Shown here: in pieces, positions 1-37,832 of the stretch
Numbering within the stretch: position 1 is the first letter of the stretch
Layout of the letters: each line of letters begins with the position of its first letter
Source of the DNA: an uncultured Nitrospira sp.
Lineage (GTDB): Bacteria; Nitrospirota; Nitrospiria; Nitrospirales; Nitrospiraceae
DNA length: 37,832 nucleotides
Direction of reading: 5' to 3'
Assembly: GCA_902500755.1 (NCBI GenBank)
Contig: CABVRV010000007.1
Coordinates: 1 to 37,832, forward strand
Program-made: the position numbers and the translations under genes
The notes under the pieces: generated by a model
What the model was told of the DNA's origin: nothing
Database searches by the model: none
Seen by the model: the letters and a program-made list of their open reading frames with translations, nothing else

Positions 1-675
1 CTCTCCCGCTTTCCACAACGTGTTCACCATTGCCGTGAGAATCAGTGTGTTCCACAAACCGCCCGTACGGAGCGCCGCATCGGCTTGTGAAATCTCCGGT
101 TTTTCGAGGAATGATGAGACAGCATGGACCGAGTTCGTGGAGGATCCGTTGAGTTGAGCGCCGCGTTGAATCCAGCCATATTCGGTTTCCAAGCGATCCG
201 GCTGGATGCCGAGCAACAGCAGGCGGTCCGGCATCGCTTCAGCCGACGCCACGCTCTGTCGCACCGTCTCCAAAAAGCGCCGTTCCGGATAGATAAAGTG
301 GTCAGACGGTTGGATCACGACCACCGCGTGTGGATCCTGAGCCCGTATATAGGAGAGCGGCAGGAAAATGCCGGCCGCCGTGTCGCGGTTGATCGGCTGG
401 TGAATCAGCTTGCGAATCGGACGTTCGAACAGTTGTTTCGATAGCTCGCGCCTGTGATGACGAGCCGCTACCACGACGGTCTGTTGAAGAGATGTGACCT
501 GTGCGGCTCGATCGACCGTGTGTTCGAACATGGATCTGCTTCCTACAAACGCGCAGTACTGTTTCGGACGATGTCGACCCAACCACCGCAGGATGAACGG
601 CTTGACTCGTTCTCCTTCGCCTCCGGCCAAGATGATCGACCACACATTCTTACCTGCCATGTGCTGTTCCGCCAT
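1..675 (-). CDS. Mannose-1-phosphate guanylyltransferase-like nucleotidyltransferase, N-terminal 225 residues (gene runs off the left edge)
   Basis: Reading the minus strand from the ATG at 675 gives an open frame of 225 codons to the window edge, so the C-terminus is missing. The start has a good ribosome site (GGAGAAAGG, about 8 nt upstream). Residues 14-23 read IILAGGEGER, the nucleotide-binding signature of sugar-phosphate nucleotidyltransferases. It is followed by RPKQYC near residue 37 and by NRDTAAG and QPSDHF in the middle, which match mannose-1-phosphate guanylyltransferases (GTP + Man-1-P to GDP-mannose). The altered spacing after GER (VKPF) suggests a divergent subfamily, so the nucleotide and sugar are inferred. 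GDP-mannose would be the donor for any mannosylation by the solute-synthesis genes at 15.4-19.0 kb. It probably follows the small gene at 766-1035 in one transcript (90 nt gap). Confidence 0.85.
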   Translation of the reverse strand, partial: MAEQHMAGKNVWSIILAGGEGERVKPFILRWLGRHRPKQYCAFVGSRSMFEHTVDRAAQVTSLQQTVVVAARHHRRELSKQLFERPIRKLIHQPINRDTAAGIFLPLSYIRAQDPHAVVVIQPSDHFIYPERRFLETVRQSVASAEAMPDRLLLLGIQPDRLETEYGWIQRGAQLNGSSTNSVHAVSSFLEKPEISQADAALRTGGLWNTLILTAMVNTLWKAGE

Positions 676-765
676 GATCTGTACCTTTCTCCGACGTCCA
701 AGCCGGCATCCTTGTGAACTGCGCCTAGATTCCGATCGCAATCTCCCTGGTCCGTCGGCGGGCGA

Positions 766-1035
766 TTATCGGTTCCACCGACGGTGCGAAGACGCAGGTG
801 CAGACGCGGACCCTGTTGAGAGAGAGCTCTCATGACGCGTCCGCTGGCGGTTGAATGCGATGATCTTGTCGATCCATTCGCCACAATTTACGCAGCGCCA
901 AGACGGGTCCCGCACCGCCTCAGTCAATTCCAAGAACAGCGAATCAGTGAAGCACGGCACCATTAATCCCCGACAGCGTCCGCAGCTGTCCATCTGCACC
1001 GCGCTGGTTTTCCCAATAACGTTGTGATCTTTCAT
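766..1035 (-). CDS. Small zinc-ribbon-like protein
   Basis: This 89-residue protein has two cysteine pairs: CGRC near residue 18 and CVNC near residue 48, the latter in the context WRCVNCGEWID. Four cysteines in two CxxC knuckles about 30 residues apart suggest a single zinc ribbon. The remainder is basic and probably disordered (Ser/Arg-rich tail). No enzyme motif is visible and I do not recognise the family. It lies just upstream of the nucleotidyltransferase on the same strand, and its upstream DNA carries an ACTAGG-type dyad at 1129-1146, so it may belong to the same regulon as the sensor kinase locus. The start at 1035 has only a weak ribosome site; the second in-frame methionine is too far in to keep the first cysteine pair in context. 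Confidence 0.6.
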   Translation of the reverse strand: MKDHNVIGKTSAVQMDSCGRCRGLMVPCFTDSLFLELTEAVRDPSWRCVNCGEWIDKIIAFNRQRTRHESSLSTGSASAPASSHRRWNR

Positions 1036-1128
1036 GATGGCCTCGCCTTGTTCCTCGACCGCAAACAGTTACCTCCCCACATTCGTCTGCATAAGTTCGC
1101 ACAATAAAGAGTGAGCGGACTCTGCGCT

Positions 1129-1146
1129 ACTAGGAAAGAACCCTGT
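1129..1146. promoter_or_regulatory. Operator-like dyad, degenerate copy
   Basis: ACTAGG AAAGAA CCCTGT. The left half-site is perfect; the right half matches CCTAGT at 4 of 6 positions with the same 6-nt spacer as the perfect copies. It lies about 95 nt upstream of the leftward gene starting at 1035. Confidence 0.35.
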
Positions 1147-1331
1147 ACGACGAGCGAATTACCCCAGAAGGAACGGTTACTTTTTCTCAGGGAAGGGAAT
1201 GCGTAGCAAGAGGCCACATGGGAAAGAGGCGGCACAAAATGCACGCCGATCAGCCACAGTTTTGCCGCGCCTATGGACTCACGGCACGGTTGTTCGGCAA
1301 TGAGCGGTTTCTGGTATCGATGGACGACAAG

Positions 1332-1349
1332 ACTAGGCTCTTTCCTAGT
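1332..1349. promoter_or_regulatory. Operator-like dyad ACTAGG-N6-CCTAGT, perfect copy
   Basis: ACTAGG CTCTTT CCTAGT: two perfect inverted 6-mers around a 6-nt spacer, centred about 173 nt upstream of the exported protein gene at 1514. CTAG is rare in the window, so an exact pair in this geometry is unlikely by chance. Confidence 0.6.
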
Positions 1350-1513
1350 TCGTTAGGCATCCAATACAAGGTAGGGTGGTCTATGAGCGGACAGAAGTTT
1401 AGTTCATCTCAATCTTCGGTGCGGTCAGCTTCAGCTGAAGAAGTGCGTGAGTGAGCTGCGCGTGAACGAAAGGTATCTCTTAATCCTCACCTCACCAGAC
1501 GAGAGGTAGCGTC

Positions 1514-1879
1514 ATGAACAACTTATTGCGTGCCTGTTCAGTCGTGGCCGCCATTCTGTTCGGAGTGTCGTTCGCATTCGCCAATCCATCGATGTTGCCG
1601 AATCATCCCGGCTATCCCATGGACAAGGCGGTCGACCCCGTGCTCGGCCAGTCGCTTGCAAACGATCCTGGGCAGAAGAACGCAGTCGGGGACCAGGCCT
1701 TACATGAGGCGGCAGTCACGGACATTGATCATGTCACACAGAGCTTGTCCATCAATCGACAGGACGAGCGCATCTTGGAGAAACCGGGCGCCGGCTTGTT
1801 GCCAAAGGTCGAAGGTCCGGTGATCAAGATCGAGCCTCCGGTACAGGAAGGGTCGAAAGTGACTTCAGAACCAAAGTAA
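1514..1879 (+). CDS. Exported protein of unknown function
   Basis: The product has 121 residues and begins with a clear secretion signal: a basic start (MNNLLR), a hydrophobic core to about residue 20, and a likely cleavage after AFA near residue 23. The mature part is short, polar and proline-rich, with an HPGYPM motif just after the signal and a charged tail. No cysteine, haem motif or catalytic motif is visible, so it is probably a periplasmic accessory protein. The ATG at 1514 has a GAGAGG ribosome site 7 nt upstream. It is monocistronic, facing the convergent gene at 1965-2444. The dyad at 1332-1349 may control it. I do not recognise a named family. Confidence 0.75.
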   Translation: MNNLLRACSVVAAILFGVSFAFANPSMLPNHPGYPMDKAVDPVLGQSLANDPGQKNAVGDQALHEAAVTDIDHVTQSLSINRQDERILEKPGAGLLPKVEGPVIKIEPPVQEGSKVTSEPK

Positions 1880-1964
1880 TCACTTGATCAGGCGGGGTCA
1901 GAATACGGAGACAAGCGTCGCATAGAAGCCAGATCGAGAAAATGCCCGATTTTTGGAGCGAGCC

Positions 1965-2444
1965 TTAACGAACCGTCGTCGCCTCAACGCGTGAAGGAAC
2001 TCGCCGCCTCCCGCAGGCCACTACACGGGCGCAGGCAGGGCACATGTCGTCGGTTCGATCGAGCTCGATCCAGGTCAGGCCATATTTCTTCAGATAACGG
2101 TGCGCTTCAACCCACGGCGATTGACCATCTTCCGACCCAATTTCGTCGCAGAGGTAGCCGCATCCCATGCAAAAATGCACGGGAGGGCGGCCGGTGCGTT
2201 CAGTTCTCTGTCCACATTCAATTCTATGTTCTTGACATGATGCGGAGAGGGAGAGCTGGTAGACAGAACTGGAAGGACGCTGAATCACCAATCGGCCGTC
2301 TCGCGACATGTGATCGACAGCGAAAAATACCTCACTCCAGCCATAGGAGGGGAGTGAATAGACCACCTCATCCATCGTGCAAGGTCCGGTGCGGGCCAGG
2401 ATATCGATCACGGCGTCATGAATACTCGTTTGCGCAGTGGACAT
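1965..2444 (-). CDS. Winged-helix-like DNA-binding protein with C-terminal cysteine pairs
   Basis: The protein has 159 residues. The first 60 or so look like a small winged helix: a short helical start (IHDAVIDILAR), a TMDEVVYSLP helix, then SRDGRLVIQRP, typical of a wing strand. The second half has a zinc-ribbon layout with CMGC and CDEIG near residue 95 and CPAC near residue 140. That suggests a metal- or redox-sensitive transcription regulator; DNA targets are unknown. I chose the ATG at 2444 over the GTG at 2450 because the AGGAGGT ribosome site would touch the GTG but is well spaced for the ATG. It is divergent from the sensor kinase, and the 189-nt region between them holds two ACTAGG-type dyads, so it may take part in their control. 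Confidence 0.75.
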   Translation of the reverse strand: MSTAQTSIHDAVIDILARTGPCTMDEVVYSLPSYGWSEVFFAVDHMSRDGRLVIQRPSSSVYQLSLSASCQEHRIECGQRTERTGRPPVHFCMGCGYLCDEIGSEDGQSPWVEAHRYLKKYGLTWIELDRTDDMCPACARVVACGRRRVPSRVEATTVR

Positions 2445-2526
2445 GATCACACCTCCTAAATCCCAATGGCAACGGAATTATCGCTTCAAGTTCAGCGTAC
2501 TGTGCCTGGAGACGACCGAGAGAGGA

Positions 2527-2544
2527 ACTAGGCGGCGACCTAGT
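2527..2544. promoter_or_regulatory. Operator-like dyad ACTAGG-N6-CCTAGT, perfect copy
   Basis: ACTAGG CGGCGA CCTAGT, flanked by a further A/T pair, so the arms are 7 nt (AACTAGG/CCTAGTT). It lies 83 nt upstream of the leftward regulator and 90 nt upstream of the kinase start, in a divergent promoter region. Confidence 0.65.
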
Positions 2545-2612
2545 TTGACGACAAGATCTCACCGGGAGCGCTTCCCTTCCTTAACCGCCCGTTCGCATGA
2601 TGCCGCCCGTTC

Positions 2613-2630
2613 CCTAGGTGATCACCTAGT
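2613..2630. promoter_or_regulatory. Operator-like dyad, near-perfect copy within a 16-bp palindrome
   Basis: CCTAGG TGATCA CCTAGT. The central CTAGGTGATCACCTAG is a perfect 16-bp palindrome. It ends 3 nt before the ATG at 2634, so a bound protein would sit on the promoter or the translation start region of the sensor kinase. Confidence 0.65.
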
Positions 2631-2633
2631 GCG

Positions 2634-5600
2634 ATGGAGTTTGCTTTAGGTATAAACTACCCACCCCGACGCGATGCCATAACCACTCATTATTTTGCGG
2701 TGTTTCAGGGTGTTTCAGATGGAGCCTGGTACGTGACCCCTGAACCGATTCAGGCAAAATCGATTGGCTGCATCTTTGCCGCAGCAGTAGCAGCAGCGGC
2801 GATCTTCGTTTTCGACCTTGTCACTCCACGTGGCATCGCTGTGCCGATGTTCTATGTGTTGCCGATCTTGTTCACAAGGTACATTCCTGGTTGGTGGAGT
2901 ACGGCCTTCCTGACTGGCGGCGTTGTCGTCCTCAGCTGGGTGGGGATAATGCATTATTTTGATGAGGTTAGGCCCGTGATGGTTTGGAACCGGGCCATGA
3001 CCTCGTTTCTGTTAGTTGTCGTCGGGGGGCTCTTGCTCAAGGAAAAGCACCTGGCTCAGCAACGCGCCAAGGATCAAATGGAGTTGCGCGAGAGCAAAGA
3101 ACGATTTGCCAAAGCCTTCCGGATAAGCCCAAACCCGATAGGGATCACGGAGGTGGCAACCGGTCGTTGTGTTGAAGTGAATGAAGCCTGTTTGCAGCTG
3201 TTCGGTTTTTGTCGCGAGGAAGTGATCGGAAACACCACGTTGATGTTGGGCATCTGGCCGAATCAAGAGGACAGAGCGCGGCTCGTTGAGCGCTTGAAAG
3301 CCGGCGAGACGGTGCGCAATCTTGAGTTAAGCTTCAAGACCAAATCCGGGGAGTTGCGCCATATTCTTGTGTCTTCGGAACTGGCGGAGTTCGGCGGAAC
3401 GCTCTGTCTGATTACCGTCGGCAACGACATCACCGAGCGCAAACGGGCGGAGGAAGGGCTGCACAAAGCGGAGTCGTACTACCGCACGATTTTTCAGGAA
3501 GCCGGAGTGGGCATGGCCCAAGTAGATTCGCGAACAGGGCAATTCTTCAAGGTTAATCGCAAGTATTGCGAGATGGTGGGTCGCACCGAGGACGAAATGC
3601 TGGCGACGACGTTCATGAGCATCACCCATCCGGATGATATCGCGAAAAACCTAGGCTATTTGGAACGCATGCGGAGCGGGGAGCTGTCCACCTACTCAAT
3701 GGAAAAGCGATACGTGAGGAAGGATGGATCGATCGTATGGGTCATTCTCAATGTGGCATCCTTGTGGCAGGCCGGTGAGATGCCGTCTCAACACATTGCC
3801 GCTGTTCAGGACATTACAACCCGCAAGCAGACGGAAATTGCGCAGCGCGAAAGCGAGGAGCGGCTGCTGTTGGCACTAGAGAGTGCGAGCATGGGCACGT
3901 GGGATTGGGATAGTGAGACCGACTCGTTGCTGTGGAACGATCGGCAGTTCGAATTGTTCGACATCCGGCCGGAAAACTTTCACGGCACAGGAGCCGAAGC
4001 GCTGGCGAGGGTTCATTCGGAAGATCGTTCACGTATTGCTGCAGCCGTCCGCAGAGCGGTGGAAGAAGACATGGTTTTCAGAGAAGAGTTTCGCGTCGTT
4101 CATGCCGACGGCTCGGTGCATTGGCTGTTTGGGTCGGGTCGGCCTGTACGGGATGAGCATGGTCGCTGTAAGCATGTGGTCGGGGTGAATCTCGATATCA
4201 CCGAGCGCCAGCGGGCCCAGGAAGGGATGCAAAGCCTGACCGAAATCCTGGAGGCACGTGTGCGCGAACGGACGGCGGCGTTGGCCTCGGCCAACGAGCG
4301 CTGGGATTGGGTCGTTCGCGCGACCAACGACGGAGTCTGGGACTGGGACCTGGTGCACGACACGGCCTATTTTTCTCCTCGATGGAAAGAGATGCACGGG
4401 TTCCCGGAGAGCGATCGAACGGAATCGACGAAGGAATGGTTGGCCAGAATCCATCCGGAGGATCGACCTCGAGTGCTCGAAGCACTCGGACGATGCCACG
4501 CAGGCAAGGGACCTCAGTTTCATGAGGAGTATCGCGTCCAAAAGAAAGACGGGATCTATCTGTGGGTGCTCGACCGAGGCATCGCCGTCTTCAACGACGA
4601 GGGCCGTGCCGTTCGCATGATCGGGGCAGAGACGGATATCACCTGGCGCAGAGAAACCGAGGAGACGCTGCGCCGGAGTGAGCACGAGTTTCGGACCCTG
4701 GCTGATAATGTTCCGGCCTTATTCAGCTACATCGATCGAGACCGTCGGTACCGGTTCGTCAACAAACGGTACGAAGAACTCTTCGGTCGGTCCGACCAAG
4801 AGCTGAGAGGGATGCTGATGCAGGACCTGCTTGGTTCGAACGGCTATGCGCAGGTGCAGCCTTACATGGACCAAGCTTTGGCGGGAGGGTCGGTTTCGTT
4901 CGAGTACGAACTGAAACTATCTGGCGACGGCCCGCACTACTTAGCCGGGCAGTATGTACCGGATCGAGACGAGCACGGACAGGTGACAGGGGTCTTTGCA
5001 CTGATTACCGACATCACTGCGCTCAAGTCATCCGAGGCGTTGTTGCGAGAGCGAGAAACGCAACTCCGCGAGCTCGGTGCCAGGTTGCTGCGGGCGCAGG
5101 AGGAAGAACGGCGACGGATTTCGATGGACCTTCATGACGATGTGATGCAGCGCATGGGGGCTCTGACGTTGGATCTGTACAGCCTGGTCTCCTCTGCGGC
5201 CTCGCCAGATGGGGAACTGCAGTCGCAGCTCAAAGCCTGCGGGGCGTCGGCGGAGCAGCTGACCACGGACTTACAACGGATGGCGCACCAACTCCATCCT
5301 TCGATTCTGGAATTTGCGGGGCTGGAGGTAGCTGCGCGAGAACATGTCCACGAATTCGCCGCGCGAACAGGATTGTCAGCGGAACTCCTGACCAGGAATC
5401 TCCCCAAGGGTATCCCGTTGGATCATGCCACCTGTCTGTATCGTGTGTTGCAGGAGGGGCTTCAGAATGTGCAGAAGCACGCCGCTGCGACCACCGTATT
5501 GGTGCGATTGCTGGGGACGGGTCGGGGTGTGGGGCTGTCTGTTCATGATGATGGACACGGCATCGAGGAGGTTGATGGGGCCGCTCGGCGGAAGGGCCTG

Positions 5601-5726
5601 GGCTTGACCAGTATGGCGGAGCGGGTAGGGATGTTAAACGGCACGTTTCGCGTTCGGACGAAACCCGGCGACGGGACGGAAATCCACGCCTGGGTGCCTC
5701 TGGGAAACGTGACGAGTGAAACGTGA
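2634..5726 (+). CDS. Membrane-anchored multi-PAS sensor histidine kinase, NarL-partner (HisKA_3) type
   Basis: The protein has 1030 residues. About four membrane segments lie at residues 42-140, then five PAS domains at roughly 150-275, 278-405, 408-535, 555-680 and 685-805. Most end in the typical DIT(E/T)R hinge, and a short coiled coil follows the third. The kinase core is of the HisKA_3 class, with phosphoacceptor His834 in MDLHDDVMQR, then an HATPase_c domain with N-box (LQEGLQNVQKHA), DDGHG and GLGLTSMAERV. This class pairs with LuxR/NarL-type regulators, matching the regulator 100 nt downstream. The tryptophan-rich third and fourth PAS domains (WDWDS, WDWDL) resemble PAS_3 folds that bind small ligands or haem; the signal is unknown. 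The ATG at 2634 has no clear ribosome site and abuts an operator-like dyad. A GTG at 2733 with GGAG upstream would keep all membrane segments. Confidence 0.92.
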   Translation: MEFALGINYPPRRDAITTHYFAVFQGVSDGAWYVTPEPIQAKSIGCIFAAAVAAAAIFVFDLVTPRGIAVPMFYVLPILFTRYIPGWWSTAFLTGGVVVLSWVGIMHYFDEVRPVMVWNRAMTSFLLVVVGGLLLKEKHLAQQRAKDQMELRESKERFAKAFRISPNPIGITEVATGRCVEVNEACLQLFGFCREEVIGNTTLMLGIWPNQEDRARLVERLKAGETVRNLELSFKTKSGELRHILVSSELAEFGGTLCLITVGNDITERKRAEEGLHKAESYYRTIFQEAGVGMAQVDSRTGQFFKVNRKYCEMVGRTEDEMLATTFMSITHPDDIAKNLGYLERMRSGELSTYSMEKRYVRKDGSIVWVILNVASLWQAGEMPSQHIAAVQDITTRKQTEIAQRESEERLLLALESASMGTWDWDSETDSLLWNDRQFELFDIRPENFHGTGAEALARVHSEDRSRIAAAVRRAVEEDMVFREEFRVVHADGSVHWLFGSGRPVRDEHGRCKHVVGVNLDITERQRAQEGMQSLTEILEARVRERTAALASANERWDWVVRATNDGVWDWDLVHDTAYFSPRWKEMHGFPESDRTESTKEWLARIHPEDRPRVLEALGRCHAGKGPQFHEEYRVQKKDGIYLWVLDRGIAVFNDEGRAVRMIGAETDITWRRETEETLRRSEHEFRTLADNVPALFSYIDRDRRYRFVNKRYEELFGRSDQELRGMLMQDLLGSNGYAQVQPYMDQALAGGSVSFEYELKLSGDGPHYLAGQYVPDRDEHGQVTGVFALITDITALKSSEALLRERETQLRELGARLLRAQEEERRRISMDLHDDVMQRMGALTLDLYSLVSSAASPDGELQSQLKACGASAEQLTTDLQRMAHQLHPSILEFAGLEVAAREHVHEFAARTGLSAELLTRNLPKGIPLDHATCLYRVLQEGLQNVQKHAAATTVLVRLLGTGRGVGLSVHDDGHGIEEVDGAARRKGLGLTSMAERVGMLNGTFRVRTKPGDGTEIHAWVPLGNVTSET

Positions 5727-5827
5727 ATTGTAATGCATGCACCATAGTGAGCGACGACACTCAGAGGAGGCGCGGCTTGCATCGTGCGGAGATGGGAGCG
5801 TAGGGTAGTCTCATGGAGGCGACGATC

Positions 5828-6490
5828 ATGACAAAGAAGCCCCGCTTACTCATGGCCGACGATCACTCCATTATGCTGGCGGGCCTGCGAAAATTGGTGG
5901 AAGGCACATGCGAGGTCGTCGGGGCGGTTGAAGACGGCCGTGCGCTGGTCGAGGCGGCTGAGCGGCTGCGCCCGGATCTGATTCTGATCGACATCTCTAT
6001 GCCCCTGCTGAATGGGATGGACGCCGCGCGACAGATCAAGAAGTCGGTGCCGGACGCGAAACTGATCTTCCTGACAATGCACGCCTCTCCGGTTTTTGCC
6101 ACCGAGGCGCTCCAGACCGGGGCCTGCGGTTATCTGCTCAAGCAGTCGGCGGCTTCCGAATTGCCGTTGGCGATCGACACCGTGCTTAAGGGACAGATCT
6201 ATCTCACGCCGACCATCACCAAGCCCGTTCTTCATTCGATGGTGAAGCCGAAACCGACGGAATTGAGGAAATCGTTGATGGATTTGACGCCTCGACAGCG
6301 GGAAGTGCTGCAGCTCCTTGCGGAAGGCAAGAGCCCCAAAGACATCGCCGTCCTCTTAAATCTGTCGATCAAGACCGTCGAATTCCACAAAACGCGTCTG
6401 ATGGAGCAACTCGACCTTCATTCCACACTCGCGCTAGCCAAGTTTGCTATTGCCGAAGGGCTGGTCAGCGCCGATGCCGGACTTTCCTAG
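5828..6490 (+). CDS. NarL/FixJ-family response regulator with LuxR-type DNA-binding domain
   Basis: The regulator has 220 residues from the ATG at 5828, chosen because GGAGGCGACG precedes it; an ATG at 5813 would add five residues with a poorer site. The receiver has the acidic pair ADDH (residues 10-13), phosphoacceptor Asp55 in ILIDISMP, and Lys in LLKQSA. The C-terminal LuxR/GerE helix-turn-helix starts near residue 150 (LTPRQREVLQLLAEGKS) and includes the recognition helix SIKTVEFHKTRL. It lies 100 nt after the HisKA_3 kinase on the same strand, the standard arrangement of a cognate pair, and probably binds DNA as a phosphorylated dimer. Dyads of the ACTAGG-N6-CCTAGT type on both sides of this gene pair are candidates for its target; that is inference. 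Confidence 0.93.
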   Translation: MTKKPRLLMADDHSIMLAGLRKLVEGTCEVVGAVEDGRALVEAAERLRPDLILIDISMPLLNGMDAARQIKKSVPDAKLIFLTMHASPVFATEALQTGACGYLLKQSAASELPLAIDTVLKGQIYLTPTITKPVLHSMVKPKPTELRKSLMDLTPRQREVLQLLAEGKSPKDIAVLLNLSIKTVEFHKTRLMEQLDLHSTLALAKFAIAEGLVSADAGLS

Positions 6491-6507
6491 TATTCTTTCC
6501 ATTCCTT

Positions 6508-6525
6508 TCCAGGCAACCACCTAGT
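6508..6525. promoter_or_regulatory. Operator-like dyad, degenerate copy
   Basis: TCCAGG CAACCA CCTAGT. The right half-site is perfect, the left half matches at 4 of 6, and the spacer length is conserved. It lies in the gap after the response regulator, about 133 nt upstream of the small gene at 6658. Confidence 0.35.
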
Positions 6526-6657
6526 AGTGTCGTTGCACAATAACCGCTAACCTCTATCGGCTTTAATCTCTCAACGGTCCCAACGAACGAAGCACCCTGA
6601 CTGGCCATGCATGGATCGACATACATAGAGGAACGAACGATTGCAAGGGGGGAGCTT

Positions 6658-6852
6658 ATGGAGCCGATGATCGTAGCAAGCAAAGGTGCATCCAGGAGTC
6701 CTGGTCGTCCATTCGTTGGAGAAAATACATGTGCACACCGCCGTGCGATCGATGATGTGTTGACTGATCGAGGAAAACGGACGGGAAAGGTCCGATGCCT
6801 CGAGTGTCAGGCGATTATCGACGATCCGTATCACGATCACGGACTGAAGTGA
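6658..6852 (+). CDS. Small cysteine-pair protein of unknown function
   Basis: This 64-residue ORF starts at an ATG preceded by a strong AAGGGGGGAG ribosome site, which decides the start over the in-frame ATG at 6607. It has a cysteine at about residue 25 (ENTCAHRR) and a CLEC pair near residue 49, followed by an acidic, histidine-containing end (DDPYHDHG). That suggests a tiny metal-binding fold similar in style to the other small cysteine-pair proteins in this region. No known family is recognised. It lies between the two response regulators and has an operator-like dyad both upstream and downstream. The good ribosome site is the main support; coding status is not certain. Confidence 0.5.
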   Translation: MEPMIVASKGASRSPGRPFVGENTCAHRRAIDDVLTDRGKRTGKVRCLECQAIIDDPYHDHGLK

Positions 6853-6963
6853 GTGTCGCCTCTTCTTCGGGAGAACTGTACTGCAGGGTACCCACTCGTT
6901 CTTGCCTTGTTTGAGCACAGGGGGGGTGAGCTTCCGGCTCGCCTAGGGTGTTTCTCTCAAATA

Positions 6964-6981
6964 TCTACGTACTGGCCTAGT
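6964..6981. promoter_or_regulatory. Operator-like dyad, degenerate copy
   Basis: TCTACG TACTGG CCTAGT. The right half-site is perfect and the left half matches at 4 of 6 with the conserved 6-nt spacer. It lies 117 nt upstream of the receiver gene at 7099. A further CCTAGG at 6942-6947 has no partner. Confidence 0.35.
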
Positions 6982-7098
6982 TTTCTTGCGTAGATTGATC
7001 CCGTACATCACCTCCCCCAATGGGGCGCTCGGAGTAGGGCCATGAGTTATCTGCGATTGCTTCAGGGTGAGCACTGAAAGGCAAGGAGGACCGTCGTC

Positions 7099-7551
7099 AT
7101 GGTCGAATCGCAACAGTCTATGAACACACCCCGAATCCTATTAGCCGACGATCACCCCCAGATCCTATCCAATCTCTGTCGATTGGTGGATGGGGTGGGC
7201 GAAGTGGTGGGTGCGGTGTCGGACGGACGGACGGCGGTAACAGAATCGCTCCGCCTCCGTCCGGATGTGGTGGTGTTGGATCTCGTGATGCCGGGAGTCG
7301 AAGGTCTAGAAGCGGCGCGACTTATTCGCCGGGACCTGCCCGAATGCAAGGCAATCATCTGCAGCATGTACGCGCATTCTGAGCTGATCGTGGAGACTTT
7401 TTCGGCCGGTGCGGTCGGGCTCGTGCGCAAACAGTCGGCCCATGCGGACCTCGCGCCGGCCATCCGTGCTGCGTTGAATGGGGACACATTCGTCAGTCCC
7501 TCGCTGAAACAAGACGCCGCGCCGCTGCGGAAGAATGGAGGTGGCGGATAA
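7099..7551 (+). CDS. Stand-alone response-regulator receiver without an output domain
   Basis: The 150-residue protein is a single receiver: acidic pair ADDH at residues 16-19, phosphoacceptor Asp61 in VVLDLVMP, a Ser in the switch position (CSMYAHS) and the conserved Lys in VRKQSA. After the last receiver helix it ends in a short glycine-rich tail, with no helix-turn-helix. Its sequence follows the receiver of the regulator at 5828 closely in layout (GAVSDGRTA against GAVEDGRAL; KQSA in both), so it looks like a paralogue that lost its DNA-binding half. It may act as a phosphate sink or competitor for the upstream kinase, or signal by protein contact. AAGGAGG about 10 nt upstream supports the ATG at 7099. 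Confidence 0.88.
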   Translation: MVESQQSMNTPRILLADDHPQILSNLCRLVDGVGEVVGAVSDGRTAVTESLRLRPDVVVLDLVMPGVEGLEAARLIRRDLPECKAIICSMYAHSELIVETFSAGAVGLVRKQSAHADLAPAIRAALNGDTFVSPSLKQDAAPLRKNGGGG

Positions 7552-7663
7552 GCCGCACAAGAGTTGTAGCATCTGAATGAGCGCTGAAATGCTATTGTCA
7601 TTGAGCAGAGTCAGAGAGGCTTAGCCGACAGAGACAGTGCCATTCTAAATTGAGGAGGTATCC

Positions 7664-7978
7664 ATGAAGCTGCTGGGGAGCGTAGCAACAGTGCTTTGCA
7701 TGACGGCGGTTCTGATCAGTCCTGCATGGAGTGGCGACAAAGGAAAGAACGATGAGGTGAAGAAAGCCATCGAGATGGCTGCCGCGGCCAAGGTGACGAT
7801 CGATCAAGCCATCAAGACCGCTTCGGCGAAAGTAGCCGGCAAGATTATCGAAGCTGAATTAGAAAAGAAGCACAACAAGCTCATCTGGGAGGTCGAAGTG
7901 GTCACGGCCGACAACAAAGTGATGGAAGTTCACATCGACGCCGAGACCGGCGCGGTGATCGACGTGGAGGAAGAGTAG
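7664..7978 (+). CDS. Exported PepSY-domain protein
   Basis: The 104-residue protein has a signal peptide (MKLLGSVATVLCMTAVL, cleavage near SPAWS-GD at about residue 23). One PepSY-like domain follows: a helix (KVTIDQAIKTASAKVAGK), then strands LIWEVEVVT and EVHIDAETGAVIDVEEE, with the DAETG turn typical of the family. PepSY domains are known as inhibitors or modulators of proteases and of redox or cation-linked membrane proteins; the partner here is unknown. A site-2-type protease is 0.9 kb downstream on the opposite strand. TTGAGGAGGT gives a strong ribosome site. The gene stands alone, and the 177 nt after it contain nothing recognisable beyond the ribosome site of the next gene. Confidence 0.88.
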   Translation: MKLLGSVATVLCMTAVLISPAWSGDKGKNDEVKKAIEMAAAAKVTIDQAIKTASAKVAGKIIEAELEKKHNKLIWEVEVVTADNKVMEVHIDAETGAVIDVEEE

Positions 7979-8155
7979 TCTTAGACGGCCTAACAACAAA
8001 AGCCGGAGCACAGGGAGTGATTCACAGACGCGTGACGCGAGGCTAAGGGGATCCTGATTGCCAAACCCAACTACATCAACCGCAAAAGTATATAGAGCTG
8101 GATGACATGGGGGTCTCTGTTTCCTGGCTAGACGGCTCTAGCGAAGGGGGTTGCT

Positions 8156-8737
8156 ATGCCGGTGAGGAAGACGCTTACCTTAGGGTTGGGTGTCATGCTG
8201 TGTCTACTCGTGGATTGGGGAAGCGGATTGGCCGGTAAGGAATCGGCCTTGGTTCCCGCAGACACTGTGGTGGATTACATTCATGCTGTGTTGACGTCAG
8301 ACCGGACGTTTTACACCGTGCATGTTGTGGAGGGGATGCAACGTCGTGGAGTGATCGAATCCTCGGAACACTGGCGCTCGGAAAAGGCATTGCCTCTGCC
8401 CGCTCAATTCTTTCAAGAGTCCTCACGGCTCGCTGCGCTCACAGGAGTCAAGGTCCAATACAGGCTGGTCAGTCTCCATCCCATCAACAAGCTGAGTGGG
8501 CCTGCGAACGAGTTTGAGAAGAAAGGGCTGGAAGCCGTCATGGCGGACCCAGATCGTCCCTATAAGGGGTTTGTCACGGAGGGGGGCGAGAGGCGGTTTC
8601 AAGCCTTGTACGCAGACCATGCGGTCTCGCCCGTCTGCGTCACGTGTCATAACGCGCATCCGCAGAGTCCCAAGCGGGATTACAAGCTCGACGATGTGCT
8701 GGGAGCAGTCTCGATTTCCATCCCAGCTCCCAGATGA
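8156..8737 (+). CDS. Exported DUF3365-like c-type haem protein
   Basis: The product has 193 residues: a signal sequence or N-terminal anchor (residues 1-26), then a sensor-like alpha/beta domain and one haem-binding CVTCH motif at residues 161-165. The pattern ERRFQALYADHAVSPVC-x2-CH followed by NAHPQSPKRDY and LDDVLGAVSISIP near the end is what I know from the DUF3365 (Tll0287-like) family, a periplasmic PAS-like fold with covalently bound haem. Family members are thought to be redox or gas sensors or electron carriers. No kinase or cyclase domain is fused, so it probably acts as a soluble periplasmic protein. AAGGGGG upstream supports the ATG. It points toward the M50 protease gene and shares no operon. 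Confidence 0.85.
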   Translation: MPVRKTLTLGLGVMLCLLVDWGSGLAGKESALVPADTVVDYIHAVLTSDRTFYTVHVVEGMQRRGVIESSEHWRSEKALPLPAQFFQESSRLAALTGVKVQYRLVSLHPINKLSGPANEFEKKGLEAVMADPDRPYKGFVTEGGERRFQALYADHAVSPVCVTCHNAHPQSPKRDYKLDDVLGAVSISIPAPR

Positions 8738-8776
8738 TCGGGTTGGAGTCTGAGCAATCAGAAATAGGTCGATCCT

Positions 8777-8880
8777 CTATTCTTGTGCGGACGCGCGAAT
8801 GGCTCGCACGCGTTCGATTATCGCCTCGGCTTCCGTCTCACGGTTCAATGAGCGCAGTGCTTCGGCGAGGCCTTGCTCAT
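8777..8880 (-). pseudogene. Possible C-terminal remnant of a TPR-type protein
   Basis: Just beyond the M50 protease stop, the minus strand has an open frame reading EQGLAEALRSLNRETEAEAI and then ERVRAIRASAQE before a TAG at 8777-8779. The amphipathic, alanine- and glutamate-rich text resembles the end of a tetratricopeptide protein. It has no start codon and is closed upstream by a TGA inside the protease gene, so it would be a leftover tail. Support is composition only. Confidence 0.25.
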
Positions 8881-10010
8881 GCGACTCCCTCCAGATCCAA
8901 TTTCAGCGCGAGCAATTTCAACAAATCCTTGAGCGTCACGATGCCGGCAAGACGATCTCCGTCCATTACTAGGAGCTGGCTATTGCCGGTCCGGTTCATG
9001 ATGGCTAGAGCGGCCAGCGCTCCGGTCTCGATGTCGACGGTGTTGTCCTTCGAGCAGGGCAGGGCGACATCGCGCACGAGGAGTCGATTCCACTGGTCGC
9101 GCGGGATCCCTGAAATTTGCTTCGAGCTGATGCAGCCGACGAGACGAGCATCGTCGACAACTGGGTACATGGTGTGGAGCGATCGATAGAAATGTTCTTC
9201 GACCAACTTATCCACGGAGAGATCTGGTGAGACGGAAGCAGGGTTAGGCGTCATGAATCGCTGGATTGGCTCGCTTCCCAGCATCGTCCGCGCAACCACC
9301 TGGTAGTAAGAGGCCTTGGCCGCTCCCCGTAGGAAGAGGCCGACAATGAACCACCAGACCCCCACTATAAAGTTGCCGGTGAAGGCCTGGGCGACTCCCG
9401 ACAACATCAGAAAAAAGCCTAGGATCGATCCAGCCAGCGACGCCCAGCGAGTGGCACGACGGAAATCTTTTGTCCATTGCCATAAACCGGCCCGCAGAGC
9501 GCGTCCACCGTCAAGGGGAAAGGCTGGGATCAGATTGAATCCGCCCAGGAGGCTGTTAGCGAATGCCAGGCACCTGAGAATTCCTAAAGCGGGAAGGGGA
9601 AGCTGGGTCTGATACCCGACTTCGAATGCCAGATAGAACGCGGCGCCCAGCGCGAAGCTGGAGATGGGGCCGGCGATCGCCATGAGACATTCCGCTTTAG
9701 GACTGGGCGGTTCTTTCTCCATCTGCGCCACGCCACCAAAGACGAGCAAGGTGATCGAGCTGATCGGAAGTGCATAGTGCCGCGCGACGAGCGAGTGGGC
9801 GAACTCGTGGAACACGAGCGACCCCAATAGGCCCATCGTTGCGACGGCGCCCATCCACCAGTAGGTATCGTCGGAAAGGCCGAGATAATACTCAGGGAAG
9901 TACCAACGCGCCAGCGACCAAGCGGCCAATACGACAAGGAAGACCCAACTCAGGTTGAGCCGGACTTTGAACCCTAAGATGTCAAACAGCGTCACATATC
10001 TGCTGAACAT
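8877..10010 (-). CDS. Site-2-type membrane metalloprotease (M50) with two CBS domains
   Basis: The protein has 377 residues from the ATG at 10010; upstream in-frame codons to 10313 have no coding character, and MFSRYVTLFDILGF is a typical start for this family. Zinc site: HEFAH at residues 68-72 in a membrane helix, and the third ligand Asp167 in NLIPAFPLDGGR. About six membrane segments span residues 18-235. Two CBS modules follow (about 245-300 and 310-375; SVDKLVEEHF, NTVDIETGALAAL), which in this family bind adenine nucleotides and may gate activity. It resembles stand-alone SpoIVFB/Rip-type proteases that cleave membrane-bound anti-sigma factors or clear membrane peptides. The substrate is unknown; no anti-sigma gene is adjacent. 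Confidence 0.9.
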   Translation of the reverse strand: MFSRYVTLFDILGFKVRLNLSWVFLVVLAAWSLARWYFPEYYLGLSDDTYWWMGAVATMGLLGSLVFHEFAHSLVARHYALPISSITLLVFGGVAQMEKEPPSPKAECLMAIAGPISSFALGAAFYLAFEVGYQTQLPLPALGILRCLAFANSLLGGFNLIPAFPLDGGRALRAGLWQWTKDFRRATRWASLAGSILGFFLMLSGVAQAFTGNFIVGVWWFIVGLFLRGAAKASYYQVVARTMLGSEPIQRFMTPNPASVSPDLSVDKLVEEHFYRSLHTMYPVVDDARLVGCISSKQISGIPRDQWNRLLVRDVALPCSKDNTVDIETGALAALAIMNRTGNSQLLVMDGDRLAGIVTLKDLLKLLALKLDLEGVA

Positions 10011-10557
10011 CACCGTCTCTCTATCATCGTGCCTTCTGGAAAGCCACAACAATTCACAGGCACAAGTGACAACCATGAAGCGATGGCCGATATCGAATGG
10101 AAATGTTGACCAACACCTGCCTGGGTATCCACGTCTGTAGCGTCTTGCAACAGCGCCCCTCGTGAGACCGGGGCTTTTTGCCTGATGGCGACAGCAATGA
10201 CTTTTCCCAACCACTTCTTTCTTGAGCGACTTGAGCCACGCCTCACTCAGGCCTATTTCGGAGCAAATGGCACGATGATTGCGCAGACGCACGAGAGAAG
10301 CAGGTGCACGCATAATCTCTTGCGCAAGTACGGACCTGCACCATCATACCAAGAGACCGACGATTCAATGGAGGCATGGAATCAAGCTGACCGTTGCCCT
10401 ACTCCTTCAGGTTGAATCGTTTGCAGGAATCTCATAGAGATGTTAGATCCGCCTCCACTCTCCTTTCTCAATGGAGAAGGGGGTTTCCGATGAACACGTG
10501 AGATGGAATCGCTTTGAAACAGATTGACCAAAGCCGAACAAGGATCGGGTAACTGGC
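10011..10557. other. 547-base gene-free region with a plus-strand terminator-like hairpin
   Basis: I see no credible gene here. It separates the leftward protease gene from the rightward antiporter operon and should hold both promoters. The notable element is the hairpin with T-tract at 10155-10179. A purine/pyrimidine inverted repeat (TTTCTC AATG GAGAA) near 10457-10471 has no T-tract. Confidence 0.6.
10155..10179 (+). terminator. Rho-independent terminator-like hairpin
   Basis: GCCCC at 10155-10159 pairs with GGGGC at 10170-10174, followed directly by TTTTT. It points rightward although no rightward gene precedes it nearer than 8737, so it may end a small RNA read from the 5' leader of the protease gene in antisense, or be incidental. 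Confidence 0.5.
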
Positions 10558-11571
10558 ATGTTCACCTCCTGGGCGGTCTTCTTGGTGAGCGCGGCAGTCA
10601 TTGTCTACGCCGGCACGAAACTGTCCCGCTATGGGGATCAGATCGCGGATCTAACCGGCTTGGGGGGGCTCTGGATCGGCGTTGTGCTGATGGCGGGAGC
10701 CACGTCGCTACCGGAAGTGTTCACCACCGTCAGCGCGAGTCTGCTCGATGCGCCGGACCTTGCTGCCGGTGACTTATTCGGCGCCTGCATGACGAATATG
10801 CTGACGCTTGGCCTCATCGATTTGATGCATCGGCAGAAACGGGTGTGGCAGCAGGCGGCCTTCGAACATGCCCTAAGCGCGGGGTTGGCAATGTTCTTGA
10901 CCGGGCTGGCGGCGTTTTTCATCCTCCTGGGACAAGATGTCAAACATGGCGGCATCGGATGGGGCAGTATGGTGTTATTGCTGTTCTACATCCTCGGCAT
11001 GCGCGTCATTTTCAAGCAGGAGTCCGTTAAGCGCCGTCAGCGTGAGCAAGAAAAAGTCGTTGAAGGCCAAGCGCGTGAGGAGGAGAGGGGACCGAGCAAG
11101 CGCGACGGGTTAAAAGGGGCTGCCGTCGGGTTCGGACTCGGGGCAGTTGCTCTCTTGATCGCAGCGCCGTTTCTCGCGAGTTCGGCGAATCACATTGCCG
11201 ACCAGTCCGGTGTGTCCGCGACGTTTATCGGCACGTCGCTCGTGGCCATTACGACGTCGCTTCCCGAACTCGTGACGGCGATAGCCGCGGTTCGGTTGGG
11301 CGCGTTCGACCTCGCTGTAGGCAACCTGTTCGGCAGCAACGCCTTTAACATGGCCGCTTTCTTTTTTGTAGACGTAGCCTATCGGAGCGGGCCGCTGTTC
11401 AATGCCGTATCGGATGCTCATGCGTTGACCGCCTTGTGGGGCATCCTCATGATGAGCGTGGCATTGATGGGGATTATCTATCGTGTTGAGAAACGGTATC
11501 TCCTGATCGAACCGGACAGCTTGGCCATTATCCTAGGCTACTGCCTCGGACTGTGGCTGTTGTTCCAATGA
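10558..11571 (+). CDS. Sodium/calcium antiporter family membrane protein (CaCA superfamily)
   Basis: The 337-residue protein has the internal duplication of the Na_Ca_ex family: about five membrane segments, a charged loop at residues 155-185 (rich in Arg, Gln and Glu), then five more. The ion-binding alpha repeats are visible as GATSLPEVFTT near residue 47 and TTSLPELVTAI near residue 238, each with the family's GNLFG-like or GDLFG partner about 25 residues later (GDLFGACMTNM, GNLFGSNAFNM). These exchange Na+ or H+ for Ca2+ across the inner membrane. Its stop overlaps the ATG of the following P-type ATPase (ATGA), so both are made together and probably share a job in cation export. The ribosome site is weak. 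Confidence 0.88.
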   Translation: MFTSWAVFLVSAAVIVYAGTKLSRYGDQIADLTGLGGLWIGVVLMAGATSLPEVFTTVSASLLDAPDLAAGDLFGACMTNMLTLGLIDLMHRQKRVWQQAAFEHALSAGLAMFLTGLAAFFILLGQDVKHGGIGWGSMVLLLFYILGMRVIFKQESVKRRQREQEKVVEGQAREEERGPSKRDGLKGAAVGFGLGAVALLIAAPFLASSANHIADQSGVSATFIGTSLVAITTSLPELVTAIAAVRLGAFDLAVGNLFGSNAFNMAAFFFVDVAYRSGPLFNAVSDAHALTALWGILMMSVALMGIIYRVEKRYLLIEPDSLAIILGYCLGLWLLFQ

Positions 11572-14351
11572 ATGCGCCAATCACCACGACCGCAAGAGAA
11601 GAGCGGCAGAACATCGGCATGTGGCGGCTTTCAGCAGAAGACTTGGCTCGACAGGTGGAAGCCGATCCGGAGCATGGTCTTGCCGCCGAGGAAGCCCGGC
11701 GCCGCCTGGATAGCCAAGGCGCCAACGAGCTGCCCGAAAGCCCGCCACCTTCCCTTCTCTCCTTATTCCTGTCTCAGTTCACCAGCGTCATCGTGTGGGT
11801 GCTGATCGGGGCAGCGGTCATCTCCGGTTTCTTAGAAGATTGGCTTGATGCGGCGGCCATCTTGACGATTGTGCTGCTCAACGGAGTTCTTGGGTTTGTT
11901 CAGGAGTTCCGGGCCGAGCGGTCGTTGGCAGCGCTGCGAAAAATGTCGGTCGCGACGGCCCGGGTGGTCCGTGACGGCACGTTGCGAGTGATTCCCGCGC
12001 GTGAGGTCGTCTCCGGCGATGTGGTGCTCCTCGAGGCCGGAGATCGAATTCCGGCAGATGCCAGGCTCGTGTACACGACAAATTTTCATACACAGGAAGC
12101 CTCCCTCACCGGAGAATCGACGCCTGTTGAAAAGGGTGCGGACGCGATCGATCGACCAGATGTGCCGCTGGCCGAACGATCCAACATGGTCTTCATGGGC
12201 ACCGTTGCTGTGTCGGGCAAGGCCCGGGCACTCGTGACTGCCACCGGGCTCAACACAGAACTGGGACACATTGCCACCATGATTCAAAAGGCCGCCGAGG
12301 CGGAGCGGACCGAAACGCCACTTCAGCAGCGCCTCGAGCAATTCGGCTACACCTTATTGTGGTTGGCGCTGGGGGTCGTAAGTGTCGTGTTTGTCTTGGG
12401 CTACTTGCGCGGCGAACCGGCGATGACCATGTTCCTCACATCAGTCAGTCTTGCTGTGGCCGCCGTTCCGGAGGGGCTCCCGGCTGTGGTGACGATCACT
12501 CTTGCCCTGGGTGTCACGCGAATGGTCCGGCGGAACGCCCTCATTCGCAAATTGCCGGCGGTTGAAACCCTCGGCTCCGCCACCGTCATCTGCTCCGATA
12601 AAACCGGCACACTCACGAAGAACGAAATGACGGTGACCAAGCTTTTCGTGGGAGAAAAGGTCTTTGATGTGACCGGCGAAGGATATGATCCCACGGGAGA
12701 GATATGGGAAAACGGTGCTGAGTCCTTGGGCCAAAAAGAACAGGCTTCTCCGAAATGCTCAGGACTCAACTCTCAGCGCGCAGCACCGTCTCCTGGCTTG
12801 CGCGAGCTCCTGACAGCCGCCGTGCTTTGCAACGGCGCTATCTTGAAGGAAGAAGATGGCACCTGGCAGGTGATCGGTGATCCGACGGAGGGGGCCCTCC
12901 TGGTTGCGGCCGCGAAGGCCGGCCTTCGCATCGAAGAACTTGAGCCGACGCACCAGTTTCTTGGAGAGGTCCCGTTCGATCCTGAGCGTAAGATGATGAC
13001 GATTGTGCGGCAGTCGTCGGACGGTCCCGTTGCCTATGTAAAAGGTGCGCCGGATGTCCTCCTTGGCCGATGCACCCATCGCCTGGGGTCGAACGGGACA
13101 ATCGAACCTCTGTCGGATTCAACCCGTGTCTCGGTCCTTGACGCCAATGCGGAATTTGCGCATCACGCGTTGCGTGTGCTGGGTTTTGGCCAGCGTCGGC
13201 TGGCACGCAAACCTGATTCGTATCATTCGTCGGAACTCGAGCAACAACTGGTCTTTCTGGGCCTTGCAGCCATGAAGGATCCGTTGAGACCGGAGGCGAA
13301 AATCGCAGTGCAAGCTTGCCATGCAGCCGGTATCAGGACGGTCATGATCACGGGAGATCACAAGGATACCGCTACGGCGATCGCGGAAGAACTGAGAGGG
13401 GTGAAGGAGTCGATACAGTCGTTGTCCGGGTCGGAATTGGATCGCTTGTCCGATGACGAATTGGTCCGGACTGTGGAGCAGGTGGCGGTCTATGCGAGAG
13501 TCACGGCGGAACACAAGCTGCGGATCGTCAAGGCATGGAAGTCTACCGGCGCCGTCGTGGCCATGACGGGCGACGGCGTGAACGATGCTCCGGCAGTGAA
13601 GGCAGCCGACATCGGTGTCGCGATGGGGATCACAGGAACCGACGTCACGAAAGAAGCCGCCGACATGGTGGTGACGGACGATAATTTCGCCTCAATCGCG
13701 GCGGCTGTGGAAGAGGGGCGGGGAATCTTCGACAATATTCGGAAAGCGGTACATTTCTTACTATCGTGCAACGTGAGCGAGGTACTGGTCATGCTCTTCG
13801 CGACGCTGTTGGGATTACCGCTTCCGCTGCTCCCGATTCAGATTCTCTGGATGAACCTGGTGACGGATGGGTTTCCTGCCCTGGCCTTGGCGGTGGATCC
13901 AAAGGCTCCGGATTTGATGAAGCGCCGACCGAGAAGGCCGGATGCACGGTTGTTGGACAGAGGGAGGCTGGCGGCGATCGGCATCGAGGGGCTGATGCTG
14001 AGCGCCGTCGCGTTGGGGGCGTTTACCTACAGTCTGTACGGTCTCCATCAAGATGTCGAACAAGCGAGAACCGTTGCGTTTACCGTACTGGTGATCAACC
14101 AGTTGGTGCACGCGTTCAACTGTCGGAGCGACCGGTGGTCGTTGCTGCAAGTTGGCGTAGGAACGAATCGACCGTTACTCCTGGCCTTCGCGCTCTCCCT
14201 CGGCATCCAAATAGCCGTGTTGACCATTCCACCGGTGGCTTCAATTTTTAAGGTTGCTCCGCTTCCGCTCGAAGATTGGTTGCTGATGGGGGCGACTGGC
14301 ATTTTGCCGTTTGCCGTCATGGAGGCGGTTAAATGGTGGCGACGCACATGA
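11568..14351 (+). CDS. SERCA-like (P2A) cation-transporting P-type ATPase, probably Ca2+ exporting
   Basis: The 927-residue protein has the full P-type order: N-terminal cation-ATPase domain, TGES at 181-184, phosphorylated Asp344 in CSDKTGTLT, and GDGVND at 668-673. Residues matching SERCA Ca2+ ligands are present: Glu302 in PEGLP (M4), Asn735 and Glu738 in NVSE (M5), and Asn763, Thr766 and Asp767 in NLVTDG (M6). At the position I align with SERCA Glu908 in M8 there is Gln845, so one of the two Ca2+ sites may be altered. The start at ATG 11568 overlaps the antiporter stop; a GTG at 11553 is also in frame. Energy-driven export of Ca2+ (or Mn2+) is the likely role; coupling to the antiporter supports Ca2+. 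Confidence 0.92.
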
Positions 14352-14488
14352 AGATCGAGACAGTCAACGCAGTTGTTACGGTCCACCATAACTGGCAAGG
14401 GACGTGGCGTATGTACCGTGATCGTTTTCGAACAAGCTCTCTGGATGAACTGAGCGATCCGCTAAGATGTTATTATGGTGTTGCATAA
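14348..14488 (+). CDS. Short ORF coupled to the P-type ATPase
   Basis: This ORF has 46 codons plus a stop, with its ATG overlapping the ATPase stop (ATGA), the same coupling used between antiporter and ATPase. The product begins [20 protein letters not shown] and continues with a charged, helical-looking tail ending CYYGVA. It is soluble, with no membrane segment or cysteine pair. Support is the overlap and reasonable codon use; I do not recognise a family. It could be a small accessory of the ATPase or the decayed start of a longer gene. Confidence 0.4.
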   Translation: MKIETVNAVVTVHHNWQGTWRMYRDRFRTSSLDELSDPLRCYYGVA

Positions 14489-14822
14489 GCGGTTGGCCGA
14501 CACTATAAGAAGATACATAAAATGTGCGGACGATGTCGGCGAAGGGTGACGGTTCCCTTTCGTAAAACTTGAAAGCGATTGAATGCCTCATCGGATCTTT
14601 TCTCCTGGGAACAACTTGATTCTGAGAATCTCCCATCGTCATGGCTATGATCCCCCGCAAGCCCGGTGAGTTACTGCTTGCGAAGCGGTCATCGATTTCG
14701 TAAACGAACAGGGTCGCGTTGATACGGGGTTGCGAAGGAGCCGCTGAGTTCAGACGGCGAGTCTGATGGTGTGGGTACCCGCGCTGATTCGGACCCCATG
14801 CGTGCATTCAAGGACAATCATC
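14489..14822. other. Gene-free region upstream of the lipoprotein gene
   Basis: These 334 bases hold no gene I can support. A 143-codon frame on the minus strand (14376-14807) lacks a ribosome site and protein-like composition. A 20-codon frame near 14641 begins MAMIPRKPGELLL, faintly like the start of CsrA, but stops at once. Confidence 0.5.
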
Positions 14823-15245
14823 ATGCTGAAACACATCGGCGTAGGCTGTATTCTATGCATCTTCGTGCTAGCCGGCTGCACCAAGTCCTCCAGGGTAGAC
14901 ATTCCACCCCGTGTTCACGACATCCAGATCAGCGGTAAAGACTCTATTGCTCCCTTCGAGTTGTATGCCGCCGTCGGAGAAGAAATCCGGTGGCATAACA
15001 ACCTCGCAGTTCCGATTCATCTCGGATTGCTGGGCGTCAAGCCGATCGAGGAAGTGGGTTGCGGCAAGGGTTTCAAGACATGGTTCGGAGCGATTAAGGA
15101 CGTCGTCGTCATTCCCGCCGGGGGGTATGTCAGTGTTTGTTTTTTACGGGCTCGAACGGTCCGGTATAACATCTGGACAGATATCGCAGATCCCTTCCGT
15201 TCGATGAGTCCAACGGCAATCATTCATCTCGACGAGGCCGCATGA
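14823..15245 (+). CDS. Lipoprotein with a cupredoxin-like beta domain
   Basis: The product has 140 residues from the ATG at 14823, chosen because it opens a proper lipoprotein signal: basic MLKH, hydrophobic core, lipobox LAGC with Cys19. The 19 codons upstream in the same frame do not fit a signal. The mature part is all-beta in appearance (HDIQISG, FELYAAVGEEIRWHN, VVVIPAGGYVSVCF, TVRYNIWTD), the pattern of cupredoxin-like folds, where a His after RW and a Cys near the end would be metal ligands. Here the classic Cys-x-His-x-Met set is incomplete, so copper binding is doubtful. It probably sits on the outer membrane facing the periplasm. It is monocistronic. Confidence 0.78.
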   Translation: MLKHIGVGCILCIFVLAGCTKSSRVDIPPRVHDIQISGKDSIAPFELYAAVGEEIRWHNNLAVPIHLGLLGVKPIEEVGCGKGFKTWFGAIKDVVVIPAGGYVSVCFLRARTVRYNIWTDIADPFRSMSPTAIIHLDEAA

Positions 15246-15386
15246 TGGCAAATGGTTTATTGACAACATCATGCTGAAGAGGCAGTGATGAGCATGGTTG
15301 TGCGTCAAGTGTCGCCTACGATCAAAAGCGAGCAGGCAGTTTCTGGCGCAACGAGTTTTGCCTCCGATCCGTACGTTTCAGCGGTT

Positions 15387-16241
15387 TCATGCCAACAACG
15401 ATAGCATGGCTCGATTCCAGCCAATGGGGCCCAGTCCTGGAGCACGGATAAGTCCAGGAAGCTCGATGTCCGGTTCATATGAGCCGTCGTGTTGTTGGAC
15501 GAGGACAGGACGGTCTACTGCTTTCAGCATCGGGAGATCGTTCAGGCTGTTGCCGATGCCCACGGTGATGAGTCGGTCACGATGATGGTCAGCCAGACGG
15601 CGGTAACATTCGATGAGGTATTGCACGGCCTGCCCCTTATCCTGGATACCCATCAGGTGATGAAAGCGATCGCCTTTGGTCCAGCGCAGGCCACGGGCGG
15701 TGATGGCCTGGGTGAGAGCGTCTAGTGTGCAGCGCTCGCTTTCTACGACGAACGGCTCATCATAGTCGCGCTGTTTGGCCAGTTCTGCTTCTTGTCGAGA
15801 AAGCCCCGCCCGCGTCACGACCTCCTCGACAGGCATATCGCCGTATCCTCTCAGTTCGACATCGAGTTCTTGTTCAATCTCTTTCAAGGCTCGGCGAAGC
15901 CGAGGATAGGAGGTGCCTAGGCTCACAATATGATACTGGTCGTGGGCAGTCGCAGCCATAAGCTGGAATGGGAAGTAGTTTGATGGAACGAACACTGCGC
16001 CTCCGTTCTCCACGATGAAGGGGTGTTCATTGCGGAGGCGAGAGCGGAGCGGTTCAATCTCCGCCCGTGTCTTGCTCGAGACCACGACAATGGGAATCGA
16101 ACGCGCACGAAGCTCATCCAACGCTTCTCGGGCGGCATCGAATGAGTAGGTTGAGTCGTCGAGAAGGGTGCCGTCCAAGTCTGTGAAGACGACCATGGCC
16201 CTTGTGGCTTCGTCGATGGCGCTCAGTTTTTGCGAGGGCAT
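15387..16241 (-). CDS. mpgP: Mannosyl-/glucosyl-3-phosphoglycerate phosphatase (HAD, MpgP type)
   Basis: The enzyme has 284 residues. HAD motif I is FTDLDGTLLD with Asp21 and Asp23, motif II is VVVSSKTRAEI near residue 56, and motif IV is GIGNSLNDLPML near residue 230. The text HPFIVENGGAVFVP and the MGIQDKGQAV loop are those of the MpgP/YedP subfamily, which dephosphorylates mannosyl-3-phosphoglycerate (and in several species glucosyl-3-phosphoglycerate) to the compatible solute. CAGGAG 5 nt before the ATG supports the start. It is divergent from the glucosyl-3-phosphoglycerate synthase gene across 257 nt, so the pair forms a complete two-step route to glucosylglycerate. Which sugar it prefers cannot be read from the sequence. 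Confidence 0.88.
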   Translation of the reverse strand: MPSQKLSAIDEATRAMVVFTDLDGTLLDDSTYSFDAAREALDELRARSIPIVVVSSKTRAEIEPLRSRLRNEHPFIVENGGAVFVPSNYFPFQLMAATAHDQYHIVSLGTSYPRLRRALKEIEQELDVELRGYGDMPVEEVVTRAGLSRQEAELAKQRDYDEPFVVESERCTLDALTQAITARGLRWTKGDRFHHLMGIQDKGQAVQYLIECYRRLADHHRDRLITVGIGNSLNDLPMLKAVDRPVLVQQHDGSYEPDIELPGLIRAPGLGPIGWNRAMLSLLA

Positions 16242-16328
16242 GATGCTCCTGATGGGTCCTCAACAGAATATGCCATTGCCCATCCTAAATGAACCCAAGA
16301 GCCTGTGAAAGGTGGCTGCCGGGAGTGC

Positions 16329-16428
16329 TTTTCAATATGTACGAGAACGATGAACTATATAATACGATGCAACAATTCATGAAATTCCATCTGGGATTAG
16401 TCTCTCATCTGTGCCATGCTGGGGCACA
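16329..16428 (+). promoter_or_regulatory. Putative promoter and inverted repeat upstream of the solute operon
   Basis: A perfect TATAAT (16358-16363) lies 136 nt before the synthase ATG, with TTTTCA at 16329 and no good -35 at 17 nt. Downstream, TGTGCC (16410-16415) and GGCACA (16423-16428) form a 6-bp inverted repeat with a 7-nt spacer, a possible operator or leader hairpin. Confidence 0.35.
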
Positions 16429-16498
16429 TCCGGCCGCGGCGAAGGCGACGCTGAGATAGCGGAGCTTCAGCCGCGCTGAATGTGGAAGGAGCATCGTC

Positions 16499-17743
16499 AT
16501 GTCGGATTTCTTCCAGAACGGGGTGGTCAGTGTTCTGCATCGCCTCGGTTCACCAAACGTAGAACGGTTGGAGCAGGAGCTCGAACAGTATCGCCATGTT
16601 AACCCGATTGCCTTGGTCCTACCGTGCCTTTATTCGGAACTCGAAGGTCCGGCCCTTGCTGGAATCGTTGATGAACTCAAGCGGGTGACATACCTGAACG
16701 AAATCGTCGTTGCGCTCGGACATGCATCAGCCCTCGAATTTCGGCGTGCGAAAGATTATTTCAAGGTTCTTCCGCAACACGTGCGTCTGGTATGGGTGGA
16801 CGGCGCTCCGGTTCAAGACATTCTCAAGACGTTAGTCGAACGAGAGGTCGATATCGGCTTGCCTGGAAAGGGACAATCCTGCTGGCTCGCGTTCGGCTAT
16901 GTGCTGGCTCGCCACCAAAGTCAGGTTATTGTGTTGCATGATTGCGATATCGTGAGTTATCACCGTGAATATCTTGCCCGGCTCTGTTATCCGCTCGGCA
17001 ACCCCAATCTCGGCTATGAATTTTCTAAGGGGTATTACAGCCGCGTCACGGACCAGCTGCATGGTCGAGTCACCAGGTTGTTCGTTACCCCGGTCATTCG
17101 GTCGTTGCAGCAACTCGTTGGGAGTCACCCCCTCTTGACCTTCCTGGACAGTTTCCGGTACCCGCTGGCAGGGGAATTTGCGATGGTTCGCGACCTTGCC
17201 TGGGTCAATCGTATTCCGGGAGATTGGGGATTGGAAATCGGTATCCTGGCGGAAGTGTATCGCAACTGCGCCTTGCGCCGTGTGTGTCAGGCTGATATCG
17301 CAGACGCGTATGAGCACAAACATCAGGCGCTGTCTTCGGACGATCCTGAAAAAGGATTGCTCAAGATGACCGTGGACATCACGAAGTCTTTGTTCCGCCA
17401 TCTTGCCAGCGAAGGTCTGGTGCTCGGCGATCCGGAACTCAAGACATTGCGAGCCACCTATCTTCGCATCGCTGAAGAGGCCATCCGTCGGTACGAGGAC
17501 AGCGCGGCCATCAACAGCTTGAAGTTCGATCGACACGCGGAACGGACCGCCGTCGAGACGTTTCTCAAAGGCATCAAACTGGCGTCGGAGGTCTTCCAAA
17601 AGGATCCGCTGGGGGTGCCGATGATTTCTAACTGGAGCCGCGTAGCGGCGGCGGTGCCGGACGTCTTTGATCGTCTTGTTCGAGCCGTGGAGGAGGATCA
17701 TCAGTGGGACCCGACGAGAGAACCGCGACAAGCGTCCAAGTGA
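16499..17743 (+). CDS. gpgS: Glucosyl-3-phosphoglycerate synthase-like glycosyltransferase (GT81)
   Basis: The 414-residue protein is a retaining GT-A enzyme. The N-terminal half has VLPCLYSELEG (residues 40-50), GLPGKGQSCWLAFGY (120-134), which in GpgS contacts the acceptor, and the metal/nucleotide site LHDCD with Asp148 and Asp150. The C-terminal half is helical. Length and motifs match bacterial GpgS, which transfers glucose from NDP-glucose to 3-phosphoglycerate, the first step to glucosylglycerate. AAGGAG lies 8 nt before the ATG. It opens a compact operon: the next gene overlaps by 40 nt, then a membrane protein and a sugar ABC importer follow almost without gaps. The phosphatase for its product is divergently encoded. 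A mannosyl-3-phosphoglycerate synthase role is less likely by motif. Confidence 0.85.
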   Translation: MSDFFQNGVVSVLHRLGSPNVERLEQELEQYRHVNPIALVLPCLYSELEGPALAGIVDELKRVTYLNEIVVALGHASALEFRRAKDYFKVLPQHVRLVWVDGAPVQDILKTLVEREVDIGLPGKGQSCWLAFGYVLARHQSQVIVLHDCDIVSYHREYLARLCYPLGNPNLGYEFSKGYYSRVTDQLHGRVTRLFVTPVIRSLQQLVGSHPLLTFLDSFRYPLAGEFAMVRDLAWVNRIPGDWGLEIGILAEVYRNCALRRVCQADIADAYEHKHQALSSDDPEKGLLKMTVDITKSLFRHLASEGLVLGDPELKTLRATYLRIAEEAIRRYEDSAAINSLKFDRHAERTAVETFLKGIKLASEVFQKDPLGVPMISNWSRVAAAVPDVFDRLVRAVEEDHQWDPTREPRQASK

Positions 17744-19017
17744 GCAAACCGTCCGTGGCCTTGACGGCAGAAACCGAGGCCCGCCTGGGTGTTATCGGCG
17801 ACGTCGATGTACTCGTCGGTATTCCCAGTTACAACAACGCCGATACCATTGAGCACGTCGTCCGGGCCGTGAGTGTCGGTCTGGCGAAATATTTCCCCGA
17901 GCATCGAGCCGTGTTGGTGAATTCCGACGGGGGATCCTCAGATGGGACCCCTGAGGCGGTTTCGAGGGCGGTGGTCGATTTCGACGCGTTGCTCATCAGC
18001 GATCAGCAAAGCCAGCTTCAGAAGATCATCACCCCCTACCATGGGATTCCCGGTAAGGGGAGCGCGTTCCGTACGATCTTCGAGATTGCGCGGCGGCTGA
18101 ACGCCAAGGCCTGCGCCGTCGTCGATTCGGACTTGCGGAGCATCACACCGGAATGGATCGAGTTGTTGTTACGTCCCATTCTCGATGACCACTACGACTA
18201 TGTGGCTCCATATTATCTGCGTCATAAGTATGACGGCACGATTACGAACAGTATCGTCTATCCCCTGACCAGGACGCTCTACGGTCAACGGATCAGGCAG
18301 CCGATCGGGGGTGATTTTGGATTTGCCGGACATTTGTCCGAACATTACCTTGATCAACACGTCTGGGAGTCGGATGTGGCACGATTTGGGATCGATATCT
18401 GGATGACCACGGAGGCCATCGCGAGCGGTGCCCGAGTCTGCCAGAGTTTTCTGGGCGCTAAAATTCATAATCCTAAGGATCCAGCCGCCGATTTGGCCGC
18501 CATGCTCATGCAAGTGCTGGGAGCGGTGTTTGCCTTGATGGAGTCACACCATGGGGTTTGGTCGAGCGTGCAAGGATCGAAGGCAGTCAAACTGTTCGGT
18601 TTCCAATACGAGGTCGGCGTTGAGCCGGTCAACGTCAACGTCGAACGCATGATCGCAGTCTTTCGACAGGGATTGGCGGATTTGGCGCCTATCTGGGAAC
18701 AAGCACTGGGCAAGGAGATCGTGGCGGAACTGACGATGGTGGGAGGAGTTTCCCCTTCAGAATTTCGGATTTCCGATGAACTATGGGTTCGTGTGGTCTA
18801 CGAGGCCGCGCTGGCGTACCGGGAACATCGCATGCCGCGAGAACATCTACTGAAAGCCCTGACGCCGCTCTATCTCGGACGAACGGCAACGTTTGTATTG
18901 GAAACGCAGGGGCTCACGACAAAGGAAGCGGAAGGACGAGTCGAGCAATTATGTGAAGTCTTCGAGTCGAAGAAGTCTTACTTGGTCGAACGGTGGAACC
19001 CTGAGCCGCAAGCATGA
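17704..19017 (+). CDS. Second GT-A glycosyltransferase, candidate mannosylglucosyl-3-phosphoglycerate synthase
   Basis: The 437-residue protein starts at GTG 17704, preceded by GGAGGAGG; a GTG at 17740 overlapping the upstream stop is the alternative. The GT-A core shows VGIPSYNNADTI (38-49), NSDGGSSDGT (73-82), IPGKGSAFRTIFE (115-127) and the metal site DSD (141-143). GGDFGFAGHLSEHY follows near residue 200, and a helical C-terminal domain completes it. The PGKG element and overall plan parallel the synthase before it, so both probably act on phosphoglycerate-type acceptors. In Petrotoga and Persephonella, a second transferase (MggA) adds mannose to glucosyl-3-phosphoglycerate; this gene fits that role by position. 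Donor and acceptor remain unproven. Confidence 0.75.
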   Translation: MGPDERTATSVQVSKPSVALTAETEARLGVIGDVDVLVGIPSYNNADTIEHVVRAVSVGLAKYFPEHRAVLVNSDGGSSDGTPEAVSRAVVDFDALLISDQQSQLQKIITPYHGIPGKGSAFRTIFEIARRLNAKACAVVDSDLRSITPEWIELLLRPILDDHYDYVAPYYLRHKYDGTITNSIVYPLTRTLYGQRIRQPIGGDFGFAGHLSEHYLDQHVWESDVARFGIDIWMTTEAIASGARVCQSFLGAKIHNPKDPAADLAAMLMQVLGAVFALMESHHGVWSSVQGSKAVKLFGFQYEVGVEPVNVNVERMIAVFRQGLADLAPIWEQALGKEIVAELTMVGGVSPSEFRISDELWVRVVYEAALAYREHRMPREHLLKALTPLYLGRTATFVLETQGLTTKEAEGRVEQLCEVFESKKSYLVERWNPEPQA

Positions 19018-19054
19018 GATCGGTTGCCGGCGGCGAAATGGGGGGAGGTGAGGT

Positions 19055-19765
19055 ATGATGACGGACTTTTTCCAAACTGCACTACTCGCGCCGTTGGAGC
19101 AACTTGGCCGGCAGGTCTTGGCCGTGTTGCCGAATGTGTTGGCCATGCTCATCATCGTCGGGGTAGGCCTGTTGGCGGCCCGAGCGTTGGGCCATCTGGT
19201 CGAACGCTTGTTGCGCGTGGTGCGTCTTGACCAACTGTGCGATCGACTTGAAATCAACGCGGCGCTGTTGCGTGGAGGCGTGAAGGCCGCTCCCTCCTAT
19301 CTCGTCGGGCGGTTCGTCTACTGGGGGGTCGTCGCATTTGCAGTGATCGCCGGCCTGGGCGCGCTGAACCTCCAACCGATCAACCAGTTTGCCAATTCGC
19401 TCTTGGCCTACATTCCTCATGTGTTGGTCGCCGGGCTGATATTGGTAACCGGATACCTGCTCTCCAATTTCATCGCACAGGGTGTGTTGATTGCAGGGGT
19501 GAATGCCGGACTTCCTCCGGCGCGGCTGTTCGCGAACATGTCGCGTTGGGGCGTCCAACTCTTTGCGCTGGCGATGGCGGCGGAGGAATTGGGTATTGCG
19601 GCGAGTGTGGTGGTGGTGGGCTTCGGGATCACCTTTGGAGGCATTGTGTTCGCCACCTGCTTGGCGTTCGGCCTCGGGGCCAAGGATTTGGCGAAAGATT
19701 ATCTTGAGCGGACGTTCTGGAATCGCGGGCGCGATCGCGCACCGGACGACCTCCGACATCTATGA
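19055..19765 (+). CDS. Channel-like membrane protein with TM-helix repeats (MscS-related, no beta domain)
   Basis: The 236-residue protein has five or so hydrophobic segments: VLPNVLAMLIIVGVGLLAA (near 24-42), VYWGVVAFAVIAGLGAL, LLAYIPHVLVAGLILVTGYLL, a helix near 170, and VVVVGFGITFGGIVFATCLAFGLG. The IPHVLVAGLILVTGYLLSN and FGLGAKDLAKDYLER elements are those of the TM_helix repeat family found in, or next to, small-conductance mechanosensitive channels. It lacks the conserved MscS pore-and-beta core, so channel activity is inferred only. GGGAGGTGAGGT supports the ATG at 19055. Its stop overlaps the ATG of the ABC binding protein (ATGA), placing it between solute synthesis and solute import in one operon. 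Confidence 0.78.
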   Translation: MMTDFFQTALLAPLEQLGRQVLAVLPNVLAMLIIVGVGLLAARALGHLVERLLRVVRLDQLCDRLEINAALLRGGVKAAPSYLVGRFVYWGVVAFAVIAGLGALNLQPINQFANSLLAYIPHVLVAGLILVTGYLLSNFIAQGVLIAGVNAGLPPARLFANMSRWGVQLFALAMAAEELGIAASVVVVGFGITFGGIVFATCLAFGLGAKDLAKDYLERTFWNRGRDRAPDDLRHL

Positions 19766-21042
19766 TGATCGGCGTTTTTCTCTTGCTCTGGCTGGCAACG
19801 ACGCTCGGGTGCACGCAGACCGGAGAAGGAACCGATCGTGCACCGACCACCGTGGTCTTCAAACACGGAAAATTATCGGGTGATGGACGGGTGCTGTCCG
19901 ACCTGCTCCGTGATTTTGAACGACGCCATCCAGGTATCCTCGTTCGAGAGGAGCTCTTACCGGCCGATTCGGATCGACAGCATCAGTACTACGCGATGAA
20001 TTTGGACGGAGGGAAAGCTCCGTTCGACCTGCTCGCGATCGACACGATTTGGGCGCAGGAATTCGCCAAGGCAAGATGGATTGCGCCGTTGGACGAGGTC
20101 CTGACTCCGGCCGAGCGGGATGAGTTCTTTCCCGGGCCGATTGAGGCAGCGACGTTCCAAGAGCGTCTGTACGCGGTGCCCTGGTATGTGGATGCCGGCG
20201 TCCTCTACTACCGGCGTGATTTGTTGGATCGCCATGGCCTTGAACCGCCTCGCACGTGGCTTGAACTCGCCCGTATCGCCAAGCTGGTGTTAAAAGCGGA
20301 GCAGAACTCCGCTTTGACTGGTTTCGTCTGGCAAGGAAAACAGTATGAGGGTTTGATGTGTGTCGCGCTGGAGGTGCTTCGGAGCAACGGAACAGATCTC
20401 TGGGCTGGGGATCGTGACCGTGCCGAATACGGCTTGCGGTTCTTGCGTGAGACGATTGCGACGCATGGAATTACACCGCTCTCCACGAGCATGGCCGATG
20501 AAGAGTCGACTCGCTGGATATTCGGCGAGGGGCATGCCCTGTTCATGCGAAATTGGCCCTATGCCTGGTCCCTGCTTCAACAGGAGGGCTCGCCGGTTCG
20601 CGGTAAAATTGGCGTCGTCCCGCTTCCCGCCTTTTCGGGATTTCGCAGCGCGCCGGTTCTGGGAGGATGGATGCTCGCCATACCGAATAGTTCCACCCAT
20701 CAAGAGGTTGTGGGGGAGCTGATCAGCTTCTTGACCTCTCCGGACACGCAACGCAGGATCGCCGTGGAATTAGGGTATAACCCGGTGCGCCGAGCCTTGT
20801 ATACTGACCAGTCCCTGCTCGAACTCCGGCCTCTCTTGAAGGATCTCTATCCGATTTTATTGGGCGCGAAGCCACGTCCGGTGACGCCGTATTATCTGTT
20901 ACTGTCTCAGGCCGTGCAGCCGGAAGTCAGCGCGGTCGTCGTTGGACGGAGGTCGCCTGCCGAGGCTCTTGATGCCATCAGACGCCGTGTGGATCAAATC
21001 ATGGGAGAACAGACCTCTACCGCAAGGCTGGGGCGATCATGA
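19762..21042 (+). CDS. Sugar ABC transporter substrate-binding lipoprotein
   Basis: The 426-residue protein has a short lipoprotein leader with the lipobox at residues 14-17 (TLGC, Cys17), so it is anchored at the membrane and faces the periplasm. The fold is that of family 1 extracellular solute-binding proteins: VVFKHGKLSGDG, FERRHPGILV, DLLAIDTIWAQEFA, AVPWYVDAGVLYYRRDLL, FMRNWPYAW, GGWMLAIPNSS and ELISFLTSPDTQRR in the usual order. These signatures are those of maltose/trehalose-type binders (ThuE/TreS-like). A glucosylglycerate-type ligand is equally possible given the operon. Start and stop both overlap neighbours by 4 nt, so expression is tightly coupled to the channel-like protein and the first permease. 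Confidence 0.9.
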   Translation: MMIGVFLLLWLATTLGCTQTGEGTDRAPTTVVFKHGKLSGDGRVLSDLLRDFERRHPGILVREELLPADSDRQHQYYAMNLDGGKAPFDLLAIDTIWAQEFAKARWIAPLDEVLTPAERDEFFPGPIEAATFQERLYAVPWYVDAGVLYYRRDLLDRHGLEPPRTWLELARIAKLVLKAEQNSALTGFVWQGKQYEGLMCVALEVLRSNGTDLWAGDRDRAEYGLRFLRETIATHGITPLSTSMADEESTRWIFGEGHALFMRNWPYAWSLLQQEGSPVRGKIGVVPLPAFSGFRSAPVLGGWMLAIPNSSTHQEVVGELISFLTSPDTQRRIAVELGYNPVRRALYTDQSLLELRPLLKDLYPILLGAKPRPVTPYYLLLSQAVQPEVSAVVVGRRSPAEALDAIRRRVDQIMGEQTSTARLGRS

Positions 21043-21977
21043 CCGATCGATCGTTCACAGAGATCAAGAAACGGAGTGGGACGATCCATCTGTCCGAGCG
21101 AGCATGGGGCTACCTGTTTGCCTGTCCGGCCTTTATTCTGGTGAGCCTGATCGCACTCGCGCCGATTAACGCGGCCCTGTGGCTCAGTCTGCGCCAGCAA
21201 TTACCGATCTTCGGAATTGACGAGTTCGTCGGCGCCAGGAATTATCTGCAATTGTTGGGAGACGAGCGATTCTGGGCCGCTTGCCGAACGACGCTGTACT
21301 TCACGGCTCTGTCTGTGTCGGCCGAGCTGTTGTTGGGCTTCGGGTTTGCCCTGCTCTTGAACCGTCTGTCGGACGGAGCAGGCAGGGGACTGCGGTGGGC
21401 GCACGTCATGATCATCTTGCCTTGGGCGATTCCAACCGTCGTGTCCGCGCAAATCTGGGCCTGGCTCTACCAGCCTGACTTCGGCCTGCTCAATTATTTG
21501 CTCTATGCGGCCGGCATGACGGGTGGTCGCATCGATTGGCTGGCGGATCCCGATTGGGCGATTCATGCCGCCGTCGTCATGGACGTCTGGAAAACGACGC
21601 CGTTCGCGGCATTGCTTCTGCTGGCCGGATTAAAGACTGTCCCGCAAGAGCTCTACGCTGCCGCGCGGGTTGATGGAGCTGGAACCTGGGAGCAATTTCG
21701 ACGTATCACGTTGCCCCTTTTGATGCCCGTCGTCCTCATCGTACTCGTCTTCCGCACGATGGATGCGATCCGGGTGTTTGACGCGGTCTTCGTGTTGACC
21801 GGCGGAGGACCAGGCAACAGCACTGAGACACTGTCGATCTATGCATACAAGACGCTGTTCCAAACATTGCAGTTTGGATATGGATCTGCCCTGGCAACGG
21901 CGATGTTTGTGCTCGCCGCCGTGCTGTCCCTATTGTATTTGTTGCTGTTACGTCGGCATGTTCAGGAGAGCGGATGA
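21039..21977 (+). CDS. Sugar ABC transporter permease, MalF/UgpA type
   Basis: The 312-residue protein has six membrane segments, the first at residues 25-47 (LFACPAFILVSLIALAPI). The cytoplasmic EAA loop that docks on the ATPase reads ELYAAARVDGAGTWEQFRRI near residues 204-223, with the conserved Gly. The C-terminal part contains VFDAVFVLTGGGPGNSTETL, the usual MalF-type stretch before the last helix. It forms the inner-membrane pore with the next gene. Four-nt ATGA overlaps join it to both the binding protein and the second permease. Confidence 0.93.
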   Translation: MTDRSFTEIKKRSGTIHLSERAWGYLFACPAFILVSLIALAPINAALWLSLRQQLPIFGIDEFVGARNYLQLLGDERFWAACRTTLYFTALSVSAELLLGFGFALLLNRLSDGAGRGLRWAHVMIILPWAIPTVVSAQIWAWLYQPDFGLLNYLLYAAGMTGGRIDWLADPDWAIHAAVVMDVWKTTPFAALLLLAGLKTVPQELYAAARVDGAGTWEQFRRITLPLLMPVVLIVLVFRTMDAIRVFDAVFVLTGGGPGNSTETLSIYAYKTLFQTLQFGYGSALATAMFVLAAVLSLLYLLLLRRHVQESG

Positions 21978-22837
21978 GGCGTAGCGATGACGATCAGGCC
22001 GGCTCCACGATGATGGTCTGGATCCGCGCCCATGGCTTTACTGCATGTGTCTTGCTTTTTGTCGGGCTGTTTTGTCTCGGACCGGTGCTCTGGCAGGCGG
22101 TCACATCGCTCAAGCCGGATCAGGATCTCGTGCGTCTGCCTCCACTCATCCCGGAGCGCGTGACCAGCGTTCACTATGATCGCGTCCTGCTTCAGTCGTC
22201 ATTACCGCGGTCGCTCGCGAACAGCATGGTCGTGGCGGCAAGCGCGACAGTGACCGCCATTGTGGTTGGTGCATTCTGCGCTTTTGCCCTCGCACGGCTC
22301 CCGATTGCCGGTAAGTCGGTGATATTGGGGGTGGCGCTTGTCACATCGATGTTCCCACCTATCGCTGTCATCAGTCCTTTGTACCTCCTCATGCGGGAGT
22401 TCGGGTTACGGGATACGCTTGTCGCAGTAGGACTGACCCATGCGGTCTATTCGCTGCCGCTCGCTGTGTGGCTGTTGACGAGTTTCTTTCAACAGCTTCC
22501 CAAGGAGCTCTACCAGGCTGCGCGGATCGATGGCTGCACACCGGTACAGGCTTTGCTGACCATTATGTTGCCCCTCGCGCGACCCGGGCTCGCTGTTGCT
22601 GCACTTTTGGTGTTTATTTATTCCTGGAACGAGTTCATGTTCGCTCTGACCCTCACGGCCAGTGATACTACTCGCACCGCGCCGGTGGCGGTTGCCTTAT
22701 TTCCAGGACTGTATGAAATTCCTTGGGGCGATTTGGCGGCCGCCTCTCTGGTGGTGACATTGCCGGTTGCCGGTCTCGCGCTGGCGTTTCAACGCCACAT
22801 CATTGCCGGGCTGACGGCCGGCAGTGTGAAAGGATGA
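21974..22837 (+). CDS. Sugar ABC transporter permease, MalG/UgpE type
   Basis: The 287-residue protein has six membrane segments, starting at about residues 20-40 (ACVLLFVGLFCLGPVLW). The EAA loop is ELYQAARIDGCTPVQALLTI near residues 179-198. FIYSWNEFMFALTLT is the characteristic MalG segment. It pairs with the permease upstream in a heterodimeric pore. The start overlaps the preceding stop (ATGA), and the ATPase gene follows after 4 nt. Confidence 0.93.
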   Translation: MRRSDDDQAGSTMMVWIRAHGFTACVLLFVGLFCLGPVLWQAVTSLKPDQDLVRLPPLIPERVTSVHYDRVLLQSSLPRSLANSMVVAASATVTAIVVGAFCAFALARLPIAGKSVILGVALVTSMFPPIAVISPLYLLMREFGLRDTLVAVGLTHAVYSLPLAVWLLTSFFQQLPKELYQAARIDGCTPVQALLTIMLPLARPGLAVAALLVFIYSWNEFMFALTLTASDTTRTAPVAVALFPGLYEIPWGDLAAASLVVTLPVAGLALAFQRHIIAGLTAGSVKG

Positions 22838-22841
22838 GGCA

Positions 22842-23948
22842 ATGGCCGAAGTCCGGATCGAGTTGATTGAGAAACGCATCGGACAAAAGATCATCCTTCA
22901 TCCCATCACCTTGACGGTGCATGACGGTGAGTTCTTCGTGCTCGTGGGTCCTTCCGGATGCGGCAAATCTACGCTGTTGAGTCTCCTTGCCGGTCTCGAT
23001 CAGCCGACTGCCGGTCGTATTTTGTTCGACGGGAGCGATGTGACCGACCTAGAGCCGCGCGAGCGCGACGTGGCGTTGGTTTTTCAAAGCTATGCCCTGT
23101 ACCCCCACATGACTGTACGCGAAAACATGGCCTTCCCATTGAGGGTTGCCCCACGCGCCAAGCGCCTTGAGCGGAACCGCATAGAGGAAGAAGTCCAACG
23201 GGTGGCAGGATTCCTCGGGCTGTCGGCATTGCTCGATCGACGGCCACGCGAACTCTCCGGCGGCCAACGGCAACGGGTCGCCTTGGGACGGGCCCTCATC
23301 AGGAAGCCGAGACTGTTTCTGCTGGACGAACCACTGTCGAATCTCGATGCACAGTTGCGCGCCTCCATGCGCGCGGAGTTGCTCAGACTTCACAAGGAAC
23401 TGAAGGTCACGACGATCTATGTGACCCACGATCAAACAGAAGCCATGACGCTGGGCGACAGACTTGCGGCGTTAAGCCAGGGACGGATTCAGCAGATCGG
23501 CCGGCCTCACGACATCTACGCTGCTCCCGTTAATCTTTTCGTGGCAGGCTTCATGGGGTATCCGCCGATGAATTTGCTCTCAGCGCGGCTCAGGAATGAC
23601 GGTCTCCAAGCTGGACCACTACATCTCACAAGACCATCCGATGCGCCGACAGTCGATCAAGAGCAGATTGTGACCGTCGGTCTCAGACCGGAAGACGTCG
23701 TGGTGGCTCCAGCAACCGATTCAGGAAATGAAGGCGCCGGATTCGGCATCGTCCGACTAACTGAGCCTTCGGGTCCGACTTTGTGGGTAACGGCGGAGCT
23801 CAATGATCATAGCGAGGTCGTCACCATAAGCGGCTCTGCGCAAGCCGGGTTTGTCCCGAAGATCGGGGAGCGTGTCGCAGTCTCAGGGCCACGAGCGACT
23901 CTCCACCTGTTTGATCCGACGACAGGGCAACGGCTGGGGGCGTCGTAG
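22842..23948 (+). CDS. Sugar ABC transporter ATPase, MalK/UgpC type
   Basis: The 368-residue ATPase has Walker A GPSGCGKST at 36-44, Q-loop Gln82, signature LSGGQ at 138-142, Walker B LFLLDEP with catalytic Glu163, and H-loop His196. After about residue 235 it has the MalK-type C-terminal regulatory beta domain (VGLRPEDVVVAP, GPTLWVTAELNDHS, ISGSAQAGF), which in MalK interacts with regulators. It completes the importer, one ATPase serving both permeases. It is the last gene of the operon that begins at 16499 and ends convergently against glgX with 41 nt between stops. No clear terminator hairpin is visible in that gap. Confidence 0.93.
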   Translation: MAEVRIELIEKRIGQKIILHPITLTVHDGEFFVLVGPSGCGKSTLLSLLAGLDQPTAGRILFDGSDVTDLEPRERDVALVFQSYALYPHMTVRENMAFPLRVAPRAKRLERNRIEEEVQRVAGFLGLSALLDRRPRELSGGQRQRVALGRALIRKPRLFLLDEPLSNLDAQLRASMRAELLRLHKELKVTTIYVTHDQTEAMTLGDRLAALSQGRIQQIGRPHDIYAAPVNLFVAGFMGYPPMNLLSARLRNDGLQAGPLHLTRPSDAPTVDQEQIVTVGLRPEDVVVAPATDSGNEGAGFGIVRLTEPSGPTLWVTAELNDHSEVVTISGSAQAGFVPKIGERVAVSGPRATLHLFDPTTGQRLGAS

Positions 23949-23989
23949 TTTTCCTGGAAGTGTGGGCTCCCGCGGACGGTGCCAAGCCC

Positions 23990-26125
23990 TCAGTGCTTTC
24001 CGTCGAGACGCAGCACGGCGATCGATCGAGCTTCCATTTCGTACTGCTCGCCTCCTTTGAACGCACTAACCTGCTTCTCGTGCTCTCCTGAGAATGAGGT
24101 ATCCAGTATCGAGTGCCAGCGGATCCCACGTTTGTGGGCGGGCAAGGTGAACGCCAGCGGTGTGTGGTGGGCATTGAGGAGTATTAACAGCGTGTCGTCA
24201 ACGATCGGGCGTCCCTTCTGGTCCCTCTCGGCGATGGCATCGCCGGCCAGCCGGAGGGCGAGGGATTTGGAGTACCCCGCATTCCAATCTTCGTCGCTCA
24301 TTTCTTTGCCGTCTGGTCGAAACCACGAGAGATCTTTGACTTCGGATCCTCTAATATGGCGCCCCTGGAAAAACCGACGTCGTCGAAGGACAGGATGCTT
24401 CTTCCGAAAGGCGATGAGGTGTCTGACGAACGCCAGTAAATTGGACTGCGCGTGATCTAAGTTCCAGTCGAACCAGCTGATCTCATTGTCCTGACAATAC
24501 GCGTTGTTATTCCCCTTTTGCGCGCGCCCGATCTCGTCGCCACCGCAGAGCATCGGAACCCCCTGGGAGAGAAACAGAAGCGTCAGGAAATTCCGTTTCT
24601 GGCGCTCTCGCAACTCGAGAATTGCGGGATCGCTGCTTGGTCCTTCTACCCCGCAGTTCCAGCTGTCGTTGTCGTTCGTGCCGTCTTGGTTGTTTTCGCC
24701 GTTGGCTTCGTTGTGCTTGTCGTTGTAGGACACGAGGTCGTGCAGCGTGAATCCGTCGTGTGCCGTGACGAAGTTAATGCTGGCAAAGGGCCGGCGTCCG
24801 CTCATGCTGTAGAGGTCGCTGCTGCCGGTCAGGCGATAGGCAAGCTCCGCCATCTGGCCTCCGTCTCCCTTGACGTACCGACGGATCGTGTCTCGATACT
24901 TGCCGTTCCATTCAGCCCAGCCCACGGGAAAATTGCCGACCTGATATCCGCCCTCTCCGACGTCCCACGGTTCCGCGATCAGTTTGGTCTGGGAAAGGAT
25001 GGGGTCTTGGTGCAAGATGTCGAAAAAAGCGCTCAGTCGGTCGACGGCATGCAATTCCCTGGCGAGGGTGGAGGCCAGGTCGAACCGAAAGCCGTCCACA
25101 TGCATTTCCGTGACCCAATACCGCAAGCTGTCCATGATGAGCTGAAGCGTCCGGGGATGTGTCACGTTCAGCGTGTTGCCGCAGCCGGTGTAGTCCATGT
25201 AATGGCGTTTGTCGTTGTCGACCAAACGGTAATAGGCGGCATTGTCGATCCCCCTGAACGAGATGGTCGGGCCGAGCTGATTCCCTTCCGCCGTATGGTT
25301 GTAGACGACGTCCAAGATGACCTCAATACCTGCGCTGTGGAGTGTCTTGACCATGGTCTTGAACTCCCGGACATGCCGCCCACGGACCGGAGACACGGCG
25401 TAGCGGATATCCGGAGCTAAGAAGCCGATCGTATTGTAGCCCCAGTAGTTGGTCAGGCCTCGATCAGCCAGGTGCTTGTCCCGCACAAAATGATGGACCG
25501 GCAGCAACTCGATGGCGGTGACGCCTAGCTCCAGCAAATGGTCGATAACCGCCGGCGTGGTGAGGCCGGAATAGGTGCCTCGCATATGATCGGGTACTTC
25601 AGGATGGCGCGCCGTAAATCCCTTGACGTGTACTTCGTAAATGACGGTGCGATCCCATGGAGTTTTCAGTTGACGGTCCCCTCCCCACGTGAAGGCCTGA
25701 TCGACGACCACACATTTCGGAATATTGGCTACATTATCACGGGTATCGAAGGAGAGATCCGCCTGCTGGTCTCCGATTCGATAGCCGAACATGGCGTCCG
25801 ACCACTCAACCGTGCCCGCGATGGATTTGGCATAGGGATCGATGAGAAGTTTGTGATGATTGAATCGATGGCCCTCTTCTGGAGCGTAGGGTCCATGTAC
25901 TCGATAACCATAGTGTTGACCCGGCCAGAGACCGTGGATGTACGCGTGCCAGACTTGATCGGTCCGTTCTTCGAGACGGATACGGTGAGATTCCTTGGTG
26001 GATTCAGGTCCATCGAACAGACACAGCTCAACCGCCGTGGCATGTTCTGAAAAGAGGGCGAAGTTCACCCCTTCACCGTCCCATGTCGCACCGAGTGGGT
26101 ACGGGTGTCCTGGCCAAACTCTCAT
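23990..26125 (-). CDS. glgX: Glycogen debranching enzyme GlgX
   Basis: The 711-residue protein is a GH13 isoamylase-type enzyme of the usual GlgX length. The N-terminal CBM48 domain covers residues 1-140 ([20 protein letters not shown]). The TIM-barrel motifs are [11 protein letters not shown] near 272, GFRFDLAS with nucleophile Asp349, LIAEPWDVG with acid/base Glu385, and VTAHDGFTL with Asp457. The family's NCGVEGP insert is at about 490. It hydrolyses alpha-1,6 branches of phosphorylase-trimmed glycogen, releasing short maltodextrins for MalQ or TreY/TreZ. GGAGGAGAGG precedes the ATG. It is transcribed leftward, convergent with the sugar importer and divergent from treZ, whose promoter must share the 147 nt between them. 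Confidence 0.95.
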
Positions 26126-26272
26126 CCTCTCCTCCAGTTAGATTGACTCTTCGTCATAAGACCATCCTTTATAGAATGGGAGATCCGATTGCGCAAGGCA
26201 TTAAAATACTCGGTGGACTTGGTTACGGACGACGAATTCTGCACAATGGGGCTGGAGGAGGGACTACAGAAT

Positions 26273-28150
26273 ATGAGTACGACACAACAACAGGGATGGT
26301 CGCTCGACATCGGCGCGATTCCGATATCTACTGATAGTGTGAAATTTCGTGTCTGGGCGCCCTACGCCAGGTCGATGGCAGTGAAACTGATCGATCAGGG
26401 TCGAGTCGTGGCGCCTATGCAGCGAGACGGACAAGGGTATTTTGAAACCGTGGTAAGGGGAATCGCCCCGAAGGTTCGTTATCGATATCTGCTGGATGGA
26501 ATAAAAGAACGGCCTGATCCTGCCTCTCGGTTCCAATCCGATGGTGTCCACGGCCCATCGGTCGTGGTTGATCCGACCTCATTTCAGTGGACGGATAGGG
26601 GCTGGAAGGGGATGCCATTGGACAAATTCATCGTGTACGAACTGCATGTCGGAACATTCACGAAGGATGGCACCTTCGACGCGATCATTCCGCACCTGTC
26701 CTATCTCAGGGATACCGTCGGGATTACGGCCATTGAGCTCATGCCGGTGGCGGAATTTCCAGGTCGGCGCAACTGGGGTTACGATGGCGTCCATCTCTTC
26801 GCTCCGCAGTCGAGTTATGGTGGCCCTGATGGCATGAAACGGCTCGTCGATGCCTGCCATGCGGCCGGACTCGCCGTGATTCTTGATGTGGTGTACAACC
26901 ACTTGGGACCGGAAGGGAACTATCTCGGCGACTTCGGTCCCTACTTTACGGATCGCTACAGGACTCCATGGGGATCAGCCATCAACTACGATGGGCCGGA
27001 CAGCGATGAGGTTCGAGGATACGTCGTGGACAACGCGCTGTATTGGGTGACCGAGTACCATATCGATGGGCTCAGATTGGACGCAATCCATGGCATCTTC
27101 GACTTTAGCGCGCAGCATCTTCTCAAGGACATCGCCTCTGCGGTCCATGCTCAGGCCCAACGTCTTGGTCGGCAGGTGATCGTGATAGCGGAAAGCGATC
27201 TGAACGATACACGAGTGATCGATCCTCCCTCGGTCGGGGGATATGGACTCGACGGCCAATGGAATGACGATTTTCATCATGCTCTGCGCGTCGTCCTGAC
27301 GGGCGAGCGGAAAGGGTACTACGAAGATTTTCATGGGCTGACTGATCTGGCCACCGCGGTTCGCGACGGGTTTGTCTACAACGCTCGGTACTCGACACAT
27401 CGCCGACGGCGGCATGGGAATTCGTCTCGGCATTGCCGCCCCTCGCAGTTCGTTGTGTTTTCCCAGAATCACGATCAGATCGGCAATCGAGCGGTTGGAG
27501 ATCGATTGAGTACCCAGCTTCCATGGGATGCGCTCAAGGCAATCCGGGCTCTCGTAGTACTGTCTCCCAATATTCCCTTGTTGTTCATGGGGGAGGAATA
27601 TGGTGAAACAGCGCCGTTCCAATACTTCATCGAGCATGGTGATCCCGACTTGGTGGAAGCGGTCCGGCAAGGCCGCCGACGGGAATTTGCGCACTTCGGC
27701 TGGAATCCGGAAGACATTCCGGATCCCCAAGACTCGGCGACCTTCGAGCGAAGTCGGTTGCGTCGGGAGAATCTCACCGATCGACAAATAGGATTATTGC
27801 GATGGACCAAGGCGTTGATCCAGTTGAGGACAACGGAATCATCATTGGGCGCAGGAGACGGCACCACTCGGAGTCATCGTGTCTGGGCGTTCGAGGATGA
27901 GCAGGTTTTGATGGTGCATCGTTGGACGCAAGGCCATGCCGCATCGCTGGTGGTCTGTGGGTTCAATACGTCGCCGGTGACGGTACGATTAACCGAGCCG
28001 CACGGCACATGGCTGCGACGTCTTGATTCCATGGATAAGGAATTCGGTGGGAGCGGTCAAGGTTCGATGCCCACACATCTCGTTGTCTCGCCTCAAGGAA
28101 TTTCGGTATCGATTCCGACCTACGGCACTGCCGTATTCCTGGCTTCGTAG
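26273..28150 (+). CDS. treZ: Malto-oligosyltrehalose trehalohydrolase TreZ
   Basis: The 625-residue protein starts at ATG 26273, where GGAGGAGGGA is well placed; the in-frame codons back to 26189 lack family similarity. The N-terminal domain FRVWAPYARSMAVKL is CBM48-like. The GH13 barrel has Asp270 in HIDGLRLDAIH, Glu307 in VIVIAESD and Asp401 in FSQNHDQIGNR. TRDRYRTPWG-type text (YFTDRYRTPWGSAINYDG) is diagnostic of TreZ, which cleaves trehalose from malto-oligosyltrehalose. Its substrate is made by TreY, which is not in the window, so TreY must be elsewhere or the route differs. The neighbouring importer and glycogen enzymes fit trehalose as a stress solute. The MscS gene follows 71 nt later. 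Confidence 0.93.
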   Translation: MSTTQQQGWSLDIGAIPISTDSVKFRVWAPYARSMAVKLIDQGRVVAPMQRDGQGYFETVVRGIAPKVRYRYLLDGIKERPDPASRFQSDGVHGPSVVVDPTSFQWTDRGWKGMPLDKFIVYELHVGTFTKDGTFDAIIPHLSYLRDTVGITAIELMPVAEFPGRRNWGYDGVHLFAPQSSYGGPDGMKRLVDACHAAGLAVILDVVYNHLGPEGNYLGDFGPYFTDRYRTPWGSAINYDGPDSDEVRGYVVDNALYWVTEYHIDGLRLDAIHGIFDFSAQHLLKDIASAVHAQAQRLGRQVIVIAESDLNDTRVIDPPSVGGYGLDGQWNDDFHHALRVVLTGERKGYYEDFHGLTDLATAVRDGFVYNARYSTHRRRRHGNSSRHCRPSQFVVFSQNHDQIGNRAVGDRLSTQLPWDALKAIRALVVLSPNIPLLFMGEEYGETAPFQYFIEHGDPDLVEAVRQGRRREFAHFGWNPEDIPDPQDSATFERSRLRRENLTDRQIGLLRWTKALIQLRTTESSLGAGDGTTRSHRVWAFEDEQVLMVHRWTQGHAASLVVCGFNTSPVTVRLTEPHGTWLRRLDSMDKEFGGSGQGSMPTHLVVSPQGISVSIPTYGTAVFLAS

Positions 28151-28221
28151 TGGAGAACGACGCCCGGCATCGGGCGAGGAGCTTACTCGGGGTGAGAAGT
28201 CTTAACGTGAGGAGGTATGGC

Positions 28222-29136
28222 ATGCCGGATTCGTATGTGACGGGGGTCATTGAGCGATGGGTCGAATGGTCGACGACATCGGGCTTGCGAGTCATGATCA
28301 TAAGCGTCTTGATGGTTGTGGGATTCGCAATCCTCAAACGAGTGATAGATCGATTCCAGAAAGTGTACGAAGGGACGTTGCCGACTGAAGCGCAGATAAA
28401 ACGGGCCACGACCCTGACTCACGTTATTCGCGACGTGGCCCGTGTAGTGATTCTTGCCATGGGAGGCATGATGATCTTGGCGGAGGTCGGAGTCGATCTG
28501 AAGCCGATTTTGGCGGCGGCCGGTCTCGGGGGGTTGGCCATCGGCTTCGGTGCCCAAAGTTTGGTGAAGGATGTGATCACAGGGTTTTTCATCCTTCTCG
28601 AGGATTCGATCCGAGTCGGCGATGTCGTGGAGATTGCAGGAGTGGGAGGGGTGGTGGAGGAAGTCAAACTCAGGACGGTGACCCTTCGGGACCTGTCGGG
28701 TAACGTGCACGTGGTTCCCAACGGAGTGATCGACAAGGTCAAGAACATGACCAAAGTCTATGCCTTCTACCTCTTCGAAGTCGGAATTGCGTACCGAGAA
28801 GATGTCGACGAAGTCATGGCGGTTCTGCGCGACATCGCGGATGAACTCCGCCAAGACCCTCAGTTTTCAGAGGATATTCTGGAGCCGTTGGAAATGTTGG
28901 GGGTGGATCAATTTGCCGATTCGGCCGTGATCATTAAGTGCCGGCTCAAGACTCAGCCGAGCAAACAATGGCGGACAGGGCGGGAGATGAATCGTCGGAT
29001 TAAGAAGACTTTCGATGCCAAAGGGATCGAAATTCCGTTCCCGCATCAAACGATTTACTGGGGTGAGCCGAAACAAGGAACACCGCCTCCTCTGTATGTG
29101 GCAGGATTGCAGTCAGCCCAGCCAACCTCAAATTGA
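28222..29136 (+). CDS. Small-conductance mechanosensitive channel, MscS family
   Basis: The 304-residue protein starts at ATG 28222 with GAGGAGGT upstream; the frame open back to 28150 is not family-like. Three membrane segments are visible: 22-40, 72-90, and the pore helix with LAAAGLGGLAIGFGAQSLVK near 105-124, the glycine/alanine-packed pore of MscS. The beta domain (EDSIRVGDVVEI, RTVTLRDLSGNVHVVPNG) and the alpha/beta cytoplasmic cage follow, with a proline-rich C-terminal tail. It opens on hypo-osmotic shock to release small solutes. Its place after treZ and near the glucosylglycerate operon suggests it is the release valve for solutes made here. It probably shares a transcript with treZ. 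Confidence 0.93.
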   Translation: MPDSYVTGVIERWVEWSTTSGLRVMIISVLMVVGFAILKRVIDRFQKVYEGTLPTEAQIKRATTLTHVIRDVARVVILAMGGMMILAEVGVDLKPILAAAGLGGLAIGFGAQSLVKDVITGFFILLEDSIRVGDVVEIAGVGGVVEEVKLRTVTLRDLSGNVHVVPNGVIDKVKNMTKVYAFYLFEVGIAYREDVDEVMAVLRDIADELRQDPQFSEDILEPLEMLGVDQFADSAVIIKCRLKTQPSKQWRTGREMNRRIKKTFDAKGIEIPFPHQTIYWGEPKQGTPPPLYVAGLQSAQPTSN

Positions 29137-29419
29137 AAGGGTTTTGCGTGATAGGCAAAGCGAAAGCAGGCTCGCATCGTGAATCAGTCTCCAACCAGAA
29201 GAGTCATCGGTATCGTTCGTCGCAGGAACCAGCGTGGGTCACCTGGTCTGATGAGAAACTCCTCGATCTACATTTCTGGGACCTTGATCTTAGCGTGGAG
29301 GAGAGCAACGTATTAGGCTGGCCATTTCGGAGGGGAAGGCCGCACTCGATGTCACGATTCTGCTGACGGTTCAAACGATGAACCACTTGCACAGCGGCCA
29401 TCATCGGGTGACCTTGTGA
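29133..29419 (+). pseudogene. Frameshifted, internally deleted gene remnant, possibly a zinc-binding metallopeptidase
   Basis: One frame gives EPAWVTWSDEKLLDLHFWDL DLSVEES to about 29309. A second frame, shifted by one base near 29310, continues IRLAISEGKAALDVTILLTV QTMNHLHSGHHRVTL and stops at the TGA at 29417-29419. That stop overlaps the GTG start of the next gene (GTGA), as in an intact operon. Both pieces look protein-like. The first resembles, from memory, the N-terminus of a putative zinc-binding metallopeptidase often found next to ATP-grasp genes. A full gene would be over 300 codons, so most of the middle, including the metal site, is gone. The family call is tentative; the frameshift is seen directly. 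Confidence 0.45.
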
Positions 29420-30477
29420 AGCCGCTACGCGTCCTCATACTGGTGCATGAAGACCTTATTCCGCCGGATACGGTCGAGGGGGTCGATCTCACCGCGGTTG
29501 AGTGGAGGACCGAATACGAAGTCGTCAGCACACTTCGCGAGATCGGGCATGAGGTGCGCCCGCTGGGTGTCCAACACGAACTTGCCGTGATCCGCCAAGC
29601 AGTGGATGAATGGAAACCTCACATTGCATTCAATCTCCTGGAGGAATTCAGCGGAGTGGCCATCTATGATCAGAACGTGGTGTCCTACCTCGAATTGCTC
29701 AAGGTGCCGTACACGGGCTGTAATCCCAGAGGATTGATGTTGGCCCGCGATAAAGGTTTAGCCAAAAAGATTCTCTATTACCACCGTATCCCGATTCCGG
29801 AGTTCATCACCGTTCCTCTCGGTCGATCGATCAGGCGGCCCAAGGAGTTATCGTTTCCCTTAATCGTGAAATCCGTCTCAGAGGAAGCCTCCCTGGGCAT
29901 TTCTCAGGCCTCGATCGTGGAGGATGACGACAAGTTGCAAGAACGAGTCAAGTTCATCCACCAAAGCGTCGGCACGGGCGCGCTGGTGGAACGGTATGTC
30001 GAGGGACGTGAATTGTATGTTGGTGTGATGGGAAATCAACGGCTGCATGTCTTTCCGGTCTGGGAGCTCGATATGAGTCGATTGCCGGAAGAGACCAGAA
30101 AGATCGCCACAGCTCGAGTGAAGTGGAATCGAGTCTACCAGCAGAAATACGGTGTCCGCTCCAGCGCGGCGGGCGACCTGACGGAATCGCAACGGCAGAT
30201 TCTCCAGAGTCTTGCAAAGCGTGTCTACCGCAGTCTGGGACTCAGCGGGTATGCGAGGGTCGATTTTCGACTTGATTCGGATGGACAGGTCTATGTGCTG
30301 GAAGCCAACCCGAATCCGCACATCGCGACGACCGAGGATTTTGCTAGCTCGGTCGCAGGCGCAGCATTACCCTATCCTGCGTTGCTGCAACGCATCCTCG
30401 ACCTTGGCTTGCGATGGCGTCCCTACGTAACCCCGTCCGATACGACGACTTCAGTTCCGAGCCGGATCGGTGACTAA
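29416..30477 (+). CDS. D-alanine-D-alanine ligase-like ATP-grasp protein
   Basis: The 353-residue protein starts at GTG 29416, whose codon overlaps the stop of the remnant before it. The layout is that of D-Ala-D-Ala ligases: an N-terminal domain (VLILVHEDLIPP; AFNLLEEFSGVAIYDQNV near 78-95), PYTGCNPRGLMLARDKGLAKK near 103-122, then the ATP-grasp core with PLIVKSVSEEASLGIS near 152-167, ALVERYVEGRELYVGV near 190-205, and the metal-binding DFRLDSDGQVYVLEANPNP near 277-295. It ligates a carboxylate to an amine using ATP. The long N-terminal ATVEWRTEY-like insertion and lack of mur neighbours suggest a peptide-modifying or specialised ligase, not Ddl itself. Confidence 0.85.
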   Translation: MKPLRVLILVHEDLIPPDTVEGVDLTAVEWRTEYEVVSTLREIGHEVRPLGVQHELAVIRQAVDEWKPHIAFNLLEEFSGVAIYDQNVVSYLELLKVPYTGCNPRGLMLARDKGLAKKILYYHRIPIPEFITVPLGRSIRRPKELSFPLIVKSVSEEASLGISQASIVEDDDKLQERVKFIHQSVGTGALVERYVEGRELYVGVMGNQRLHVFPVWELDMSRLPEETRKIATARVKWNRVYQQKYGVRSSAAGDLTESQRQILQSLAKRVYRSLGLSGYARVDFRLDSDGQVYVLEANPNPHIATTEDFASSVAGAALPYPALLQRILDLGLRWRPYVTPSDTTTSVPSRIGD

Positions 30478-30484
30478 GGGAGAG

Positions 30485-32686
30485 TCATCCTGCCTTGAAG
30501 TACAGGACAGAGAGAGGAGGCAGAGTCAGGACGATCGAGTTTGGAAATCCATGAGCAGAAATCGGCTCAGACATCACTCCGCCCCCGTTGCCCATATTGC
30601 TTCCGCCATATGTTTCAGCGTCGCTGTTCAAGAGCTCACGATAGTGGCCCAAGGAGGGCACGCCAATGCGGTATCCGTGGCGTGGAACCGGCGTGAAGTT
30701 GCACACGCAGACGACTTGATTGTTCGGGTCTCTGGCCTTGCGGAGAAATGAGATGACGGAATTCTCCGTGTCATTGATGTCGATCCACTGGAATCCGGTC
30801 CAATCGTAATCGACCTCGTGCAGCGCAGGTTCGTTTCGATAGAGCCAGTTGAGATCGCGGACGTACCGTTGCAGGCCGGCGTGCGATTCATGCTGGCAGA
30901 GATGCCACTGCAGGCTGTCGTCATGGTTCCACTCCCACCACTGGCCGAATTCCCCTCCCATAAAGAGCATGTTCTTCCCGGGATGGCCGTACATGTAGCC
31001 ATAGAGGGCGCGCAGGTTCGCGAAGCGTTGCCAGAGATCTCCAGGCATCTTGTCGAGCAGCGCCTTCTTCCCGTGCACGACTTCGTCGTGGGACAGCACC
31101 AGGACGAAGTTTTCATGGAACGCATAGAGCAATCCAAATGTAATTTGATTCTGGTGATACTTACGATGGATGGAGTCTTTTTCGAAATAGTCCAGCATGT
31201 CATGCATCCAGCCCATGTTCCATTTGAAGGTAAATCCCAACCCCCCCGTATAGGTCGGCTTTGAAACGCCCGGCCAGGCGGTGGATTCCTCGGCGATTGT
31301 GATCGCGCCGGGATGTTCCTGGTGGACCAGCACGTTCAATTCTTTGAGAAAGGAGACAGCCGCCAAGTTTTCGTTTCCGCCAAACTGGTTGGGGATCCAC
31401 TCGCCGGCGTTTCTCCCATAGTCCAGATACAACATCGACGCCACCGCGTCCACACGAAGACCGTCGATATGATATTTGTCCAACCAGAAGAGCGCGCTGT
31501 TCTGGAGGAAATTTTTGACTTCCACGCGGCCATAGTTAAAGATGCGGCTCTTCCATTCCGGATGATAGCCAAGCCGCGGATCCTCGTGATCATAGAGGTG
31601 TGTGCCGTCGAACCACGCCAACCCATACGCATCGTCAGGAAAGTGCGCCGGCGCCCAGTCCATGATGATGCCGATTCCCGCTTGATGAGCGGCATCGACG
31701 AACGCCATGAAGTCTTCCGGCGGGCCGAATCGACTCGTGGCGGCAAAGTAGCCGGTGGCTTGATAGCCCCACGATCCGTCGAACGGATGTTCGGTGACCG
31801 GCATCAGTTCAATGTGGGTGTAGCCCATGTATTTGACGTAGTGAATGAGTTTATCGGCCAATTCGCGATATGTGAGCCAGCGGTTCTCCTCTTCAGGTAC
31901 CCGCATCCAGGATCCCAGATGCACCTCATAGATGGACATAGGTGCGGTAAGCGGATCACGTGTAGCGCGGGCGTCCATCCACGCTCGGTCGTTCCATCGA
32001 TAGCCGGAAAGGTCCCGAACGATTGATGCCGTGCGAGGCCGCAGTTCCGCTGAGAATGCATACGGATCAGCCTTGGTGAAGGGTGCGTCGACATAGCGGG
32101 AGCGGATTTCGTATTTGTAGAGTGTTCCTTCGGGAATATCCGGGACGAACAACTCCCAGATCCCGGTCGACCCACGACTCATCATCTGATGGCACCGGCC
32201 GTCCCAGTGGTTGAAGCCGCCGACGATGCTGACTCGCTTGGCGTTCGGGGCCCAGACGACGAAATGAACGCCGGCGATTCCGTCGACGGTTGTGAGATGA
32301 GCGCCCAGTCTCTCATAGCCTTTGAAAAGATTCCCCTCCGCAAACAGGTGCAGATCATGATCGCTGATCAAGGGAGGGAAGGCGTAGGGATCGTGGCGCT
32401 CCGTGACGGTTCCGTGAGAATCGGTGATCCGGATTCGGTATGTCGGCGTTTCCTTCAGCGCATCCAGGATCGCCTCAAACAATCCTGACTCATGAACGCG
32501 GTTCATCTGTATCCGCTTGCGCCCGGGGGTATCTAGAATCACGTGTGTCTCGGTGGCGTCCGGCGCAAAGGTTCGTATCACGAGCGAGTCCGACCCGTTC
32601 ACAGAGGTGCGATGGGGGCCGAGCAGCTCACGAGGATTCCAATGTTCGGCGTTGAGGAGTCGTTCGATGTGTTCGGTCTGTACCAT
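30485..32686 (-). CDS. glgB: 1,4-alpha-glucan branching enzyme GlgB
   Basis: The 733-residue protein is a full-length type 1 branching enzyme with two N-terminal CBM48-like domains (residues 1-105 and 110-220) and a GH13_9 barrel. Catalytic residues are Asp413 in [12 protein letters not shown], Glu466 in [11 protein letters not shown] and Asp534 in [10 protein letters not shown]. Further signatures are [20 protein letters not shown] near 288-307 and [12 protein letters not shown] near 582. It makes the alpha-1,6 branches of glycogen. A strong AAGGAGG site precedes the ATG. It is divergent from malQ and convergent with the ATP-grasp gene (7 nt between stops). No glgA or glgC is nearby, so synthesis genes are split in this genome. 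Confidence 0.96.
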
Positions 32687-32844
32687 AGGATGATCCTCCT
32701 TGTCTTCGATTCAGCCTATCCTAAGCAGATCGCTCGTGCTAAGAAAGGGGGGTGAGCAAAAAAGTACATCCGAACAAGCAATTGCGGCGAGTCGCGCCGA
32801 TGCAGCGAAACGGCCGACGAAAGGAAAACGCACAGGGAGCTTCC

Positions 32845-35073
32845 GTGTCTGATGACCGGCTCCGCCAACTGGCGACCCGATTCGGGGTCGCTCCTTCGTA
32901 TGTGGATGAGGGCGGCGTTCGCCGCCCGGTCAACGATGCGAGTCTTCGCCGGGTTCTCTCGGTGATGGGGGTAGACGCACAGGACTCGATGCAGGTGACC
33001 GAAAGGATGCGCGAGGTTCGCTCGGAACGCTGGCGTGAGATGGTGGATCCTGTGATGGTCGTGCGGATAGATCAACTCCCTCGTACAGTGCCCCTCCGCT
33101 TGCCTGTGGCTAGTGATCAATTGCGGCAGATCACGCTCACGTGGAGACTCAGGAAAGAACAGGGCGAAGTTCTGAGTGGGCGGAGCATCGGAAGACGGAT
33201 AAAAGTTCTGGCTACGACGATTCAGGATGGTTTGCGCTATTGTGAAGTGGCGTTGCCGTTTCCGCGCACGCTGCCGCTCGGCTACCATTCATTGACGGTG
33301 GAAGCCTCAGGGCCAGGGGTCAGCCAATGTGCGGCGATGGCGCTTGCCGTCGTCCCACGCCAGTGCTATCTGCATCCGGCAGTCATGGGTTCCGGTAGAA
33401 CCTGGGGTATCACGATCCAACTCTATGGCCTTCGCAGCACCAAGAATTGGGGTGTCGGAGATTTTCGGGATCTCAAGGAGATGATTCAGTGGGCAGGGAG
33501 TGAACTCGGAGCGGATCTTCTGGGGGTGAATCCGCTTCACGCGCTGCCGCCCGGGCAGGTGAGTCCCTATTCGCCATCCAGCCGGCTCTTTCATCACTCG
33601 CTCTACCTGGATCTCGAAGGGATTCCTGAATTTCGAGAGGCCTCCGCAATTCAAGCGAAAGTACGGGCACCGGCCTTTCAGGCCAAACTTGCCGCGCTGC
33701 GCCGGAGTCCGACGGTACAGTATGAAGCGGTTGAACGGGTCAAACGGGGGGTTCTGGAAGAGCTCTTTCGCCTGTTTCAGCGGCACCATCTTGCGCGAAA
33801 CACAGCCAAGGCTCGTGCCTTTCACCGATTCGTTCGGAAGCAGGGGGAGGCGCTGCAACGGTTCGCGCTCTTCCGCACCTTGGAAGAACAGATGACCCAT
33901 CGCGGGAAAGTTGCCGGCACCGACTCACAAGGATGGCGTTCTTGGCCGCCGGCGTACCAGCATCCCGAGTCGCCTGCAGTCAAACAGGTCGCGATTCGTG
34001 ATCAGAACCGACTGCAATTTTTCCACTATGTCGAATGGCAGTGCCAGCAACAACTCCAAGCCGTGCAATCGGCGGCGAAGCGGTCGGGTATGGCCATCGG
34101 CCTCTATAAGGATATGGCGGTCGGGATCGACCCGGGCGGGGCGGATTCCTGGGCGTTTCAAGATCAATTGGTGGCGGCCGCGTCGGTCGGGACCCCGCCG
34201 GAACTGTTTTCTCCCAATGGGCAACGGTGGAATCTGTCGCCGTTTCATCCAAGTCGGATTGGTAAGGACGGCTATCGCTTGTTTGCACACTGTTACCGTC
34301 GGGCCATGGAGGCCTGCGGACTGATCAGAATCGATCACGCCATGGGCCTATTCCGTCTCTTCTGGATTCCGGATGGGCTGGTGTCGGCCCAGGGGACCTA
34401 TGTGAAATACCCGGCCGAAGATCTTCTTGGTATTCTGGCTCTCGAAAGCCATCGGGAGCGAGTCATGGTCATCGGGGAAGATCTGGGGACGGTGACCCCG
34501 TCGATCCGGACCCGGTTGATGGCGGGCGGGTTGCTGTCCTACCGACTCTTACTCTTTGAACAAACCGCCCGCGGACGATTTGCCAAACCGTCTCGGTTTC
34601 CCACGGCTGCCGCTGCCTCGGTGACCACGCATGATCTCCCGACTTTACGCGGTTATTGGATCGGTCGGGACATCGAGCTGAAAGCGCAACTCGGTCTCTA
34701 TCAGCAACCGGAATGGCTCAGGCGCGACATGGTCACTCGTGCTCGGGACAAACAAGCGCTCTTGGACGCCCTATCCGGAGAAAAACTTCTGCCGGCAGGC
34801 ACGTCACGAAAAGCCAATGCCGTCCCGCGCTTGACCGACGAACTCTGTCGAGCCGTCTATGCCTACGTTGCCCGCACGCCCAGCCGGCTGGTGCTGATCT
34901 CGTTGGAAGATCTGTTAGGGGATATCGAGACGCCGAATGTTCCGGGTGAGCACGCCTACCCGTCGTGGCGGATCAAAGCCGGTCCCCACGGCAGCACGTG
35001 GGAAGACTGGACGAAGCTCGATGAGGTCCATATGATGGCACAGACCATCGGGTCTCAGAGAACGCGAGGCTGA
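32845..35073 (+). CDS. malQ: 4-alpha-glucanotransferase MalQ (amylomaltase)
   Basis: The GH77 protein has 742 residues from the GTG at 32845. Catalytic residues on this numbering are nucleophile Asp497 in IRIDHAMG, acid/base Glu545 in IGEDLGTV and Asp597 in THDLPTLRGYW. As in E. coli MalQ, about 170 residues of N-terminal extension precede the barrel, beginning VSDDRLRQLATRFGV. I preferred 32845 because GGGAGC lies 5 nt upstream and the protein then starts like family members; the frame is open back to a GTG at 32752 with a poorly spaced site. It disproportionates maltodextrins released by GlgX, feeding phosphorylase or TreY/TreZ. It is divergent from glgB, with shared promoter DNA. Confidence 0.93.
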   Translation: MSDDRLRQLATRFGVAPSYVDEGGVRRPVNDASLRRVLSVMGVDAQDSMQVTERMREVRSERWREMVDPVMVVRIDQLPRTVPLRLPVASDQLRQITLTWRLRKEQGEVLSGRSIGRRIKVLATTIQDGLRYCEVALPFPRTLPLGYHSLTVEASGPGVSQCAAMALAVVPRQCYLHPAVMGSGRTWGITIQLYGLRSTKNWGVGDFRDLKEMIQWAGSELGADLLGVNPLHALPPGQVSPYSPSSRLFHHSLYLDLEGIPEFREASAIQAKVRAPAFQAKLAALRRSPTVQYEAVERVKRGVLEELFRLFQRHHLARNTAKARAFHRFVRKQGEALQRFALFRTLEEQMTHRGKVAGTDSQGWRSWPPAYQHPESPAVKQVAIRDQNRLQFFHYVEWQCQQQLQAVQSAAKRSGMAIGLYKDMAVGIDPGGADSWAFQDQLVAAASVGTPPELFSPNGQRWNLSPFHPSRIGKDGYRLFAHCYRRAMEACGLIRIDHAMGLFRLFWIPDGLVSAQGTYVKYPAEDLLGILALESHRERVMVIGEDLGTVTPSIRTRLMAGGLLSYRLLLFEQTARGRFAKPSRFPTAAAASVTTHDLPTLRGYWIGRDIELKAQLGLYQQPEWLRRDMVTRARDKQALLDALSGEKLLPAGTSRKANAVPRLTDELCRAVYAYVARTPSRLVLISLEDLLGDIETPNVPGEHAYPSWRIKAGPHGSTWEDWTKLDEVHMMAQTIGSQRTRG

Positions 35074-35128
35074 GGAGCTGGTTCCGGCCAGCTGCCACTG
35101 TCGCAGAACAGGACCGGGAGTCATTCTC

Positions 35129-36219
35129 ATGGACGAAGAGGGGAAGAAGACTCTCGACTCAACCGCTCGTCTGGTCACGCTTCTTTTCTTGGCCGGCTTG
35201 GGCTACCTGCTCTTCGCTACCTTTCGTCCTTATTTCTCGGCACTCATCTGGTCCGCCGTCCTTTCGTACGGACTCTATCCACAGTATTGCAGAATCGTGA
35301 AGTTGACCGGGGATCGACGATCGTTCAGCGCATTGTGATGATTGTGGCGGTAACGATCGGGCTGATTCTCCCCCTCGCGTACTTGTCGTTCTTGATCGGA
35401 AAAGAATTGGCCAGGACCTACCTGACGGTCGTGTCTACCCTGGAACAGGGACCGGGCGTGATCGAACAATGGCGCGTGCACCCCTGGGCGACGGTGATCT
35501 TGGAGCAGCTTCAGGAGTTTCAGCGGATGACCGGCACCGACCTGCGGTCTGTGTTGGTGGACAATTTGGCGCAACTGGGGAGCGCGCTGGTGGAGCAATT
35601 GACCCAGGTGGCGAAGAATGTGCTCGTCGGCCTGATGGAGCTCAGTATCATCTTGCTCTGCACGTTTTATTTCTTCCGTGACGGCAAAGGCATGGTGGAT
35701 TGGTTGAAAGATATCCTGCCTCTCGATGAACCCCGCCAACAGTTGGTGGTCCACCGATTCGGCGAGGTAGTGAGGGGCGCGGTCCTCGGCAATACGCTCG
35801 TAGCCGCGCTCGAAGGCATCGTGGGCGGCCTCGCGTTTTGGCTTGCCGGGATACCGGTCCCACTGCTGTGGGGTGCCGTGATGGGGATACTGGCGTATTT
35901 GCCTCTCGTCGGGGCCGGGATCGTCTGGCTCCCGGTAGCCCCGTACTCGTTTATTAAAGGCGACTATGTAGCCGGAGCCATTCTCTGCGTCTCGGGGGTC
36001 GCCATTGCCGTCCTCGATTACGTGGTTCGGACCATCGTAGTCGGCGAAGCCTCGAAGTTGCACACGCTGCTGACCTTCTTTGCGGTATTGGGTGGCATCC
36101 AGTTTTTCGGATTAGTGGGTATTGTGGCTGGTCCACTAGTCGTTGCCATCAGTTTTGCCCTCCTGGACAGCTATCGAGCTCGACGGGCCGGTGTGGTGTT
36201 CGGAAGCTTCGAGTCATGA
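35129..36219 (+). pseudogene. AI-2E-family transporter gene with a frameshift
   Basis: The first frame (ATG 35129, GGGAG upstream) encodes 69 residues ending in RPYFSALIWSAVLSYGLYP and then GDRRSFSAL before a TGA. The family text continues in the next frame from about 35332 (MIVAVTIGLILPLAYLSFL), through ELSIILLCTFYFFRDGKGMV and GILAYLPLVGAGIVWLPV, to 36219. Joined, the two make a normal protein of about 360 residues with eight or so membrane segments. The total length is one base off a multiple of three, so a single-base deletion or insertion near 35325-35335 explains it. AI-2E-family proteins are inner-membrane transporters, some acting as Na+/H+ antiporters. A sequencing error is possible. 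The stop overlaps the yihY start (ATGA). Confidence 0.75.
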
Positions 36220-37079
36220 GCCGAACGTGGCGCCGGTGGGTCGGTGGGGCTTGGGGATTCCTCCGATCCGTTGTGGAGAAGTTCATAGTTGACAACGGGT
36301 TCTTTTTCACGAGTGCACTGGCCTTCAACCTCCTCCTCTATTTCATCCCACTTTCTCTCTTGGTGGTTTCCTTGCTCGGGTATACGGTGTTGGACTCCGA
36401 GCGCGCCATGAACGAGGTTCAATCGTTCTTGCGGGCATTTCTTCCGCAGTCCCAGCAAGCGGAAAACGTGACGGCGATCGTCGCCGATCGTGGTCTTTTG
36501 GGTTTTGCCGGGATCGTTTCATTTGTCGTGTTCAGTAGTTTTCTCTTCGGGTCCGTCCGGCTCGTGCTCAATCAGGTGTTTCGTGCGCAGCAGTCTCGCA
36601 CGTTCATCAGAGGGGTTGGGATCGACCTGCTCATGACGTTGCTCGTGACGGTGCTGATGCTTGTGGTGGTAGCCAACACGTCGTTCTTGACGATCGCTTG
36701 GACGCTCACGAAACGATACCCGTCATCGGCGGTGTTGTTCGAGCCGGCCTTGATGGTTCTGGATAGAGCTCTGGGGTTTGTCGCGACGATTGCGCTGTTC
36801 TACGTGCTGTATCGTGTGTCCCCGGCGGTGACGCTTCCGTGGACGGCACTGGCCATCGGTGCTTTGGCTGCGACACTGCTCTTCCAGCTGGCGCGCTGGG
36901 GATTTGCCTGGTACGTATCCATGGCCCAAGAGTCCCTCGTGTTGTATGGGACGTTGGGCGGCCTGATGTTTTTCTTTATGTGGCTCTATTACGTCTCGCT
37001 TGTTTTCATTCTGGGAGCCGAAGTCGCCTGGTTTTTGGCCATGAGAACCGATGCGGATGGTAAAGACTCGCCTGCATGA
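36216..37079 (+). CDS. YihY/BrkB-family inner-membrane protein
   Basis: The 287-residue protein has six membrane segments and the family features: FIVDNGFFFTSALAFNLLLY near residues 24-43 (the family's ALAYYTLLSLFP region), LGFAGIVSFVVFSSFLFGSV near 94-113, and TLPWTALAIGALAATLLFQL near 207-226. The C-terminal stretch YGTLGGLMFFFMWLYYVS and then ILGAEVAW is diagnostic. The function is unsettled; it was once labelled ribonuclease BN, and transport of a small molecule or lipid is suspected for related proteins. Its ATG overlaps the stop of the AI-2E-type gene. Its last 74 nt overlap the convergent lapA-like gene. Confidence 0.9.
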   Translation: MSRTWRRWVGGAWGFLRSVVEKFIVDNGFFFTSALAFNLLLYFIPLSLLVVSLLGYTVLDSERAMNEVQSFLRAFLPQSQQAENVTAIVADRGLLGFAGIVSFVVFSSFLFGSVRLVLNQVFRAQQSRTFIRGVGIDLLMTLLVTVLMLVVVANTSFLTIAWTLTKRYPSSAVLFEPALMVLDRALGFVATIALFYVLYRVSPAVTLPWTALAIGALAATLLFQLARWGFAWYVSMAQESLVLYGTLGGLMFFFMWLYYVSLVFILGAEVAWFLAMRTDADGKDSPA

Positions 37080-37239
37080 TCGTCGGCGGTGCCGCAATGG
37101 CAGTCAAGGCGAGTATCACCAGGACCAACGAGGTTTGGTACTGCCAGAAGAGGAACTGGACCGTCACGGGAAACGTATTTTGCAGGGCGAAGACGGCGAT
37201 GAGAATCGCCAGAATGAGTGCCACGAATAGAGAAGTCAT
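37006..37239 (-). CDS. LapA-like (DUF1049) membrane protein, C-terminus replaced
   Basis: The 77-residue protein opens with the LapA signature: a first membrane helix FVALILAILIAVFALQN, then TFPVTVQFLFWQYQTSLVLV leading into the second helix. In the family this helix goes on with a glycine-rich GALLG stretch and a cytoplasmic coiled coil. Here it becomes APPTIMQASLYHPHRFSW, which is simply the antisense of the end of yihY. So the gene seems cut short and fused to read-through from the overlapping neighbour. GAGGATAGGG before the ATG supports the start. LapA works with LapB to control LPS synthesis in enterobacteria; function of this shortened form is uncertain. Confidence 0.65.
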   Translation of the reverse strand: MTSLFVALILAILIAVFALQNTFPVTVQFLFWQYQTSLVLVILALTAIAAPPTIMQASLYHPHRFSWPKTRRLRLPE

Positions 37240-37249
37240 TGTGCCCTAT

Positions 37250-37449
37250 CCTCGTGAATTGGGTTAAGCGGATCGCTATGACGTGTTCCACTGATGGTGT
37301 ATAGACCTTGGCATAGTCGCCGACCCTGAACTCGTCCAAGACTCCAGAGTCCCTCTTCCTTTGCTGGCGGATTTCCTTCCTTCGTGTGCCACAAGCACGT
37401 AGTGCGGGCTTCTGATTTCCTCGATGGTCCATTTGGTGACACGAGTTCG
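37250..37449 (-). pseudogene. Possible frameshifted remnant of a small exported beta protein
   Basis: On the minus strand one frame reads VTKWTIEEIRSPHYVLVAHE G (about 37440-37378). An overlapping frame continues KEIRQQRKRDSGVLDEFRVG DYAKVYT and then HVIAIRL. Joined by one shift near 37375, they resemble small exported proteins with a YVLKD-GKEIR pattern and a VGDYVKVYT-type ending. No start codon or signal peptide remains. This is pattern memory and should be treated as weak. Confidence 0.25.
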
Positions 37450-37621
37450 TTGTCATTTTCTCGTAGTAGGAGTCGGGCCAATATGGTTTGAGGAATCGGT
37501 GGACGGATGACCTTGGAATTGGCGATCCTTAGTAATGCAGGGCATTGAAATCTTAGGGTGTGGGCGTAGCAGTTGACGGGAGCGACTCAAGGAGATTTTG
37601 ACAGATATGCGTCGGAGTAGC

Positions 37622-37692
37622 TTGACATGAGTAGCGGTAAATGTTAAAAGTGACTATACAGTCATGTATGAATATATAGTCATGAATGACTT
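37622..37692 (+). promoter_or_regulatory. Sigma-70-type promoter with operator-like repeats at the right edge
   Basis: TTGACA (37622-37627), a 17-nt spacer and TAAAAG (37645-37650) form a good promoter. Just downstream lie TGACT ATAC AGTCA (37651-37664), TATAGTCA (37675-37682, inverted to the first TGACTATA) and GTCAT GA ATGAC (37679-37690). Such short dyads at a start site suggest repression by a dimeric regulator. Confidence 0.5.
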
Positions 37693-37695
37693 GAT

Positions 37696-37832
37696 ATGGC
37701 AATCGAGGTAAACCGGTGTTGTTGGCGGCGGTCGGAGCAAGCGGCGATCATCAGGAGATTTGGAACCAAAACGGGATTCGACGTTCTCTTTCAGCAGCAG
37801 TGGCCGCAATTGCTTGGTCCGGACACTCTGAG
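37696..37832 (+). CDS. Possible gene start running off the right edge
   Basis: Two frames downstream of the promoter are open to the window end. An ATG at 37696 has no ribosome site and gives MAIEVNRCCWRRSEQAAIIR followed by RFGTKTGFDVLF. A GTG at 37716 with GAGGT 6 nt upstream gives MLLAAVGASGDHQEIWNQNG. I cannot tell which, if either, is real. No family is recognised. Confidence 0.25.
   Translation, partial: MAIEVNRCCWRRSEQAAIIRRFGTKTGFDVLFQQQWPQLLGPDTL

Follow-up and report, generated by a model that had tools for sequence, protein, structure and literature searches.

The closest described counterpart of the sites reported here is the UvrY/SirA/GacA box of the BarA-UvrY two-component system, TGTAAG-N6-CTTACA, whose inverted repeat of 18 nt consists of 6-nt arms around a 6-nt spacer (PMC4682653, in excerpts). 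The dyad ACTAGG-N6-CCTAGT, found in an uncultured Nitrospira sp., has the identical 6-6-6 layout, and its reader, as predicted here, belongs to the same response regulator superfamily (PMC4682653, in excerpts). However, the arms differ (TGTAAG versus ACTAGG), and the csrB and csrC boxes are situated far upstream (near -183 for csrB), whereas the Nitrospira dyad would lie at about -43 (PMC4682653, in excerpts). Moreover, our Rfam search over the window and six loci returned a single tRNA, in L030, and no known RNA beside the sites examined. At the level of the protein, the response regulator (RR) of the window reaches 132.4 bits with the UvrY/SirA/GacA model NF007018, far under its 280-bit cut-off, and falls outside that family. 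The best NCBIfam model is NF052445 of the MctR/MctS system, again under the cut-off (159.6 bits compared to 300), and the MctR/MctS model NF052443 matches the core of the adjacent kinase with 131.8 bits, under a cut-off of 700. The operators of NarL and VraR have other sequences. Both proteins, composed of a receiver and a GerE domain, are the best full-length relatives of the RR with solved structures (1a04, 5hev). Among the literature matches listed, which are mainly open-licence, we found neither this operator nor any operator of a Nitrospira RR, and the excerpts of PMC12342949 and PMC8115632 contain nothing on such an operator. The kind of switch is known, whereas a description of its DNA code did not turn up among these matches.

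The window, i.e. the whole stretch of 37,832 nucleotides that was analysed, corresponds to contig C7, positions 1-37832, of a 3.83-Mb genome that is 94% complete. Six dyads, three strong and three degenerate, had been proposed in the initial annotation, and all of them were recovered where it placed them, two being exact, one having one mismatch and three having two mismatches. None of the six overlaps a called gene, as had been claimed, and their neighbours are a HisKA_3 kinase, a receiver-GerE regulator, an orphan receiver and small Cys-pair proteins:

766..1035, minus strand: 89-aa Cys-pair protein, predicted target
1129..1146, minus strand: predicted operator, two mismatches; -10-like TATTGT at 1101-1106 (minus strand), directed to the 89-aa Cys-pair ORF
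1332..1349, plus strand: predicted operator, exact; -10-like TAGGGT at 1372-1377, directed to the gene at 1514-1879
1514..1879, plus strand: 121-aa protein, apparently exported as judged by eye, predicted target
1965..2444, minus strand: 159-aa protein, N-terminal domain common to an ~86-aa partner protein (see below), C-terminal Cys pairs, predicted target
2527..2544, minus strand: predicted operator, exact; followed by no more than a weak -10-like CACAGT at 2499-2504 (minus strand), directed to 1965-2444; could also serve the kinase from upstream
2613..2630, plus strand: predicted operator, one mismatch; -10-like TAAACT at 2653-2658, directed to the kinase
2700..5726, plus strand: multi-PAS HisKA_3 sensor kinase beside the RR (HisKA_3 43.3 bits, over the cut-off)
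5828..6490, plus strand: RR with receiver and GerE (LuxR-type) domains (PF00072 85.2 bits, PF00196 61.6 bits, both over the cut-off), predicted reader of the operator
6508..6525, plus strand: predicted operator with two mismatches, lying 18 bp beyond the stop of the RR; -10-like TAACCT at 6548-6553, directed to 6607-6852
6607..6852, plus strand: 81-aa Cys-pair protein, predicted target
6964..6981, plus strand: predicted operator, two mismatches; -10-like TACATC at 7004-7009, imperfect by one letter, directed to the orphan receiver
7099..7551, plus strand: orphan receiver in which no output domain was found, predicted target

With its receiver, its C-terminal GerE domain and a HisKA_3 kinase encoded alongside, the regulator has the features of a NarL/FixJ (LuxR-type) RR, and its nearest named relatives come from Nitrospira MAGs (89% identity in RBC083). 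Its reading frame is also open from 5813. For the kinase, a start near 2700 is likelier than one at 2634, because the latter would precede the predicted transcript start. Searches of the window's small proteins against Pfam and NCBIfam profiles gave no match.

The scarcity of CTAG noted in the initial annotation is pronounced, since the window holds 31 copies where its base composition predicts 141.5, and 14 of these copies lie within 1100-7000. As a control, 200 sequences were simulated from an order-3 Markov model of the window, which preserves this scarcity. The window contains 2, 3 and 7 matches that are exact, with at most one and with at most two mismatches, respectively; the simulated sequences had means of 0, 0.01 and 0.31 and maxima of 0, 1 and 3. 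At up to three mismatches, 14 matches face 6.06 (sd 2.33) in shuffled sequences. The dyads of the window are thus real and above chance. By eye, the initial annotation had seen no other pair in this phase; a seventh match, with two mismatches, is found at 2874-2891 inside the kinase gene; it is probably a chance match, because a -10-like hexamer at the right distance is absent on both of its sides.

The spacing of the arms is highly constant. In the own genome, all six exact ACTAGG/CCTAGT pairs have a spacer of 6 when spacers of 0-24 are searched. In the best 80 loci with relatives of the window RR (hereafter RR loci, 0.96 Mb), 22 exact pairs have spacer 6, compared to a single one over the other 16 spacers (0-16 tested); at ≤1 mismatch the numbers are 68 and 9, five of the nine being at spacer 5. 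Of the 91 exact pairs counted over 98 genomes, 57 show spacer 6, while the other 34 are scattered over 24 lengths. Furthermore, a scan for any 6-nt arm outside genes in the 80 loci and the window returned ACTAGG as the top spacer-6 palindrome, in 23 of 81 loci, the next one reaching 4 (masked runs excepted). Arms and spacer length are kept while the spacer letters vary, with some preference for G or A following the left arm, which agrees with the earlier proposal of a dimer-binding site instead of a copied repeat and supports the prediction of a dimer operator with a 6-nt spacer.

The initial annotation regarded the sites as a local family confined to the two-component region. This is true within the window at ≤2 mismatches, but not for the genome, in which sites are distributed over many contigs: 6 are exact, 21 have ≤1 mismatch and 93 have ≤2 mismatches, and many in the last count may be due to chance. 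Twenty of the 21 are outside called genes and the remaining one is in mutS. Exact sites with spacer 6 were found in 25 of the 98 genomes searched and in 2 of 15 genera, and the richest genomes have 32 (G058), 30 (G053), 26 (G016) and 24 (G024) sites at ≤1 mismatch. An equal frequency inside genes had been named as an observation that would speak against operators; instead, all 68 ≤1-mismatch sites of the RR loci are outside called genes, in DNA that is 77% coding. Conservation is likewise evident, since all seven orthologous loci that we compared, including the window, have a site 5' of the kinase-RR unit (six exact, one with one mismatch). The position of 2527-2544 is occupied in six orthologous loci (exact in five, one mismatch in one), and orthologue L067 has a one-mismatch site equivalent to 6508-6525; the sites are kept while their flanks diverge. 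Hence, the extragenic placement and the conservation by orthologues held in the wider scan, whereas the family is not local but spread over genome and genus. It must be mentioned that the reversed pattern is more frequent than the real one (304 versus 93 at ≤2 mismatches, and in the other counts 27 versus 21, and 65 and 74 versus 36 and 36). This control was set aside because reversal turns the rare CTAG into GATC, and other spacer lengths were taken as control.

A function in transcription is suggested by the distance to a -10-like hexamer. Among the 216 flanks of 108 non-redundant sites, both sides considered, 43 have TANNNT starting at offset 22 from the site, with 15 more cases at offset 23 and 6 at offset 21, compared to a background mean of 2.6 per offset over 90 offsets, peak offsets included. 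The signal persists in 17 of 102 flanks after removal of the window, the RR-relative loci, L032, L033 and L039. When orthologues are kept in the count, the hexamer stands at offset 22 in 19 of 110 flanks of exact sites; for sites with one, two and three mismatches it does so in 37 of 174, 34 of 150 and 13 of 260 flanks outside genes, as opposed to 0 of 6, 0 of 28 and 0 of 250 in genes. These rates suggest that many intergenic two-mismatch sites, including those of the degenerate type, are probably real. A gene start follows within 500 bp in 67 of 84 flanks with the -10 versus 102 of 206 without it, and of the 33 sites that follow an RR on its 3' side within 600 bp, 26 have their -10 on the strand pointing outward and none has it on the opposite one. 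With the start of the -10 taken as -12, the site would lie at about -52 to -35. There, the match to a -35 element at a 17-bp spacer averages 2.34 of 6 letters over 47 promoters, compared to a background of 1.51, and only two of the 47 reach 5 of 6; the first T of this match is part of the site itself. A site that adjoins the -35 position at a fixed distance from the -10, together with a weak -35 element, is what characterises class II activators, and the sites thus have the arrangement expected of such an activator.

Regarding the reader, the earlier proposal was the local LuxR-type regulator. Sites at ≤1 mismatch occur in 47 of the 80 RR loci and are missing from 33, in some cases because contigs end; 33 loci have one ≤600 bp 3' of the RR and 18 have one 1.5-5 kb 5' of it, with 8 showing both and 37 neither. 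The recognition helix, which presumably contacts bases as in NarL, reads KT[VI][ED]FH[KR] in all 80 RRs. In the own genome, a ≤1-mismatch site outside genes stands within 4.5 kb of 5 of the 21 GerE proteins, the window RR included; these are 5 of the 9 nearest to the window RR and 0 of the 12 others, one of the five adjoining another. Given the four further GerE genes with sites, the window RR need not be the sole reader. Paralogue C34 shares the helix motif but has no better site than one with two mismatches, at -3665. Grouping the GerE proteins by helix separates those with sites from those without (4 of 5 versus 1 of 16, p 0.004), which is a mere hint because the grouping was chosen after the data had been seen. 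Two sister paralogues with 52-54% identity have no sites in 31 loci (227 kb, about 16 expected); 3' room of at least 600 bp exists in 9 of 15 and 13 of 16 of these loci, and the control is weakened because contigs cut several of them. A scan of the same loci for other palindromes gave no recurrent spacer-6 arm. A spacer-2 palindrome is present in 7 of the 15 C70 loci.

Across genomes, and with phylogeny ignored, site density is 1.81 per Mb in the 66 genomes with the RR (437 sites) versus 0.27 in the 32 without it (22 sites). Outside the genus, where 10 genomes have the RR and 29 lack it, density also follows the RR (p 0.0026, phylogeny again ignored). Site number rises with genome size, too (rho 0.57). 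At E ≤ 1e-50, as many as 8 RRs match in a single genome, the site-free sisters counted in. In a tree built from 90 RRs, 49 of which have a site no more than 5 kb away, site presence requires 20 changes compared to 29.8 with shuffled labels, i.e. it is clustered yet far from fixed. Hence, the sites do track the clade of the proposed reader in loci and genomes, whereas the restriction to one local family was not upheld.

Targets were predicted from all 21 sites of the own genome, 22 of 30 in G053 and 15 of 19 in G007, with Pfam run on chosen neighbours. The following are among the genes behind a site with a -10 at 21-23:

L029, L183, L185, L198, L200: PAS kinases and hybrids
L184, L200: RRs
L201: receiver
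L032: cytochrome c554-like protein
L040: CsbD
L186: RsbR-type STAS protein and heme oxygenase
L187: relative of the HAMP-array protein of L037
L189: DUF4331
L191: DPBB protein
L205: catalase

Further candidates are near a site without a -10 at 21-23:

L031, L033: CBS proteins
L044: superoxide dismutase
L184: acetate kinase

This list may point to redox or general stress as a theme of the regulon. Two CxxC motifs were considered as a mark of small targets and dismissed as weak (3 of 42 versus 8 of 539, p 0.04).

Altogether, the dyads are likely operators for one clade of NarL/FixJ-family (LuxR-type) RRs that would serve in class II activation of their own and other genes. In sequence terms, this reading builds on the dyad, its fixed spacer, its extragenic placement, the distance and direction of the -10 and the co-occurrence with the RR clade. 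From these we infer the RR as binder, a need for phosphorylation, an activating effect, feedback and a phosphate sink. The HisKA_3 PAS kinase would phosphorylate the RR, whose dimer would then bind ACTAGG-N6-CCTAGT at about -52 to -35 and recruit RNA polymerase to promoters with a -10 but a poor -35. In the window, this would result in feedback on the kinase and raise the small Cys-pair proteins and the orphan receiver, the latter possibly working as a sink for phosphate. Outside the window, the operator would likewise serve paralogous two-component systems and other genes.

Dyads are also bound by CRP/FNR, TetR and MarR regulators, and an unlinked regulator of such a kind might read the site, the two-component genes being merely among its targets. 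Many targets are indeed unlinked to any RR, the regulators compared with sites having been the GerE proteins and the ~86-aa protein. But many species have a site directly behind an RR gene of one clade, on its 3' side (33 of 80 loci), and site density follows this clade outside the genus as well, which makes such a reader improbable. A rival of similarly low probability is the ~86-aa protein itself, with the RR as a mere neighbour. This protein often follows the 3' site, shares a pattern with the N-terminus of 1965-2444 (29% identity to the first row) and lacks a significant Pfam match; it is encoded in 64 of the 80 RR loci and in 0 of the 31 sister-paralogue loci, an association so close that locus data alone cannot separate it from the RR. 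However, sites occur independently of it, in 38 of the 64 RR loci with and 9 of the 16 without the protein, and G086 and G091, which lack the protein, have an exact site 45-46 bp downstream of the RR. Although numbers are small, nine genomes with the RR but without the protein (G047, G067, G079, G086, G087, G089, G091, G094 and G095, four of them from one genus) have 33 ≤1-mismatch sites in about 33 Mb, compared to 4 sites in about 10 Mb of the four genomes with the reverse combination (G009, G050, G059, G073). The ~86-aa protein as predicted binder thus appears to fit worse than the RR.

Repression would be another function for the RR, since a dimer at -52 to -35 abuts the -35 position and covers this region. 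We regard it as slightly less probable still, because the poor -35 matches described above leave little promoter to repress, and the constant 22-bp distance fits polymerase contact. Some sites are directly 3' of genes, as terminators would be; nevertheless, chance dyads, copied repeats and terminators are ruled out for practical purposes by the fixed spacer with differing letters, the excess over Markov sequences, the -10 geometry and the diverging flanks of orthologues.

Activation by the RR clade being the preferred reading, it is conceivable, though we hold this only tentatively, that an expanded Nitrospira clade of paralogous two-component systems has kept one operator, so that many sensors would act on a single regulon which includes sensors, regulators and receivers. 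Nitrospira are major nitrifiers. The regulator clade, its operator, the promoter geometry and the predicted regulon are all testable in vitro, and if the paralogues share the operator, they would provide an example from nature of many sensors converging on one output.

Beside the genes of the RR clade, i.e. the LuxR-type response regulator of the window and its relatives, lies a family of small proteins (~70-90 aa), which was present in 61 of the 98 genomes searched, Nitrospira for the most part, and is frequently positioned behind the predicted operator ACTAGG-N6-CCTAGT (the site). A Pfam search with this family gave no significant match. Behind sites there are also several small proteins that each contain two Cys pairs, with a weak enrichment.

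Small proteins adjoining RR or behind sites
Window 1965-2444, minus strand: RR-adjoining family
L123 7944-8204: RR-adjoining family
L119 7863-8120: RR-adjoining family
L084 7805-8020: RR-adjoining family
Window 766-1035, minus strand: two Cys pairs, behind site
Window 6607-6852: two Cys pairs, behind site
L084 8100-8279: two Cys pairs, behind site
L193 and L197: two Cys pairs, behind sites

The longest ORF of the multi-PAS HisKA_3 kinase begins at 2634 (window 2634-2700), upstream of the transcript start predicted near 2665, and the annotated start is therefore probably too far upstream.

Among individual sites elsewhere, the exact one at L030 790-807 is flanked on both sides by -10-like hexamers, and the nearest 1.2 kb are devoid of any called gene. 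An untranslated transcript is possible there; Rfam named no RNA at this site. At L042, a multi-haem protein of PF13447 (4626-6269, minus strand), the hydroxylamine oxidoreductase family, is encoded close to a one-mismatch site, but this site overlaps the start of a different gene.

The exact arms recur in several genomes with spacers other than 6 nt, for example as two neighbouring copies with a 10 nt spacer in G004 (contig C212:4539-4747) and, in related sequence, with a 22 nt spacer in G012, G018, G031 and G041. Seven of the 15 loci of the sister paralogue C70 (L239-L253) carry a spacer-2 palindrome with the arm TCCTGT.

RR was also found in records named for Pseudomonadota, namely L145 (a Woeseiaceae MAG contig), where sites occur at the usual place as well, and L114 (labelled Nitrosospira), which may reflect gene transfer or misbinning.
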